NCBI GenBank assembly: GCA_946536145.1 | Contig: CAMNEA010000008.1 | Location: forward strand, 1-64,000 | Length of the DNA: 64,000 nt | Origin: an uncultured Butyrivibrio sp. | GTDB taxonomy: Bacteria; Bacillota; Clostridia; Lachnospirales; Lachnospiraceae | Direction: 5' to 3' | Shown: one piece after another, positions 1 to 64,000 of the stretch | Layout of the letters: each line of letters begins with the position of its first letter | Position numbering within the stretch: the first letter of the stretch is position 1 | The notes under the pieces: model-generated | Told to the model about the DNA's origin: nothing | What the model saw: only the letters and a program-made list of their open reading frames with translations | The model's database searches: none | Made by a program: the position numbers and the translations under genes

Positions 1-80
1 TCAGGGTGTAAGACTTAATTCCGTATAATGTGGAATTTACTTTTTTATTCAATGCTTCCGCAATTTTTTCATTGAAAGTG

Positions 81-109
81 TTGACAATCCGGAAAAAGTA
101 CTTTATTAT
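81..109 (+). promoter_or_regulatory. Promoter of tRNA-Gly(GCC), copy 1
   Basis: TTGACA at 81-86 and TATTAT at 104-109 are separated by 17 bases, a good sigma-A match. It lies about 35 bases upstream of the mature tRNA. Nothing else was recognised in 1-80. Confidence 0.75.
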
Positions 110-114
110 TAAAC

Positions 115-143
115 TTGCTGTTGCGAAAGCAACTTTACATATA
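115..143 (+). repeat. tRNA-Gly leader with GAAA-capped hairpin, copy 1
   Basis: The leader before this tRNA is identical to the leader at 18510-18538. It contains a 5-bp stem GTTGC/GCAAC (120-124 and 129-133) closed by a GAAA tetraloop. The identity of leader plus tRNA runs for 105 bp (115-219 and 18510-18614). This may be a processing signal or simply the mark of a recent duplication. Confidence 0.6.
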
Positions 144-144
144 T

Positions 145-217
145 GCGATAGTAGCTTAGTTGGTAAAGCGCCACCTTGCCAAGGTGGAGACCGCGGGTTC
201 GAGCCCCGTCTATCGCT
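145..217 (+). tRNA. tRNA-Gly (anticodon GCC), copy 1
   Basis: This 73-base cloverleaf has acceptor stem GCGATAG/CTATCGC, discriminator T217, a TTCGAGC T-loop and an anticodon loop TTGCCAA flanked by CCACC/GGTGG, which gives anticodon GCC (glycine). CCA is not encoded. The 3' half of the gene is the attachment site of the element that follows; integration left the tRNA sequence complete. An identical gene lies at 18540-18612. Confidence 0.95.
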
Positions 218-219
218 CT
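195..219 (+). repeat. attL core: tRNA-Gly 3' end
   Basis: These 25 bases, from the T-arm to just past the tRNA end, recur exactly at 6770-6794, where no tRNA is present. An integrase gene lies immediately inside, so this is the left attachment-site core of an integrated element. Confidence 0.85.
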
Positions 220-224
220 AGTTA

Positions 225-257
225 AACCCCAGATTTTATCTGGGGTTTTTCTTTTTT
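225..257 (+). terminator. Rho-independent terminator after tRNA-Gly copy 1
   Basis: The arms AACCCCAGA (225-233) and TCTGGGGTT (239-247) are followed by a T-rich run to 257. The terminator is carried by the integrated element, so it replaces the original tRNA terminator now found at 6804-6827. Confidence 0.85.
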
Positions 258-260
258 CTA

Positions 261-302
261 TTGATTACCCACAGGGCTTTTTTGATTACCCTATTGATTA
301 CT
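261..302. repeat. TTGATTACC direct repeats at the left end (putative integrase arm sites)
   Basis: There are three copies: 261-269, 282-290 and 294-302 (the last ends in T). They lie between the attL core and the integrase gene. Two similar copies lie inside the right end at 6688-6708. Short direct repeats inside both ends fit the arm-type binding sites of tyrosine recombinases. Confidence 0.6.
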
Positions 303-325
303 ATATTCAAGGGAATATCATTTGA

Positions 326-1195
326 CTAAAATGCCTCTAAGACTTCTTTTGCTTTTTCAAGATCAAGACCTGTATAGTAGTTTTGATTAATGACCGCTGG
401 CGTATTACCAAATAATTTGGATGCCATTAGAATATTTCCATTGCTTTGATTGATTACCTGGGTAATCGCATTTCTCCTGAAAGCATGAGTTCCACGGACA
501 ATATCTGAACGAACAGCAATCCCTAACTTTTCACACATTCTTCGATAGAAGTTATATACAGTATTGTTTGAAATGACTTTTGTTTCGGTAGGAGCAGGAA
601 ACAAATATTCACTCTTGATTCCATATGCTTTATGAATCATGCGTAGCCTTTTAAGAAATTCGGATACATCTGTCGTAATAGGATAATGGCGATCTTTCCA
701 TGTTTTTGTATGTGAGACAATAGCATCATATTCAGGTTCTTTAGCTGTCTTTTGTACAGTTATCTGTTCACGGTGAATATCCATATATCCATCATGAAAG
801 TCTCCCCACATAAGTGGTGGTACCTCTCCACGCCTTAATCCACACATAATCTGTAACTCCAATGCATAAGCAGGAAAATAATCTGGTTTCTTTTTCTGCT
901 TTTCTACAATAAAGTTATGTATCTCTTTCATCTCCTGATCAGTATAACCACGCTCCTCTGTCACACTATCGGGCTCTATCATATCATTAAACTGTCCCCT
1001 CCCTTCTGTCCGACCTACAATATTAATATGGTAATATCCATCCGAAGATGGTTTGTCTGGGAATTTGTATTTTCTGAGAATAATTTCTTTTTCCATTGAA
1101 GTATACAAATTCCGCGCATCCTCAAGGGATAGTGTACCACTTGCTGAGAATGAGCTCAATAATGATGCACTTACATTGGTGATTTCATTGGACAT
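326..1195 (-). CDS. Tyrosine recombinase (integrase), probably internally shortened
   Basis: Site-specific recombinase of the phage integrase family, 289 residues. It should catalyse integration and excision of the element at the tRNA-Gly 3' end. The catalytic domain covers about residues 83-289: Arg121 in CGLRRGE, Lys164 in HTKTWKD, His237 and Arg240 in THAFRR, and the nucleophile Tyr273 or Tyr274 in QNYY. The usual second His/Trp position is Asn264 (LFGNTP). The first 60 or so residues resemble an arm-DNA-binding domain (DGYYHINI), but the roughly 100-residue core-binding domain expected between it and the catalytic part seems to be missing. No clear ribosome binding site precedes the ATG at 1195. 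Family is certain; activity is doubtful. Confidence 0.85.
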   Translation of the reverse strand: MSNEITNVSASLLSSFSASGTLSLEDARNLYTSMEKEIILRKYKFPDKPSSDGYYHINIVGRTEGRGQFNDMIEPDSVTEERGYTDQEMKEIHNFIVEKQKKKPDYFPAYALELQIMCGLRRGEVPPLMWGDFHDGYMDIHREQITVQKTAKEPEYDAIVSHTKTWKDRHYPITTDVSEFLKRLRMIHKAYGIKSEYLFPAPTETKVISNNTVYNFYRRMCEKLGIAVRSDIVRGTHAFRRNAITQVINQSNGNILMASKLFGNTPAVINQNYYTGLDLEKAKEVLEAF

Positions 1196-1493
1196 AAGCT
1201 AAATACTGCGAAATCAGCGCATATTGGCCTTATATCCTCGTCTAAATCCCGCTTTTCTCCTTATACTAATTATGTATTCTTTGATCTTTATGCTTCTCCT
1301 ATATATAGGGGGTTATGCGGGGGGATAATTCGGGAAAAAAGTAAAAAATATAAATTCTGAAATGAAAATATCGTTATGCTACTATTTGGATAAAAGCAAA
1401 CGACGTATCCTACTATATAAAACTTTCATTTATTAAGATATTGAAAAATGTTATAATGTCCTTGAAAGGTTAACAGTACGAGGAGGATTTGAT
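1196..1493. promoter_or_regulatory. Intergenic region with toxin-antitoxin promoter
   Basis: This AT-rich region separates the integrase from the toxin-antitoxin genes. An extended -10 element, TG-T-TATAAT, lies at 1449-1457, about 36 bases before the antitoxin start; the -35 region is weak. Otherwise nothing was recognised. Confidence 0.45.
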
Positions 1494-1694
1494 ATGAGTA
1501 CAGCTAAAGAGCTCATTATAGATAGAATAAACAGCATGCCTGATGATATTGATGAAATGCAGGTTCTGGACAGATTGTACATGCTTTCAAGATTGGAGCA
1601 CAGCAGAAAGCGCTGTGAAACAGAGGGTACAATAAAAGATTCAGATCTTGATGAGCATTTCAGGGAGAAGAGAAAACAGTATGCTGCATTATGA
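1494..1694 (+). CDS. Antitoxin of a ParE/RelE-type module
   Basis: A 66-residue acidic protein directly upstream of, and overlapping, a ParE/RelE-like toxin. Its sequence (start MSTAKELIIDRINSMPDD) fits a small helical antitoxin of the kind that combines an N-terminal dimerising segment with a C-terminal toxin-binding tail (DLDEHFREKRKQ). The start has a good ribosome binding site (GAGGAGG ending 8 bases upstream). Its last 14 bases overlap the toxin start, as usual for translationally coupled modules. The identification rests mainly on its partner; no antitoxin family is recognised with certainty. Confidence 0.7.
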   Translation: MSTAKELIIDRINSMPDDIDEMQVLDRLYMLSRLEHSRKRCETEGTIKDSDLDEHFREKRKQYAAL

Positions 1695-1998
1695 GTTGGA
1701 ATGGTCTCCAGATGCCCTGGAGGATTTGGATGAGATTTGGGACACCATAGCATGGGATGCTGATCCGGATATGGCAGATTCCTTTATTGATCAGCTGCGT
1801 GAAGTAGCAAGGGGCATCTGTGGAAACAGCAAGAAGGGCAGGATAATACCCGAGCTGGGACTTGAGGCATTCAGAGAGGTTTATTATAAGGGATTCACGA
1901 TAGTGTACGAGATAACAGAGGAAACTATTCTTGTGCATGAAGTGTTTAATCAGAAAAGGATTTACATAAGGTCATATCCAAGAAAGAAAAGAGAATAG
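1681..1998 (+). CDS. ParE/RelE-family toxin
   Basis: Toxin of a type II toxin-antitoxin module, 105 residues. The start is placed at the ATG at 1681, because the conserved fold begins at MLHYELEWSPDALEDLDEI and an earlier in-frame start would add residues outside the family. RelE/ParE features include the central GRIIPELG, then FREVYYKGFTIVYEI and a C-terminal VHEVFNQKRIYI strand. RelE-like members cut mRNA on ribosomes and ParE-like members poison gyrase; the sequence alone does not decide which applies. It probably stabilises the integrated element. Confidence 0.85.
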   Translation: MLHYELEWSPDALEDLDEIWDTIAWDADPDMADSFIDQLREVARGICGNSKKGRIIPELGLEAFREVYYKGFTIVYEITEETILVHEVFNQKRIYIRSYPRKKRE

Positions 1999-2160
1999 AA
2001 ATATAAAAATGTCTGCTTTACTGCAAAAAGGTGGAGCAGCTTTTGTTTATAGAAATATTGGAGCATCCCAGAAAAAGCACAGAGATGGGAAAAGGGATTT
2101 GGAATAATCCCAAAGAAGCTTTGTAAATAGTGGCTTGGGATAGTGATGGGACAATGAGAA

Positions 2161-2197
2161 GAGGCTGAGGGTAATAGTAGCCCTCAGCCTCCTATTT
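2161..2197 (+). terminator. Hairpin, probable terminator of the toxin-antitoxin operon
   Basis: The perfect arms GAGGCTGAGGG (2161-2171) and CCCTCAGCCTC (2181-2191) are followed by a short T-containing tail. It lies 160 bases after the toxin stop. Confidence 0.5.
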
Positions 2198-2334
2198 GCG
2201 TAAAATTGCCCATTGCGCTTGGCGCTTAACGGCGTCCTGTGCTCGGCGTCTCCGCGTTCGCTCCACCGCCTGCGGCAAGAACGCCTACGCCTATCCGCTC
2301 GTGGGGCAACAAATATTGTTTAGGAGTTGATAGT

Positions 2335-2370
2335 AAGGTCTCATAGTAACAGGCTATGAGACCTTTTCTA
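2335..2370. terminator. Hairpin between convergent genes
   Basis: The perfect 12-bp arms AAGGTCTCATAG (2335-2346) and CTATGAGACCTT (2354-2365) are followed on the + strand by TTCT. It may end + strand transcription before the convergent SH3b gene. Confidence 0.5.
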
Positions 2371-2421
2371 TTGGTATTAAGGTTTGGTTGGCTTGAGCAT
2401 ATTATTATATTGATGTTTGTT

Positions 2422-3312
2422 TTATTCGGCTTCTGGACACCATGCTGTACTACAATCTCCATATCCTGAAGAATATGTTAACCCTTCTACACAATCACAA
2501 TAACCCTCACAATCTCCATAATCACAATCTGCTACACAATCACTTGGTGTGGTTGGCTGTGCTTGCTCTTGTGGTTGCTGTTGAGATTGCTGCTGGGATG
2601 ATTGGGATGATTGATATGATTGAGATGATTGTGATGATTGATATGATTTACTACTATTACCACTATCTGAGGTTTTGGATTTAGCTTGGGCTGTTACTTT
2701 AGTTGTTGATAATAAACTACCAGCTACCATCTTATGCCCTTCATCTTCTGACTTTAATACATACCACACTTTTCCATTGTCTGCTGTTACTTTTCCATTG
2801 ACTGTTACTTCTTCATTCAGTGACAGACTCCCAACCTTATCATAGTCAGTAGAAGGACCCTTGCGAACATTGCAGTCCTGTTTAGCGTACATAATAGTAT
2901 CATCAATTTTCTCTATTTCATAATCAAGTGCAGGTGTCTCTGGCTCTGTATCCTCAACAACAGCTTCTTCAGATTCGACTACCTCATTAATAGTTTCATT
3001 TTCTGGTTCTTCATCTTCACCAAGGTCATTGCTTTCTGCATTATTCACATCATTATCTGTTGTACCTTCTGTCTGGGATACAGCAATCTCGGATTTGGAA
3101 TTATCCTGTTCTTCTACAGCTACATCTTTTTCTGCTACAGATGATATATCTGTAACAGATTCTTCTGTGGTCGATGAAATATTATCCTCAACATTTACTG
3201 CTGCGGATTGGATTTCGTTCTTTTTGTTGGCATTATAACCTTTGACAGAAGCAATTGTGAGTGTCAGCGCAACGGTTATTCCTAATACGGCAATAATCTC
3301 TCTCCTTTTCAT
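2422..3312 (-). CDS. Secreted SH3b-domain protein with cysteine-rich C-terminal tail
   Basis: 296 residues, not matched to a known named protein. Residues 1-24 form a signal peptide or membrane anchor. Residues 35-135 are acidic and of low complexity. Residues 140-205 are a bacterial SH3 domain (CNVRKGPSTDYDKVGSL), commonly a cell-wall ligand. Residues 215-255 are a Ser/Gln-rich linker. The last 40 residues carry seven cysteines at 259, 263, 268, 272, 274, 287 and 292, mostly preceded by Asp (ADC, GDC, CDC). The ribosome binding site GAGAGG precedes the ATG. Without the IS upstream, the radical SAM/SPASM gene would end less than 200 bases before it on the same strand. The tail could therefore be a modification substrate, a metal site or a disulfide-bonded module; this is not established. 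Confidence 0.75.
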   Translation of the reverse strand: MKRREIIAVLGITVALTLTIASVKGYNANKKNEIQSAAVNVEDNISSTTEESVTDISSVAEKDVAVEEQDNSKSEIAVSQTEGTTDNDVNNAESNDLGEDEEPENETINEVVESEEAVVEDTEPETPALDYEIEKIDDTIMYAKQDCNVRKGPSTDYDKVGSLSLNEEVTVNGKVTADNGKVWYVLKSEDEGHKMVAGSLLSTTKVTAQAKSKTSDSGNSSKSYQSSQSSQSYQSSQSSQQQSQQQPQEQAQPTTPSDCVADCDYGDCEGYCDCVEGLTYSSGYGDCSTAWCPEAE

Positions 3313-3428
3313 AGTAAGCCTCTCATAAATATACTAGCTATAATATCTGTAATGATTTTACTCTGATTCTTTTTGTTTATAATACTATTGGATTTTTGTG
3401 TGTTGTTCTTTTTTCTTTCTATTTCTAT

Positions 3429-3441
3429 TTTACTACCTTTT
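3429..3441. repeat. 13-bp direct repeat, left flank of the IS
   Basis: TTTACTACCTTTT occurs here and at 5208-5220, on either side of the transposase segment, and looks like a target-site duplication. Confidence 0.6.
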
Positions 3442-5207
3442 TAGGTAATTGCGAAACTCGCTTTGCTCGTTCGCAATCTTGAATTTAAACAAGGAAGAAT
3501 TCATGCAGAGCATGAATTCTTTGATGCAAAAATGTGAATTAGCAATTTTGGCGCACTTTAATAAGCATATGGCTTAATGAAGTTGGTAAGTCCTACGCGA
3601 TTAGCGGTTTTACACTGCGGATATACTCATGATGTTTGATTTTGTCAGCTAGAACGACGGTGATGAGCTGAGTGATACCTGCAAGAATTAGATCAGCATG
3701 CAATGTTTTTTCATTTTGTGTGCGACGCCCTGCAAGACAGAGATTCTCTTTCATGTGGTTGATATCTCTTTCAACGACGGTTCTGATTTTATAGGTGTTA
3801 TCCCATTCTTCAGTACCGCGCAGTATCCCTGGATATGCACGTAGATTCTTTTCGGGATAGATATATATCATACGGCCGCAAGGAGAATTAGTGCAGGGAT
3901 TTTTACATTGACACTCACGAAGAGATTTGCCAGTAGATTTATTGTAAACACGTTTGATTTTGGGACAGACAAATTTATATCTTACTAAACCATTGTTCCT
4001 TGAAGATTTGCCATCGGATTTCATTGGGAGTGAATCATCTTTAGGACAACATGGAATGCCATCTGAGTTGACCTTGCAATCGGGATATTTGATGCTTCCT
4101 CTATTGGCTAGAGGGATATACGCTTTTGAAAAATGCTTATCTGATCCGAAGGTATCCCCTGTAAGCAGCTGTTTATACAAAAGAGCTGAATCAAAAGCGG
4201 AATCACCTAGAAATGTTTTGGGATTGATAAGTGGGTGCATTGAAAAGAAGTCCTGTAGTGTGGGAATGAGAAGTTTTGCGTCATGAACGCATTTATCTTC
4301 ATCAGGTGAATCAGACTTCTTTTCGACAACAATATCCGGGTGAGATGTAAAAAAGTCTTTGTTGTAGAAAGAAATGTGGCGAACAATTCCTAGGCCATTT
4401 GTTACAATGCCAAACTTGAAAACGTAGCAGAAATGGCCGTTGATATATAGCTGTTTGATTTCAGGATTGGCAGAAGCATGAGAAGGCATTGCTCCATAGG
4501 CTGACTTATAGGGATCATAGGATTTATCAAAGCCCATTGCTTTGGCATATGCCTTAAGTTGTTTGATTATCTTGTTTGCATACTTAGGATTATTTTCAGC
4601 AACAAAAGCTTCAATACCAGAGGAATCAAAAATGGTCATGTTAGCTTTGTCAGTGTTAATGGCCTGACAGATAGGTTCGGTAATATCAACGAGCTTGTCA
4701 AAAATCAGTTGTAAGTCATCCACAAAATTTTGCTTAAAGCGGGTTATTTTAGAGGCATCAGGAACTTTGGTAAAACCACAGAATTCACGAAGTGGCTTGG
4801 AGTATGAAAGAAACACCAGTAGAAGCTGATCTGTGGGGATGCTAAAAACGCGTTGGATGATTAAAGCCCAGAGCATGGCTTTTAATGGGTATTTACGGGA
4901 TCTTCCCGTTGATGCATAGAAATGCTTTATAAAAGAGAGCGGAATAATTTCATCAAGGTCGATATTGGTTTCTAATAGAGACAGAAACGCGGGCTTGTCA
5001 TTTTCAAATTTATCCTGACAGTCTGCATAGATATCAGCCAAAGAAAGCTGTTTATATGGTATCATATATATCAGAATAACTCCTTTCTTAGTGTTGGTCA
5101 GTGGTTTCTCGTCAATTCTATTGTACCATATCTAGTGAGGGGTTATTCATTTTTTATGAAGCAAAAACGCCGTATTTATGCGGCTTTCGGCGTTTTGCAA
5201 ACGCCTA
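3442..5207 (-). mobile_element. Insertion sequence, about 1.77 kb
   Basis: A single DDE transposase gene is flanked by 13-bp direct repeats (3429-3441 and 5208-5220). The inner ends form an imperfect terminal inverted repeat: left TAGGTAATTGCGAAACTC, right (complement) TAGGCGTTTGCAAAACGC, with 13 of 18 positions matching. Subterminal hairpins lie at 3448-3478 (ATTGCGAA/TTCGCAAT), 3498-3520 (palindrome around GAATTCATGC) and about 5167-5197. The ends are inferred from these repeats and could be a few bases off. It separates the SH3b gene from the radical SAM gene. Confidence 0.7.
3593..5065 (-). CDS. DDE transposase
   Basis: Transposase of 490 residues, apparently full length. The N-terminal part (about 40-115) resembles the DUF772-type domain of IS5/IS1182-like transposases (LREFCGFTKVPDASKITRF). 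The putative catalytic triad is Asp147 (TIFDSSGIEA), Asp288 (FLGDSAFDS) and Glu432 (RTVVERDINHMKE). A cysteine-rich insert (CPKIKR through CQCKNPCTNSPCG, about 367-397) precedes the last catalytic residue and may bind zinc. The exact IS family is not certain. The reading frame is intact, so the IS may be active. Confidence 0.85.
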   Translation of the reverse strand: MIPYKQLSLADIYADCQDKFENDKPAFLSLLETNIDLDEIIPLSFIKHFYASTGRSRKYPLKAMLWALIIQRVFSIPTDQLLLVFLSYSKPLREFCGFTKVPDASKITRFKQNFVDDLQLIFDKLVDITEPICQAINTDKANMTIFDSSGIEAFVAENNPKYANKIIKQLKAYAKAMGFDKSYDPYKSAYGAMPSHASANPEIKQLYINGHFCYVFKFGIVTNGLGIVRHISFYNKDFFTSHPDIVVEKKSDSPDEDKCVHDAKLLIPTLQDFFSMHPLINPKTFLGDSAFDSALLYKQLLTGDTFGSDKHFSKAYIPLANRGSIKYPDCKVNSDGIPCCPKDDSLPMKSDGKSSRNNGLVRYKFVCPKIKRVYNKSTGKSLRECQCKNPCTNSPCGRMIYIYPEKNLRAYPGILRGTEEWDNTYKIRTVVERDINHMKENLCLAGRRTQNEKTLHADLILAGITQLITVVLADKIKHHEYIRSVKPLIA

Positions 5208-5220
5208 TTTACTACCTTTT
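5208..5220. repeat. 13-bp direct repeat, right flank of the IS
   Basis: Second copy of TTTACTACCTTTT; see 3429-3441. Confidence 0.6.
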
Positions 5221-5258
5221 ATATTGGAGTGCTATTGTGATTGATAAATTGAATATTC

Positions 5259-6527
5259 TTATTCATTTTGATGTTTTATTGATTGATTTCTATTTGATAT
5301 TAATTTAAGAAGTTGTTGCTTGGTGGCTTCAATTCGTTTATCTTTTTGGCAATCTATGTTATCTATAAATCTCTGAGATGTACAATACCCGAAACAAAGT
5401 GGTAAAATTGGACATTCTTTACAATCATCTATAATTCTACTATTATCCCAAAGTGTTCCATTTCTATTAATAATTGATGATTGATCTTTAATATTTCCTA
5501 CAATGTATTTCTTCTGACCTACTAAATGCTCACATATATAAATATCACCTTTAGTATCTATTACATAGTAATCTGGATGACGTGCCTCGCACCCATAACG
5601 TCTTCTTAATGGAATTACTGCATCCTTTAATAATATATCTTTTATTTTATGAAATTCATCATACGATATATTATTTTCAGAATTGATTATAGTCGTATTC
5701 TGTGGTGCTATACTTATTGTATTAAAACTAGACTTTATTTTATAATCATTTCTAATCAATTTTACTAATTGTAATATATCTGATTTACTTGCTTCAGATA
5801 TATTGATATGAATTGTTATTTTTAATATATCCTCTACGTCTTTGATATTTTGAATTGTTTTATAAAAGTCATCCTCAGTACAGTTCTTTAATTTGGCATA
5901 GGTTGGTGCTAAACCATCCAGAGGGATTACTACTTCATCCGTAACATGAAGTGATTTTAATTCCTCTGCTATTTCTTTTGTTAATAATCTTCCATTTGTA
6001 TACATCCTTGCATTAAATTCTATATTATTGATGATGAGTGCGTTTGAAATATATCTTATAATGTCCATATTAAGTAATGGCTCGCCACCAAACCATTTTA
6101 TTTTTAATGGTTTGGTGAATTTATGGTCTACATATCTGCGCTTTATGAATGCTATGATTTCATCTGCTGTTTCTTTTGTCATGTGCTCTGTTTGACAGAG
6201 CTGGTCTTTTTCAAAACAATAAACACATCTATAATTACACGCTAATGTTGTAAATATTGATAAGAACATGAAATCTGCTTTCTCTGCATGTGCTTTAGCA
6301 TCATCTTTTAATCGCTGGATTTCATCTAATGTATTTGGTACTATGAAACCTTCATTTGCAAGATATACTGGTACATCACCTATGTCTATTGATTGTTTGT
6401 CTTGTATATCATCTAGTTCTGAGTTGTCTATCCATCTATAATTTAAGGTGTAGGTGTTGTATATTAAGACTTTATCTTCTGTTTGGTCTGCTATGATGTT
6501 GAATTGGCTGTATTTATAGAGTTGCAT
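5259..6527 (-). CDS. Radical SAM/SPASM protein
   Basis: Radical S-adenosylmethionine enzyme, 422 residues. The 4Fe-4S motif is CNYRCVYC (Cys97, Cys101, Cys104). A C-terminal SPASM domain with auxiliary cluster cysteines follows: GCEARH, YICEHLVG, a CKECPILPLCFGYC block and a final Cys near NIDCQKD. The first 90 residues form a separate domain of the kind that binds a peptide substrate in SPASM peptide maturases. Such enzymes make thioether or C-C links in ribosomal peptides or mature sulfatases. No sulfatase gene and no small precursor peptide was seen nearby. The closest cysteine-rich candidate is the tail of the SH3b protein on the same strand, now cut off by the IS. Start ATG with AAGGGATTT upstream. 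Confidence 0.85.
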   Translation of the reverse strand: MQLYKYSQFNIIADQTEDKVLIYNTYTLNYRWIDNSELDDIQDKQSIDIGDVPVYLANEGFIVPNTLDEIQRLKDDAKAHAEKADFMFLSIFTTLACNYRCVYCFEKDQLCQTEHMTKETADEIIAFIKRRYVDHKFTKPLKIKWFGGEPLLNMDIIRYISNALIINNIEFNARMYTNGRLLTKEIAEELKSLHVTDEVVIPLDGLAPTYAKLKNCTEDDFYKTIQNIKDVEDILKITIHINISEASKSDILQLVKLIRNDYKIKSSFNTISIAPQNTTIINSENNISYDEFHKIKDILLKDAVIPLRRRYGCEARHPDYYVIDTKGDIYICEHLVGQKKYIVGNIKDQSSIINRNGTLWDNSRIIDDCKECPILPLCFGYCTSQRFIDNIDCQKDKRIEATKQQLLKLISNRNQSIKHQNE

Positions 6528-6769
6528 GGTAAATCCCTTTATTAATTATGAAGGGCATCTGATTATGACAGAACAGATGCCCTTAATTAGCTTCTCAATA
6601 CTATGATAGCATACAGTGATTCTTTACAACATCAGGAGCTTTATCTGTAGTATTCACAAAAACCACCATAGTAATGGTAGATGAAGATTGATTACCTATA
6701 TGATTACCCTGTGGATGCGAAGATGCGCGGAGTCTCCTTTCTTCGCGTGATTGAGCGATTATTTGGAAT
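6528..6769. other. Right end of the integrated element, non-coding
   Basis: This holds a perfect inverted repeat at 6551-6561 and 6574-6584 (AAGGGCATCTG/CAGATGCCCTT) just upstream of the radical SAM gene, which could be an operator or a terminator, and two TTGATTACC-like repeats at 6688-6696 and 6700-6708. No gene was recognised. Confidence 0.6.
6688..6708. repeat. Arm-site-like repeats at the right end
   Basis: TTGATTACC at 6688-6696 and ATGATTACC at 6700-6708 are similar to the three copies at 261-302. Confidence 0.55.
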
Positions 6770-6794
6770 GGGTTCGAGCCCCGTCTATCGCTCT
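6770..6794 (+). repeat. attR core: duplicated tRNA-Gly 3' end
   Basis: An exact 25-bp copy of 195-219. The D-arm and anticodon arm are absent, so this is not a tRNA gene but the distal attachment site of the element. Confidence 0.85.
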
Positions 6795-6803
6795 TTATTT
6801 TTG

Positions 6804-6827
6804 CCTCAGACGATGTCTGAGGTTTTT
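6804..6827 (+). terminator. Original terminator of tRNA-Gly copy 1
   Basis: The arms CCTCAGA (6804-6810) and TCTGAGG (6816-6822) are followed by six T. It directly follows attR and would have ended the tRNA transcript before integration. Confidence 0.75.
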
Positions 6828-6831
6828 TATT

Positions 6832-7231
6832 GCTGCCCTTCTTGCAGGCGGGCATGTTCTTTTGGAAGACGTGCCCGGTGTCGGCAAGACCAAACTTGCC
6901 AGGGCTCTTGCGGATGATATCACAAAAGGAAGCCTTTCAGATTATGAAAAATGCAAACAGATAGAGATGTTTCTTAGACAGTATGCCTACTCTGAAGATT
7001 CAGTGGGCGGCTCTCCGGGCAGAATATCCCTGACAGGGTCTTCTTTCAGACTATGTCCGCCTCGCTCCCGCCGATATGCAAAAATACGTGAGCAAAGTTT
7101 TTAGTGTCTGCTACAGGATTCTCTATGGTAAGGACAAGGAGACTTCTCCTACTCCCGCGGAAAATGCCCTTGCAAAAAGTGTCAGGGGAAAACTTAAGTC
7201 AAAAAGAGCCTTCCCCAAAAGCTCTGCATGA
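6832..7231 (+). pseudogene. Remnant: MoxR-type ATPase fragment joined to transglutaminase-like tail
   Basis: The first part reads as the Walker A region of a MoxR/AAA_3 ATPase ([20 protein letters not shown]). At about 6910 the sequence changes to a segment like the transglutaminase-type partner of MoxR operons ([17 protein letters not shown]). A frameshift around 7000-7050 is needed to continue into its C-terminus ([18 protein letters not shown]), which stops at 7231. No start codon belongs to it. It is best explained as what is left after deletion of a moxR-DUF58-transglutaminase operon. The transglutaminase assignment is moderate; the MoxR motif is clear. Confidence 0.65.
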
Positions 7232-7249
7232 CCCGCTCGTTTCTGCTCT

Positions 7250-8749
7250 TTAGTGGTGCCTTCTGTCTATGCCGTTCTTTTCGTAGTATCTGGCCTTTGC
7301 CCGATACATAGCATCATCAGCTTTCTTTTCAAGCTCGTGGATGTCCAGATCTTTATTGGCACCGTGAGAAGCATACCCGATTGAAACAGACAGCTTGTCA
7401 GAATAAGTACCCTTCCAGTTGCCGGTCTGATTTTCTATATCCCTGCATACTGCATCAGGGTCATCAGTGTGGATCATGGCTATGAACTCATCTCCGCCAG
7501 TCCTGTATACTTTGCCTTTTTGTCCTATTGCGATCAGCAGGCTCTCTGCGGCGCCCTTTATGAGTTCGTCTCCTGCCGCATGTCCAACTGTATCGTTGAC
7601 TTTTTTAAGCCCGTTTACATCAGCACACAGAATAACAAAATCATCTCTCATGCCGTGCTCAGCGTATTCTATATGGTCCTCCTCGTAGCATCGCCTGTTG
7701 AACAGATTGGTCAGTTCATCGGTCATCGCAATCCTGACAAGGCGCTCCTCGCGCTTTCTTTCCTCATCAACATTTCTTGTTGTAAATACTACACGGATGG
7801 GAATCCCGTTCTCATCAACTTCCACCGGTATATACTGCGCGCGGAACCAGCCATCTACCACATCGATAAAGTCCGCACTTATGATCCTTTTTCCGGCAAG
7901 CCTTGACCTGATGGTTGCGATATTAGTAAATTTAATGAACCTTTCCAACTGATCTGTTATTACGCGTTCCCTTATCCTCCTGCTCATAACTGTATGCGTC
8001 TGTTTCTGAAGATCAATGGGAGTTTTGACATGCCCCTTATCTCTTACAGACATCTCCGTATTATCAATAAAGTCTATCAGATTCACATTGTCATAAATAT
8101 CAGCAATTGCCTTCAGCACATTTATCTTGTCCTGTACTTCCAGATCCTTTGCCTTCCTAAGCTTAACCGTTGCCTCGGCCATTCGGATAAAGGAATGGTA
8201 GCGCACTGTCATACCGATCGCTGATACAAAAACAAGCACGATATAGTTAAGAATGTTGATCCCTGCTGCGCCGTCCACTACAAACAGCATTATATACAAG
8301 ATGAAGTAAACTCCGCAGGTCAGGGTTATGCCCAGCCAGATCTTCAGTGCAATAAAGCATACCATCGCAAGCTCAACTGCATAAAAAGTAAGCATCTGCT
8401 CCCGGCGGATATACTGGCGATACGAAGACCAGATACCCCATACTGACATAAGCAGATAGTATGTCGCTTTAAAAGTTATCACCTCTAAATGAGTCGGATT
8501 TTCTTTCTTTAAGATATATCTTGCCATGAAATACCCTGCCAGGCAGGTGACAATACAAAACATTACACTCCCTACGCTGACCCACTGGGCGCGTCCGTAG
8601 CTCTTCGTGGTACATACAAACAGCGCAAGGGTGATCATTTCGAATACAGCAACGACAATTGAGACATTCTCAATATTCTTCGTGCTGTTTTCATCGATCA
8701 GCTTTTGAACTTCCCCATCTATTTCAGGAAAAAAATATTTCTTAAGCAT
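7250..8749 (-). CDS. Membrane-bound diguanylate cyclase (GGDEF)
   Basis: Predicted cyclic-di-GMP synthase, 499 residues. About six hydrophobic segments fill the N-terminal 200 residues. A linker and a PAS-like segment follow (WFRAQYIPVEVDENGIPIR), then a C-terminal GGDEF domain (DELTNLFNRRCYEED; YRTGGDEFIAM). The catalytic motif is intact; no RxxD inhibitory site is seen at the usual position before it. The ATG at 8749 is chosen because GGTGAAAG lies just upstream; an in-frame TTG eight codons earlier lacks a ribosome binding site. No neighbour suggests the input signal. Monocistronic. Confidence 0.9.
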   Translation of the reverse strand: MLKKYFFPEIDGEVQKLIDENSTKNIENVSIVVAVFEMITLALFVCTTKSYGRAQWVSVGSVMFCIVTCLAGYFMARYILKKENPTHLEVITFKATYYLLMSVWGIWSSYRQYIRREQMLTFYAVELAMVCFIALKIWLGITLTCGVYFILYIMLFVVDGAAGINILNYIVLVFVSAIGMTVRYHSFIRMAEATVKLRKAKDLEVQDKINVLKAIADIYDNVNLIDFIDNTEMSVRDKGHVKTPIDLQKQTHTVMSRRIRERVITDQLERFIKFTNIATIRSRLAGKRIISADFIDVVDGWFRAQYIPVEVDENGIPIRVVFTTRNVDEERKREERLVRIAMTDELTNLFNRRCYEEDHIEYAEHGMRDDFVILCADVNGLKKVNDTVGHAAGDELIKGAAESLLIAIGQKGKVYRTGGDEFIAMIHTDDPDAVCRDIENQTGNWKGTYSDKLSVSIGYASHGANKDLDIHELEKKADDAMYRAKARYYEKNGIDRRHH

Positions 8750-8915
8750 ACTTTCACCAAATCCCAATTGCAATCATAAAATATGAACAAAAGTACATAA
8801 TCTAAATATTATTTTATTCACTCATAACTTCAAAGTCTATGCCTCTGCTAATATTTTCAGATTATTTAGAATACTTTTATATTATAAACCGACAATGCCA
8901 TTCTGTGAGCCAAAC

Positions 8916-8952
8916 AGCAGCAGCCGGAATGAATACACATCCCGGCTGCTGC
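8916..8952 (-). terminator. Terminator of the sugar transporter operon
   Basis: The GC-rich arms AGCAGCAGCCGG (8916-8927) and CCGGCTGCTGC (8942-8952) lie 40 bases after the permease stop, between it and the next gene's promoter region. The T-tail is weak. Confidence 0.55.
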
Positions 8953-8992
8953 CTAATAAAGTTATAAGAGAAAGAATTTGGTATTTTTAATA

Positions 8993-10183
8993 TCAGTTCT
9001 TTACGATCATCTTTCCGCCACGCTTTGATACAACATCGAAGATAACTGCGGCAAGAAGTACTGCACCCTTAACCACCTTCTGCATGTTGGCATCAACACC
9101 CATAAGGGACATACCAAGGTTGATAACACCCATGAGAACCGCACCGACGATAACTCCGGGTACTGTTCCGATTCCGCCGTAAGCTGATGCTCCACCGATG
9201 AAGCAGGAGCCGATGGCATCCATCTCATAGTTCTGTCCGTATGTAGGCTGAGCAGATGTAAGTCTTGCGATAGTTACCATTGCTGCAAGAGCTGCAAGGA
9301 ATCCCATGTTGGTGTAAGCAAGGAAGTAAACCCTGTTTGTGTTGATACCTGAGAGCTTTGTTGCCTTCTCGTTGCCGCCCACTGCGTAGAAATGTCTTCC
9401 GACTGTGGTGTTCTGTGTGATGTAGCCGTATACAAGGACTACAACAAGGACCCAGATGAGAACTGTAGGAATACCTTTGTGCTGAGCAAGCTTGTAAGCA
9501 AAGATCAGTACAACAGCTACGATAGCAACCATCTTTACAGCAAATGCCCAGAGAGCCTCTGTCTCATAGCCGTGCTTTTTCCTGTTGATACGTGTGTAGA
9601 GCTGCAGTGCTACAAAGATACCTGCTGCAAGGATTCCGCCAAACAGACATGTGAGGTTGAGATTAGCTCCTCCAAAGATATCATGTATATAACAGTCAGC
9701 GCCGCCACCAAAGAGGTTTACGAAAGTTGTCTGATCCTTGATTGAAACAGTAAGACCATTTAATACAACGTTTGAAAGACCTCTGAATGCAAGCATTCCT
9801 GCCAGTGTTGTAATGAAAGGAGGAATTCTTACAAAGGCAATCCAGAATCCCTGGAATGCTCCGATTGCCGTTCCGATGAGGATCATGCAAATGATGGTGA
9901 TCCATACAGGAGCATGGAGGTTGACCATCATAATGGCTCCGATAGCACCTACGAAGCAGACAACAGATCCAACCGAAAGATCGATGTTACCACCGGTTAA
10001 GATACACAATAGCATACCTGTTGCAAGAATGAAAACGTATGCATTCTGTGAAATAAGGTTACTTACGTTCATGGGAAGGAGAATAGCTCCTCCTGTGCGC
10101 CATGCAAAAAATCCAAGTACTATAACAAGGACTAATATCATAGTATTCTTTTTTAGGAAATCCAATACTTTAGCATTATTCAT
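8993..10183 (-). CDS. Monosaccharide ABC transporter permease (MmsB/GguB/XylH type)
   Basis: Integral membrane subunit of a sugar importer, 396 residues, BPD_transp_2 family. Many hydrophobic segments are visible, and the family hallmark region GGNIDLSVGSVVCF follows the third. The C-terminal FIGGASAYGGIGTVPG and GVDANMQKVVKGAVLL are typical of the xylose/multiple-monosaccharide branch. It begins 3 bases after the ATPase stop and is the last gene of the binding protein-ATPase-permease operon. Only one permease gene is present, so it should act as a homodimer. Confidence 0.92.
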   Translation of the reverse strand: MNNAKVLDFLKKNTMILVLVIVLGFFAWRTGGAILLPMNVSNLISQNAYVFILATGMLLCILTGGNIDLSVGSVVCFVGAIGAIMMVNLHAPVWITIICMILIGTAIGAFQGFWIAFVRIPPFITTLAGMLAFRGLSNVVLNGLTVSIKDQTTFVNLFGGGADCYIHDIFGGANLNLTCLFGGILAAGIFVALQLYTRINRKKHGYETEALWAFAVKMVAIVAVVLIFAYKLAQHKGIPTVLIWVLVVVLVYGYITQNTTVGRHFYAVGGNEKATKLSGINTNRVYFLAYTNMGFLAALAAMVTIARLTSAQPTYGQNYEMDAIGSCFIGGASAYGGIGTVPGVIVGAVLMGVINLGMSLMGVDANMQKVVKGAVLLAAVIFDVVSKRGGKMIVKN

Positions 10184-10185
10184 TA

Positions 10186-11733
10186 TTAACCAACCTCCCT
10201 TTTCCCGGATGACTGTAAAATATAAGTCATAATCTTCTCCTGGGTGGCATCTTTGCCATCCAGTTCGCCAACCATTCTGCCTTCATTCATGACATAGATC
10301 CTGTCACACATTCCCAGAATCTCCGGGAGTTCAGAAGAAATCATGATAACAGATTTTCCTTCATCTACCAGCTGGTTGATAATACAATAAATTTCATATT
10401 TGGCACCTACGTCGATACCTCTTGTAGGCTCGTCGAGGATCAGTATATCAGGATCGGCAAACATCCACTTTGCCAGAAGAACTTTCTGCTGGTTACCGCC
10501 GCTAAGGTTACCTACATTCTGTTCTACGCTCGGGCATTTTGTCTTGAGCTTCTCCTTGTAATCCACTGCTACGGCATACTCTTTGTCTTTATCTATTACT
10601 GTTCTCGTACTTACTGCATCGAGATTTGCCAGAGTGGTATTGATCTTGATTGGATTGGAAAGAATAAGGCCGTTGCCCTTTCTGTCCTCTGTAACATAGG
10701 CAAGTTTGTGCTTGATGGCATCCTGAACCGTATTGAGATGAACCTCCTTGCCGTTAATAAAGAGCTGTCCGGAAATATTCTCTCCGTAGCTCTTTCCAAA
10801 GATACTCATCGCAAGCTCTGTTCTTCCGGCTCCCATAAGTCCCGAGATGCCAAGAACCTCGCCTTTCTTAACGTTGATATTGACGTTATCAACAATCTTT
10901 CTCTCATTATATAATGGATGGTAAACATTCCAGTTCTTTACCTCCATCATGACATCGCCAATATGTGGCTCTCTCTTCGGGAATCGGTCTGAGAGTTCTC
11001 TTCCTACCATTCCCTTGATGATCCTTGACTCTGAGAAATCATCCACTCCCTTTATGAGGGTCTCGATCGTCGAGCCGTCACGGATGACTGTGATCTTGTC
11101 AGCGACATAGGAAACCTCATTGAGCTTGTGCGTAATAATGATCGAAGTAAGATTCTGTTCTTTCTTCAGCTTGAGGAGCAGATCCAGAAGTGCTCTTGAA
11201 TCCGTCTCGTTAAGTGAAGACGTAGGCTCGTCAAGAATGAGAAGCTTTGCGTGCTTTGAAAGAGCCTTCGCAATCTCAACAAGCTGCTGTTTACCAACAC
11301 TAATGTCCTTAATCAGTGTCTGAGTACTCTCCGCAAGACCAACCGTATCAAGATACTGTCTTGAAAGTGAACTGGTCTCGTTCCAGTTGATCCTGAATTT
11401 CTGTCCCCTCTCATTTCCGAGGAACATATTCTCAGCGATGGTCATGTAAGGAATAAGCGCCAGCTCCTGGTGGATAATGACTATTCCCTTGGCCTCACTG
11501 TCTTTAATGTCATTAAATTTGCATACTTCTGAATTATAAATAATATCGCCTTCATAGGAGCCAAATGGATATACACCACTTAGTACATTCATCAGTGTGG
11601 ACTTTCCGGCTCCGTTCTCTCCGACAAGTGCGTGGATTTCTCCTTCTTCAACCTGTAAATTTACATTATCTAGGGCTTTCACACCAGGGAAGGTCTTGGT
11701 AATATTTTTCATTTCCAGTAATATCTTTGCCAA
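10186..11733 (-). CDS. Monosaccharide ABC transporter ATP-binding protein (MmsA/GguA/XylG type)
   Basis: Energy-coupling subunit, 515 residues, with two fused ATPase domains as in RbsA/XylG/MglA. Domain 1 has Walker [10 protein letters not shown] near residue 40, signature ISVGKQQ and Walker [12 protein letters not shown]. Domain 2 has a degenerate Walker A (GLMGAGRTE), signature LSGGNQQ and [13 protein letters not shown]. It likely starts at the TTG at 11733, because GGAGGGG sits 5 bases upstream, while the first internal ATG is too far from it. It sits between the binding protein and the permease genes. Confidence 0.93.
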
Positions 11734-11836
11734 ACTAACCCCTCCTTCTCTCTCTTAAACTCTTTTTTCTCTAATAGAGGCGGGTCAAAGAACGCCCGCC
11801 TCATAAAAATGTTCATATCCTGTAGTACTGAAGATA

Positions 11837-13003
11837 TTACTGAAGGTCAGCCTCTGTGTAATATCCTGAATCAATAAGAAGCTCTTTGTAGTTGTTTACA
11901 TCTGCAAATACAGGCTCGCAAAGGTATGATGGAATGATGCCTGTTCCGTTGTCATATGTTGATGTATCGTTTACAGGAGCCTCTGAGCCCTTCATGATAG
12001 CGTCAACCATCTCAACTGTCTTAGCTGCAAGAGTACGTGTATCCTTGAATATAGACATTGACTGCTTTCCGGCGATCATGTTCTTAACGTTAGCAATGTC
12101 GCAGTCCTGACCTGTGATGATTGGCCAGTCACCTGTGTAGTTAGCTTCGAGTGAGTTTGTAACACCAAGAGCTGTTGAATCGTTTGAGCACATAACAGCG
12201 TCAAGCTTTGTTCCGTCAGCGTAGTTAGCAGAAATGATGGCATCCATTCTTGCCTGTGCATTCTCTGTTGACCAGTTAGCTGTTGCAACGTTGTCGAAGT
12301 CTTTCTGTCCGGACTTAACTACGAGCTTGCCCTCATCAATGTACTTGTTGAGAACGTCCATAGCACCGCCGAAGAAGAATCTTGCGTTGTTGTCACCAGG
12401 GTCACCTGTGAAGAGCTCGATGTTGAACGGGCCTTCTGCGTTGTCAAGATCCAGCTGATCTCTGATGTACTCGCCCTGCTTTGTTCCTACCATGTAGTTA
12501 TCGAATGTAGCGTAGTAAGAAACAGCGTCAGAATTCATGATAAGACGGTCATAAGCTATAACAGCTACGCCCTGCTCTTTTGCCTGCTCAAGAACTGTTC
12601 CGAGTGAATCGCCGTCGATAGATGCGATAACGAGAACCTTTGCTCCTGAACTGATCATGTTCTCAATCTGAGAAACCTGTGTAGGAATGTCGTTTGAAGC
12701 ATACTGAAGGTCAACTTCGTATCCGGCTGCCTCGAGCTGTGCCTGCATGTTGGCGCCGTCCTGATTCCATCTCTGAAGATCCTTGGTAGGCATTGCAACA
12801 CCAACTCTTCCGCCTGCCTCTGCCTCAGCAGCAGGTGCTTCTGCTGCAGGTGCCTCGGCGGCGGGTGCCTCAGCTGCAGGTGCCTCAGCTGCAGGTGCTT
12901 CAGCAGGTGCCTCGCTTGTTGCAGGTGCAGATGAGCCACAGCCTACAAGTAATGACAGTGTCATTGAAGCTGCAAGTAAACCGCTTAAAATTTTTCTCTT
13001 CAT
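11837..13003 (-). CDS. Sugar-binding lipoprotein (ChvE/MmsE type)
   Basis: Extracellular substrate-binding component of the importer, 388 residues. The ATG at 13003 is preceded by GGGAGG; an upstream in-frame extension would bury the signal peptide. A type II signal ends in LLVGCGSS, so the protein is lipid-anchored. A repeated Pro-Ala-Ala-Glu-Ala linker spans about residues 30-62. The type 1 periplasmic-binding fold follows (GVAMPTKDLQRWNQDG, IASIDGDSL, VIAYDRL, GTGIIPSYL). The ChvE branch binds several aldoses, such as galactose, xylose, arabinose and glucose. First gene of its operon, followed by ATPase and permease. Confidence 0.93.
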   Translation of the reverse strand: MKRKILSGLLAASMTLSLLVGCGSSAPATSEAPAEAPAAEAPAAEAPAAEAPAAEAPAAEAEAGGRVGVAMPTKDLQRWNQDGANMQAQLEAAGYEVDLQYASNDIPTQVSQIENMISSGAKVLVIASIDGDSLGTVLEQAKEQGVAVIAYDRLIMNSDAVSYYATFDNYMVGTKQGEYIRDQLDLDNAEGPFNIELFTGDPGDNNARFFFGGAMDVLNKYIDEGKLVVKSGQKDFDNVATANWSTENAQARMDAIISANYADGTKLDAVMCSNDSTALGVTNSLEANYTGDWPIITGQDCDIANVKNMIAGKQSMSIFKDTRTLAAKTVEMVDAIMKGSEAPVNDTSTYDNGTGIIPSYLCEPVFADVNNYKELLIDSGYYTEADLQ

Positions 13004-13119
13004 TGTGTTCCTCCCTTTAATTAAAAAGTTAATTTGTTTACAAAAATAAGTTATCACAAAACAAATAGTAATAATTTACGAACTACAGCACATTTTTAAC
13101 TGCAATAGTCTGACAAAAA

Positions 13120-13153
13120 GAGCTGTGCTAGCATTTTTTTGCCGGCACAGCCT
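13120..13153 (-). terminator. Terminator between sensing cassette and transporter operon
   Basis: On the - strand, GCTGTGC and GCACAGC arms (with an imperfect inner stem) are followed by CTCTTTTT. It separates the XylF-like gene from the ChvE-like gene and suggests that the transporter has its own promoter in 13004-13119. Confidence 0.6.
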
Positions 13154-13175
13154 GAAATACTAATTTTTTGCTATA

Positions 13176-14249
13176 TCAGTCAGATGGCATTTTGGATGGT
13201 ACATTCAGATAAACATCTTCTTTTAAGTGGAATCCGCTCTTTATGATCACTTCATTTATATTGCTCTCGGTCACACTGACAGGATCGATCTTAAGGTATG
13301 GGATCCTGCCGGTGCCATCATCATATTCTGAGAGATTCCCATCTTCAACCGCTTCGCCCTTTGCCAGTATGACTGCAGATTGGGCCGCTCTCTGTGCAAG
13401 CTTCCCTATCGGCTTGTACACCGTCATGAGCTGGGTTCCTTCTACAATTCTCTGGCAGGCCTCAAGGTCGGCATCCTGTCCGGCCACAAGTATCTTCCCT
13501 GCAAGTCTCTTTTCTGCAAGAGCATGCACCACCCTGCTGGCAAGGTCATCGTTTCCGCACATTATGGCATCCGCTTTTACTACCTTGTCCATGTTCCGGT
13601 AAACGTAGCTTCCCGCTTCCTCAGCTTTCCACCCCTCACAGTAGAAGGTATCAATGATCTCGTTTCCATTCTGTCTCATTATCTTCTCAAAACCGCTCTC
13701 TACCATCGGGACGTTATAGTCGGTTGGTGATCCGCAGATCATGATGACCTTGCCGTTTTTTACATTGTTTTTTACCATTGTCTGAGCCATCATCTCCCCG
13801 ACTTTCTCGTTGTCGAAGGAGACGTAGAGATCAACACCGCCTCCCCTTATCGGCCGGTCGTACGCAATGACTTTTATCCCGGCATCCTGGGCTTTCTTGA
13901 CAGTGTCTGCTATTGCATCCGGGTCTATGCAGATGATCACGATAACGTCCATCCCGCTCTTGATGAAATACTCAATCTGCTCCTTCTGCTGCTTAGGATC
14001 ACCGTTGGCATTCTGGATATTGACTTCTGCACCAAGTTCCTTGGCTGTAGAGACAAATACATCCCTGTCCCTCTGCCACCTCTCTATGACAAAAGAATCA
14101 AAGCACATTCCAATACTTACTTTCTCGTCATCTTCCTTATCCTTCTTGCCGCCTCCTTCGCCTTCAGTTCCGCACCCTGCAAGACTAAGCATAAGCAGAA
14201 GTGCTGCGAGGATAAAGATTCCCCATCTTCCTAATACTTTTCTCCCCAT
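13176..14249 (-). CDS. XylF-like sugar-binding lipoprotein
   Basis: Second substrate-binding lipoprotein, 357 residues. The lipobox LSLAGCGTE ends the signal sequence near residue 26. The rest is a type 1 periplasmic-binding domain close to D-xylose-binding proteins (GMCFDSFVIERWQRDRD, VIAYDRPIRGGGVDLYVSFDN, MCGNDDLA, VAGQDADLEACQRI, DDGTGRIPYL). It is the last gene of the sensing cassette, five bases after the yesN-type gene, and has no permease or ATPase of its own. It may feed the adjacent transporter or act as a ligand donor for the sensor kinase. Start ATG with GAGAGGG upstream. Confidence 0.88.
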   Translation of the reverse strand: MGRKVLGRWGIFILAALLLMLSLAGCGTEGEGGGKKDKEDDEKVSIGMCFDSFVIERWQRDRDVFVSTAKELGAEVNIQNANGDPKQQKEQIEYFIKSGMDVIVIICIDPDAIADTVKKAQDAGIKVIAYDRPIRGGGVDLYVSFDNEKVGEMMAQTMVKNNVKNGKVIMICGSPTDYNVPMVESGFEKIMRQNGNEIIDTFYCEGWKAEEAGSYVYRNMDKVVKADAIMCGNDDLASRVVHALAEKRLAGKILVAGQDADLEACQRIVEGTQLMTVYKPIGKLAQRAAQSAVILAKGEAVEDGNLSEYDDGTGRIPYLKIDPVSVTESNINEVIIKSGFHLKEDVYLNVPSKMPSD

Positions 14250-14254
14250 TTTTC

Positions 14255-15850
14255 TTACCCTCTCTCTTTAAACTCTGTCGGGGTAACTCCCACATTCTTT
14301 TTAAAGCTCCTGCTAAAATAGTTCGGATCCGTATAACCGCAGGTTGCGCACACCTCCTTGATCGTCATGTCCGTCCCTGAGAGCAGCTCTTTTGCCTTGT
14401 CGATCCTTATGTTGGTAAGATACTCAATAAAGTTCAGACCGCTCTCCTCCTTGAAGATCTTGCTGAAGTAGTAGGGAGAGATATTTACCTGTCTGGAAAC
14501 TTCGTCAAGCGATATGTCCTTGCTGTAATTGTCCTTAATATATTCCATCGCAGTCCTGATGATGTCATTGGATCTCTCTTCACGCTTACTCACAACATCC
14601 CTGCAGGCACTTGTAAGTCTTTCTATGAACCACTCCCTGATCTTTGCGGCGCTTTCCATGGCCATGATCTCAGGAAGGTACTTATCCCTCCCGGAATACC
14701 GGTAGGTCTGCCCTCCGCTCTGGTAAGCAAGGTGTTCTGCGTAAAGAGCAAACTCAAGAGCTTTGAGTCTCATGGACATAAGATCTGTTCCGACAGCTCT
14801 TAGGCACATCCAGTCAGCATACTTACCCGCATATACCAGCATACCGTTGAGATCTCCTTTGCTGACCGCATCAAACATCGGCTTTTCCAGCTCTTTGGGA
14901 TAGTCATCCTCATAGCTGCAGCTGATGGTAAGATCATCCACATGAGCAACAGTTCCGGTAGTTGCTATCAGAGCATTTAATGCCTCTCTGTATGAGTCTC
15001 CAAGATTCTTTAAAGGATGCAGCGCTCCTATCCCCAAGCGGAAATTGATGTCTGTCTTTTTCCTTAAGTACCTGCAAAGCTCCCTGGCTCTCTCAATAAG
15101 CCCGGTTCTCTCATTGTACTCGAGCACGTTGCTGCTGCATGGCACCAGCACAGCGATCTTGTTCGCCATGACATTTCCTACCTTGCAGTCAAAAAAGCTC
15201 TTTACTCCCTCCCGGATCTCCCTGTACATTCCTGACACCTTGACCGAGCTCCCCACTGCGTTGGTCATATGGTTGCCCTCCTGCTCATCGCCGCAGACAA
15301 GTGCCATCATATATCCGTAGTCTTCCTCTATCCCGAGAATGCTCTTGTAGCTCTCAACATCTTCGTCAAAGTGCTCCTGTAAAAGAATGTCATAGATAAG
15401 TCCGTTCTCAATGATGGGTTCGATGGTTTCCAGCTTTTCCTTTATCTGGAGCTCGCTGCTCCTCTTGGCTCTGTCAGAATCTATCTGCTCCATGGCACGC
15501 TTTAGGGTGTCGACAACCTTAAGTCTGTCCATGGGCTTTGTTATGTATTCCATTACCCCCAGTTTGATTGCCTCTTTGGCATAGTCAAATTTGTCATAGG
15601 CAGACATAACGATAAATACGGCGCCGGGGCAGAACTGTTTCATCTCTTTTATCGCATCTATACCGTTGATGCCGGGCATGTGGATATCAACTACAGCAAT
15701 ATCCGGCCTGAACTGCTCCGCAACCTCTATGAGCTTTCTTCCGGTCTTGGCAAACTCCAGACTGCATTTATTTCCAAACTCTTTTTCAATTATGAATTTC
15801 ATCGAATCGATGACGATACCCTCATCATCAGCAATCATCACTCTGTACAT
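14255..15850 (-). CDS. Response regulator, YesN/AraC type
   Basis: DNA-binding regulator, 531 residues. An N-terminal receiver domain (about 1-120) has the phosphoacceptor Asp in VVDIHMPGING and the conserved Lys in EYITKPMD. A long middle region follows, then a C-terminal AraC helix-turn-helix pair (about 425-531: ISLDEVSRQVNISPYYFSKIFKEE and VCATCGYTDPNYFSRSFKK). It overlaps the kinase gene by 23 bases and should be its partner. By analogy with clostridial LytS-YesN, it would activate the adjacent sugar transporter genes. Confidence 0.92.
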   Translation of the reverse strand: MYRVMIADDEGIVIDSMKFIIEKEFGNKCSLEFAKTGRKLIEVAEQFRPDIAVVDIHMPGINGIDAIKEMKQFCPGAVFIVMSAYDKFDYAKEAIKLGVMEYITKPMDRLKVVDTLKRAMEQIDSDRAKRSSELQIKEKLETIEPIIENGLIYDILLQEHFDEDVESYKSILGIEEDYGYMMALVCGDEQEGNHMTNAVGSSVKVSGMYREIREGVKSFFDCKVGNVMANKIAVLVPCSSNVLEYNERTGLIERARELCRYLRKKTDINFRLGIGALHPLKNLGDSYREALNALIATTGTVAHVDDLTISCSYEDDYPKELEKPMFDAVSKGDLNGMLVYAGKYADWMCLRAVGTDLMSMRLKALEFALYAEHLAYQSGGQTYRYSGRDKYLPEIMAMESAAKIREWFIERLTSACRDVVSKREERSNDIIRTAMEYIKDNYSKDISLDEVSRQVNISPYYFSKIFKEESGLNFIEYLTNIRIDKAKELLSGTDMTIKEVCATCGYTDPNYFSRSFKKNVGVTPTEFKERG

Positions 15851-17336
15851 CTTCTGCTTCTTTCCTGTTTCTTGGAATGCGAACGATAAATTCGCACCCC
15901 TTATTTTCTCCTTCGCTGTGGATCTCTACAACATCCTGCCTGTCTGCGTATAGACGAAGCCTGGATATAACATTGTCGAGGCCGATGCCGTTGTTGTCGT
16001 ACTGCTGGCTTCTGGACTCATAGCTGCCATCCAGGATCCTATCTATCTCCTCACGGGCAATGCCCTTGCCGTTGTCCCTGACACTTATGCAGACATCAGT
16101 CTCATCCCGGTATACCCTAAGGCTTATCTTTCCCTTGTCTCCCATCTCACGTATCCCGTGATTGACTGCATTTTCCACCACAGGCTGGAGTATCATGCTG
16201 GGCATCCTGATATCAAGGAGCCGTTTATCTATCTGTTTCTCATAGCCGATATCTCCGGAAAATCTTACATTCAGGATCTGGATATAATTGTCGACAAGAT
16301 CAACCTCTTCTCTCACAGTTACATCATTTTTGTTGTTCTTGACATTATATCTGAAAAAGTCTGCTACTGTCTGTACATACTCGTAGGTTCTATTCGCGCC
16401 CTCCATCATGGCAAGCTGCGCACCCGCATTGAGTGTGTTAAAAAGAAAGTGCGGATTTATCTGAGCCTGCAGATACTTAAGCTGCGCCTCTTTGAGGTGC
16501 GCCGTCATCATGAGCTCTTTTTCCTGAAGGAGCCTTTCCTTCTCCATGCTCTCCTTGAGCCTTTCAATGTACTGCTTGATACTGACCACCATCTTGTTGA
16601 AAGCTCTTATCACTATGCCGATCTCATCGTTGTGAGACGGGAGCGGAAGCTCTGTGTCAAAGTTTCCACCCGCAACTTCGTCCGCCTGGTTGGCGAGCTG
16701 TTGAAGAGGAAGAATCATCGCGCCCACAAGACCTGAGATCATGATCATGTTGGTCACCATGATGAGCGTCATGCCAAAGACTCCTGCTGCCTCGAACTTT
16801 TTAAACGCCTTGGACAGCGCCGTGTACTTCTCGGAGTTTACTACAAAAAGCTCAAGATTCAGATTGGTGATATAGGCCTCTATATCCTTACACAGGGCTG
16901 TGGCATTCTCATAGTATGACCTGTACTTTTCTACGTTTCTGCCTCTTTTTGCCTCAACTGTCTGCGCCACTTCATCAAGGTAGGTCCGTGACATGAACTT
17001 AATATTCCGCTCGATCCTGTCATAGCTCTGATCGGTCACTGTATCACTCAGAGCCTCCGACAGGTCCTGATATCGCTGGGCACTTCTGTAGTAGTTTTCA
17101 AGTGACTCACTGGTTTTGGAGCTGAGGTAACCTGTCATCGAATCCTGTACATCAGACAGGGCAACCGAAAGCTCATTGAGCTGCCTGTTGTCCTGATATG
17201 CCATCTCCATGTCGTTGGACATGTTGTTGATGCCCAGGATAAGGAACAGATTGACCACGAAAATGATCACGTTGGTAACTGCACATATCACGATTATCTT
17301 GAACTGGAGAGGTTTGTCAAAAAATCTATTCGCCAT
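15828..17336 (-). CDS. Sensor histidine kinase, LytS/YesM type
   Basis: Membrane kinase of 502 residues. TM1 at about 12-35 and TM2 at about 185-210 enclose an extracellular all-helical domain; a HAMP segment follows (PLQQLANQADEVAGGNFD). A His_kinase domain has the phosphoacceptor His near residue 296 (AQINPHFLFNTLNAG), followed by an HATPase_c domain (VVENAVNHGIRE, VRDNGKGI, GIGLDNV). The ATG at 17336 has GGGGAGGAAG upstream and lies inside the end of the preceding binding-protein gene. The extracellular domain probably contacts that binding protein, as LytS does with XylFII. Confidence 0.92.
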   Translation of the reverse strand: MANRFFDKPLQFKIIVICAVTNVIIFVVNLFLILGINNMSNDMEMAYQDNRQLNELSVALSDVQDSMTGYLSSKTSESLENYYRSAQRYQDLSEALSDTVTDQSYDRIERNIKFMSRTYLDEVAQTVEAKRGRNVEKYRSYYENATALCKDIEAYITNLNLELFVVNSEKYTALSKAFKKFEAAGVFGMTLIMVTNMIMISGLVGAMILPLQQLANQADEVAGGNFDTELPLPSHNDEIGIVIRAFNKMVVSIKQYIERLKESMEKERLLQEKELMMTAHLKEAQLKYLQAQINPHFLFNTLNAGAQLAMMEGANRTYEYVQTVADFFRYNVKNNKNDVTVREEVDLVDNYIQILNVRFSGDIGYEKQIDKRLLDIRMPSMILQPVVENAVNHGIREMGDKGKISLRVYRDETDVCISVRDNGKGIAREEIDRILDGSYESRSQQYDNNGIGLDNVISRLRLYADRQDVVEIHSEGENKGCEFIVRIPRNRKEAEDVQSDDC

Positions 17337-18414
17337 CTTCTTCCTCCCCGACAAGGAATTCTTCCACATTGTTCTTATTGATGAGCGTTACATCAGCAAG
17401 ATAGTACTCACTTGTATTTCCAAGGTTGAAATAGTCAGACAGGGCCTTGATGCTGTACTCCCCGAGCTGATGGGCATCTATGGATATGGTTGCGTAAATT
17501 CCGCCTCTGTCTATGGCTGTCAGGATGTCCTTTGAATCATAATACCCGAGAATATTGACCTGTCCCACCCGGTTAAAGTCTACCACTGCCTGATATGCGC
17601 AGACCGTACTAAGCTCATTGAGACATACGATGACATCCGGTATCTCTTCATTCATGAAGATATCCCTGATAGACTCTTCAACGGAAAAAGGATTTGAGTT
17701 GTCCACTGTCATGACAGATATTGAAAACTCCGAATCCGTTGCATTTTCTTCCATTATCGCATCCTGCATCGCAGGAATAATTATGTTCTGTCCTGTGTCC
17801 TTGGTATCCGAACTCGCCACCACGACAACTTTCACCTGAGATCTCTCCTCGAAGGTCTCGGCCTCGATAAAGTCCTCCCTGCGCCTGTCCCTGATGACGT
17901 TGATGACCTGTTTGCCGTACATCCTGCCAATGCTGTAACCGCCGACTCCCACAAAGCTTAGTCTGTTCGACATGGTGTTGTCACCGTAGAGCGTCACAAC
18001 AGGAATTCCTCCCGCAACAGCCTTGTTTATCAGCTCCGTCATTGACTCCGACTCATCCGCAGCTATCATGATGCCGTCAGGTCTTGCCGCAATTGCGATC
18101 TGCATCAGTTCCTCTGTCGTGTACTCCCCGGGAAGGTTTGATCCAAGGATATCCACATAACCGTTTTCTTCTTTTGCCGTCTCCAGGGCTCCCTGATACA
18201 CCGACTGCCAGAAGTCAGACTTGTAATTATCCGCGATCAGACAGTAGTACCTGTCGTATACCCTGCTGTCAGAACTGCCATTTACACTCAGTTTGTAGAA
18301 TCGAAAGACAAATGCTCCCGCAAAGAGTGTGACAAGGACCGATATGATTGTCAGCGCAAATACTATGTACTGACTGTTTTCACTGTTTAAATTCTTACCC
18401 TTCATATCATTCAA
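17326..18414 (-). CDS. Membrane-anchored sugar-binding sensor (XylFII-like)
   Basis: Extracellular periplasmic-binding-type protein of 362 residues. It is anchored by one N-terminal transmembrane helix (about 15-40) with no lipobox. The binding domain begins at YYCLIADNYKSDFWQSVYQGA and includes RPDGIMIAADES, GGIPVVTLYGDN and the hinge-side ILGYYDSKDIL. It is the first gene of the cassette and overlaps the kinase gene by 11 bases. Gene order and anchoring match XylFII of clostridial XylFII-LytS-YesN systems, where the protein senses xylose. The ligand here is inferred, not shown. The start is a TTG at 18414 with AGGA upstream; an ATG three codons later is possible. Confidence 0.85.
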   Translation of the reverse strand: MNDMKGKNLNSENSQYIVFALTIISVLVTLFAGAFVFRFYKLSVNGSSDSRVYDRYYCLIADNYKSDFWQSVYQGALETAKEENGYVDILGSNLPGEYTTEELMQIAIAARPDGIMIAADESESMTELINKAVAGGIPVVTLYGDNTMSNRLSFVGVGGYSIGRMYGKQVINVIRDRRREDFIEAETFEERSQVKVVVVASSDTKDTGQNIIIPAMQDAIMEENATDSEFSISVMTVDNSNPFSVEESIRDIFMNEEIPDVIVCLNELSTVCAYQAVVDFNRVGQVNILGYYDSKDILTAIDRGGIYATISIDAHQLGEYSIKALSDYFNLGNTSEYYLADVTLINKNNVEEFLVGEEEDGE

Positions 18415-18475
18415 TTATCCGTTCCTGTCATTGTTTCATCAAGATTTTACCAAATAGCTGGTTGTAGAAAAACTA

Positions 18476-18504
18476 TTGACAAAGAATTCATTCTGGTATA
18501 GTAT
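18476..18504 (+). promoter_or_regulatory. Promoter of tRNA-Gly(GCC), copy 2
   Basis: TTGACA at 18476-18481 and TAGTAT at 18499-18504 have 17-base spacing; the overlapping TATAGT (18497-18502) could also serve as -10. It is divergent from the sensing cassette. Confidence 0.75.
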
Positions 18505-18509
18505 TTATG

Positions 18510-18538
18510 TTGCTGTTGCGAAAGCAACTTTACATATA
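18510..18538 (+). repeat. tRNA-Gly leader with GAAA-capped hairpin, copy 2
   Basis: Identical to 115-143; stem GTTGC/GCAAC at 18515-18528. Promoter sequences upstream of the repeat differ between the copies, so the duplicated block starts within the transcript. Confidence 0.6.
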
Positions 18539-18539
18539 T

Positions 18540-18612
18540 GCGATAGTAGCTTAGTTGGTAAAGCGCCACCTTGCCAAGGTGGAGACCGCGGGTTCGAGCC
18601 CCGTCTATCGCT
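18540..18612 (+). tRNA. tRNA-Gly (anticodon GCC), copy 2
   Basis: Identical to the tRNA at 145-217 over all 73 bases: same acceptor stem and the same GCC anticodon. This copy has its own promoter and terminator and no integrated element, so it is a potential second target for the same integrase. Confidence 0.95.
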
Positions 18613-18624
18613 CTTTTTATTGCA

Positions 18625-18660
18625 AAAAGCTGTCACACTAAATTTGTGCGACAGCTTTTT
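18625..18660 (+). terminator. Terminator after tRNA-Gly copy 2
   Basis: AAAAGCTGTC (18625-18634) pairs with GACAGCTTTT and ends in a run of T. Confidence 0.85.
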
Positions 18661-18718
18661 TGCTGTAAGAATCTAGGGGGGCTTTTCCACCAAAAACTCC
18701 GCCCTGTCCCCACTTTAT

Positions 18719-19399
18719 TTATTTTTTGTTGAGACTAACCACTATCTGCGCAATGCGTGAAGCAAACTGAGTAAGCGGCTGTGTCTGAAGAACTATGCGA
18801 CCCGGGCCTGTCACTACTGTGTTGAAGAGTCCTTCCCCTCCAAAGAGGATATTGCTTACGCCCTTTAGCATTACTATATCAATAGAACATGTATCATCCA
18901 TCATTACAAGATATCCGGTATCAATAGTCATCTTCTCGCCTGCGGCAAGCTCATACTCTACAGCTCCTCCGTCAATCTCGATAAGAGCCTTTCCGTTTCC
19001 GGAGAGCTTGTTCATGATAAAGCCTTCTCCTCCAAAGAAGCCGGTTCCCACCTTTTTCTGGAAGAAAATATCAAGATTAACTCCACTGTCCATTGCAAGA
19101 AAAGACCCCTTCTGAACAACGATCGGGTTACCTGTAATGTCAATCTCTCTTATCTCTCCCGGTGAATTTGCTGATAATGCCAGGATTCCGGCGCTGTCAG
19201 CCACATAGCGGTTCATGAACAGAGACTCTCCTGAAAATGCTCTGCCAAGCATCTTCCCAAGTCCACCGCCTGTATTTGTCTCCATCCTGATCCCGCCGTT
19301 CATCCAGCTCATTGCGCCGGTCTCACACATGATCGATTCACCCGCATTCATGCTGCATATTGCTACCGGAAAATTTCCTCCTCTTATCTCACAGTTCAT
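18719..19399 (-). CDS. AIM24/TIGR00266-family protein
   Basis: Protein of 226 residues of the AIM24 (formerly DUF124) family, a beta-rich fold with repeated Gly-rich segments: MCETGAMSWMNGGI near residue 25, GLGKMLGRAFSGESLFMNRY, GTGFFGGEGFIMNKL and NILFGGEGLFNTVVTGPG. The repeated FGGEG element suggests internal duplication. No signal peptide or membrane segment is present. The molecular function of bacterial members is not established. Monocistronic, divergent from the CapA-like gene, and sharing the 134-base region 19400-19533 with it. Confidence 0.88.
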   Translation of the reverse strand: MNCEIRGGNFPVAICSMNAGESIMCETGAMSWMNGGIRMETNTGGGLGKMLGRAFSGESLFMNRYVADSAGILALSANSPGEIREIDITGNPIVVQKGSFLAMDSGVNLDIFFQKKVGTGFFGGEGFIMNKLSGNGKALIEIDGGAVEYELAAGEKMTIDTGYLVMMDDTCSIDIVMLKGVSNILFGGEGLFNTVVTGPGRIVLQTQPLTQFASRIAQIVVSLNKK

Positions 19400-19533
19400 C
19401 CAATTTCCTCCTTTACAAATTTATCTGTTAAAAAAAATGCTACTGACAATATTATACAACAAACCGTGGAAATGTTATCATTCATATAAGTCAAAAAAAT
19501 AATTCACATGACTTTGAAAGGATTTTTGCATTC

Positions 19534-20673
19534 ATGTTCAGGAAATTCGTTTTTACTACGGCCATGCTATTTGGCTATGTTTTAGTTTCTGGCTTTAGTG
19601 TCCCTGGAGACGATCCTATAAATATCGTAATGGTCGGAGATATACTGCTTCACACTCCCATAGAGGAAGCTGCGGCAAATCCTGATGGCAGCTACAATTT
19701 TGACTTTATCTTTGAAAATCTGAAAGATGAGATAAAAGGCGCTGACATAGCAATAGTCAATCAGGAAGTTATTTTAGGAGGAAAAGAGCTTGGCGTATCC
19801 GGCTACCCTGCCTTCAATGCCCCGACAGAAATTGGTGATGCTCTTGTTAATGCAGGCTTTGATGTCGTGTGCCACGCAACAAACCATGCTCTCGACAAAG
19901 GAAAAGACGGACTTATTAATACGCATAACTATTGGAAAGATAACCATCCCGAAATTCATGTTCTCGGAATAAACGAGGATGAGGCTGCTTATCAGAATGT
20001 AGATATCATCACTGTAAAAAATAAGAGGATTGCCATTCTCAATTACACTTATGGCACAAACGGCATATCAATGCCTGCAGGAATGCCCCATGCCGTAGAT
20101 ATGCTGGATGAAAAAAAAATTATTTCAGATCTTAAATTTGCCGAAGAAAATGCAGAATTTACCATCGTCTGCCCCCACTGGGGAACAGAGTATAGCCTTG
20201 GCCGGGATAAAAATCAGATCTACTGGAATGATATTTTCAGGCAGTACGGTGCCGATCTGGTTCTTGGAACCCATCCTCATGTCATCGAGCCTGTAGTTTT
20301 TGAAAATGATGACACTGGCGGTATCTCCAACAACCACGGAGGCGGCGATATGCTCACCTACTACTCACTCGGTAATTTCGTAAACTGGACCTCCGGCACA
20401 GGAGCAGGATGCGCAAACCGCATGGTTGGCGGCATGGCAAGAGTTACTCTCAGAACAGATAACAGCGGGGAAACATATATCTCATCCCACGGCATAGAAG
20501 CTGTCGTATGCCATTTAAAAAAAGGCCCTCGCGGGGTAACTGTATATCCGCTTTCTTCTTACACCGATGAAATGGGCGCTTTAAATGAGATAACCAGACA
20601 GGATCCCTCTTTTTCAAAAGCCTACTGCGCTATGCTCTGCGACATGATATGGGGAAGCGGAAACTGGAAATGA
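19534..20673 (+). CDS. CapA-family (poly-gamma-glutamate synthesis-like) exported protein
   Basis: Predicted metallophosphoesterase-fold protein of 379 residues, PGA_cap family. The N-terminal 22 residues are a signal peptide or anchor. Family motifs are MVGDILLH, IVNQEVILGG, CHATNHALDKG, CPHWGTEY, LGTHPHVIEP and YYSLGNFVNW. CapA proteins take part in poly-gamma-glutamate capsule assembly, but no capB or capC lies nearby, so it may be one of the many stand-alone members acting on a cell-envelope substrate. Start ATG with GAAAGGA 11 bases upstream; single gene ended by a strong terminator. Confidence 0.88.
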   Translation: MFRKFVFTTAMLFGYVLVSGFSVPGDDPINIVMVGDILLHTPIEEAAANPDGSYNFDFIFENLKDEIKGADIAIVNQEVILGGKELGVSGYPAFNAPTEIGDALVNAGFDVVCHATNHALDKGKDGLINTHNYWKDNHPEIHVLGINEDEAAYQNVDIITVKNKRIAILNYTYGTNGISMPAGMPHAVDMLDEKKIISDLKFAEENAEFTIVCPHWGTEYSLGRDKNQIYWNDIFRQYGADLVLGTHPHVIEPVVFENDDTGGISNNHGGGDMLTYYSLGNFVNWTSGTGAGCANRMVGGMARVTLRTDNSGETYISSHGIEAVVCHLKKGPRGVTVYPLSSYTDEMGALNEITRQDPSFSKAYCAMLCDMIWGSGNWK

Positions 20674-20686
20674 TGTGAAAGCAGAA

Positions 20687-20730
20687 AAAAGCCTGTCTCC
20701 CGGTATGAAAGCCGGGAGGCAGGCTTTTAT
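20687..20730. terminator. Bidirectional terminator
   Basis: The long arms AAAAGCCTGTCTCCCGG and CCGGGAGGCAGGCTTTT lie between the convergent CapA-like and DUF6672-like genes. Confidence 0.85.
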
Positions 20731-20746
20731 TTATTAAGCGACCAAA

Positions 20747-21229
20747 TCACTCATCACCGAAATCCATAAGATCTCCGGTCTCATCGGTCACAACTTCTTC
20801 ATCGGCCTCTTCCTCTGCAGAGGGTGTAGGAATAAACTCTGTCAGATAGTCCTCGGGGCCCTTCCCTGCCAGCAAAACGGGGAGATTTAGTATCACGCCG
20901 TCCATGTTATAGGGAATCGGAAGGGATACGTTTACTCTGCTCGAGGTACCGCCCTTTTCCTTGGTCACAACAAGCTGCATATCAAAGGTCTGTCCCATTG
21001 TATCAGCCATTCCACGCTCTCCGGATTTCAGCTTAGCCGCCTTTTCTCCCTTAACATATACTTCGATGCTATAAGGCGCATCTATGGTCGTGCCGCCAAC
21101 CTCTGCGGATTTGTTGTCAAAGTAGATCGTATGTCCTCTTCCTATAACAAACATTGCCGCAGCGATACCTATCACAACAATAAGGGCAAGGCCTCTGTAG
21201 ATCCAAATCTTTTTGTCTGTCTTATTCAT
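20747..21229 (-). CDS. Membrane-anchored protein of the DUF3798 ABC operon (possibly DUF6672)
   Basis: 160 residues: one transmembrane helix (about 9-30), a mostly beta-like extracellular domain (TIYFDNKSAEVGGTTIDAPYS) and an acidic tail. No enzyme motif is seen. It is the last gene of the ABC operon and starts inside the end of the second permease gene (ATG at 21229, GGAGG upstream). Similar small membrane proteins accompany DUF3798-type transporters in clostridia, so it is probably an accessory subunit; the family name is from memory and uncertain. Confidence 0.7.
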   Translation of the reverse strand: MNKTDKKIWIYRGLALIVVIGIAAAMFVIGRGHTIYFDNKSAEVGGTTIDAPYSIEVYVKGEKAAKLKSGERGMADTMGQTFDMQLVVTKEKGGTSSRVNVSLPIPYNMDGVILNLPVLLAGKGPEDYLTEFIPTPSAEEEADEEVVTDETGDLMDFGDE

Positions 21230-22325
21230 TGGCAGCCTCCTGTTCCAGCGCAAGCTGCTTGCCAGCCTTGCTCTTATCCCTTCTCTTGTTGGTCTCATAC
21301 ATTATGAGCGCAACAGTGATAACCGCATAGGATACAAATACTCGGAAGTACTCACCTATCATTGAGTCGCCTGTTATTACGGTTCCTGCCTTGGGCGCCA
21401 CAATGAACATAGTGTGGAAAAGAATTATTCCAAGGAACACATTTCCGATAGATGCCTTGTCAACTGAGGCACCACCCACAAGAAGAGCTGCGATACAGAA
21501 CATACCGATCTGTGAGTGTGAGCTGTATGTTGCAATGTTTCCCATGTTCTGAAGGTATATGATCATACCGATTCCTGCAAATACTGTTGAGAGTACCATG
21601 GAGATAATCCTTGTGCGCTCAACATCTATTCCTGCGTCCCTTGCCACTTCCATATCCTGGCCGACAGCTCGCATATCCTGGCCCAGCTTGGTCTTTCTGA
21701 ACCACACAATGACAAGACAGAGGAAGAATACCACAATAAATGTGGCTACCGGTATCTTTATCCCGGCAATGGTGAGCGGGATCAGGTTGTCAAGCTTCTG
21801 TCTCATGGAAAGGAGCGATACCGTATTCCTGATACCGTAGCCCCTTGGCAGCTTGATCGATGTGTGCTTTATCGGGATGATGGGTCCCATCATATACAGA
21901 ACCACCAGCTGATAGATACCGTTTATGAAAAAGCTGATGATATAGCTTGTTATCATTTCACGTCCTTTTGCCATGTTGAGGACTTTTCCGCAGAACAGTC
22001 CAAGAAGAGCAGAGATCGGAACTGAGATTATCATGGCAAGGATCATTCCGGGGATCCCTACGATCTGCCAGTCGCAGACAAGTATAAGTCCGATCTCACC
22101 TGCCATGGCACCAAGAGTCATACTGAAGTTAAGACCCATACCGGCCATGATCGGGATCAGAAGGCTGAGTATAAGGAAGGCATTTCTTCCCATTCTTGTG
22201 ACGATTTCATTGGCGAGATAACTCGGCGAAAGTCCCGATACCGGTGCGCATACCGCACAGATGAGCACAAACATAAGAGGAACCGAGAATCTTCGCATAA
22301 GATCTGAGATATTATTCTTATTCAT
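21222..22325 (-). CDS. ABC transporter permease 2 of the DUF3798 system
   Basis: Integral membrane protein of 367 residues, BPD_transp_2 family, with about nine hydrophobic segments. It contains the family pattern GMGLNFSMTLGAMAGEIGLIL and the cytoplasmic coupling region GQDMRAVGQDMEVARDAGIDVERTR. It is a distinct paralogue of the permease encoded directly upstream, so the transporter core is a heterodimer. Its ATG overlaps the upstream stop by 4 bases. The substrate is unknown; this branch is nearer to BmpA/YufPQ-type systems than to RbsC by its coupling region. Confidence 0.88.
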   Translation of the reverse strand: MNKNNISDLMRRFSVPLMFVLICAVCAPVSGLSPSYLANEIVTRMGRNAFLILSLLIPIMAGMGLNFSMTLGAMAGEIGLILVCDWQIVGIPGMILAMIISVPISALLGLFCGKVLNMAKGREMITSYIISFFINGIYQLVVLYMMGPIIPIKHTSIKLPRGYGIRNTVSLLSMRQKLDNLIPLTIAGIKIPVATFIVVFFLCLVIVWFRKTKLGQDMRAVGQDMEVARDAGIDVERTRIISMVLSTVFAGIGMIIYLQNMGNIATYSSHSQIGMFCIAALLVGGASVDKASIGNVFLGIILFHTMFIVAPKAGTVITGDSMIGEYFRVFVSYAVITVALIMYETNKRRDKSKAGKQLALEQEAANE

Positions 22326-23392
22326 TTCGTTCCCTCCGTTTTTCTGGTAAGAGCATACAGGATCATACCATTTGAAACGATTATCCTGATAACTTCACTC
22401 ATATCCAGATGTATCATGTTGTTCATAACAGTAGGTGTCATAGTTACGATACCCTGGAAAAGAATAGTTCCAACGATAACATTTGTAATGGTCGCTTTAT
22501 TTACTGTTGCTCCGCCGATCAGTATGGCAGATACAGCCGGAAGCGCCATGTAAAACGGTGCCATATAAAGCTGGATGAATCCAAATCCCTGCTCATATAC
22601 AAGTATTCCTATGGCAGCAAGCCAGGTTGACATTACAACCGAAATAAGGCGTATCCTGTCGACGTTTATGCCCGCAGACCTTGCGAAATCGGGATTGGAT
22701 CCTACTGCCGTCATGGCAGTTCCTGTCTTGGTGTGAAGGAATGCCCACATAGCAAATGCAAGAATGGCAAAGAAAAGGATTGCTCCCGTAGGGATCGATA
22801 GATTGCCGATATTGATCTGCAGGATGTTGGCAAGCGCCTGAGTATAGTAACCCTCAAGCGAAATAGTGGTACGAAGTCCCTTTCCGGCCATACCCCAGAC
22901 CATGTTCGGGCTGTGGTAAGGAAGAAGAAGCCACATCATACACATAAGCGATACGGATGAGAAGCCTACATAGGTAGCTATCATCATCTCACCGCCCTTG
23001 ATCTTGTTGAGGAGCCATCCGTATACACTTCCGAAGACAAGCGCAAACGGTGTTGCCAAAAGCGCTGCCATGAAAAATGACATCGAACCGGTAAAGCCAA
23101 ACTCAATTGACATAGTCGCTCCCAAAAGTCCTGAGATGATACCCAGCGGGAGACCAAAGTTAAGTCCGCATCCCGAATGAACCATCGGCACCATTGCAAG
23201 CACCAGAATTCCATTCCAGCTGAAGCGGTTTATTATATTGGATATCTGAGTCGGAAGATCTGCTCCGACAAAGGGGGCTACGATCAGCAGCAGGATAAGA
23301 AATCCCGTGATGATGAGCCTTGGAAGCCCAAAGGTTTTAACAAATCCCTGGATCCGCCCTTTTAGTGAATTTTCCTGAGTTTTTTCACTCAT
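22322..23392 (-). CDS. ABC transporter permease 1 of the DUF3798 system
   Basis: Integral membrane protein of 356 residues, BPD_transp_2 family. It has the conserved SGCGLNFGLPLGIISGLLGA region, the loop MTAVGSNPDFARSAGINVDRIR that contacts the ATPase, and SAILIGGATVNKATI in the C-terminal half. It lies between the ATPase and permease 2 genes, with 26 bases to the former and a 4-base overlap with the latter. Start ATG with AAGGAG upstream. Confidence 0.88.
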   Translation of the reverse strand: MSEKTQENSLKGRIQGFVKTFGLPRLIITGFLILLLIVAPFVGADLPTQISNIINRFSWNGILVLAMVPMVHSGCGLNFGLPLGIISGLLGATMSIEFGFTGSMSFFMAALLATPFALVFGSVYGWLLNKIKGGEMMIATYVGFSSVSLMCMMWLLLPYHSPNMVWGMAGKGLRTTISLEGYYTQALANILQINIGNLSIPTGAILFFAILAFAMWAFLHTKTGTAMTAVGSNPDFARSAGINVDRIRLISVVMSTWLAAIGILVYEQGFGFIQLYMAPFYMALPAVSAILIGGATVNKATITNVIVGTILFQGIVTMTPTVMNNMIHLDMSEVIRIIVSNGMILYALTRKTEGTK

Positions 23393-23418
23393 CTTTCTAC
23401 TCCTTATAGCTGCATTTA

Positions 23419-25005
23419 TCAGCAGTTCTTTAGCATAAGTTCACCAAATTTCTCACGGTCCTCACCTGCCGGAAGTATCCCGGCAACTTTGCCGCCCGAA
23501 ACAATGGCTATCCGGTCACAGGTCTGCCTGAGTTCTTCAAGCTCCGAAGAGACCATAACAATGGTAACCTTTTTCTCTCTGTTAAATTTCTTAAGCGCAT
23601 CCAGCACCAGTGCCTTGGCACCGACGTCGATTCCTCTTGTCGGCTCACTTACAAAAAGAAGCCTGGGCTCCAGGGCAAAAGCCTTGGCAAGGCATACTTT
23701 CTGCTGGTTACCTCCGGAGAGCTCCTTAGCCTTTTGCTTGGAACTCTGGCACTTTATCTTGAGTTCATCGATATACTTGTCGGTTACCTCCTTGATGGCA
23801 GCTTCATCACGCCACTTGATAATACCACCCAGGTAGTTCTTCAGGTACTTGTTCTGTATCTGCATTGCGGGAAAAGAGATATTCCACTCAAGGGACTCAT
23901 CGAGAAGAAGACCAACTCCACGCCTGTCCTCTGATACAAACGCAAAGCTTGAATCAAGGCATTTCCTTGGACTGTTGAGCGGTATGCTCTCCCCGGCAAA
24001 GGTTACTTCTCCACCTGCCTGATAAAGACCCATGATACCGTTTGGAATACCGAGCTTGCCCTGACCTGCAAGTCCTCCGATCCCAAGGATCTCTCCTTCC
24101 TGTACATCAAGGTCTACATTTCTTACCGTTTCACCGGGCATATCTACCCAGAGCTTTTTGACAGAAAGGATGGTCTTTCTGTTTAAGTCTTTTTCTTCTC
24201 TTGCCTGTGAAGATACGTCGTCGCCGATCGATTTTCCAACCATCCACTGCGTGATCTCTTTAACGTTGGTCTCACCTGCAGGGCTCTCATTAACCACATA
24301 GCCGTCTCTCATTGTGACAACCTTGTCGCACACGGCAAGGATCTCATTTAGCCTGTGTGTTATAAATATAACGGCGATGCCGCGCTTCGACATTCCTCTT
24401 ATCGACTCAAGGAGTGCCTCCGCCTCTTTCTCGGTAAGTACTGCGGTAGGTTCATCGAGGATCAGAAGCTTTAGCTGCTCCTTGGAAAGTTCCCTCGCTA
24501 TCTCGGTAAACTGCCTGTGTCCCACCGGCATACTGTTTATCTTCATGTCCTGGTCTATATTAACGCCCATCTTCTTAATGGCTTCTGCGGCGTTTTCATT
24601 CATCTTTTTGCGATCCAGAGTATCTAATCTGTCGCTGAACAGATATGAAAGAACACTTCTTTTTTTATCTTCTCTGTTCAGTAGAATATTCTCTGTTGCC
24701 GTAAACCCCGGAATCAGTGAAAATTCCTGGTGCACCATTCCAATACCTGCTGCAATTGCATCAAAAGGAGACTGAAAGTTCACCTTCTGCCCATTGATAA
24801 GAATATCTCCGCCATAACCCCCTGTTTCCCTGATCACATCAGCACCAAACAGGATCTTCATCAGTGTAGACTTACCTGCGCCGTTTTCCCCCACAAGTCC
24901 AACAACCTCACCCGGTTTAAGAGTAAGATTTATATCTGTAAGGACCTGATTTCCAAAAAAGTCCTTCTTTATGTTTCTCATCTCTAATAGAGGTGCGTTT
25001 TCCAT
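23419..25005 (-). CDS. ABC transporter ATP-binding protein of the DUF3798 system
   Basis: Double-ATPase subunit of 528 residues. Domain 1: Walker [10 protein letters not shown], Walker [12 protein letters not shown]. Domain 2: degenerate P-loop GLAGQGKLG, signature LSGGNQQ and Walker B RLLFVSEPTRGID, where Ser replaces the usual Asp before Glu. The ATG at 25005 is used because conserved sequence begins at LLEMRNIKKDFF. It couples ATP hydrolysis to transport through the two permeases that follow. Confidence 0.9.
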   Translation of the reverse strand: MENAPLLEMRNIKKDFFGNQVLTDINLTLKPGEVVGLVGENGAGKSTLMKILFGADVIRETGGYGGDILINGQKVNFQSPFDAIAAGIGMVHQEFSLIPGFTATENILLNREDKKRSVLSYLFSDRLDTLDRKKMNENAAEAIKKMGVNIDQDMKINSMPVGHRQFTEIARELSKEQLKLLILDEPTAVLTEKEAEALLESIRGMSKRGIAVIFITHRLNEILAVCDKVVTMRDGYVVNESPAGETNVKEITQWMVGKSIGDDVSSQAREEKDLNRKTILSVKKLWVDMPGETVRNVDLDVQEGEILGIGGLAGQGKLGIPNGIMGLYQAGGEVTFAGESIPLNSPRKCLDSSFAFVSEDRRGVGLLLDESLEWNISFPAMQIQNKYLKNYLGGIIKWRDEAAIKEVTDKYIDELKIKCQSSKQKAKELSGGNQQKVCLAKAFALEPRLLFVSEPTRGIDVGAKALVLDALKKFNREKKVTIVMVSSELEELRQTCDRIAIVSGGKVAGILPAGEDREKFGELMLKNC

Positions 25006-25066
25006 TTTATAAAGCCTTTCTCTAAAAAGTGGGGAGATGAACCATCTCCCCACGGATTAAGTCACA

Positions 25067-26386
25067 TTATTTTGTAGTGAAGTATTTCTCCGGTACTTCG
25101 ATCTGTGTTGATCCCATGTAGTGTCCGGGATCTCCCATAATGTATGTATCCTGGTAGATAAGGAAGGTATTGTCTGCCTTAACACCTGTGTCTGCGTTAG
25201 TGTAGTTTGAACCGTTCCACTCAGCGCCTGGTGAAAATACTTCGTATGCAGCTGAGATATCATCGATATCTGTGAGCTCGCTCTTGCCATCGATAACGTT
25301 CATAGCGTGCTGTGCAAGTCCTGCTGATACTGTGTAACCGTATGAGTAAGCCCATGTTCCGAATCTGCCTGCGCCGCCTTTTTCTACTATAGCGCTCTCA
25401 ACCTTTGCAAGGATCTTACTGAAGTCTCCGGCTTCCTCTGTGAGGTCAAGTCCGAGTGCTCCGGGATATCCCATAAGAGGTGAAGGAAGATCTGCCTCGA
25501 TGAAGTATCCGCCATTCTCAATAAGTCCGCGAAGAAGCGGCTCTGTGTGAGCATCATTTGTGCAGAAGTAAGCTGAATTCTGGCCGTACTTCTCAACCCA
25601 CTCCGGAACATGCTCTGCGATATAAGCCTGAGCACCCGGAACACCTACGTCTGTTGTAGGATCGGGAGCGGATTCCATAACGAACTCCATTCCAAACTCC
25701 TCACATGCAGCCTTCATGATAGCTACACGGCGGCTCATTGTCTCATATGAGAGGTGACGAGGGAATGAGATATGTACAAAGGTATCGCATCCGAGCTCGT
25801 GAGCTGTACGGATGATAAGATATCCACGTGCAACGAAGTCGTTGTTGCAGACAAGGTCTGCAGCGCTTCCGATCTCAGGAAGATCCTCGTGAGACTCACC
25901 TGCGATACAGATGATGTCAGGTCTTCTCTCCTTGATCTGGCGGAACGCCTCTGTTGTTCCGGGAATAGCCTGGTTGACGATGATTGCCTTCATGTCGGCA
26001 TCATCTGAAAGATTGACGATTGTCTGGATTGTTGTCTCCAGCTCCTCTGTGAAGTTGTCAGGATATGTTGCAAGGATTACCCTGTCCTCACCATACTTTG
26101 CCTGGAAAGCCTCGGCGCCACGCCTGTCATCCTCTGACTGTGATACAGAACCTGTTACGATACCGATGTGATAATCGCCGCCGGCCTCTGTTGCCTCTTC
26201 TGCGCCCTCTGCAGGAGCTTCTTCTGCAGTCTCGCTCTCCTGAGGTGCCTCTGCAGTCTCAGCAGGAGCAGCCTCGGTGGTCTCTTCAACTGTCTCTATG
26301 GTTGCCCCACCTGAACTACCGCACCCTGTTACCATTGCAGTCATCATAACTGCAGCAGTCAGAATACTAACTACTTTCTTTTTCAT
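25067..26386 (-). CDS. DUF3798-type substrate-binding lipoprotein
   Basis: 439 residues, first gene of the operon. A type II signal ends at MVTGCGSSGG, followed by a Glu/Ala/Pro-rich linker (about 30-75). The binding domain has a type 1 periplasmic-binding character (YHIGIVTGSVSQSEDDRRGAE, AIIVNQAIPGTTEAFRQI, VHISFPRHLSYETMSRR, FCTNDAHTEPLLRGLIENGG). The ligand of DUF3798 proteins is not known to me. The ATG at 26386 has AAAGGAGG upstream; a longer in-frame reading would start before the promoter-proximal region. Confidence 0.85.
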   Translation of the reverse strand: MKKKVVSILTAAVMMTAMVTGCGSSGGATIETVEETTEAAPAETAEAPQESETAEEAPAEGAEEATEAGGDYHIGIVTGSVSQSEDDRRGAEAFQAKYGEDRVILATYPDNFTEELETTIQTIVNLSDDADMKAIIVNQAIPGTTEAFRQIKERRPDIICIAGESHEDLPEIGSAADLVCNNDFVARGYLIIRTAHELGCDTFVHISFPRHLSYETMSRRVAIMKAACEEFGMEFVMESAPDPTTDVGVPGAQAYIAEHVPEWVEKYGQNSAYFCTNDAHTEPLLRGLIENGGYFIEADLPSPLMGYPGALGLDLTEEAGDFSKILAKVESAIVEKGGAGRFGTWAYSYGYTVSAGLAQHAMNVIDGKSELTDIDDISAAYEVFSPGAEWNGSNYTNADTGVKADNTFLIYQDTYIMGDPGHYMGSTQIEVPEKYFTTK

Positions 26387-26429
26387 ACATTTCCTCCTTT
26401 TACAGTTTAAAGTGGTAACTTCATGAAAA

Positions 26430-26458
26430 AGTATATCAAAGACATTAAAATAAGACAA
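26430..26458 (-). promoter_or_regulatory. Promoter of the DUF3798 ABC operon
   Basis: On the - strand, TTGTCT (complement of 26453-26458) and TATACT (complement of 26430-26435) are 17 bases apart, about 45 bases before the lipoprotein start. Confidence 0.6.
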
Positions 26459-26479
26459 GAATATTAATTTTGCCAATGT

Positions 26480-26522
26480 AAAAAAAAGAGCTTTGAGAAT
26501 CTGCATTTAAATCTGCAGATTC
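26480..26522 (-). terminator. Terminator of the suf operon
   Basis: The - strand arms GAATCTGCA and TGCAGATTC (26494-26522) are followed, nine bases later, by CTTTTTTT. Confidence 0.65.
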
Positions 26523-26562
26523 ACAAAACTCCGTATCTCTATTTATCGGTATGCTCAAAACA

Positions 26563-27009
26563 TCAGTTCTTCTGAGCCTTCTCGGGGTGCTCGAGCATCT
26601 CCTGCATGGTGTGCCAGCCAAGGACAGCACACTTCACCCTTGCAGGCATATGTGCCACATCCTGAAGGGCAGCCGCTTCATCAAGAGCCTCTATGCTCTC
26701 CTCATCTGTGATCTCACCCTTGATCATTCCCATAAATGTTCCCGCTAGCTTAATGGCCTCTTCTTTGCTCCTGCCTATGATCTGATCAACCATCATGTCA
26801 ACCGAGGCCTGTGAGATAGCACAGCCGGATCCCTCGTAGCCCGCATCGCTTATCACCCCGTCAGTTATCTTAAGGCTCAGGGTAATATCGTCGCCGCAGC
26901 TTGGATTTACACCTCTCATGACAAGATCAGGGTTTTCAATGCTCTTTTTGTGGACCGGATGAAGATTGTGTTCGTTGACTATTTCTCTGTAAAGCTGCTT
27001 AAGCTCCAT
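26563..27009 (-). CDS. sufU: Fe-S cluster assembly protein SufU
   Basis: 148 residues, SufU/IscU-like. Conserved cysteines are in VNPSCGDD, GSGCAISQAS and RVKCAVLGWHTM, the ligands of the zinc or nascent cluster site. In Gram-positive bacteria SufU accepts sulfur from SufS and stimulates it. The ATG at 27009 has GGGAGG upstream and overlaps the sufS end by 11 bases. It is the last gene of sufCBDSU, the usual Firmicutes arrangement. Confidence 0.93.
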   Translation of the reverse strand: MELKQLYREIVNEHNLHPVHKKSIENPDLVMRGVNPSCGDDITLSLKITDGVISDAGYEGSGCAISQASVDMMVDQIIGRSKEEAIKLAGTFMGMIKGEITDEESIEALDEAAALQDVAHMPARVKCAVLGWHTMQEMLEHPEKAQKN

Positions 27010-28219
27010 ATCCCATAACCTCCCTGACACTTGATAATCTGTCGAGGAAGCGCTCAACTTCCTCCTCGGTGTTATAAAAGTAAACACTTGCTCTGGCTGT
27101 CGATCCCGCCCCTATAAACTGCATCAGAGGCTGTGCGCAGTGATGACCTGCCCTTATACAGATCTTGTCATCGTTGAGGACTGACGCCATGTCGTGGGGA
27201 TGAACTCCCTCCATTGTAAAGGTCACGATCCCGCAGTGCTTGGTAGGATCCTTTGATCCGTAAACTTTGATGTAAGGCATTTTTGAAAGGCCGTCCATCA
27301 AAAGAGCTGTAAGCTTCTTCTCCTGCTCCTCGATCCTGTCAAACCCAACCTTTTCAATATATCTGATAGCTTCGGCAAGCCCCACAGCATCTCCGGCATT
27401 TACGGTCCCGGCCTCAAATTTGTGCGGAAGTTCGGCATAAGTCGCATCCTGCCTTGTGACATACTCTATCATCTCACCGCCTGTCAGGAACGGGGACATG
27501 TTTTCAAGAAGCTCTTTCCTGCCGTACAGAGCTCCTATACCCATTGGCGCCATCATCTTGTGCCCAGAAAATGCAAAGAAATCACAACCTATATCCGTGA
27601 CGTCCACCTTCATATGCGGAGCTGACTGGGCGCCGTCCACAACGACTACAGCTCCCTTTGAATGCGCATACGAGGTGATCTCCTTAACGGGATTTGTGAT
27701 TCCCATCACATTGGAAACGTGACCGATCGCAACGATCTTAGTCCTGTCTGTTATCTTTGATTCGTATTCCTGCCTGGAGATAACGCCCTCATCATCCGGT
27801 TCTAAGTATACGAGCTTAGCACCATTTTTCCTGGCTACCATCTGCCAGGGAAGGATGTTGCTGTGATGTTCCATGACAGAGATGACTATCTCATCGCCCT
27901 TTGATACATTGTCAAGACCGTAGCTGTAGGCCACCAGGTTGATGGATTCTGTGGTATTTCGTGTGAAGATGATCTCTTCTGATGAAACTGCGCCCACAAA
28001 ATCCGCCACAGTCTTTCTTGCATCCTCATACTCTTTGGTAGCATCCATGCTCCAGTCGTAAAGTCCCCTCAGGGGGTTTGCGTTTGTAGTTTTGTAAAAA
28101 TTCGACACAGCATCCAGCACCTGTCTCGGTCTCTGGCTTGTTGCCGCATTGTCAAAATATACATATTCGCCGGAACCAAAGATATCAAAGTCCCTGCGGA
28201 AATCGGTGATACTGCTCAT
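26999..28219 (-). CDS. sufS: Cysteine desulfurase SufS
   Basis: PLP-dependent enzyme of 406 residues that releases sulfur from L-cysteine for Fe-S assembly. The Schiff-base Lys is in FAFSGHKMMAPMG, the PLP region is VVDGAQSAPH, and the catalytic Cys is in RAGHHCAQPLM. The ATG at 28219 (MSSITDFRRDF) has GAGAGG upstream and gives the family's normal length; longer frames would overlap sufD. It lies 11 bases after sufD. Confidence 0.95.
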   Translation of the reverse strand: MSSITDFRRDFDIFGSGEYVYFDNAATSQRPRQVLDAVSNFYKTTNANPLRGLYDWSMDATKEYEDARKTVADFVGAVSSEEIIFTRNTTESINLVAYSYGLDNVSKGDEIVISVMEHHSNILPWQMVARKNGAKLVYLEPDDEGVISRQEYESKITDRTKIVAIGHVSNVMGITNPVKEITSYAHSKGAVVVVDGAQSAPHMKVDVTDIGCDFFAFSGHKMMAPMGIGALYGRKELLENMSPFLTGGEMIEYVTRQDATYAELPHKFEAGTVNAGDAVGLAEAIRYIEKVGFDRIEEQEKKLTALLMDGLSKMPYIKVYGSKDPTKHCGIVTFTMEGVHPHDMASVLNDDKICIRAGHHCAQPLMQFIGAGSTARASVYFYNTEEEVERFLDRLSSVREVMGYGA

Positions 28220-28230
28220 AGGTAATCCTC

Positions 28231-29400
28231 TCAAACAATACTCTCTATATAATACTGCACCTTCTGCATGATCTCCGGGTCGGGAATCAGCCTTGACACG
28301 CTCTCGAGCCTTGCCCTTATCATTATCCTCTTGGCCTCGACCTCGTCTATTCCCCTGCACTGCATATAAAACAGCAGGTCGTCCGAGAGCTGTCCTATAG
28401 TAGCTCCGTGCCTTCCTTCCACGTCCTCCTCCTGACACAGGATAACAGGCATTGTCCGGTTTATGACATCGGGGCTTAAAAGAAGCGCATCCTCCTGCTC
28501 ATCTCCAACCGATCCCGAGCTTCCGGTCTTAAAATCAAGCGTTCCTCTGAAGGTCTTATTTGCAGTACCCATAAGTACGCCCTTGAACTGCATTGCGGCG
28601 TTTGTCTTTTTGCCTCTCTGATCAGCCACATAGTTTATATCAAGGCTGTGGTCATCCCTGCAAAGATACCCCATATTGCTGTTATAGGATGCCTCCTTAT
28701 CGGAGAGATACATATAGGAGCTGCTGTATACCCTGCTTCCTCCGAGTTCCAGAGTTACCAGGCTGATCTCGGCCCCCTTCATTAAGGCTCCGCCTATATC
28801 ATCAAAGTGGATGAACTCCTTGCCGAGAGTCTGTGCCTTGACAAGCTTTATTTTTGCTCCGTCTTCTGCCAGGATCCTTGTGCTTACCCCGTGAAATCCT
28901 GCAGCATCTTTGTCCGAATCATATACCATGATAAAAGTTGCCTCAGAATTTTTCCCGGCGTGGATCACCTGGCTTGAGAGACTTCCCTGACCGTTTTGCA
29001 TATCATAGCGAAGGATTATGGGGCTTGTCAGTCTTACGCCCTCATCTATAGTGTAGACATCGCTCTTTACTCCCATGTTTGTCATGAGATTGTCTACATC
29101 GGCCCCCATGCCTGTCCGTATAGCCTGATCCTTGTCACGCTCCGAGGTATCGCCGTTTGGTCCGGCAAAATTCTCTTTTGCAACAAGTATCCTCTCCTTA
29201 TTGGCTCTGAAAACCTGCCCTGCTTCACTAAAAGGAACTTCTCCTGTAAGTGTTACTCCGGCAGGGATATCAGACGGTTTCGGGGCTCCGTCTGTCTGTA
29301 TTTCCATATCTTTTATCTGAAGGGTGCTGTCATTTACATGCAAAAAATTGTATGTGAGAACAGGCAGTACGTTCACCTTCATATTAATGTCCCTATTCAT
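28231..29400 (-). CDS. sufD: Fe-S assembly scaffold subunit SufD
   Basis: 389 residues, SufB/SufD family: beta-helix core with MVYDSDKDAAG, GVLMGTANKTFRGTLDF and the C-terminal GRHGATIGQLSDDLLFYMQCRGI. It partners SufB and SufC in the scaffold complex that builds and transfers clusters. The ATG at 29400 is chosen over a GTG two codons earlier because AAAGGAG is correctly spaced for the ATG. Confidence 0.92.
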   Translation of the reverse strand: MNRDINMKVNVLPVLTYNFLHVNDSTLQIKDMEIQTDGAPKPSDIPAGVTLTGEVPFSEAGQVFRANKERILVAKENFAGPNGDTSERDKDQAIRTGMGADVDNLMTNMGVKSDVYTIDEGVRLTSPIILRYDMQNGQGSLSSQVIHAGKNSEATFIMVYDSDKDAAGFHGVSTRILAEDGAKIKLVKAQTLGKEFIHFDDIGGALMKGAEISLVTLELGGSRVYSSSYMYLSDKEASYNSNMGYLCRDDHSLDINYVADQRGKKTNAAMQFKGVLMGTANKTFRGTLDFKTGSSGSVGDEQEDALLLSPDVINRTMPVILCQEEDVEGRHGATIGQLSDDLLFYMQCRGIDEVEAKRIMIRARLESVSRLIPDPEIMQKVQYYIESIV

Positions 29401-29413
29401 CTGCACTCCTTTA

Positions 29414-30826
29414 TCAGCCGTTACCGCTCATTTCGAGCTTGATAAGGTTGTTCATCTCAACTGCATATTCAAGAGGAAGCTCTTTTGATACAGGATTGGC
29501 AAATCCGCTCACTATCATTGCCTTGGCATCCTCTTCGCTAATGCCCCTGGACATCAGATAGAAGATCGCCTCATCACTGATCCTGCCTATCTTGGCCTCA
29601 TGTCCCACATCAGCGTCATCCGTTCTTATGTCCATGCCCGGTATAGTGTCAGCCCTTGAAATGGAATCCAGCATAAGTGAGTCACAGGACACTGAAGCCT
29701 TAGCTCTCTTTGCGCTGTTCTGGATAATGACACTGCTCCTGTAGGTACCGATTCCTCCGTCCTTGGAGATCGACTTGGTATTTATGACAGAGCTCGTTGC
29801 CTTTCCCTGATGAACCACCTTGGCTCCTGTGTCAAGATTCTGGCCCTTACCTGCAAAGGTTATGCCGGTAAACTCCATCTTGGAGTTGTCGCCCTTTAAG
29901 ATGGTCATGGGATAGAGATAGGAAGTGTGCGATCCAAATGATCCCGATACCCACTCCATGATACCGTTTTCCTCAACTATGGCTCTCTTGGTATTGAGAT
30001 TATACATATTTTTGGACCAGTTCTCTATGGTCGAATACCGAAGCCTTGCGTTCTTACCGACAAAAAGCTCAACGCAGCCCGCATGAAGATTGGCCACATT
30101 GTACTTTGGAGCGGAGCACCCTTCTATGAAATGGAGGTCTGCCCCCTCATCAACTATAATAAGAGTATGCTCGAACTGACCCGCTCCTGCGGCATTTAGC
30201 CTGAAGTATGACTGAAGCGGGATCTCAACCTTGACACCCTTCGGAACATACACAAATGATCCGCCTGACCATACAGCGCCGTGAAGGGCCGCAAACTTGT
30301 GGTCGGTTGGCGGAACAAGCTTCATGAAATGTTCCTTGATCATATCGCCGTACTCGCCCCACATAGCGCTCTCAAGGTCTGTATAGATGACTCCCTGGGC
30401 AGCCACCTCGTCCTTGACGTTGTGATATACAAGCTCTGAATCGTACTGCGCTCCTACTCCTGCAAGAGACTCCCTCTCAGCCTGCGGGATGCCGAGCCTC
30501 TCAAAAGTATTCTTGATATCCTCAGGGACATCCTCCCACCTGCCCTTCATGTCAGACTTATGTCTTACATAGGACGATATCTTGTCCATATCAAGTCCGT
30601 CTATGCTTGGGCCCCAGTCTGGAATATCAATCTCGTTGTAGAGTTTAAGGCACTTTAATCTGAACTGCCTCATCCACTCGGGGTCATTTTTCTCTTCAGA
30701 GACCTTTAAAACGGTCTCCTCAGTAAGACCCTCCTGCATCCTGTAGAAGTCGCTCTCACTTTCTACATCTTTAAAATCGTATAAACTGCGGTCGATATCG
30801 GCCACAATCTGCTTATTTTCACTCAT
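29414..30826 (-). CDS. sufB: Fe-S assembly scaffold subunit SufB
   Basis: 470 residues, the usual SufB length. Recognisable blocks are YVPKGVKVEIPLQSYFR, FIEGCSAPKYNVANLHAGCVELFV and KASVSCDSLMLD, with the C-terminal GHEAKIGRISDEAIFYLMSRGI. SufB carries the nascent cluster in the SufBCD complex. The ATG at 30826 lies just past the sufC stop and has AGAGGA upstream, which implies translational coupling. Confidence 0.95.
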   Translation of the reverse strand: MSENKQIVADIDRSLYDFKDVESESDFYRMQEGLTEETVLKVSEEKNDPEWMRQFRLKCLKLYNEIDIPDWGPSIDGLDMDKISSYVRHKSDMKGRWEDVPEDIKNTFERLGIPQAERESLAGVGAQYDSELVYHNVKDEVAAQGVIYTDLESAMWGEYGDMIKEHFMKLVPPTDHKFAALHGAVWSGGSFVYVPKGVKVEIPLQSYFRLNAAGAGQFEHTLIIVDEGADLHFIEGCSAPKYNVANLHAGCVELFVGKNARLRYSTIENWSKNMYNLNTKRAIVEENGIMEWVSGSFGSHTSYLYPMTILKGDNSKMEFTGITFAGKGQNLDTGAKVVHQGKATSSVINTKSISKDGGIGTYRSSVIIQNSAKRAKASVSCDSLMLDSISRADTIPGMDIRTDDADVGHEAKIGRISDEAIFYLMSRGISEEDAKAMIVSGFANPVSKELPLEYAVEMNNLIKLEMSGNG

Positions 30827-30827
30827 A

Positions 30828-31583
30828 TCAGTCCTCTTTGACAAACCTCTCGAAGCCGTTTGCATTAATCTCATCAACCAGTGTGCCGTCTCCGGTGTGG
30901 ACAATGCTTCCCTTTACAAGCACATGGGTATAATCAACATGAAGTGACTCAAGGATCTTGGTGCTGTGAGTTATGATAAGAAGGGCTCCGTCTTTCTTTT
31001 TCTGATACTCCTCAATACCTTTTGATACTGTGCGGACAGCATCAACATCAAGACCGGAGTCCGTTTCATCAAGAATTGCGAACTTGGGTTTTAACATAAG
31101 CAGCTGCAGGATCTCTGCCTTCTTTTTTTCTCCTCCGGAGAATCCCACATTCAGATCCCTGTCTGCATAGGACTCATCCATGGACAGGATCTCCATTGCA
31201 GCCTTAAGTGACTTCTGGAATGCCAGAAGCTTAACAGGTGCCCCTGTCTGAGCATGATAGGCGTTTCTGATAAAGCTGCTCAAGGAAATACCGGGAACCT
31301 CATAAGGGTTCTGGAATGAGAGAAACATTCCTGCCCGGGCTCTCTTATCAGCGGACAAAGAAGTAATATCCTCACCCTCGAATATAATATTTCCCTCAGT
31401 CACGCAGTAATGAGGATTACCCATAAGAGTAAATCCAAGTGTTGATTTGCCGGCTCCGTTTGGTCCCATGAGAACATGGGTCTCTCCCGGCTTTATATCC
31501 AGGTTAATACCATGAAGGATCGGCAGTTCATTATCAATGGAAACTGACAGGTCCTTTACCTGTAATAAAGACATATCTGACAT
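30828..31583 (-). CDS. sufC: Fe-S assembly ATPase SufC
   Basis: ABC-type ATPase of 251 residues, cytosolic. Walker A is GPNGAGKST, the SufC-specific FLSFQNPYEVPGIS follows, then signature GFSGGEKKK and Walker B KFAILDETDSGLDVDA. It powers conformational change in SufB-SufD. First gene of the suf operon; its upstream region 31584-31692 is shared with the divergent tRNA-Gly(UCC). No IscR gene or site was recognised. Confidence 0.95.
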   Translation of the reverse strand: MSDMSLLQVKDLSVSIDNELPILHGINLDIKPGETHVLMGPNGAGKSTLGFTLMGNPHYCVTEGNIIFEGEDITSLSADKRARAGMFLSFQNPYEVPGISLSSFIRNAYHAQTGAPVKLLAFQKSLKAAMEILSMDESYADRDLNVGFSGGEKKKAEILQLLMLKPKFAILDETDSGLDVDAVRTVSKGIEEYQKKKDGALLIITHSTKILESLHVDYTHVLVKGSIVHTGDGTLVDEINANGFERFVKED

Positions 31584-31644
31584 AGTTTTTTCCTTTCTAA
31601 AACATAGCTTAAGACAATCATCAAAAAGTTTACCATAAAAATGC

Positions 31645-31673
31645 TTGACATACCATAGAAAATTAAGTAGAAT
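31645..31673 (+). promoter_or_regulatory. Promoter of tRNA-Gly(UCC)
   Basis: TTGACA at 31645-31650 and TAGAAT at 31668-31673 have 17-base spacing; the tRNA begins 19 bases later. Confidence 0.75.
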
Positions 31674-31692
31674 ACATTCTTGTCAACACATT

Positions 31693-31763
31693 GCGGGTGT
31701 AGTTCAATGGTAGAACACCAGCCTTCCAAGCTGGACACGTGGGTTCGATTCCCATCACCCGCT
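31693..31763 (+). tRNA. tRNA-Gly (anticodon TCC)
   Basis: A 71-base cloverleaf with acceptor stem GCGGGTG/CACCCGC, discriminator T, T-loop TTCGATT and anticodon loop CTTCCAA between CCAGC/GCTGG. Together with the GCC genes this covers most glycine codons. CCA is not encoded. Confidence 0.95.
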
Positions 31764-31811
31764 TAGAGCAGCGATGAAAAGAGTCGTTGCTCATTTTTTT
31801 GCAGATTTTTT

Positions 31812-31832
31812 AAATGCAAATGATTTGCATTT
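31812..31832. promoter_or_regulatory. Perfect 10-1-10 palindrome, putative Fur-family operator
   Basis: AAATGCAAAT (31812-31821), one G, then ATTTGCATTT (31823-31832) form a perfect 21-bp palindrome 16 bases before the permease start, overlapping the probable 5' leader. Its size and position suit a Fur/Zur/PerR-type repressor, and such a regulator is the second gene of the same operon. The binding is inferred. Confidence 0.6.
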
Positions 31833-31847
31833 GCAAAAGGAGGCCAC

Positions 31848-32744
31848 ATGGAATTACTCATCGAAATATTCTTAGATGCACTCATAGACTCTCTCAAGAT
31901 ACTTCCATTTTTGTTTGTCACATATCTTATCATGGAATACCTAGAGCACAAGGCGGAGGATTTTTCTGCCGGTATAGTTGAAAAGACGGAGTACTTTGGA
32001 CCGCTGTGGGGAGGACTTCTTGGTATCGTTCCTCAGTGTGGGTTTTCTGCTGCCGCTTCAAACCTGTACGCCGGAAGGGTCATCACTCTTGGAACCCTTA
32101 TTGCCATCTATCTTTCCACGTCAGATGAGATGATACCACTTTTTATATCAGAGAGAGTTCCTTTTCCTACAATGATAAAAATTCTCATCATCAAGGCCGT
32201 TATAGGTATCACTGCAGGCTTTATCATTGACGGTGTTGTTCATTATCACCACAGACTTCGCGGTAAATCGCCAAACGACCCTGTGAGGATCGATGAACTT
32301 TGCGAAAAGGAGCACTGTCACTGCGATGACGATGAAGACGGAGGATTTTTATCAATAGCAAGGTCAGCACTTGTCCACACTCTTCATATCTTTTTCTTTG
32401 TTCTTGTACTCTCACTGCTGCTGGGAGCTGCCATCGAGATCATCGGAAAAGCAAATCTGGAAGAGCTGCTTAAGACCAATCCTATAATAAGTCACCTTCT
32501 TGCAGGTCTTGTCGGTCTCATACCCAACTGCGCGGCTTCGGTAATAATAACAGAGCTCTACCTTGATCACATGATAACCCTTGGCACAATGATGTCCGGA
32601 CTTTTAGTAGGCGCAGGCATAGGTCTTCTTGTCCTTTTCAGGGTCAACCGGGAAAAAAAGGAGAGCATCAACATAGCCATTATGCTGTTCCTTATCGGTA
32701 CACTTTCCGGACTTTTGATAGATATTCTGAAGATCGGCATATAA
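31848..32744 (+). CDS. Heavy-metal exporter-like permease (ArsP_2 / putative manganese transporter family)
   Basis: Polytopic membrane protein of 298 residues made of two similar halves. Each begins a helix pair with a short Pro-Cys motif: GIVPQCGFSAAASNLYAG near residue 60 and GLIPNCAASVIITELYLD near residue 225. Between them lies a cytoplasmic loop rich in His, Cys and Asp (EKEHCHCDDDEDGG) that could bind metal. The family is annotated as putative heavy-metal or manganese exporter; the substrate is not proven. Followed 18 bases later by a Fur-family gene, with a palindromic operator upstream. Start ATG with AAAGGAGG. Confidence 0.8.
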   Translation: MELLIEIFLDALIDSLKILPFLFVTYLIMEYLEHKAEDFSAGIVEKTEYFGPLWGGLLGIVPQCGFSAAASNLYAGRVITLGTLIAIYLSTSDEMIPLFISERVPFPTMIKILIIKAVIGITAGFIIDGVVHYHHRLRGKSPNDPVRIDELCEKEHCHCDDDEDGGFLSIARSALVHTLHIFFFVLVLSLLLGAAIEIIGKANLEELLKTNPIISHLLAGLVGLIPNCAASVIITELYLDHMITLGTMMSGLLVGAGIGLLVLFRVNREKKESINIAIMLFLIGTLSGLLIDILKIGI

Positions 32745-32762
32745 TATGCACGGAGACATGAC

Positions 32763-33233
32763 ATGAGTACTAAGATACATACCCATTCTTTTGATGAAAT
32801 AATAGACAAAAACTGGCCGGACGGCTTTAAAAAAACCCGCCAGAGAATTGATATTTACAGAATACTCTTTGAGGCAAAAGAGCCTCTTTCAGCTGCCGAG
32901 ATATTCGCTGCGCTTAACAGCGCATCAGATTCTTCAAGAGACATGTACGCCTTTTCCACTGTTTACCGCAACCTCCTTGCATTTGAAAAGGCCGGGATCG
33001 TAACAAAGTCCGTCCTCTCCACAGAGGATAACAACATTTATGAACTAAAACAGGCAAACCACAGACACTATGCGGTTTGCCTTGTATGCCACACTAAATT
33101 TCCAATAAGTACATGCCCTCTGCACGAGATCGCCCATGAGGTAAAAGACTCACTTCCCGACTTTACGATCACAGGACACCAGCTTGAGATATACGGGTAT
33201 TGCAAAAACTGCAAGGACGTCACTCTGAAATAG
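32763..33233 (+). CDS. Fur-family metal-responsive regulator
   Basis: 156 residues. The N-terminal winged helix (about 20-95) contains KKTRQRIDIYRILFEAKEPLSAAEI and STVYRNLLAFEKAGIV. The C-terminal dimerisation domain has metal ligands around HRHYAVCLVCHTKFPISTCPLH and a second pair in YGYCKNCKD, giving the two-CxxC structural zinc site. Fur, Zur, PerR and Mur cannot be separated by sight. Co-transcription with a metal permease suggests autoregulation and control of metal efflux or balance. Its 3' end overlaps the convergent lipoprotein gene by 14 bases. Confidence 0.9.
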   Translation: MSTKIHTHSFDEIIDKNWPDGFKKTRQRIDIYRILFEAKEPLSAAEIFAALNSASDSSRDMYAFSTVYRNLLAFEKAGIVTKSVLSTEDNNIYELKQANHRHYAVCLVCHTKFPISTCPLHEIAHEVKDSLPDFTITGHQLEIYGYCKNCKDVTLK

Positions 33234-33909
33234 TTGCTATCCTGTCCCCGCTGTCAGGGTCTGACTTAAGAACAAGGGTCTTCCCCTCAAGATTCCTGCC
33301 TTTCAGATCTTCGCACCTGAAGTAATACAGCTCTTCATCCTGTTCATTTTCACAAATGAAGACCCACTCATCACTGTCTGTATAAATATCAATCCAGCTG
33401 CCCATCAGTGTATAGCCATCGGGAAGAACTGCGTCTTTTCCGACAAGATTATCACCGCTCATCTCCTTTTTTACGTCATGAAATACTACTCGTGAAAAAT
33501 TCATTCCTGTCCTGTTGGCTACATAGACATTGTAGGTCGTTTTCTTCTTTCTGTCCTCTCTCTCTAGTGTCTCCAGCTCAAGTATGGCTGAAAAATCACT
33601 CTCCATGGACTGATAGCTGCTTGTAAGCTCTGATACCTTGGTTATAAAGCTATCGATCTTATTCGCGCCGAGTTTGCTTATATCTGTCGACTCAAGCTCC
33701 TTCGCCTCATTTGCAAGGATATTTATCTCATTTTTCCTGGAATCATCAGTAATATCAAGATAAGTTTCCTCAGCCGCCTGTCTTGCCTGTTTCATTGTTT
33801 CGACAGCCTGCGCAGCCTCATCGATCTTCTCCTGGGATGCGCTGCAAGCAATCAGGAACATACATATTATCATCGCAGATGCGGCTTTTGTGATCTTCTT
33901 AATTGTCAT
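33220..33909 (-). CDS. Lipoprotein of unknown function
   Basis: 229 residues, not recognised. A lipobox (CMFLIACSAS) ends a short signal. Residues 25-115 are predicted coiled-coil helical (KIDEAAQAVETMKQARQAAEETYLD). The C-terminal 100 residues look beta-rich (TYNVYVANRTGMNFSRVVFHD) and end with LKSDPDSGDRIATISE. The ATG at 33909 has AAAGGAG upstream. It follows the DUF3810 gene by 32 bases, so the two are probably co-transcribed. Confidence 0.75.
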   Translation of the reverse strand: MTIKKITKAASAMIICMFLIACSASQEKIDEAAQAVETMKQARQAAEETYLDITDDSRKNEINILANEAKELESTDISKLGANKIDSFITKVSELTSSYQSMESDFSAILELETLEREDRKKKTTYNVYVANRTGMNFSRVVFHDVKKEMSGDNLVGKDAVLPDGYTLMGSWIDIYTDSDEWVFICENEQDEELYYFRCEDLKGRNLEGKTLVLKSDPDSGDRIATISE

Positions 33910-33941
33910 TGGACTCTCCTTTAATACCGGTCGGACTGATT

Positions 33942-35066
33942 TCAATTATACGGATTATTGTTGTAGTAGTCCAGTAAAAGACCTACAACATGGCTGTAGC
34001 TTGCCTTTCCGGCTGATACGCCGTTCACTTTAAGGTTTGTATCTATAAAGGTGTCTGCTGCCTTCCTGACCGTCTCCGTATCAAATATAGCGCGCTTTTC
34101 CACCTCATCCCAGGCCTTATCGGTAAGGAACTGGCTGTCGAATTTGACCTCTTCGGAGATTGCCACATGTTTCCTGTATTCTTCCCTGTCAACGGATCTG
34201 TAAAAGTCGTTGTTCACATAGGCAAGAACCCCCAGATAGCCGCTGTAATTGAATATCATGTTGTCAGATTTTATACAGGATAAAAAGCCCAGAAAGTTCG
34301 CCTCATCCTCATAAATATATCCTGCCGTATGGCATAGTTCATGGCACATGGTAAAGGGCTTGTTCATTATATACATCTCACCGTTTATATTGGCCTCCAT
34401 CGAAAAAGGAAAATAATACCCCTGCATATACTGCTGGCTCATAAAACCGGAGAATGTCAAAACCTTTGGCGTGACAAAGTAGCCGTCAAACCTTTTGTAC
34501 TCCCCCGAAAGCCCCCTGACAGCCTCCTTTGCAGTCTCTGCCATATCGCCTTCAAAGATAACGCATCCCTCTTCATCGCGTGGGACTTCAAGTGACAGTT
34601 CATTGCACTTATTAACTATATAGTCCCTTAGTATTGCCAGCTCACCTATATTATAACTTCCCTTGGACACCTCTCCCGCCTTTATGGGAGTGCAGTGATA
34701 GAGGACAAAACAGTTCATGGACATAATAACGCAGACCGTAAGAAACAGCGGCGGAAGAACTTTTAAAAGGATCCCTTCAAGGGCTTTGAGCCACGAAGGA
34801 GCCATGCGCTTTCTGAAAATAAAAAACAGTTTTGCCGCCAGACAGAAAACGATGCATATAGCGATCAGAACAAGGACTATAAGCATGATCTCTCCGACCG
34901 AGAATTTCACGAGACTTGTCAGTCTCCCGTAAGGCTTAGTTATTACGGTAAAAATGTTATCGGTAAAAAAGTCCGCAAACGACCGGCTCATCCACGCCAG
35001 TATATTAAAGATTACGCACAAAATTAAAACTGTAATGAACAGTGTTTTTTTTCTCAAACTTTTCAT
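33942..35066 (-). CDS. DUF3810-family membrane protein with HExxH motif
   Basis: 374 residues. Three hydrophobic segments lie in the first 125 residues. The extracellular part contains MCHELCHTAGYIYEDEANFLGFL, that is HELCH with a downstream Glu, the pattern of a zinc metallopeptidase of the gluzincin type. DUF3810 proteins share this arrangement; their substrates are unknown. Upstream of the lipoprotein gene, divergent from a two-component system (52 bases between). Confidence 0.82.
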   Translation of the reverse strand: MKSLRKKTLFITVLILCVIFNILAWMSRSFADFFTDNIFTVITKPYGRLTSLVKFSVGEIMLIVLVLIAICIVFCLAAKLFFIFRKRMAPSWLKALEGILLKVLPPLFLTVCVIMSMNCFVLYHCTPIKAGEVSKGSYNIGELAILRDYIVNKCNELSLEVPRDEEGCVIFEGDMAETAKEAVRGLSGEYKRFDGYFVTPKVLTFSGFMSQQYMQGYYFPFSMEANINGEMYIMNKPFTMCHELCHTAGYIYEDEANFLGFLSCIKSDNMIFNYSGYLGVLAYVNNDFYRSVDREEYRKHVAISEEVKFDSQFLTDKAWDEVEKRAIFDTETVRKAADTFIDTNLKVNGVSAGKASYSHVVGLLLDYYNNNPYN

Positions 35067-35118
35067 GAATATATTATAGTCCTTATGATAAAATTATTGT
35101 AAAAAAAGGCGGTAAACC

Positions 35119-35793
35119 ATGAAACTTCTAGTAGCAGATGATGAAAAAGAGCTCTCAAATGCTCTCGTTGCAATTTTAAAGCACAGCAACTACACCGTCG
35201 ATGCCGTATACAACGGCAGGGACGCCCTTGACTATGCTCTAGCAGGCGACTACGACGGAATCATCCTCGATATAATGATGCCCGGGATGGACGGTACCGA
35301 GGTTCTTACCAGGATCAGGGAAAAAGGAATATCAACTCCTGTCCTGTTTCTGACAGCCAAAACAGAGGTCGATGACAGGATCCGCGGGCTCGATCTCGGG
35401 GCTGATGATTATATTCCCAAGCCCTTTGATATGGGGGAACTTCTGGCAAGAGTCCGCGCAATGCTAAGGCGCAAGGAGGACTTTTCCCCTGCAAATCTTA
35501 GCTGCGGCAATCTGACCCTCGACAGATCCGGATATGAAATCTATACCAAAGGGCATGAGCATATCCATCTCTCCGGACGCGAGTTCCAGATGATGGAAAT
35601 GCTGATGACAAGCCCCGGCAGGATCATCTCTGTCGACACCTTCATGGATCACATATGGGCAGACGCAGAGGCAGATGTCAATGTTGTCTGGGTCTATATT
35701 TCAAATCTTCGCAAAAAGCTTGCCTCGCTTGATGCCACCTGCGAGATCAGGGCATCGAGGGGCGTCGGATATTCTATTTCAGTTAAATCCTGA
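35119..35793 (+). CDS. OmpR-family response regulator
   Basis: 224 residues: receiver domain (about 1-115; phospho-Asp in GIILDIMMPGMDG, Lys in DDYIPKPFD) and winged-helix DNA-binding domain (about 125-222; HLSGREFQMMEMLMTSPG, VWVYISNLRKKL, RGVGYSI). It pairs with the histidine kinase starting 13 bases after its stop. It is divergent from the DUF3810 gene, which it may control. Confidence 0.93.
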   Translation: MKLLVADDEKELSNALVAILKHSNYTVDAVYNGRDALDYALAGDYDGIILDIMMPGMDGTEVLTRIREKGISTPVLFLTAKTEVDDRIRGLDLGADDYIPKPFDMGELLARVRAMLRRKEDFSPANLSCGNLTLDRSGYEIYTKGHEHIHLSGREFQMMEMLMTSPGRIISVDTFMDHIWADAEADVNVVWVYISNLRKKLASLDATCEIRASRGVGYSISVKS

Positions 35794-35806
35794 GAAAGGG
35801 CATGAA

Positions 35807-37120
35807 ATGGTAAACAAACTTCGCAAAAAATTTGTCGTAACCGCTATGCTATCCCTCCTTGTCATTCTTGTCGCGATGATCGCTGTCATCAATATTATCA
35901 ATGTGACGCGCATGATATCACAGACTGACGATCTTTTACATATGCTTTCCGAAAACGACGGATATTTCCCCCAGATGAAGGGTCCGGGCAATCCGCAGAA
36001 TGCTTCTTTTAAAAAAGATTCTCCCGAAAGGAAAGACCCTTTCCAGTATGGTAGGCTTACGAATATACGCTCAGCGGAAATGCCTTATCAGACAAGATAC
36101 TTCTTTGTAAGACTCTCAGACACCGGAGAAGTGACCGAAACCGACCTTCACCACATCGCAACCGTGACAGAGGAAGATGCCGGCGAATATGCGCTTACAG
36201 TTGCTTCGATCAATAAAGATAAGGGTTTTTACCACACCTACCGTTACAACGTTTCTTCAAAAGAGGACGGAACCAGGCTGATCATTTTTGCAGACCTCAG
36301 TGTCAGTATTCTCAATGCATTCGCGCTTCTGGGTCAGTCTCTGCTAGTCGGACTTTGTACTCTTCTTGCCATGTTCTTTCTGGTATTTCTTTTCTCAGGA
36401 AGGGCAGTAGCTCCTGTCGTCGAATCCCTTGAAAAGCAGAAGAGATTTATAACCGACGCCGGGCACGAGCTAAAGACCCCCCTCGCTGTAATATCCGCGA
36501 ATGTAGATGTCCTGGAGATTGAGTCGGGAAAGAGTGAATGGACAACATCCATAAGGAATCAGATAAAACGCATGAATGATCTTGTCAAAAATCTTCTGAC
36601 CCTTTCGAGAATGGATGAAGATATCATGCAGGTAGTCTTTTCCGATATCGACATGAGCAGCGTCGTAGAGGAAGCCGCAAAATCGTTTGAGGCACTCGCC
36701 GAGACAAAGAACAAAAATTATCAGATGAACATTGAAAGCGGTATTCACATTACGGGTGATAAAAATGCCATCAACCAGCTTACGTCTCTGCTGCTTGATA
36801 ACGCAATGAAGTATTCCTCTGAAAACGGGAGTGTTTCTGTTGTTCTCTCAAAAGGAAAAAACATATTCCTTGAGGTTTCAAACACCTGTGACCAGATACC
36901 TCAGGGCAATCTCGACAAGCTCTTTGACAGGTTCTACAGAGCGGACTCATCAAGAAGCAGGGAGAGCGGCGGATATGGCATAGGTCTGTCTGTAGCAAGG
37001 GCAATAGCTGTATCTCACGGAGGAAGCATTGAGGCCGTACGGGATGGGGACAAACTCATACGCTTTGTTGTTACTCTTCCAAAACATCTGCCTAAGAGCA
37101 TGAATAAGCAGCCTGGCTGA
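35807..37120 (+). CDS. Sensor histidine kinase (two transmembrane segments)
   Basis: 437 residues. TM1 about 10-35, extracellular sensor region to about 170, TM2 about 175-200. The phosphoacceptor His is in FITDAGHELKTPLAVI, and the ATPase domain has LLLDNAMKYSSENG, LDKLFDRFYRADSSRSRESGGYGIGLSV. The usual Ser before the His-Glu is Gly (AGHELKT), as in a subset of clostridial kinases. The ATG at 35807 is preferred: GAAAGGG precedes it, and the upstream in-frame extension lies inside the regulator gene. Confidence 0.92.
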   Translation: MVNKLRKKFVVTAMLSLLVILVAMIAVINIINVTRMISQTDDLLHMLSENDGYFPQMKGPGNPQNASFKKDSPERKDPFQYGRLTNIRSAEMPYQTRYFFVRLSDTGEVTETDLHHIATVTEEDAGEYALTVASINKDKGFYHTYRYNVSSKEDGTRLIIFADLSVSILNAFALLGQSLLVGLCTLLAMFFLVFLFSGRAVAPVVESLEKQKRFITDAGHELKTPLAVISANVDVLEIESGKSEWTTSIRNQIKRMNDLVKNLLTLSRMDEDIMQVVFSDIDMSSVVEEAAKSFEALAETKNKNYQMNIESGIHITGDKNAINQLTSLLLDNAMKYSSENGSVSVVLSKGKNIFLEVSNTCDQIPQGNLDKLFDRFYRADSSRSRESGGYGIGLSVARAIAVSHGGSIEAVRDGDKLIRFVVTLPKHLPKSMNKQPG

Positions 37121-37179
37121 AAGCAACTGCTGCTGCGGGTTTCTATAGAATATGTTATACTGAACGAAGGAGGTGTCTT

Positions 37180-37665
37180 ATGTATAAAAAAGGGGATAAA
37201 GTTATAATTTTGGACTACAACGACAAGCCGCTCTCACCAGCTGTCGTTGCCGAGATAGAGGATGTTATTGGTCCTGACAGAGTGCGGCTACACCTGCCGG
37301 ATAATGCCTGCTGTCTCGAATTTACAGATCGCTTCAGGAAGATAGACGAAGCACAATACGAAGAACTTCTTCACGGGGTGAGGTCAAGAGAAACTCTGCT
37401 TGCAGTCGATCTTCAGATCGATATCAGAAAGTTTGCCAGCCGGCACCCCCGCAGAAGAAAGGATGAGATATTCAACATCTTTAATCAGGACAAGCACTAT
37501 GTCTCAGTCCTTAATGCATACGCGGGAAGAGTACTTATGTACGGCGAGGAGAATATTAATGAGAGGTTTTTGTATGAGTACAAGGATGCACTCGCAGGCA
37601 TCGTGAGGACAAGAACCTTCTTCCACGAACTGGATGACTCAATTCCGGTTCCGGATCTGGCCTAG
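37180..37665 (+). CDS. Conserved hypothetical cytosolic protein
   Basis: 161 residues, not recognised. No signal or membrane segment. The N-terminal 50 residues look like a small beta-barrel (YKKGDKVIILDYNDKPLSPAVV, DRVRLHLPDNACCLEF); the rest is helical with a basic patch RHPRRRKDE. A strong ribosome binding site (AAGGAGG, 7 bases before the ATG) and the normal codon pattern support it as a real gene. Possibly read on from the two-component operon 59 bases upstream. Confidence 0.7.
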   Translation: MYKKGDKVIILDYNDKPLSPAVVAEIEDVIGPDRVRLHLPDNACCLEFTDRFRKIDEAQYEELLHGVRSRETLLAVDLQIDIRKFASRHPRRRKDEIFNIFNQDKHYVSVLNAYAGRVLMYGEENINERFLYEYKDALAGIVRTRTFFHELDDSIPVPDLA

Positions 37666-37672
37666 ATTTTAA

Positions 37673-37720
37673 GAGGGAGATAACCGCTTTTAGCTGTCAT
37701 CTCCCTCATTTTTTATTTTC
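37673..37720. terminator. Bidirectional terminator
   Basis: The arms GAGGGAGAT (37673-37681) and ATCTCCCTC (37699-37707) are followed by a T-rich tail, between convergent genes. Confidence 0.8.
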
Positions 37721-37726
37721 TGATGC

Positions 37727-38506
37727 TTAGACGTCAAGAAGCATGCGTATCGCACTGTTCTCAGGTTTTATTTGAAAACTCATACTTCGCCCTGTCACAG
37801 GATGTATTATCTCATATCTGTAAGCGGCAAGGCAGATATCTTTTACCATAAGGCTCCTTGCATACTCAAGACTCTCCCTCGAGCCATAGTCGTTGTCTGC
37901 GACGATCGGAAACCCTCTAAACGCCATCTGCGCCCTGATCTGATGAAATCTGCCGCTTCCTAAATGAATGCTAAGAAGCGCAGTTTTTTCCGTTTGTCTT
38001 ACTATCTCATAGGTAAGATCAGCCTTCTTTGGTGAGCCTCCTATGAGGCGCACCCTGCTGCCATCTTTCAGGGTTATGCTCTCATCCTTATAGCTCTCCG
38101 CCTCTTGCTTTGTAACAATAAAAGCCTTTTTTGTATCTTCTCTCCTTATGATATAGTCAGATATTGTCTCCTTACGGGTATCCGGTATTCCGTAGCAGAG
38201 CGCATAGTAGTATTTTTTTACGTCCCTTTTCTTTATCTGATCAGCAAGGCTTGAAGCTGCCTTCTTGTTTTTCGCAAGAACCAGTACCCCCTCGACCGGT
38301 TTGTCAAGCCTGTTTACGCTGGCAATATAGGGCGGCAAATCTCTTTGCCGCCCTCCTTTGTTTTCTCTGTTTCTGCGTGCTATGAAGTTCCTTGCAGCAC
38401 TGATGACATCCATCTGTCCGGGCTTTGCACCCTCAGTGGCCATACCTGCCGGTTTGTGGCACACCAGAATATCATCATCATCATACAGAAATTTCAGTTC
38501 ATTCAT
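37727..38506 (-). CDS. RluA-family pseudouridine synthase
   Basis: 259 residues, without the S4 domain. The catalytic Asp lies in SVNRLDKPVEGVLVLAK; most relatives have His before RLD, here Asn. Further family motifs are KKYYYALCYG and HLGSGRFHQIRAQMAFRGFPIVADNDYG. It should isomerise a uridine in rRNA or tRNA; the target cannot be told. It starts 3 bases after the stop of the response regulator gene and appears to be the third gene of that operon. Confidence 0.9.
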   Translation of the reverse strand: MNELKFLYDDDDILVCHKPAGMATEGAKPGQMDVISAARNFIARRNRENKGGRQRDLPPYIASVNRLDKPVEGVLVLAKNKKAASSLADQIKKRDVKKYYYALCYGIPDTRKETISDYIIRREDTKKAFIVTKQEAESYKDESITLKDGSRVRLIGGSPKKADLTYEIVRQTEKTALLSIHLGSGRFHQIRAQMAFRGFPIVADNDYGSRESLEYARSLMVKDICLAAYRYEIIHPVTGRSMSFQIKPENSAIRMLLDV

Positions 38507-38509
38507 TGA

Positions 38510-39199
38510 TCATACCTTGAATCTGTAGCCAACACCCCAGATCGTCTCGATATACTGTGGATTCGAAGTATCATATTCGATCTTCTCACGGATCTTCTTA
38601 ATATGTACGGTTACCGTAGCTATATCGCCAATGGAGTCCATGTTCCAGATCTTCCTGAACAGTTCCTCCTTAGTAAATACGTGGTTAGGATTCTCTGCGA
38701 GGAAAGTAAGAAGATCAAACTCCTTGGTGGTAAAGCTCTTCTCCTGGTCATCGACATATACCCTTCTTGCGGTCTTGTCAATCCGAAGTCCCCTTATCTC
38801 CACAAAGTCATTGTTCTCATGCCCCGAACCTACGAGCCTTGAATACCTTGCCATGTGAGCCTTAACCCTTGCAACCAGCTCTGACGGGCTGAAAGGCTTG
38901 GTGATATAGTCATCTGCTCCGAGCCCAAGTCCTCTTATCTTGTCGATGTCATCCTTCTTGGCAGATACCATGAGGATAGGCACATCCTTTTTCTCCCTGA
39001 TGTGCTTGCACACCTCAAAACCATCCATGCCCGGAAGCATCAGATCGAGGATTATCAGGTCAAAGTCCTGCGTCAGGGCAGTCTGAAGCCCCGCATCACC
39101 TGTATTCTCAATAGCAACCTCGAAATCACTAAGTTCCAGATAGTCCTTCTCCAGGTCAGCGATCGCCTCTTCATCCTCAACAATTAATATTCTGCTCAT
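38510..39199 (-). CDS. OmpR-family response regulator
   Basis: 229 residues: receiver domain (phospho-Asp in LIILDLMLPGMDG, Lys in DDYITKPFS) and winged-helix output domain (FTTKEFDLLTFLAENP, VTVHIKKIREKI, WGVGYRF). Preceded by GAGAGGG. The histidine kinase gene ends 21 bases upstream, so the two form a system. Confidence 0.94.
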   Translation of the reverse strand: MSRILIVEDEEAIADLEKDYLELSDFEVAIENTGDAGLQTALTQDFDLIILDLMLPGMDGFEVCKHIREKKDVPILMVSAKKDDIDKIRGLGLGADDYITKPFSPSELVARVKAHMARYSRLVGSGHENNDFVEIRGLRIDKTARRVYVDDQEKSFTTKEFDLLTFLAENPNHVFTKEELFRKIWNMDSIGDIATVTVHIKKIREKIEYDTSNPQYIETIWGVGYRFKV

Positions 39200-39220
39200 A
39201 CACCCTCTCTGCCTTTCTTT

Positions 39221-40732
39221 TTATTGTGCATTGTCTACCATCACGGTGTCCGCATCATTTGCAAAATCAACATACTTCCTTAGTACAAAATGCATGCAGG
39301 TTCCCTCACCTTCATGGCTGGTGGCCCAAATATAGCCGCCGTGATCCTCTATGATCTTTTTAACTATCGAAAGCCCTATTCCGCTTCCTCCCTGCTTCGA
39401 GTTCCTCGAAGAATCTGTCCTGTAAAATCTGTCAAAAATATTGGGGATATCCTGCTGGGCGATACCTTTTCCGTTATCCTCCAGTTCAATCCTTACGGAG
39501 TCAAGCTCATCCAATAACCTTATATCTATCTGCCCCGTGCCGTCTTCCCTTCCCATGTATTTGACAGAGTTGCTGACAATGTTATTGATAACTCTCTTTA
39601 TCTGCTCGGGATCTGCAATGATCTGAGTGTCAGGAGACGTGAGATTTGAGTAGTTTAGCTTGATGGACTTGCTCTCAAGATCTGCCCCTATCTCATCTAT
39701 GCAGTCTCTGAAATAATCTGCCACATTCAGTCTTACAAAGTTATATGGTATCCTGTTGTTGTCTATACTTGAATACAGCGTCAGCTCATTGATAAGATTG
39801 TTCATATCATTCGCCTTGCTGTTGATGATCTTAATATACTTCATCTGCTTCTGCGGACTGTCTGCCACACCTTCGATCAGCCCCTGGGAATAGCCCTTGA
39901 TAGCAGTTATCGGAGTCTTGAGATCATGAGAGATATTGCTGATAAGCTCCTTGTTCTGCTTCTCCCTCTCAATCTTCTCATCGGCGGATTCCTTGAGGCG
40001 AAGTCGCATGTCCTCGTAGTTGCGGTACAGTGCCTCAATCTCTCCCTTATCCTTGATATCAGTCGGCAGGATGTAGTCAAAGTTGCCGTCCTTGATATGC
40101 TGCATCGCCTTATTAAGCTCTCCGATAGGTTTGAAGAAACTTCTGCCGATCCACATTGTCAGAACAATACTCGTGATAAGAAGTATAAGTATTACTGAAA
40201 TGCTCATGTAGATGAGCAGTGACGTCGTAAGAGCTGTCCTTATACCTGAAATGAAATACAGGCTTCCCTTGGATCCATCCGAAAATGGGAAATCATACTG
40301 TCTGACCAGATACTTGGACGGCGTATAATAAATTCCTTCTATGTCATTGCCATAGCCCGGGAGTTCGGAGATCACCTGTTTTCCCCTGTCTCTGTCGGCA
40401 ACGTAATAGATCTCATTATCTTTCTTGACTATAATAAAAGAATACCTCGATGCAATCTGAGAATCCAGATCCTCCAGAAAGCTCATATCCTCCAATATAA
40501 AGAAATCGGAGAACCTGAGGACGGTAATCTCTTTTACAAGCTCATCTGTCATCTCCGCAAAAGTTCCACCCGGATCAGATACCATGCCATAGTCAACAAC
40601 CGCTGAAAACTGCTGTGCCTGCTGTTTGTAAACCAGGTAACGTCCAAGTGCCAGATATGTTCCAAACGATAAAAAAAGTGGAAGCAGAACTATTGCCAAT
40701 GACGTGATTAAGAGTTTTGTACGAAATCGCAT
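39221..40732 (-). CDS. Sensor histidine kinase with HAMP domain
   Basis: 503 residues. TM1 about 7-30, extracellular domain to about 165, TM2 about 175-195, HAMP segment FKPIGELNKAMQHIKDGNFD. The phosphoacceptor His is in LISNISHDLKTPITAIKGYS; the ATPase domain has VINNIVSNSVKYMG, VRIELEDNGKGI and GSGIGLSIVKKI. First gene of the kinase-regulator-pseudouridine synthase operon; divergent from murG. The signal is unknown. Confidence 0.94.
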   Translation of the reverse strand: MRFRTKLLITSLAIVLLPLFLSFGTYLALGRYLVYKQQAQQFSAVVDYGMVSDPGGTFAEMTDELVKEITVLRFSDFFILEDMSFLEDLDSQIASRYSFIIVKKDNEIYYVADRDRGKQVISELPGYGNDIEGIYYTPSKYLVRQYDFPFSDGSKGSLYFISGIRTALTTSLLIYMSISVILILLITSIVLTMWIGRSFFKPIGELNKAMQHIKDGNFDYILPTDIKDKGEIEALYRNYEDMRLRLKESADEKIEREKQNKELISNISHDLKTPITAIKGYSQGLIEGVADSPQKQMKYIKIINSKANDMNNLINELTLYSSIDNNRIPYNFVRLNVADYFRDCIDEIGADLESKSIKLNYSNLTSPDTQIIADPEQIKRVINNIVSNSVKYMGREDGTGQIDIRLLDELDSVRIELEDNGKGIAQQDIPNIFDRFYRTDSSRNSKQGGSGIGLSIVKKIIEDHGGYIWATSHEGEGTCMHFVLRKYVDFANDADTVMVDNAQ

Positions 40733-40840
40733 TATTTCTCCCTAAGCTCTATCTAAGTATAACATATTTTATTTAAAATTAAGACAATTTTTATACTTCG
40801 TGATATACTAATACCAAATTTTTAAAAGAAGGATACTAAC

Positions 40841-41920
40841 GTGTCAGAAAGAGCATCTAAAAAAATAGTTCTCACAGGCGGAGGAAGTGCAGGTCATGTA
40901 ACACCGAACATTGCTCTTATCCCGGCCCTAAAAAAATCAGGTTTTGACATATACTACATAGGTTCCTACAACGGTATCGAGAAGAAGCTGATAGAAGATT
41001 ACAATATCCCATATTTTGGTATTTCAACAGGCAAGCTTCGCAGATATTTTGACCCCAAAAATTTCTCTGACCCATTCAGGGTTCTCAAGGGATTCACTGA
41101 GGCTACATCTCTGCTTAGGCGCATACAGCCCGACATTGTCTTTTCCAAGGGCGGATATGTCAGCGTCCCTGTTGTAAGAGCAGCAGGCGCTCTCAAGATT
41201 CCCTATATCGTACATGAATCCGACATGACTCCGGGTCTTGCCAACAAGCTCAGCATGAAAGGCGCAAGGAAGATCTGCTGTAATTTCCCCGAGACCATGC
41301 GTATGCTTCCTGCCGACAAGACTGTTCTGACAGGAACCCCCATAAGGGAGGAGCTTGGTCTTGGTTCGAAGCAAGCAGGCAAGGAACTCTGCGGCTTTGA
41401 AGATGACAAACCGGTACTTATGGTCATAGGAGGAAGCCTTGGCGCGCAGTCTGTCAATGAAACTGTCCGCTATGCACTTCCAAGACTTCTTCCAAACTTC
41501 AACATCGTTCATCTGTGCGGCAAGGAGAAAATGGATAATCTGAAGCTGTCTGTTCCCGGATACAAGCAGTTTGAGTACGTCAAGAATGAATTAAAAGACA
41601 TATTTGCAATGGCAGATATTGTTGTATCCAGAGCCGGTGCCAACTCTATCTGCGAACTGCTCGCGCTCAAAAAGCCTAACATTCTGATACCCCTCTCATC
41701 AAGGTCAAGCCGCGGCGATCAGATGCTCAACGCCAGAAGCTTTGAGCAGCAGGGCTTCTCTATGGTTATTGACAACGATGACCTGGATGAGGACATTCTT
41801 GTCGAGACTATTGAAGAACTCTTTAATAACAGAGAAAAGTATCTGGAGGCCATGAGTAAGAGCTCGCTTCATAGCGCAACAGATACTATTGTAAGGATCA
41901 TTAATGAGGAGATACAGTAA
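40841..41920 (+). CDS. murG: UDP-GlcNAc:lipid I N-acetylglucosaminyltransferase (MurG)
   Basis: 359 residues, GT28 family. Makes lipid II at the cytoplasmic face of the membrane. Motifs: the N-terminal Gly-rich loop GGGSAGHVTPN, FSKGGYVSVPVV, GGSLGAQSVNE and the donor-binding region SRAGANSICELLALKKPNILIPL. Start codon GTG with GAAGGA upstream. It stands alone, outside any division and cell wall cluster, so it could be a second MurG-like enzyme; the sequence looks typical for MurG itself. Confidence 0.88.
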   Translation: MSERASKKIVLTGGGSAGHVTPNIALIPALKKSGFDIYYIGSYNGIEKKLIEDYNIPYFGISTGKLRRYFDPKNFSDPFRVLKGFTEATSLLRRIQPDIVFSKGGYVSVPVVRAAGALKIPYIVHESDMTPGLANKLSMKGARKICCNFPETMRMLPADKTVLTGTPIREELGLGSKQAGKELCGFEDDKPVLMVIGGSLGAQSVNETVRYALPRLLPNFNIVHLCGKEKMDNLKLSVPGYKQFEYVKNELKDIFAMADIVVSRAGANSICELLALKKPNILIPLSSRSSRGDQMLNARSFEQQGFSMVIDNDDLDEDILVETIEELFNNREKYLEAMSKSSLHSATDTIVRIINEEIQ

Positions 41921-41924
41921 CAGC

Positions 41925-42611
41925 TCAGAGCATTTCCTTTACAATTGCAGCACAGTCATGTGCTGCTTTTTTTTCGAATTCAGGATAGTCCATTATGTCA
42001 CTGCCATCGGCTTTGTCTGAAATTGCTCTTATTATTACGAAGGGGATATTGTTGAGGTGGCATACCTGCGCTATCGCTGCACCCTCCATCTCAGTGCATA
42101 GTCCTCCGAATTCCTTTATTATCTCCTGCTTAACCTCAGGTGATGATATAAACTGGTCGCCGCTGCACACTCTTCCCTCAAATACTCCAATATCGGGAGC
42201 TGCTTTCCTTGCTGCCTCTTTTGCCTTTTCAACAAGCTCCTTGTCGGCAGGAAAAGCAAGAATTCCCATCTGAGGGATTTCTCCCTTCTTATATCCGAAA
42301 ACAGTTGCGTCTACATCGTGATAGCACGCATCCGTTGAGAGCACTATATCACCTATATTGATCTTTGCGTCAAGCGACCCTGCAACACCGGTGTTGATCA
42401 CATGGGTTACTCCGAACTCATCAGCAAGTATCTGAACACAGATCCCCGCATTGACCTTGGCAATCCCGCTTCTTACTACAACCACGTCACTGCTACCTAT
42501 AGTGCCCTCGCAAAACTCCATTGATGCCTTGGTAACTACCCTGTTTACCTTCATTTCGCGCTTTAAAGACTCAACCTCAACCTCCATTGCGCCAATTATT
42601 CCAACCTTCAT
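41925..42611 (-). CDS. mtnN: 5'-methylthioadenosine/S-adenosylhomocysteine nucleosidase
   Basis: 228 residues, Pfs family. Cleaves adenine from MTA and S-adenosylhomocysteine; the SRH produced is the substrate of LuxS, encoded at 44342-44866. Motifs: MKVGIIGAMEVEV at the start, INTGVAGSLD, CSGDQFISS, TEMEGAAIAQV (catalytic and ribose-binding region) and the catalytic Asp in AISDKAD. Strong ribosome binding site (GGAGG). It ends 4 bases from the convergent murG stop. Confidence 0.95.
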   Translation of the reverse strand: MKVGIIGAMEVEVESLKREMKVNRVVTKASMEFCEGTIGSSDVVVVRSGIAKVNAGICVQILADEFGVTHVINTGVAGSLDAKINIGDIVLSTDACYHDVDATVFGYKKGEIPQMGILAFPADKELVEKAKEAARKAAPDIGVFEGRVCSGDQFISSPEVKQEIIKEFGGLCTEMEGAAIAQVCHLNNIPFVIIRAISDKADGSDIMDYPEFEKKAAHDCAAIVKEML

Positions 42612-42633
42612 TTAAGCCTCCTGTAAAATACAT

Positions 42634-43503
42634 TCAATCCCTTGATGTTTCATGAAATACGTCATAGGAGTCCTTAAGAAATCCCTTGACGTTTTCGTAG
42701 TCTCTGTTCGCAATTGCGGTGTACAGTGTATCGACCAAAAACAGCTGGGCAAATCTGGAACTTGTGATGCCACTCTTTTTATCAATCTCAGGACTCGTCG
42801 CAAAAAGCACGTGATCGCAGCCGGTAGTCAGATGGTTATTTCCAAGCTTTGTTATCGCAATGGTCTTTGCCCCCCTCTTTTTTGCTATATCGAAGAGCTG
42901 GATGATTTCGGCATTTTTGGCATTATCACAGAAAAATATGGCAACATCGCCCTCACGGATCTGGGATACCGTCATGAGATTCATATGGTGATCCTGGTTA
43001 AAAAGGACATTGTAATGGATCCTGAGAAGCTTACAGAAAAGGTCATAGGCTGCAACTCCCGCTGTACCTATTCCAAATACCTGAATCTGCCTGGCTTCAA
43101 TGATATCTGCAACAGCCTCACTAAACGTACCTGCATCAAAAAGTCTGTAGGTCGTCTGAACGGCCTGCACACTTGTGGCACAGATATTGTCCGCGATCGA
43201 CTGAAGAGACGTATATTCATTCACATCCTTAAAGGTAACCTTAGGGCCTCCTTTATCAGACTTTTCTATCGTATCATTGGCCTCTGAATAATAGGCATTT
43301 TTCAAATCCTTAAGGCCTTCATACCCTATTGCCTGGGCAAACCTGGTCCATGCAGCCTGTGTAGTTCCGGACATCTTGGCAAGCTCTTTGATCGGATGCC
43401 TGAAAAGCGCATCCTTATTTTCCAATACAAAATCAGCCACCATCTTTTCCGATGTAGGAAGTTCTTCGTAGTGACTTCTTATTCTCTCACTTACTATATT
43501 CAT
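42634..43503 (-). CDS. RpiR/MurR-family transcriptional regulator
   Basis: 289 residues. The N-terminal helix-turn-helix (about 1-77) has LPTSEKMVADFVLENKD and KELAKMSGTTQAAWTRFAQAIGY. A SIS phosphosugar-binding domain (about 125-260) has VFGIGTAGVAAYDLFCKL and DVAIFFCDNAKNAEIIQL; the usual Ser-Gly-Thr of ligand-binding SIS domains is here CDNAKN. Such regulators respond to phosphorylated sugars. It lies 22 bases upstream of mtnN and may be co-transcribed with it, an unusual pairing. Confidence 0.9.
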   Translation of the reverse strand: MNIVSERIRSHYEELPTSEKMVADFVLENKDALFRHPIKELAKMSGTTQAAWTRFAQAIGYEGLKDLKNAYYSEANDTIEKSDKGGPKVTFKDVNEYTSLQSIADNICATSVQAVQTTYRLFDAGTFSEAVADIIEARQIQVFGIGTAGVAAYDLFCKLLRIHYNVLFNQDHHMNLMTVSQIREGDVAIFFCDNAKNAEIIQLFDIAKKRGAKTIAITKLGNNHLTTGCDHVLFATSPEIDKKSGITSSRFAQLFLVDTLYTAIANRDYENVKGFLKDSYDVFHETSRD

Positions 43504-43700
43504 GATAAAAAAGCCTCCGTACGTTTATTGTTTCCCTATATTATTTATTATATCTCAAATTAATCGCTATTTTGAAATAAATTTTCAAAATTCTATAAGC
43601 AGTTTCTTAAATATTTCTAAACTATATTACATTTATCAATGAATATGATATGCTGATATAAGCATTCATCGTATTTCTATGCATGAAAGGAGACTTTTAT

Positions 43701-44240
43701 ATGAAATGGGTATGTCAGGTTTGTGGTTACATTCATGAGGGAGATCAGCCCCCGGAGGCTTGCCCTGTATGTAAGGCACCTGCCGAGAAGTTCACCAAAC
43801 AGGAGGGCGAGAAGGTATGGGCATGTGAGCATGTTCTCGGAGTAGCAAGTGATGCACCCGAAGAGATAAAGAACGGGCTTCGCGAAATGTTCAACGGCGA
43901 GTGCTCGGAAGTCGGCATGTATCTTGCAATGTCAAGAGTTGCTATCCGCGAGGGATATCCGGAGATCGGAGCATTCTATGAGAAGGCTGCCTGGGAAGAG
44001 GCTGAACACGCTGCTCACTTTGCTGAGCTCCTCGGAGAGGTTCTCACAGATTCAACCAAGAAGAATCTCGAGATGCGCGCAGATGCAGAGTATGGCGCTA
44101 CACAGGGAAGAGCAGATCTTGCCAAGAAAGCAAAAGAGCTCAATCTCGATGCAATCCACGACGCTGTTCATGAGATCGGAAGAGACGAGGCACGCCACGG
44201 CAAGGCATTTGCCGGTCTCCTCAAGAGATATTTTGGATAA
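43701..44240 (+). CDS. Reverse rubrerythrin (rubredoxin domain first)
   Basis: 179 residues. The N-terminal rubredoxin-like domain has the iron site [20 protein letters not shown]; a di-iron four-helix domain follows ([39 protein letters not shown]). Reverse rubrerythrins of clostridia reduce hydrogen peroxide and oxygen with electrons from NAD(P)H. The ATG at 43701 is used, with AAAGGAG upstream; an in-frame ATG six codons before it overlaps this site. Single gene; the 197 bases upstream are shared with the RpiR-type gene. Confidence 0.93.
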
Positions 44241-44261
44241 TTATCGTTTTTTGGCTAATTT

Positions 44262-44303
44262 AAAAGGAACTGGCTTAAAACAGTCAGTTCCTTTTTTTGA
44301 ATT
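44262..44303 (+). terminator. Terminator of the rubrerythrin gene
   Basis: AAAGGAACTG pairs with CAGTTCCTTT and is followed by a T run. Confidence 0.85.
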
Positions 44304-44341
44304 ATAGTTCCGAACAATTTTCCTCGTTTTTGTTCGGAAAG

Positions 44342-44866
44342 TCACGAATCAAAGAACTCTCTTCCATCCTCGGTAATTAGTCTTTCCGACTTGGGATATT
44401 CAAAAATATCCGGATTCTCTGAATTAGATGCAAGATACCCGGCAAAACGAGCTGCATACCACTTTGCCATGGGCAGGTTGTGCATCAGGCAGTTGCCACA
44501 ATTTACTTCGGTAGACCCAGGTACCTCCTCTGAGTCCTTTACAGAATCGAAAGCTCTGTACAAGAGGTCAAATATCTCCTTAGGAGCACGGCCTCCCTTG
44601 AGTATCAGATAAAATCCGGTAAGGCATCCCATTGGTCCCCAGTATATAACATCATTTTTCCACTCGGGATCATTTCGAAGGTATGTCGCAATTATGTGCT
44701 CCAATGAGTGCATAGCAGCTACATCTACCGCTGGTTCGGCATTCGGTTTTGTAACTCTGACATCATAGGTTGTTATTACACTGTCTCCAACCTGATCCTG
44801 ACGGCTTATAAATATACCGGGTATTATCTTAGTATGGTCAACAGCAAAACTTGGAATCAGATCCAT
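44342..44866 (-). CDS. luxS: S-ribosylhomocysteine lyase LuxS
   Basis: 174 residues, full length. Splits S-ribosylhomocysteine into homocysteine and the AI-2 precursor DPD, completing SAM recycling with mtnN (41925-42611). The iron/zinc site is HSLEH (His53, Glu56, His57) plus the Cys in CGNCLMHNLPMAKW; the catalytic Cys lies in GPMGCLTGFY. The ATG at 44866 has AAAGGAG upstream. Monocistronic. Confidence 0.96.
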   Translation of the reverse strand: MDLIPSFAVDHTKIIPGIFISRQDQVGDSVITTYDVRVTKPNAEPAVDVAAMHSLEHIIATYLRNDPEWKNDVIYWGPMGCLTGFYLILKGGRAPKEIFDLLYRAFDSVKDSEEVPGSTEVNCGNCLMHNLPMAKWYAARFAGYLASNSENPDIFEYPKSERLITEDGREFFDS

Positions 44867-44970
44867 ATTTATTCTCCTTTTCATATTTTTTACATGCCTG
44901 GTCTTTTAACACATTCATTATACATTCAAGGTCAGCATATAGTCCATCACCTTTCTGCAATCCTCAATGT

Positions 44971-45006
44971 AAAAAGGGAACTGACATTTTTGTCAGTTCC
45001 CTTTTT
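44971..45006 (-). terminator. Terminator downstream of the secreted-protein gene
   Basis: The arms AAAAAGGGAACTGAC and GTCAGTTCCCTTTTT form a symmetric, strong hairpin between the gene at 45032 and luxS. Confidence 0.85.
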
Positions 45007-45031
45007 CGCAATTATGTATCGAAAGAATCTA

Positions 45032-45856
45032 TTACTTCCAGCTGAAATTCCTTATTCTTGATGCAAAGTACCAGGGCTTGCTATAGTAGTAAGGATAGTC
45101 AATCCTCACGTAATAAACACCCTTTTTCTGTGCTGCTTTTGTAACATACTGATTGCTCTTGCCGGATACAGCTGTAGTCGCAACTTCCGTTCCTTTTGAA
45201 TTAAAGACCTTAAAATACGGGTCATTGAGTGTTGTAGCATCATCAAGATTCTTAAGATTTATAGTAATCTTCTTCTTAGCACTTAACGTGATCTTGAACC
45301 ATCTGCTGTATTCATAGCCGTTATTGAAAACTACCTTCTTTGTTACACCGGAATTGAGCTTTGATGCGGTAGCTCTTGCATAATTTGTCGGATTCGATAC
45401 ACTCTTGAAGGTATACTTAAGCTTTAAATCACTATTTGAACTATCACTCCAAAGATAATATGTTCCCTTTGGCAAAACTCTGTAATATTTTGTCTTTCCT
45501 GTAAGTACATCGTTAAGCCGTCCGCTGTAGTCTGCCTTGCCGACATATACATCCTTTTCAACCTTTGTATTTATATATATTTTTTTGGATGAGTCGTTTG
45601 TTGTAAATATCAGATATCCATTCTTAGGAACATTTATCTGCAAAACATTATAAGTATAGTAAACATTATCCTTATCTGCCTTTGCACTATACTTCTTGGC
45701 GACTGAATAACTCGCTGCCCCCGATGTTACCGGAATTTTGTTGTAGCTATAATGAAACGTTCTTGTCTCAGCAGCCTCAGCATTCTGAGGAATGCAAACA
45801 GCCAAAAACGTCACTGCCATCACAGCAACAAAAACTCTTTTCAAGAAATCCTTCAT
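45032..45856 (-). CDS. Secreted protein, pre-peptidase C-terminal-like domains
   Basis: 274 residues. A classic signal peptide ends at NAEA (about residue 28; ATG at 45856 with GGAGGG upstream). The mature part is beta-rich and Tyr/Lys-rich, in two similar sections (GYLIFTTNDSSKKIYINTKVEKD with GTYYLWSDSSN; and WFKITLSAKKKITINLKNLDD with GVYYVRIDYPYYYSKPWYF). The pattern recalls bacterial pre-peptidase C-terminal domains that bind surface carbohydrate or assist secretion, but no catalytic domain is present. Function unknown. Confidence 0.75.
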   Translation of the reverse strand: MKDFLKRVFVAVMAVTFLAVCIPQNAEAAETRTFHYSYNKIPVTSGAASYSVAKKYSAKADKDNVYYTYNVLQINVPKNGYLIFTTNDSSKKIYINTKVEKDVYVGKADYSGRLNDVLTGKTKYYRVLPKGTYYLWSDSSNSDLKLKYTFKSVSNPTNYARATASKLNSGVTKKVVFNNGYEYSRWFKITLSAKKKITINLKNLDDATTLNDPYFKVFNSKGTEVATTAVSGKSNQYVTKAAQKKGVYYVRIDYPYYYSKPWYFASRIRNFSWK

Positions 45857-45931
45857 AACCTTTCCCTCCTTAAGAAAACATAGGTTTTTGCTTAGATATA
45901 AATATTTTAGCACAAAATCATTCAATGTTAA

Positions 45932-45976
45932 AAAAAAACTACAGGTATTCAAAAAATACCTGTAGCTTTTTTTATC
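45932..45976. terminator. Terminator after pgi
   Basis: The arms CTACAGGTATT (45939-45949) and AATACCTGTAG (45955-45965) are flanked by A and T runs, so it works in both directions. Confidence 0.85.
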
Positions 45977-45989
45977 TTATTAGCAGTAA

Positions 45990-47573
45990 TCAGATAGCAA
46001 GGAGCTTTGCGTACTCTGTAAGGGCTCCGTCGGTCTCATGCGCAAGAACCTTCTTGGCAAGAACCTTTCCGAGCTGAACACCTTCCTGATCAAAGCTGTT
46101 GATATTCCATACAAATCCCTGGAACATTACCTTATTCTCGAAGTGTGAAAGAAGTGCTCCGAGTGCCTTTGGATCAAGCTCATCGCCGACGATTATGCTA
46201 GAAGGGCGTCCTCCCTTGAAGTTCTTGTTGAGGTTTTCGTCCTTCTTGCCGCATGCAAATGCAACGATCTGAGCTGCAACATTCGCGCAGAGCTTCTGCT
46301 GGCTTGTGCTGTCCTGGATGTTTACATCATTCTGAAGCTGGCTGTTCTTAAAACCAATAAACTGAAGCGGAATAATATCTGTTCCCTGGTGAAGGAGCTG
46401 ATAGAAAGAATGCTGTCCGTTAGTTCCGGGCTCTCCGAATATGATTGGTCCTGTCACATAGTCTATAGGCTCGCCAAAGCGGTTGACGCTCTTACCGTTT
46501 GATTCCATATCCAGCTGCTGAAGGTGAGCAGGGAAACGGGAAAGTGCCTGTGAATACGGAAGAACTGCCGTGCTGTCATAGCCAAGTACATTTCTCTCAT
46601 ATACACCGATCAGGGCATCGAGCATAGCAGGGTTCTTAAGGATATCCTTCTGCTTTGCAAGCTCATCTTCACTGGCAGCACCCTCAAGGAATGCAGCAAA
46701 GACCTCAGGTCCGAATGCAAGTGAAAGAACTGCTCCGCCAACGCCTGAAGTTGATGAATAACGTCCGCCGATATAGTCATCCATAAAGAATGCTTCGAGA
46801 TATCTGTCAGACTTTGCAAGAGGTGAAGTCTGCGATGTAACAGCTATCATGTGCTTTGAAGCGTCAAGTCCTGCCTTCTTAAGCGCATCTGTGACAAAAG
46901 ACTCATTAGTCAGTGTCTCGAGTGTTGTTCCCGACTTCGATACAAGTATGAATACAGAATGCTCAACATCGATTCCCGCAAGAACTGCTGATGCGTCATC
47001 AGGGTCAACATTGCTGATGAACCTGGCTTCCATCTTAAAGTTACCTGTTCTCTTAGCCCAGTTTTCAAGAGCAAGATACATAGCTCTGGGCCCGAGATCT
47101 GAACCGCCGATACCTATCTGAACAACAGTTGTAAATTTCTCGCCCTTTGCATTGGTGATCTCGCCGCTGTGCACTTTATTTGCAAAATCAGCGATCCTCT
47201 TCTGCTCATTTACATAAAATTCTCTCTTATCAACGCCATCAGCCATTACCTTATCACCGAGCTGACCTCTTGTGAGCTGGTGCAGTACAAGGCGCTTCTC
47301 ACCTGTATTGATGACTTCGCCGTTGTAAAGAGCTTCAAACTTCTCTGAAAGCTGAGCCTCATCAGCAAGGTTTGCAAGTGCCTTTAAGATATTGTCATCC
47401 ACTTCCTTGGCTGCATAGTTATAAGAAAGTCCGCATGCCATTGGCACCTGGTAATTTTTTACCCTCTCGGCGCCGCTCTCACCGGTCATTGCCGAAATGA
47501 GATCCACCTTTTCGACCTTCTCAAGTTCACTGTAAGATTTAAGAGTATCCAGATTGTTCCAATTAACCATCAT
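45990..47573 (-). CDS. pgi: Glucose-6-phosphate isomerase
   Basis: 527 residues, cytosolic, interconverts glucose-6-phosphate and fructose-6-phosphate. Motifs: VQIGIGGSDLGPRAMYLAL, VSKSGTTLETLTNE (phosphate loop), GGRYSSTSGVGG and FGEPGTNGQHSFYQLLHQG, the last holding the catalytic Glu and His region. It belongs to the long, proteobacterial/eukaryote-like type rather than the 450-residue Bacillus type. GGAGG lies 5 bases before the first of two adjacent ATG codons. Single gene with a strong terminator. Confidence 0.95.
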   Translation of the reverse strand: MMVNWNNLDTLKSYSELEKVEKVDLISAMTGESGAERVKNYQVPMACGLSYNYAAKEVDDNILKALANLADEAQLSEKFEALYNGEVINTGEKRLVLHQLTRGQLGDKVMADGVDKREFYVNEQKRIADFANKVHSGEITNAKGEKFTTVVQIGIGGSDLGPRAMYLALENWAKRTGNFKMEARFISNVDPDDASAVLAGIDVEHSVFILVSKSGTTLETLTNESFVTDALKKAGLDASKHMIAVTSQTSPLAKSDRYLEAFFMDDYIGGRYSSTSGVGGAVLSLAFGPEVFAAFLEGAASEDELAKQKDILKNPAMLDALIGVYERNVLGYDSTAVLPYSQALSRFPAHLQQLDMESNGKSVNRFGEPIDYVTGPIIFGEPGTNGQHSFYQLLHQGTDIIPLQFIGFKNSQLQNDVNIQDSTSQQKLCANVAAQIVAFACGKKDENLNKNFKGGRPSSIIVGDELDPKALGALLSHFENKVMFQGFVWNINSFDQEGVQLGKVLAKKVLAHETDGALTEYAKLLAI

Positions 47574-47626
47574 TTAATCCTCCATTCCGCATTAAAGTGT
47601 AGCAAAGTTGGTAATTGTAATCAAGT

Positions 47627-48715
47627 TTATTCTTGATAATGCAAAAGATCATTTTTCTCGTAGTATGGCATATAGGTGCTCTGCACTTCGTCTGAAAATT
47701 CTTTTACTCCTTCAAATACTTCATCGAGATTATCCTTTGTGATCTCATATTCTCCTGCCAGGATATGGTCGAGCATGAGCCTGTTTATATCCGGAGAGAA
47801 GTGTATCGTATCCATGTAATTCTCGAGGTTTGTAGTGACCTCCTTCTCACTCTGAAAGCAGAAGATCCTTACATTGTCATACTTAAGAAGTGCCTTTGAT
47901 ATCTCCTTTTCACAGTAGAGTATGGCATCAGTCTCCCCTCCCCTGTAGGTCATATCCCACCATAGCATGGAATACGGGGGATAAAAGAAAATGAACTGTG
48001 TTTCCGGGTGATTCCTCACCCTGGATTCAAGAAGTTCTATGTTGCCCTTAACTTTATTTGCATACTCAGTTTCCGGAAGCATCTCTTTTACCTCGTTGCT
48101 TCTAAGATACAGGCCAAGAGCCATATCACTTCCAAAGGTCTTCCATTTTGCCCAGTTGTATGAGAGATTCTCATCGTAGTCACCCAAAATAGAGTTTGCC
48201 ACCTCGTAAGGGATCTTTTCAAAGAGAACATCCCTGTTAAAGAGATATGAGACATCATTAAACGGGTTCTTGTCATAAAGATACATCGGGCAGCCTGTGG
48301 ACTCATAGGTTGTATGCGTATCTCCATAAACTGATGACGGATCTATATTGTAAAAGACATACTTAAGGTCATGCTCCTCATAGGCAACATCCAGAAGATA
48401 GCAAAGATCCGCTGTGGCACCGTATGATCTTATCGCCTTTATCGCATTTACCGAATAAGCATCAGAAAACCAGGAATTGTCATTGTTCTCCATCACCGAG
48501 GATCCCACAATAAGGGCGTCATAGTCAAAGTTGCGAAGCGTCCCTACGCACTGGTATTCCTTGTCATTAAGTACTGCCTTCATTCCAAACCATGGCTTGT
48601 GATAGTGATAAAAAGGATCAAATACTGCTACGACAACACCAATGATAAAAAGGCACAAGGCGGTAAAAGTGGCAAGTTGTTTTATGAAATTTAAAGCTTT
48701 TTTATTATCTGACAT
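47627..48715 (-). CDS. SGNH-like protein partnering an MBOAT acyltransferase
   Basis: 362 residues. One N-terminal transmembrane helix (about 18-38) anchors an extracellular domain. Its nucleophile region is YDALIVGSSVMENNDNSWF and its Asp-x-x-His-like end is YMDTIHFSPDIN, as in DltD/AlgX-type SGNH proteins. Downstream of and coupled to the MBOAT gene (ATG at 48715, AGGATGGA upstream, 17 bases from the MBOAT stop). Together the two would O-acylate an exported polymer or oligosaccharide. The acceptor is unknown. Confidence 0.8.
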   Translation of the reverse strand: MSDNKKALNFIKQLATFTALCLFIIGVVVAVFDPFYHYHKPWFGMKAVLNDKEYQCVGTLRNFDYDALIVGSSVMENNDNSWFSDAYSVNAIKAIRSYGATADLCYLLDVAYEEHDLKYVFYNIDPSSVYGDTHTTYESTGCPMYLYDKNPFNDVSYLFNRDVLFEKIPYEVANSILGDYDENLSYNWAKWKTFGSDMALGLYLRSNEVKEMLPETEYANKVKGNIELLESRVRNHPETQFIFFYPPYSMLWWDMTYRGGETDAILYCEKEISKALLKYDNVRIFCFQSEKEVTTNLENYMDTIHFSPDINRLMLDHILAGEYEITKDNLDEVFEGVKEFSDEVQSTYMPYYEKNDLLHYQE

Positions 48716-48732
48716 TTCCATCCTGCTGCATT

Positions 48733-50256
48733 CTAATACTGAAAATAAATAAATGTGCTGACATTTGACAGCGATATGAATGACCATACAAAAATCACTG
48801 CAAGCCCCAGTGCGGTCTTTGTGTTAAAAGAAGTTTTTTGAACTATTTCCTGCGTATTCTTCCTTGTCATTATAAAACCGCTAAATACCAGCAGAATAAG
48901 AAATGCTGACACGTATACTATGTTTTCTCCGTTTGCTATGCCAAGCACACTCATGATCTGCTTTGGAATATAAATCTCTGCTATATCAAGCTGCGATGCC
49001 GTTCTGTAGAGAAATCCCGGGTATGTAAAGAAGAAAAACTGTCTGAACATCTGAATAGCATAGGTCATATCCTGAGATCTGAAAAATACTAACGATGCCA
49101 CAAACATAAGGAATGTAAGTGCATTGCCCAGAGCCCTCGGTATTGTAAGAAGAGGCTTATTGCGGAAAAGATATTTCTTCTTTTCGCTTTTTACACCATC
49201 CGGGTCTTTAACTGCAACAATCCCTAAATCATCCCACACTACCAGAAGTCCCTGCATCAGTCCCCAGCATATATAGGTCCAGCCGGCGCCGTGCCAGAGT
49301 CCGCTCAAAATAAAGACAATAAGGACATTCAGCATTGTCCTCATCCTGCCCTTCCTGCTTCCTCCAAGGGGTATGTATACATACTTAATGAAAAACCTCG
49401 ACAGCGTCATATGCCATCTCTGCCACAGATTCTTGGCGCTTGAAGCCTTGTATGGAGAATTGAAATTCACAGGAAGTCTGTATCCAAGCATCATGCTCAC
49501 ACCGCTTGCCATATCGCAGTATCCCGAAAAATCAAGGTATATCTGGAAAGTGTAGGCAATAAGTACAAGTATTCCCGTTATTGTATCCATGTAGTAGGTG
49601 TAATGAAAACCGTAGTTTACGGGAAGAGAAAGCTTATCCGCAAGCAGCACCTTTTTTCCAAGACCGATTATAAAAGACATCACACCCCTGGCAAAAAGAT
49701 CTGTATCAAACTTCCTAAGGCTTTTGTCCCTGAACTGGGATATCATCTCTTTATGAAAAGCGATCGGTCCCTGTATAAGCTTGGGAAAATACACCGTATA
49801 AAGGACATACAGGAGGAAAGGATAGTGCTCAGCCTCGCCGTTTGCCCGGTCTATAATAAAAGATATCTGCCCGAAGGTAAAAAAGCTGATACCTATAGGC
49901 ATCAGTATTTCCCTGACTGTGAAATTCCCACCGGTCAGGGCATTGAGATTCTCAAGAAAGAACCCAAGATATTTAAAATAAAACAAAAGACCCAGGTTAA
50001 ATATGACCCCGACGATCTTTATCACCTGTGACAGGCTATTATACTTTTCAATGATCGTACTGAATAAATAATTGACCAATATACTGCAAAGAAGTATGAC
50101 CAGAAACGATAATCCAAAAGTATAGTAGTAAATAAGCGACATCAAAACCAGAAACACATCTGCCATGATATGTTTATCTGCCCTGTTTAAAAAGTGCCAG
50201 ATACATAGGAGCACCGGCAGAAATATAATAATAAAACTGAAGGAATTAAAACCCAT
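48733..50256 (-). CDS. MBOAT-family O-acyltransferase (AlgI/DltB-like)
   Basis: 507 residues with about ten or more hydrophobic segments. The catalytic His of the family is in LSGLWHGAGWTYICWG; further motifs are MPIGISFFTFGQISFIID, PKLIQGPIAFHKEM, LDFSGYCDMASG and NLWQRWHMTLSRFFIKYVYIPLGG. It passes acyl groups across the membrane to an exported acceptor. The ATG at 50256 fits the GGAGA spacing better than one two codons upstream. First gene of a two-gene operon with the SGNH-like partner. No dlt or alginate genes are nearby. Confidence 0.93.
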   Translation of the reverse strand: MGFNSFSFIIIFLPVLLCIWHFLNRADKHIMADVFLVLMSLIYYYTFGLSFLVILLCSILVNYLFSTIIEKYNSLSQVIKIVGVIFNLGLLFYFKYLGFFLENLNALTGGNFTVREILMPIGISFFTFGQISFIIDRANGEAEHYPFLLYVLYTVYFPKLIQGPIAFHKEMISQFRDKSLRKFDTDLFARGVMSFIIGLGKKVLLADKLSLPVNYGFHYTYYMDTITGILVLIAYTFQIYLDFSGYCDMASGVSMMLGYRLPVNFNSPYKASSAKNLWQRWHMTLSRFFIKYVYIPLGGSRKGRMRTMLNVLIVFILSGLWHGAGWTYICWGLMQGLLVVWDDLGIVAVKDPDGVKSEKKKYLFRNKPLLTIPRALGNALTFLMFVASLVFFRSQDMTYAIQMFRQFFFFTYPGFLYRTASQLDIAEIYIPKQIMSVLGIANGENIVYVSAFLILLVFSGFIMTRKNTQEIVQKTSFNTKTALGLAVIFVWSFISLSNVSTFIYFQY

Positions 50257-50376
50257 TATCATTCTCCAACTATAAAACTCACGAAGAGTATAACATAAAT
50301 TGTTTGAGATAGTAAAAAATGTTACTATGTAAGTATTCATAAATAAACTAAAAATACGGAAAGTCGAGATGAAAAA

Positions 50377-51303
50377 ATGAGTAAAAAAAATGCTTTGTTA
50401 AGATTATCAGCCTTACCCGCGATTATAGGGGGAGTATACGCTTTCAGCAATTATCTATATAAGATTTCATCTGTTCCGCGTCAGCATACCGACGATGACA
50501 AGGACTTCGATGAGTCAATAACCACAGGCAGAATGTTCATAAGAAACCATCCCCGCAGACGAGATCTGTACATCGATTCTGTTGATGGTCTTCGTCTTCA
50601 TGCAAGCTACATTGAAGCAGGTGAGGATTCCCACAGCTACTGCATTCTCATACACGGCATCTGGGACAATCACGAGGCTAACGGCATCTATGCAGAGCAC
50701 TATCTCGAAAACGGCATAAACTGTCTTCTTCCGGACCTAAGAGGTTTCGGACAAAGTGAAGGAGAGTACATAGGATACGGATTTCACGACAGACTCGATA
50801 TCCTCGAATGGATAAATACGATCATTAAAAAAGATCCTGAGGCGAAGATAGTTATCCACGGTATGTCAATGGGCGCTGCCACAACACTGATGACGACAGG
50901 CGAGTATCTTCCGCCACAGGTAAAGGGCGCAATCTCCGACAGCTCTTTCACTACTCTTATGGAACAATTTGCCTCATCCTATAAAAGTTTCAAGGGCTCC
51001 TTTGTGCCCATTCCTCTTGCCATGATTCTATCAAGGATCATAATAAGACTCAGATCCGGCTTTGACATAAATGACGTGAACTGTATAAAGGCTGTTGCAA
51101 GGAGCACTACTCCGACACTGTTCATCCATGGAGACGACGATACCTTTATTGATCCACACATGTGCTCAAAACTATATGAGACAGCCAGCTGTCAGAAACA
51201 GTACCTGATGATCCTCGGTGCAAGACATATAGAAGGCGTTATAAAGGATCCTGTCAATTACTGGAAAAAAGTAGACAGCTTCCTGAAAAAGATCGAACTT
51301 TAA
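50377..51303 (+). CDS. Alpha/beta hydrolase
   Basis: 308 residues. A possible N-terminal membrane anchor (about 8-25) precedes a hydrolase domain with oxyanion region ILIHGIWDNHEANG, nucleophile Ser in HGMSMGAA, Asp in FIHGDDDTFIDP and His in GARHIEGV. It is close to the YqkD/YfhR-type group of unknown substrate. The ribosome binding site is weak. Single gene with its own terminator. Confidence 0.87.
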   Translation: MSKKNALLRLSALPAIIGGVYAFSNYLYKISSVPRQHTDDDKDFDESITTGRMFIRNHPRRRDLYIDSVDGLRLHASYIEAGEDSHSYCILIHGIWDNHEANGIYAEHYLENGINCLLPDLRGFGQSEGEYIGYGFHDRLDILEWINTIIKKDPEAKIVIHGMSMGAATTLMTTGEYLPPQVKGAISDSSFTTLMEQFASSYKSFKGSFVPIPLAMILSRIIIRLRSGFDINDVNCIKAVARSTTPTLFIHGDDDTFIDPHMCSKLYETASCQKQYLMILGARHIEGVIKDPVNYWKKVDSFLKKIEL

Positions 51304-51310
51304 CATAAAG

Positions 51311-51345
51311 AACAAGAGAAGCAGGATTTTTGCTTCTCTTGTTTT
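51311..51345. terminator. Bidirectional terminator
   Basis: The arms AACAAGAGAAGCA (51311-51323) and TGCTTCTCTTGTT (51331-51343) lie between the convergent hydrolase and exonuclease genes. Confidence 0.85.
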
Positions 51346-51347
51346 TA

Positions 51348-52109
51348 TTATTTCAATATAAGTCCGACAGGGCAGTGATCTGATCCAAGTGCATCGGAAT
51401 ATATCTTTGCATCCTCGATCATGGGGATAAGCTCCTTTGACACTACAAAATAATCTATACGCCATCCGGCATTCTTTTCACGGGCCTTAAATCTGTAAGA
51501 CCACCACGAATACGCTCCCTCAAGATCAGGATAGAAATATCTGAAGGTATCGACAAGACCTGAGGATACCACATTATCGAATTTCGCCCTCTCTTCATCC
51601 GTAAAACCGGCATGTCCCCTGTTGGGTTTCGGATTTTTAAGATCAATCTCCTTATGCGCGACATTGAGATCTCCGCAGTATATTACCGGCTTTTTCTTTT
51701 CAAGATCCTTGATGAAATTTAAGAAATCATCTTCCCAGTGCTGACGATATTCAAGTCTTGATAGATCATCCTTGGCATTAGGGACATAGACTGTCACGAG
51801 GAAATAATCTTCGTATTCAGCGGTTATGACTCTTCCCTCATGGTCATGCTCTTCTATTCCGATCCCGTATGAAACGGAGAGCGGCTTTTCTTTTGTAAAA
51901 ACTGCTGTTCCCGAGTATCCCTTCTTTTCGGCATAGTTCCAGTACTGCTCATACCCGGGGAGCTTCAGATCTATCTGACCCTCGGAGAGCTTGGTCTCCT
52001 GAAGGCATATAACATCGGGATCCTCCTTAGACATAAATTCATCAAAGCATCCCTTTGAAACACAGGCTCTTAAGCCGTTTACATTCCATGAAACAAGTTT
52101 TTTTCCCAT
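51348..52109 (-). CDS. xth: Exodeoxyribonuclease III
   Basis: 253 residues, full length. DNA repair enzyme with AP-endonuclease and 3'-5' exonuclease activity. Motifs: [20 protein letters not shown] (metal-binding Glu), [14 protein letters not shown] (Asp/Asn), and [13 protein letters not shown] (catalytic Asp-His). It starts 3 bases after the GGDEF-like gene's stop and seems to be the last gene of the dnaN-yaaA-recF-gyrB-gyrA cluster. Confidence 0.94.
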
Positions 52110-52112
52110 ATT

Positions 52113-53567
52113 TCAGCCATTTCCCTTCAGTCTCTGCAAATTCTCATCAGTTTCCTTGAGCATCTCGCGAAGCGAGAAGTCCTCTTCATAGCTAAACTCA
52201 CATATCGAATACTGAAGTCTGTTGATATATCTTCCTGACCTTGCAAGGAGTCTGTTGTTCTGATTGGCCATCTCCTCGCGCAGGCTCTCTACAGTTCCGT
52301 CTTCATCAGCAATTGTGATAACGGCAAATTCATTGCCCCTGATCCTGCCATATACACAGTTTCCGAATACTTCATCAAGGATCTCTGCCACCATCTTTAC
52401 AGCTCTGTCGCCTTCTTCATGTCCGAAGATCTCATTGATACGTTTTAGCGATTCCATATAAATATAAGCTACGATGGCATATTTCCCGGCTTTGAACTGC
52501 TCTTTTAAAAGGTCATAGGCCTTGGCAAAAAAACCTCTCCTGTTAAGTCCACCTGTAAGGTAATCCTGATCACCTATATGATCGAGTACAGAGTCATCCC
52601 TTGCAAGTTCTTCCTGCACTTCGTAAAGCTCCTTGCTTGTCCGTGCAAGCTCTTTTTCCAGAATAAATATCCTCGATAAGCCTGTTATGATCCCTGTAAA
52701 TGAATCAAAGAAATTGCCTGTCAGCATAAGAGGCGCAAAGCTTGAGAACATAATACCAAGCTGGAACTCATCCACATATAAGTCACCAAGTATGAATACA
52801 TTTTCGCTGCTCTTTTCGAATATCCTGAATATTTCTTTTGTATCAAATATCTTGGAATCGGTGTCTGAAAAATAGTCTTCTCCATCAACCATTATCTTTT
52901 TCGAGCTTATAGTGTCAGGCAGTATCCATGGATATTTGACTGTATTTCTCACTTTTTTGTCATAGAGAAGGATTCCGAAATCATTAATTCCTCTCTCTTT
53001 AACAGCCCCTAAAATCGATTCGAAGCATCCGTCAGCCTTATGAGTTCTCTCAAAGACCAATTCACTTACGCATCTCAAAAACAGCATCGCTTCTTTTTCA
53101 GAAACTTCCTGCTTCGAAACTTCCCTTATCTTCTGAGTATCGGGTAATTTTCCGTCCCTGACATAGATAGCTGCATCACAGACTGCCTCATAACCAAGGT
53201 GACTAGCAGACATCTGTCCTGCTTCAGGAATATTCACGGAAAGATAGTCTTCATGCTTACTCAGTGTTATAACAGGAATGCCCTCAAACTTATCAAGCAG
53301 AGCTTCCCTTTTGAGGATAGTTGATTTAGAACCGATCCTGTCTACATCTATTATTACCGCATCCATCCCGGAAGATACGCAGTAATCAAACAGAGCGGCA
53401 TTCTGGTAACTGTATGGAGATCCGTAGTCATTCTTATCATCATCAATATATTTGCCCGGGATGATTATAAGTTTTACATCTTTATCCCTTGCAGCCTGTG
53501 CGGCACCTATACATATATCTTTGACCTGTGCATCCTCAAGTTCAGTTACCAAAAGTCCGATGTTCAT
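52113..53567 (-). CDS. Periplasmic-binding-like sensor protein with degenerate GGDEF domain
   Basis: 484 residues, cytosolic: no signal or membrane segment. The N-terminal 150 residues resemble a LacI/type 1 binding-protein subdomain (MNIGLLVTELEDAQVKDICIG, GMDAVIIDVDRIGSKS, IPVITLSKHEDYLSVNI). A middle region of unknown type and a coiled coil follow, then a C-terminal GGDEF-like domain (DYLTGGLNRRGFF). Its signature reads RGNEF, so cyclase activity is doubtful and it may instead bind a nucleotide. The ATG at 53567 has GAGGGG upstream and overlaps the gyrA stop region, so it is co-transcribed with gyrase genes, an unusual place. Confidence 0.8.
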   Translation of the reverse strand: MNIGLLVTELEDAQVKDICIGAAQAARDKDVKLIIIPGKYIDDDKNDYGSPYSYQNAALFDYCVSSGMDAVIIDVDRIGSKSTILKREALLDKFEGIPVITLSKHEDYLSVNIPEAGQMSASHLGYEAVCDAAIYVRDGKLPDTQKIREVSKQEVSEKEAMLFLRCVSELVFERTHKADGCFESILGAVKERGINDFGILLYDKKVRNTVKYPWILPDTISSKKIMVDGEDYFSDTDSKIFDTKEIFRIFEKSSENVFILGDLYVDEFQLGIMFSSFAPLMLTGNFFDSFTGIITGLSRIFILEKELARTSKELYEVQEELARDDSVLDHIGDQDYLTGGLNRRGFFAKAYDLLKEQFKAGKYAIVAYIYMESLKRINEIFGHEEGDRAVKMVAEILDEVFGNCVYGRIRGNEFAVITIADEDGTVESLREEMANQNNRLLARSGRYINRLQYSICEFSYEEDFSLREMLKETDENLQRLKGNG

Positions 53568-53574
53568 AAGCCCC

Positions 53575-56148
53575 TCATTCCTCTGATTCATCCGACGATA
53601 TAATATCGTCTTCTACGGCTTCAATATCATCTATGTTGTCAATTTCTCTCTCACCGTCAGAAATCTTCTCCCTGACTTTGGCAATCTTGGCAACAGTAAC
53701 TCCCTTATCGAGATTGATCATCTTGACACCGGATGTTACCCTTCCGTGAATGGATATCTCCGACATGCGGAGCTGGATGATAATACCTGCATTTGTGATC
53801 ATCATTATCTCATTATCATCATTCACAGCCTTTACTCCGATGACATTTCCTGTCTTTTCGGTAATCTTGTAGCACTTTACACCCTTACCGCCTCTGAACT
53901 GTGAATGAAATTCAGAAAGATCTGTCCTCTTTCCGAATCCTTTTTCGGATACGATAAGAAGTGAATCACCCTGGGAGTCGAGCTGCATTCCGACTATCTC
54001 ATCGGTATCATCGAGCATCATACCCCTTACACCAATTGATGACCTTCCTGTCGAGCGCACATCCGACTCGTCAAAGTGGATACACATTCCGTTCTTGGTC
54101 ACAAGGAATATCTCAGAGTTCTTCTTGACAGTCTTTACTTCTATGAGTTCATCGTCATCACGAAGAGATATTGCAACCAGACCTGTCTTTCTGACATATG
54201 AAAAATCAGTGATAGGAGTCTTCTTAACGGTACCCTTTCTGGTAACCATAAACAGGCTCTTATCATCGTCCTCAAATCCCGTCACAGGTATCATTGCGGA
54301 TATCTTCTCTCCGGGTGAGAGCTGAAGGAGATTAACTATAGCCATCCCACGAGAAGTCCTCGATGCCTCGGGAATCTGATAAGCCTTGAGTCTATAGACC
54401 CTTCCTGTGTTTGTAAAGAACATCACATAGTTGTGGGTTGTTGTCATGAGAATATCTTCCACAAAATCGTTCTCAATCGTGGTAATTCCCTTAATTCCCT
54501 TACCGCCGCGGTTTTGCGACTTGAAATTATCAATTGACATCCTCTTGATATATCCAAGATTGGTCATTGCTATAACAGTATTGACATTAGGTATGAGATC
54601 TTCGGTATCTATATCGGAATCGTCATGACCTATCTGAGACTTTCTGTCATCGCCATACTTATCTGCGATCTCAGATATCTCTGTTCTTATTACTCCGAGA
54701 AGGAGTTTTCTGTCTGCAAGGATTGCCTTTAATTCCTGAATTTTCTTAAGAAGCTCTGCATGCTCCTGTTCAAGCTTGTCTCTCTCCAAACCTGTCAGAG
54801 TACGAAGCCTCATATCAACTATAGCCTGAGCCTGTACATCGCTCAGTCCGAATCTTGACATGAGCTGCTCCTTGGCAATTGCTACGGTTTCGCTTCCTCT
54901 GATGATCCTTATAACTTCATCAATATTGTCGAGGGCAATAAGCAGTCCCTCCAATATGTGATTTCTCTCTTCAGCCTTGTTAAGGTCGTATTTTGTTCTT
55001 CTTGTTACAACCTCTTCCTGGTGCTTAATGTAATGACCAAGCATTTCGGTTATTGTCATTACCTTCGGCTGATTATTTACAAGGGCAAGCATTATGATTC
55101 CGAAGGAATCCTGCATCTGAGTGTGTTTGTAGAGCTTGTTGAGCATGATGTTAGGATTAACATCGGCTCTGAGCTCAATAACTACCCTCATTCCCTCTCT
55201 GTCTGACTCATCTCTGAGTGCAGTTATTCCATCAAGCTTTTTGAGCTTAACAAGCTCTGCTATCTTGGATATCATATTTGCCTTGTTTACAAGGTAAGGA
55301 AGTTCAGTTACAACAATGCGGTTTTTGCCACCCTGCATTGGCTCAATATCTGTGACAGCTCTTACAACAACCTTTCCTCTTCCTGTTCTGTAGGCTTCTT
55401 CCGCGCCTCTCGTTCCAAGGATGATTCCTCCTGTAGGAAAATCAGGAGCACGAAGGATCTGAAGTATCTCATCGATATCTGTTTCCCTGTCCTCAAGGAC
55501 ACGGTTATCTATCATCTTTACTACAGCCTTTATAACCTCCCTCAGATTATGAGGAGGGATATTGGTAGCCATTCCTACGGCGATACCCGTAGTTCCGTTT
55601 ACCAGAAGATTGGGATATCTGCTTGGAAGTACAACAGGCTCTTTTTCAGTCTCATCAAAGTTAGGAGCAAAATCGACTGTATCCTTGCCTATGTCAGCTG
55701 TCATCTCCATTGATATCTTGGTAAGTCTCGCCTCTGTATATCGCATTGCAGCTGCGCCGTCACCATCGACTGATCCAAAGTTCCCGTGACCGTCGACAAG
55801 ACAGTATCTCATCGACCATGGCTGGGCCATATTAACCAAAGATCCATAGATGGAACTGTCACCGTGAGGGTGATATTTACCCATTGTATCACCGACAATA
55901 CGCGCGCACTTACGGTGCGGCTTGTCAGGACCATTGTTCAGTTCTATCATCGAATAAAGTATTCTTCTCTGAACAGGCTTAAGTCCGTCCCTTACATCCG
56001 GAAGCGCTCTGGATGCTATTACGCTCATGGCATAGTCTATGTAGTCAGACTCCATAGTCTTCTGGAGATCTACTTCCTTGATCCTGTCAGTAGTTGTCTT
56101 ATCAAAGACATCATCCGGCAGATTGTTGTTGTTATTGTTGTCAGGCAT
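53575..56148 (-). CDS. gyrA: DNA gyrase subunit A
   Basis: 857 residues, cuts and rejoins DNA during negative supercoiling. Catalytic Tyr137 lies in [12 protein letters not shown]. The quinolone-contact region reads [13 protein letters not shown]: Ser98 corresponds to E. coli Ser83, and Gly102 stands where E. coli has Asp87. The C-terminal wrapping domain carries the GyrA box-like NRGGKG. An Asn run (MPDNNNNNN) opens the protein. Its start is 12 bases after the gyrB stop with GGGGAA upstream. Confidence 0.97.
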
Positions 56149-56160
56149 TTTTAATTCCCC

Positions 56161-59214
<3,054 letters not shown>

Positions 59215-59218
<4 letters not shown>

Positions 59219-59430
59219 TTTTCTATCTTTACCTGCGTACTATTAAACTCTAAAACATCTCCATCATAGAGCTTGCGACCCCTTCTGGTCTCTATTTCAC
59301 CGTTTACCTTGACGTTGCCGTTTTGTATATCCATCTTGGCATCCACACCGCTGCTCTCAAGACCTGCTTTTTTTAGAGCCTGACCCAGTTTTATAAATTC
59401 ATCACTTTCTCGTAGCTTAACAATTTCCAT
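59215..59430 (-). CDS. yaaA: S4-domain RNA-binding protein YaaA
   Basis: 71 residues, S4 domain (FIKLGQALKKAGLESSGVDAK, VKVNGEIETRRGRKLYDGD). A small protein found between dnaN and recF in most Firmicutes; probably binds RNA, exact role unknown. The 4-base overlap with recF suggests coupled translation. Confidence 0.93.
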
Positions 59431-59445
59431 TTAAAACTCCAAATA

Positions 59446-60555
59446 TCAATCAACTGTAGTAAAGTTTACAGGAAGTACCAGATATACATAAGTTGACTCC
59501 TTGTCTCTTATAAAGCATGGAGCCTTCGGATTAACCAGATATATATCAACTGATTCATCGTCAATTACCCTTAGAGCATCAATAAGGAACTTGGGATTAA
59601 AGCCTATCATCAGGTCTTTGCCCTGCTTGTCTATATCTATTTCCTCATCCATGCTTCCTATTGTCGAATTGATCTTGAGTTCCATCTTTCCATCGGTTAT
59701 TGAAATAATTACAGGCTTCTTATCGCCCTCTTTAACAAGAAGGGTAGCTCTGTCAATACAGTCAAGGAACTCTCTCCTGTTGATGGTCATCTTGGTCTCA
59801 TAATCACTTGAGAGCATCTGATCGATGCTGAAATACTCACCCTCTATAAGTCTTGATACTACAGTAGTCTTATCAAACTCAAAGAGAATATGCTTGTCTG
59901 TAAAGTATATGTTCACCATACGCTCTGTGCTGTCGCTGAGTATCTTGCTTATCTCATTGAGAGCCTTTCCGGGAACAATAACTTTTTTATAATTATAGTT
60001 TTCTGAGAGTTTTACTTTTCTGATAGAAATTCTGTGTCCATCCAAAGATACAAGCTTTACCTGATCGCCGTCTACCTCAAAAAGTTCTCCGGCCATCATC
60101 TTGTTGGTATCATTTTCAGAAATTGAAAAGATAGTCTGCTGAATGACATTCCTTAGAGTAAACTGGGACATGCTTACTCCGTCAATCTTCTCTATAGAAG
60201 GAAGGAAAGTAAAGTCGTCACCTTTTCTTCCTATAAGGTTGAATTTGGATTTCTCACAGCTTATAGTCACCTTGCAGGATGAGTCTGTCTCTATGGTTAC
60301 ATCACTGTCCGGAAGCTTCCTGATGATATCAATAAAGAATTTAGCCTCTATTGCAATAAATCCTCTCTCGATAATGTTTCCTTCTACAATAGTCTGAATA
60401 CCAAGTTCCATGTCATTAGCTATGAACTTGATCATACCTTCTGTAGCATCAACAAAGATGCACTCAAGTACAGACATTGTTGTCTTGGAAGGAACAGCCT
60501 TCTGAACAATCTGCAATCCACTTATGAGATTTGATTTGGAACACACAAATTTCAT
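59446..60555 (-). CDS. dnaN: DNA polymerase III beta subunit (sliding clamp)
   Basis: 369 residues, three similar clamp domains. Recognisable at the start (MKFVCSKSNLISGLQIVQKAVPSKTTMSV cut across the first domain), in LVSLDGHRISIRKV and at the C-terminal clamp-binding end YVYLVLPVNFT. Forms the ring that tethers the polymerase. GGGAG lies 11 bases before the ATG. It follows dnaA after a 294-base gap that contains a terminator. Confidence 0.96.
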   Translation of the reverse strand: MKFVCSKSNLISGLQIVQKAVPSKTTMSVLECIFVDATEGMIKFIANDMELGIQTIVEGNIIERGFIAIEAKFFIDIIRKLPDSDVTIETDSSCKVTISCEKSKFNLIGRKGDDFTFLPSIEKIDGVSMSQFTLRNVIQQTIFSISENDTNKMMAGELFEVDGDQVKLVSLDGHRISIRKVKLSENYNYKKVIVPGKALNEISKILSDSTERMVNIYFTDKHILFEFDKTTVVSRLIEGEYFSIDQMLSSDYETKMTINRREFLDCIDRATLLVKEGDKKPVIISITDGKMELKINSTIGSMDEEIDIDKQGKDLMIGFNPKFLIDALRVIDDESVDIYLVNPKAPCFIRDKESTYVYLVLPVNFTTVD

Positions 60556-60849
60556 TTGAACAAATACTCCCTTCGCCGGTAACTATAAAATAATTATTAA
60601 TTATAAAAATAGTATTAATAGTAATAATAGCTGTTGATAAGTGTAAAACCTATTCTATTATACAATTTTAAAGGCTTTTTTACAAATTTTTATGTGTTGA
60701 AAACAAAAAAAATGGTGTTGAAAATTTTCGACTTATAAACACGGCAAATTTTATAAAAAAAGGGTGGAAAAACTTATCCACCCTTAATCACATTTTACCC
60801 TCTCTTTTTCAACATGAATTAACAAACATTTTCCACAATTTGTTGTTAT
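60556..60849. promoter_or_regulatory. dnaA-dnaN intergenic region with dnaN promoter and terminator
   Basis: This AT-rich region holds a hairpin terminator for dnaA (60757-60787) that contains a near-consensus DnaA box TTATCCACC (60774-60782), and the probable dnaN promoter in the run 60590-60700. In many Firmicutes DnaA boxes here form part of the origin. Confidence 0.65.
60757..60787 (-). terminator. Terminator of dnaA
   Basis: On the - strand, AAGGGTGGA and TCCACCCTT arms are followed by seven T. The hairpin includes a DnaA box-like sequence, so DnaA binding could affect read-through. Confidence 0.75.
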
Positions 60850-62244
60850 TTATAAAGAAGGATTAAGTTTTTTTATTATAATATCCATGTTCTTATTAAG
60901 ATCCTCGTCAATTGAGAGATTTTGTTTTATCTTGCTGATCCCGCTCATAACTGTCGTATGATCTTTCTTACCAAGGACTTTTCCTATTTCTTCAAGAGAA
61001 GCGTCAGTATATTCTCTGCAAAGATACATAATGATCTGTCTTGGAAGAACAATTTCAGCATTTCTTTTCTTTGATATTATATCATCCTTCTTGGCTCCAT
61101 ACTGCTCACATACCGTATCTATGATAAGCTGTGGAGTAATTATCCTGGACTTATCGGGGGATATGATATCTTTGAGAGCATCCTTGGCATTCTCAAGAGT
61201 AATGTCGGTATTGTAAAGTCTTGCATGGGCAATTATCTTGGTAAGAGCTCCTTCAAGCTCTCTGATGTTGGATTTGATGTTAGAAGCGACATAGTCCATT
61301 ACATCATCGCCGATATTGCGTCCGCCGTCCTCAGCTTTTCTGCGAAGGATTGCAACTCTGGTCTCGTAGTCAGGAGTCTGGATGTCGGCCACAAGACCCA
61401 TCTCAAATCTTGAACGTATCCTCTCTTCAAGAGTTTCCATTTCCTTTGGAGGCCTGTCCGATGAAAGAATGATCTGTTTGCCTGCCTGATGAAGGTCATT
61501 GAAAGTGTGGAAAAATTCCTCCTGCGTTGACTCTTTTCCTATTATAAACTGAACGTCATCTACCATGAGAACGTCAACTGTTCTGTATTTTTCACGAACC
61601 TTTGACATATTCTCGGATCTTCCGCTACGGATATTCTCAACAATTTCATTGGTGAACTGCTCTGATGTGACATAGAGAACTTTGGAACCGGGGTTATGTT
61701 CAATTATAAAATGACCTATTGAGTGCATCAGGTGGGTCTTGCCAAGACCGGGACCTCCATATAAAAAGAGAGGATTGTATGCAGTACCCGGAGATTCAGC
61801 TACAGCCAGGGAAGCTGAATGAGCAAATTCATTCTTGCTGCCAACGACGAAGGTATCAAATCTGTATTTAGGATTAAGATTGGCCTGCTCATATATAATG
61901 GATGAAGATTTGTTATTATTAGCAGCAGATTGTTCTTTTTCACCTGTTTCTTCATTATTAATAATATCTTTATTTAAAATGAAAGAAACATCCATCATCT
62001 GATCAAGACACTCTGAAATTGCCACCCTGAAAAAATCAAGATAGTGCTTAACAATATATGTGTGAGCAAAGTCATTATCAGACGGTATCAGTATCGTAAC
62101 TGTGTTGTTCTCAATACTATGGATACTGAGAGGAATGATCCAGGTAGTATAGGATATTTCAGACATACCTGACTCATTTCTTACCTTGGTCTTAATTGAC
62201 TCCCAGTTTTGTTCCAGTATTTCAGAAAGTTCTGTAGATTGCAT
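60850..62244 (-). CDS. dnaA: Chromosomal replication initiator DnaA
   Basis: 464 residues. Domain I (about 1-85) for DnaB/SirA-type contacts; short domain II rich in Asn/Ser; AAA+ domain III with Walker A GGPGLGKTHLMHSIG (about 163) and Walker B VDVLMVDDVQFI; domain IV with the DNA-binding signature GKKDHTTVMSGISKI. GGGGAG precedes the ATG. It marks the chromosome origin together with the DnaA boxes upstream. Confidence 0.98.
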   Translation of the reverse strand: MQSTELSEILEQNWESIKTKVRNESGMSEISYTTWIIPLSIHSIENNTVTILIPSDNDFAHTYIVKHYLDFFRVAISECLDQMMDVSFILNKDIINNEETGEKEQSAANNNKSSSIIYEQANLNPKYRFDTFVVGSKNEFAHSASLAVAESPGTAYNPLFLYGGPGLGKTHLMHSIGHFIIEHNPGSKVLYVTSEQFTNEIVENIRSGRSENMSKVREKYRTVDVLMVDDVQFIIGKESTQEEFFHTFNDLHQAGKQIILSSDRPPKEMETLEERIRSRFEMGLVADIQTPDYETRVAILRRKAEDGGRNIGDDVMDYVASNIKSNIRELEGALTKIIAHARLYNTDITLENAKDALKDIISPDKSRIITPQLIIDTVCEQYGAKKDDIISKKRNAEIVLPRQIIMYLCREYTDASLEEIGKVLGKKDHTTVMSGISKIKQNLSIDEDLNKNMDIIIKKLNPSL

Positions 62245-62718
62245 AGTTTCTCCCCAACAAGCATAAAATTAGACTTTTTTTATTTTATATTAAAAGCACT
62301 TAAATATCAAATTCATAAAAATTGTGGAAAAAATATTTTTTATAGTCTTTAAAAAAGAATAATTAATTGCGCTGTGGATAAGTTAGATGTTTTCCACTAA
62401 TAAGTATCTACTGTAATAAATGGCTTAAAATAGGCATTCTTGAAAAGTTATCCAATTTCTATGAACCGTTTTATCCACAAAATAATTCACAATTGTGGAT
62501 AAATTCCAATGAAATTATTTGAATAACATATTATCCACAAAATCAACATTTTGATGTGGATAATTTTTGAAGGCACTAAATCTTGAAATAGAATTTTTCG
62601 TATATTTTTGATACCCTCAGTAGTGGCTTGACTACGCCATTTTTATTTATTATAATTATAAAGATTTTTTCCACACTGGATGTAATCACGATGATTTTGA
62701 GATTTATTTCTCATTGAA
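62245..62718. other. Replication origin (oriC), DnaA-box cluster
   Basis: The dnaA-rpmH gap is very AT-rich and contains five perfect DnaA boxes (TTATCCACA or complement): 62373-62381 (-), 62471-62479 (+), 62494-62502 (-), 62531-62539 (+) and 62555-62563 (-), plus a weaker TTATCCAAT at 62448-62456. Four lie within 93 bases as two inverted pairs. An AT-rich stretch beyond 62580 could be the unwinding site. The dnaA promoter must also lie here. Confidence 0.88.
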
Positions 62719-62748
62719 TTGACCTGTAAAAAGGTTAGACTGTATAAG
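62719..62748 (+). promoter_or_regulatory. Promoter of rpmH
   Basis: TTGACC at 62719-62724 and TATAAG at 62743-62748 have 18-base spacing; the ribosome binding site AAGGAGG follows at once, so the leader is short. Confidence 0.6.
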
Positions 62749-62765
62749 AAGGAGGTGTTTATATT

Positions 62766-62900
62766 ATGAAGATGACATTCCAGCCTCATAAGCTCCAGAG
62801 AGCCAGAGTTCACGGCTTCAGAGCAAGAATGGCTACTAAAGGCGGCAGGAAGGTTATTGCTGCAAGAAGAGCAAAAGGCAGAAAGAGATTATCAGCTTGA
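62766..62900 (+). CDS. rpmH: Ribosomal protein L34
   Basis: 44 residues, complete and highly basic: starts [20 protein letters not shown] and ends KGRKRLSA. The near-universal neighbour of dnaA on the opposite strand. AAGGAGG lies upstream. The His-Leu in place of the common Lys-Arg after FQP is a lineage feature. Confidence 0.96.
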
Positions 62901-62902
62901 TT

Positions 62903-62932
62903 AAAAGGTCACATTACAATGTGGCCTTTTTT
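62903..62932 (+). terminator. Terminator-like hairpin after rpmH
   Basis: AAAAGGTCACATT pairs (one G-U) with AATGTGGCCTTTT, followed by T. Probably attenuates read-through into rnpA, giving more L34 than RnpA. Confidence 0.75.
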
Positions 62933-63001
62933 GAGTCAATGGGGACGTTACACTTTGACTCGTTTAAAAATGAGTCAAAGTGTAACGTCCCCATTGACTC
63001 A
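62932..63001. repeat. 30-bp perfect inverted repeat between rpmH and rnpA
   Basis: The arms 62932-62961 and 62972-63001 are exact complements with a 10-base loop. The core GGGGACGTTACACTTTGACT resembles palindromic repeat units scattered in some Firmicute genomes. It ends only 22 bases before the rnpA start. Confidence 0.8.
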
Positions 63002-63022
63002 TTGATTTTAGGGATAAGTAAA

Positions 63023-63370
63023 ATGCTTTTTTCAGATTCAATGAAAAAGACAGATGAATTTCGAAATGTCTATGAGAACGGCAAAAGTTATGCCAATAAG
63101 TTTATAGTTGTCTATGTGTGGAAAAATAGTGGTTCTCATAACAGAATAGGAATTTCATGCAGTAAAAAAGTAGGGAACAGTGTTGTAAGGCACAGATTTG
63201 CAAGACTTGTTCGAGAAGCTTACCGATTACATGAAGAAATATTCAATAGTGGTTTGGATATTGTAGTCGTAGCCAGAGCCTGTGCAGGAGATGCAGACTT
63301 TTTTAATATAGAAGAATCTCTTTTAAGCCTGGCAGGGAAGGCCCGCATAATAAAAAATGGCGGTGAGTAG
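63023..63370 (+). CDS. rnpA: Ribonuclease P protein component
   Basis: 115 residues. Basic protein subunit that assists RNase P RNA in tRNA 5' maturation. Conserved block: SMKKTDEFRNVYENGKSY at the start, NRIGISCSKKVGNSVVRHRFARLVREAYR (cut over the RNR motif). The ATG at 63023 with AGGGA upstream gives the normal family start; a longer in-frame reading would run through the hairpin at 62932-63001. The stop abuts the yidD ATG. Confidence 0.94.
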   Translation: MLFSDSMKKTDEFRNVYENGKSYANKFIVVYVWKNSGSHNRIGISCSKKVGNSVVRHRFARLVREAYRLHEEIFNSGLDIVVVARACAGDADFFNIEESLLSLAGKARIIKNGGE

Positions 63371-63580
63371 ATGAAAGAGATATTAATCTTTTTAATCAAA
63401 CTTTACAGGAAGTACATTTCTCCAATGAAGAGAACAAAATGTCCATACATTCCTACATGTTCGCAGTATGGACTAGAGGCAATAGAAAAGTATGGGGCTT
63501 TTAAAGGGGGACTATTGGCTGCCTGGAGGATACTGAGATGTAATCCATTTTCCAGTGGCGGATATGATCCGGTTCCATAA
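63371..63580 (+). CDS. yidD: Membrane protein insertion efficiency factor YidD
   Basis: 69 residues with the signature [20 protein letters not shown] (Cys residues conserved) and [18 protein letters not shown]. An amphipathic membrane-associated protein that helps YidC-dependent insertion. It starts immediately after the rnpA stop and precedes yidC. Confidence 0.95.
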
Positions 63581-63595
63581 AAGAGGAGGTTAATT

Positions 63596-64000
63596 TTGCA
63601 GCTTTTGTATATTACCCAGTATCAGGGTAAAATTGTCGGACCGGTAGCATGGCTTCTCGGTCATCTTATGAATGGCATTTTCAATGTTTTAAATGCAATT
63701 GGTATTCCGAACATTGGTCTTGCTATTATAATTTTCACAATCGTAATTTATTTATGTCTTCTTCCGCTTACTTACAAACAGCAGAAGTTTTCAAAGCTTC
63801 AGGCAAGGATGAGCCCGGAACTTCAGGCAATCCAGGCCAAGTATAAGGGAAAGAAAGACAATGATTCAATGCTTGCAATGCAGGAGGAGACCAAAGAGCT
63901 TTATGCTAAATACGGCGTATCCCAGACCGGAAGCTGTCTGCAGCTGATCATCCAGATGCCTATCCTGTTTGCGCTTTATCGTGTTATCTTTTCAATACCT
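63596..64000 (+). CDS. yidC: Membrane protein insertase YidC (partial, cut by the window end)
   Basis: The first 135 residues, running off the window. The start is a TTG at 63596, six bases after AGAGGAGG; the protein opens MQLLYITQYQGKIVGPVAWL. The conserved insertase core begins (YLCLLPLTYKQQKFSKLQ, then the cytoplasmic coiled-coil loop QAIQAKYKGKKDN and QLIIQMPILFALYRVIF). No lipobox is seen near the start, so this is not the usual SpoIIIJ lipoprotein form but the short YidC form common in Lachnospiraceae. Confidence 0.93.
   Translation, partial: MQLLYITQYQGKIVGPVAWLLGHLMNGIFNVLNAIGIPNIGLAIIIFTIVIYLCLLPLTYKQQKFSKLQARMSPELQAIQAKYKGKKDNDSMLAMQEETKELYAKYGVSQTGSCLQLIIQMPILFALYRVIFSIP

Follow-up and report, generated by a model that had tools for sequence, protein, structure and literature searches.

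A SPASM radical SAM enzyme of gut and rumen bacteria is paired with SH3b surface proteins bearing cysteine-rich tails

Introduction

Peptide-stapling radical SAM enzymes are known mostly from small free peptides. The locus described here raises the question of whether such an enzyme may serve the C-terminal tail of a secreted protein. The window, a stretch of 64,000 nucleotides from an uncultured Butyrivibrio sp. (GCA_946536145.1, contig CAMNEA010000008.1), encodes a radical SAM enzyme of the SPASM type and an SH3b protein that carries a signal sequence and a Cys-rich tail. The original prediction, made from the letters of the window, was that the two form a modification pair with thioethers in the tail. 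It named as signs against the pair that related enzymes never stand next to Cys-tail proteins, or consistently stand next to a sulfatase or a separate small precursor.

Results

The pair in the window

Both genes are intact and lie on the minus strand (Table 1), as predicted. The IS sits between the enzyme gene and the tail gene, and the present gap is 1946 nt. Without the IS and one copy of the 13-nt repeat the gap is 167 nt, in agreement with the predicted distance of under 200 bases, provided that the repeat arose by target duplication.

Table 1. Features of the island and of the enzyme/tail pair (positions in the window)
Feature	Position	Strand	Evidence
tRNA-Gly (gcc), left end of the island	145..218	+	
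att repeat, left, 25 nt, 3′ end of tRNA-Gly	195..219	.	
Tyrosine integrase (Phage_integrase), 289 aa	326..1195	-	Pfam
Probable toxin-antitoxin pair: ParE-like toxin gene (1648-1998) and preceding small ORF (1494-1694)	1494..1998	+	
Candidate substrate: secreted SH3b protein, 296 aa, Cys-rich tail at the C terminus	2422..3312	-	Intact ORF, Pfam, model
Cys-rich tail, residues 257-296, seven Cys, ending in CPEAE	2425..2544	-	
SH3b domain, residues 133-206	2695..2916	-	Pfam, fold model, structure search
Signal sequence, residues 1-24, no lipobox Cys	3241..3312	-	
13-nt direct repeat, left, likely IS target duplication	3429..3441	.	
IS1182-like transposase	3593..5065	-	Profile matches
13-nt direct repeat, right, likely IS target duplication	5208..5220	.	
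SPASM radical SAM enzyme, 422 aa, candidate tail maturase	5259..6527	-	Intact ORF, profile matches, alignment, tree
SPASM cysteines C313, C332, C369, C372, C378, C382, C393	5349..5591	-	Invariant in 8-row alignment
Radical SAM CX3CX2C motif (C97, C101, C104)	6216..6239	-	Invariant in alignment
N-terminal domain, residues 1-81, strands and helices, putatively RRE-like	6285..6527	-	AF2 secondary structure
att repeat, right, identical 25 nt	6770..6794	.	

The SH3b protein consists of a signal sequence, an acidic linker, the SH3b domain, a Ser/Gln-rich linker and the tail. The SH3_3 match reaches 28.6 bits (cut-off 27). Residues 131-200 are modeled as a high-confidence fold (block means 92-97), and the domain resembles wall-binding SH3b domains, for example that of lysostaphin (E 0.001-0.002). 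Outside the domain the model is not good, and the tail is predicted to be unordered. The final 38 residues hold the expected seven cysteines; by chance at least seven would occur with a probability of 1e-7 to 1e-5 (simple binomial, 1-2% Cys). Five of them follow Asp, in line with the prediction, one follows Tyr and one Trp. The spacings are X3, X4, X3, X1, X12 and X4, hence the proposed Cys-X3/4 rhythm describes four of the six and fails at X1 and X12. A lipobox-like motif is found in 10 of 11 tail proteins, counted with both G511 proteins, without the G510 fragment and with one of several possible starts for G512; the exception is the window copy. Four tail proteins compared with NCBIfam gave no model at E up to 0.001.

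The enzyme and its nearest families

The window enzyme scores 62 bits with Radical_SAM of Pfam and 55.9 bits with TIGR04085, a model of the SPASM domain (cut-off 27). Its score with the Pfam SPASM model is slightly under the cut-off (19.4 versus 21.5), and a whole-genome search with this model returned two other places and not the window enzyme gene. The protein carries the CX3CX2C motif and the complete SPASM cysteine set, which we take to be CX9-15GX4C-CX2CX5CX3C-C; G327 is also invariant in the eight aligned enzymes.

The NCBIfam models that score best describe enzymes maturing Cys-rich or thioether peptides, every family-level score being far under its curated cut-off. The closest are TIGR04463 (146.6 bits, cut-off 525) and CefB of the CefA/CefB system (NF038108/NF038107; 143.3 bits, cut-off 600), followed by the geopeptide model (134 bits), the PapB model NF047865 (107, cut-off 340) and the Clo7bot model (106 bits). 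The SCIFF maturase model TIGR03974 (71.4, cut-off 425), DynA (a weak match of 64 bits), the anaerobic sulfatase maturase (anSME) model TIGR03942 (62, cut-off 349) and QhpD (52, cut-off 453) score lower. A role as sulfatase maturase was dropped, since its score is far under the cut-off; no sulfatase was present among the subset of neighbouring proteins given to Pfam. Membership in an anti-phage defence family was dropped as well, as the only matches there were to viperin-like radical SAM proteins.

In a PDB sequence search 5WGG and 5WHY come first, a protein that is presumably CteB; the title of 5WHY is ‘Structural Insights into Thioether Bond Formation’. TigE (8VPO) and, in second place, 5WHY are also on top in a structure search based on the AF2 model of the enzyme, a model that is poor overall (mean pLDDT 57, SPASM part missing). 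Residues 1-70 have block means of 64-82, with predicted strands at 3-6, 10-15, 19-24 and 29-34 and predicted helices at 35-41, 54-58 and 69-81. This make-up of the N-terminal 81 residues is as would be expected for a RiPP recognition element (RRE).

The pairing is conserved and specific

Enzyme homologues occur in 16 of 397 genomes of the family sample at E up to 1e-20, three of them close (own, G193, G233), and, with the limit at 1e-15, in 8 of 79 genomes of the same genus, of which two have a close one. With a stricter limit of 1e-50 they occur in 2 of 37 genomes of the genus of G193, in 3 of 77 of that of G510 and in 1 of 2 of that of G233, and the genome_contigs search gave 9 loci, 6 close. 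We call an enzyme close when it is at least 57% identical. Once duplicates are collapsed, namely identical copies, shared contigs (G193 and L025) and identical blocks (6962 nt at 100% identity, common to G433, L022, and G513, L023), the close enzymes come from eight genomes. This set is small and contains three close relatives and several MAGs; the genus of G433 is uncertain because this MAG has 8% contamination.

All eight genomes encode SH3b proteins with a Cys tail, 0.07-3.9 kb from the enzyme: two each in G193, G433 and G511, and also in G000, G233, G483, G510 and G512. The gaps in the seven relatives are 67, 96, 122, 502, 537, 1811 and 3864 nt. The two genes adjoin in G193, G233, G433, G510 and G511 (67-537 nt), a DUF4379 gene lies between them in G512 (1811 nt), and several genes do so in G483 (3864 nt). 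The 122 nt in G233 lead to a first enzyme that is 37% identical, and the close enzyme comes after it at 1392 nt. The tail gene stands before the enzyme in six of the seven relatives and after it in the window and G483. G511 carries two copies of the cassette with only a fragment of the enzyme in the first, so that a single enzyme probably serves both tails. The tail protein of G512 has a different, longer sequence as its N-terminal half.

The co-occurrence is exact in the sets of 397 and 79 genomes; in the large sets a few first-look candidates per genome were scored (in the family sample at most 4 for the enzyme and 7 for the full-length tail protein), so that misses are possible. The full-length tail profile, with a limit of E 1e-22, hits three of the 397 genomes of the family, namely those with a close enzyme; of the order set (392 genomes) it hits two, which again belong to the close-enzyme genomes. 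Within the genus it matches 7 of 79 genomes at E up to 1e-12, the whole model being covered only in the two enzyme genomes. In the five other SH3 homologues the match ends at model position 202 or earlier, and the last 60 residues hold 0-3 Cys (one protein is cut by a contig end). With the tail-only profile 4 of 397 genomes are returned, the three enzyme genomes and G210 (E 0.003, internal stop), which we take as noise. Thirteen further genomes of the family have a distant homologue of the enzyme (E 1e-20 to 1e-43) and no tail protein.

In the enzyme tree the tail-linked enzymes form one clade with support 96/90, and none of 500 shuffles was as low. Hence, the pairing of enzyme and tail protein is not due to chance, and the predicted association is borne out by linkage, co-occurrence and phylogeny.

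The next branches, G012 and G403, are without such a tail protein. A free peptide of 40 residues with 8 Cys overlaps the end of the enzyme gene of G012 (L033:1910-2032), and its cysteines do not as a rule follow Asp or an aromatic residue. An SH3b carrier may thus have taken over from a free Cys-rich core or acquired it, a direction that we propose on long outgroup branches. Among small ORFs within 2 kb of the eight clade enzymes (20-150 aa, at least 4 Cys), inspection by eye found no precursor-like one, and many were antisense to annotated-size ORFs; the same scan recovered the peptide of G012. A separate small precursor in the tail clade, one of the signs against the pair, was thus dropped.

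A small-[Asp/aromatic]-Cys motif in the tails

Motifs were counted in 11 tails: that of the window, two each from G193, G510 and G433, and one each from G233, G511, G512 and G483. One G510 tail is a contig-edge fragment, and the G511 tail is one of two near-identical ones. The strongest signal is the residue before Cys. For the 77 cysteines it is Asp in 48 cases, Tyr, Phe or Trp in 22 and His in 3; these residues precede 73 of 77 tail cysteines versus 218 of 1141 (19%) in other ORFs, a background of all ORFs of at least 200 aa in 11 loci and not of real genes alone. Gly, Ala and Ser are found at position -1 in none of the 77 cases and at -2 in 53. In 20000 shuffles, which keep each Cys in place but ignore that the tails are related, neither the Asp count, nor the lack of small residues at -1, nor their excess at -2 was reached even once, and the aromatic count was reached once.

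All 11 tails end with Ala-Glu, six of them as Cys-X3-Glu, and [S/A]-Asp-Cys opens 10 of 11. The Asp of this first motif has no tail Cys upstream and is therefore not the acceptor of an earlier tail Cys. The commonest Cys-Cys spacings are 5 (19 of 66) and 4 (15 of 66). The mean pairwise identity is 0.38 for the tails versus 0.52 for the SH3b domain.

Acidic acceptors alone show no clear enrichment in the 11 tails. Cys-X0-6-[DE] is observed for 68 of 77 cysteines versus 64.4 in shuffles, with 43 of 300 as high, and thus is not above composition; C-X3-[DE] is in weak excess (25 of 77 versus 17.4; 7 of 300 as high). The PapB rule as the only crosslink code was dropped for this reason. When D, E, Y, F, W, H and N are all allowed, 63 of 77 cysteines can be matched to a residue three or four positions downstream (shuffle mean 50.5, none of 300 as high), partly because of the Cys spacing and the residue-before-Cys rule.

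The cassette is often carried by mobile DNA elements

The window cassette lies in a 6.6-kb tRNA-Gly island with an integrase, a ParE-like toxin gene and the enzyme/tail pair with its IS. The island is an integrative element by its integrase and its att repeat of the tRNA 3′ end, and its GC content is 36.5% versus 43.8% at positions 7001-64000. The original prediction had overlooked the island, the missing lipobox Cys of the window copy and its gene order, which differs from that of most relatives. The toxin gene matches ParE_toxin with 58.2 bits; for the small ORF before it no antitoxin model matched. In G433/G513 an integrase adjoins tRNA-Pro, and a second att copy was not found on the contig. 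In G193 an integrase with a Tn916-type DNA-binding domain is encoded 4.8 kb away from the enzyme; in G483 one lies at a distance of 15 kb. Genes that recur among the loci encode a resolvase, an SprT-like protein, a DUF5688 protein and a D12 methylase. In the fetched flanks of G233, G510 and G511 the probes used found no integrase, resolvase or tRNA. A viral origin was dropped: two scans of viral contigs gave no close relative (nothing in one, a single fragment at 42% in the other), and matches in phage and plasmid records were all below 60% identity.

Discussion

Proposed maturation of the tail

We suggest that the SPASM enzyme is the dedicated maturase of the C-terminal tail of the SH3b surface proteins, and give this reading a probability of about 0.68. 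Such radical SAM enzymes are cytoplasmic, and if this one is too, modification must precede export. In the first step the freshly made precursor would be bound in the cytoplasm via the RRE-like N-terminal domain of the enzyme. The enzyme would then act at several tail cysteines, most likely forming Cys thioethers to Asp or Glu, and perhaps to the aromatic residues preceding the next Cys; the last tail Cys may pair with the C-terminal Glu. A link from Cys to a residue three or four positions downstream is preferred because PapB uses Cys-X3-Asp/Glu and the repeats of CefA have Asp at +3, although a link may instead join neighbouring residues. In the next step the modified precursor would be exported by Sec and anchored as a lipoprotein, whereas the window copy, which lacks the lipobox Cys, would be held by its signal sequence or by the wall. 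Finally, the SH3b domain would sit on the wall, with the stapled tail still attached at the end of a flexible linker. Several tail proteins could be served by one enzyme. We count against this scheme that the strongest tail signal, the residue before Cys, is unlike the PapB rule. Also against it stand the genes that intervene in G483 and G512, the distant-homologue genomes of the family in which the tail protein is missing, the low family-level scores of the enzyme and the small number of genomes.

The SH3b lipoprotein might also be a mere carrier whose modified tail is cleaved extracellularly and then acts as a free signalling peptide or bacteriocin. Related maturases do have free Cys-rich precursors next to them, namely ctpM with seven annotated Clo7bot peptides and the sister enzyme of G012 with its 40-residue peptide, and the higher variability of the tails relative to the SH3b domain would fit a released product. 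SprT-like, metallopeptidase-like genes stand in the flanks of G433, G483 and G512; however, that is three of eight loci, amid mobile-element genes, and no peptidase or exporter is common to all loci in the subset of neighbours given to Pfam. The conserved C-terminal Ala-Glu and the SH3b domain seem to fit a retained module. Hence, we consider release of the tail unlikely.

The same doubt attaches to a tail that is modified other than by thioethers. The radical SAM/SPASM superfamily performs formylglycine formation, epimerisation and carbon-carbon linkage, among others, and Cys might be converted to formylglycine, residues epimerised, or a C-C link made at the Asp or aromatic residue before Cys. 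The strict [G/A/S]-[D/aromatic]-C pattern differs from the known Cys-X3-Asp rule, and there are the weak enzyme matches to anSME and DynA. However, the top-scoring models include thioether-forming maturases such as PapB, the tails hold many cysteines, and the examined neighbours include no sulfatase, which makes such chemistry improbable.

Least probable is a plain disulfide-rich or metal-binding tail that merely co-travels on mobile elements with an enzyme for another target: several loci are integrative elements with other cargo and disulfides are possible in extracellular Cys-rich tails, but anaerobes seldom depend on many disulfides in the proteins that they secrete, the linkage is also present in G233, G510 and G511 where the probes found no mobile genes in the fetched flanks, the co-occurrence is exact, and no alternative precursor was found within 2 kb.

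If the enzyme is indeed the tail maturase, radical SAM stapling chemistry would be used for surface architecture, on the tail of a wall-facing lipoprotein. This would be a natural route to stapled-peptide display on Gram-positive cells, and how crosslinked tails pass the Sec channel would become a testable question. The [Asp/aromatic]-Cys motif predicts acceptor residues beyond the PapB rules. A bolder version, which we put forward tentatively, is that the recurring small-[Asp/aromatic]-Cys motifs of a hypervariable lipoprotein tail are sites of permanent stapling by the dedicated enzyme, with Tyr, Trp, Phe and His as new acceptors besides Asp and Glu, in an exchangeable surface module spread and diversified by integrative elements. 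Such a module could alter, for example, phage, conjugation or host contacts.

Comparison with known systems

No description of the enzyme/SH3b-tail pair was found in open-licence PMC papers; a survey of bacteriocins from the rumen, dated 2026, lists numerous ranthipeptide clusters, and neither ‘SH3’ nor ‘lipoprotein’ occurs in its text (PMC13289728). The claim that the tail would be a new kind of substrate was nevertheless too strong. In databases, Methylomagnum CefA is a precedent for a Cys tail on a binding domain; it is encoded beside a TIGR04463 maturase and has 679 aa with lectin and crystallin domains. Its C-terminal repeat has Cys at every fifth residue, and spacing five is also the commonest in the SH3b tails. 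However, its cysteines follow Ala in 21 of 28 cases, with Asp at +3 in 13 of 28, unlike the Asp or aromatic residue before Cys here; it has lectin domains and belongs to Pseudomonadota, whereas the present proteins are SH3b lipoproteins of a different phylum. Neither the tail of the window protein nor one of the G193 tails matched the CefA model, even with E allowed to reach 10 (control CefA, 60.7 bits).

PapB is also a SPASM enzyme. According to one report, it natively links Cys-X3-Asp/Glu and did not accept Asp before Cys in a DSANCA peptide (PMC9413430). The PapB/freyrasin system is alike in its several cysteines and acidic acceptors, matched here by the Cys-X3-Glu ends, and differs in that PapA is a free peptide substrate and that aromatics precede Cys in the SH3b tails. 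QhpD is described as a radical SAM enzyme forming Cys-Asp and Cys-Glu thioethers in a protein and not in a RiPP (PMC8326336). Quinohemoprotein amine dehydrogenase, its system, is another substrate in another place.

The bufferins also temper the claim of novelty. They are reported to be Cys-rich with Sec signals; about 16% of Buf2 are predicted lipoproteins, some precursors are very long, and modification of Sec precursors can come before export (PMC12452194). Their enzymes are of the multinuclear iron MNIO family, in contrast to the SPASM enzyme here. Last, TIGR04133 (rSAM_w_lipo) presumably describes a radical SAM/SPASM protein paired with a lipoprotein; among the best 25 families listed it appears for the close G233 enzyme only, with 43.7 bits versus a cut-off of 425.

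Duplication and mobility of the cassette

The cassette of G511 was duplicated, with subsequent loss of one enzyme copy. In G233 two enzymes lie in tandem, and they align with the window enzyme at 35% and 57% identity; the accompanying tail protein contains 12 Cys and has the longest tail among those seen. Two goat MAGs from different records share, at 100% identity, a block of 6962 nt that carries the cassette together with tRNA-Pro; this reflects either recent transfer or mis-binning.

In the window, the tRNA-Gly island encodes a ParE-like toxin and an integrase of 289 aa, from which the N-terminal domain may be absent. To the right of the island a stretch resembling, as judged by eye, a MoxR-type ATPase remnant is found.

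Large candidate substrates

CefA of Methylomagnum is a candidate large substrate: its C-terminal repeat holds 28 Cys, and its gene lies next to one for a TIGR04463 maturase and another for a radical SAM C-methyltransferase. The Cys-Cys proteins of loci L032 and L039 are possibly another large-protein substrate type. Short peptides rich in Cys-Cys pairs are also observed at a further locus, L036.

Coordinates of the features discussed
Feature	Location	Details
Island at tRNA-Gly, 6.6 kb	window 195-6794	exact 25-nt att repeats
Second enzyme-gene copy, remnant (G511)	L116:1440-1721	between two tail genes
Two tandem enzymes (G233)	L031:5989-8578	behind one tail protein
Identical block (goat MAGs)	L022:4857-11818; L117:1-6962
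CefA (Methylomagnum)	L123:879-2915	lectin and crystallin domains, C-terminal repeat
Proteins of ~250 aa	L032:7845-8597; L039:4647-5381	N-terminus rich in Cys-Cys pairs; each near distant enzyme homologue
Two similar short peptides	L036:8599-8703; L036:8881-9003	3' of two tandem SPASM-like enzymes
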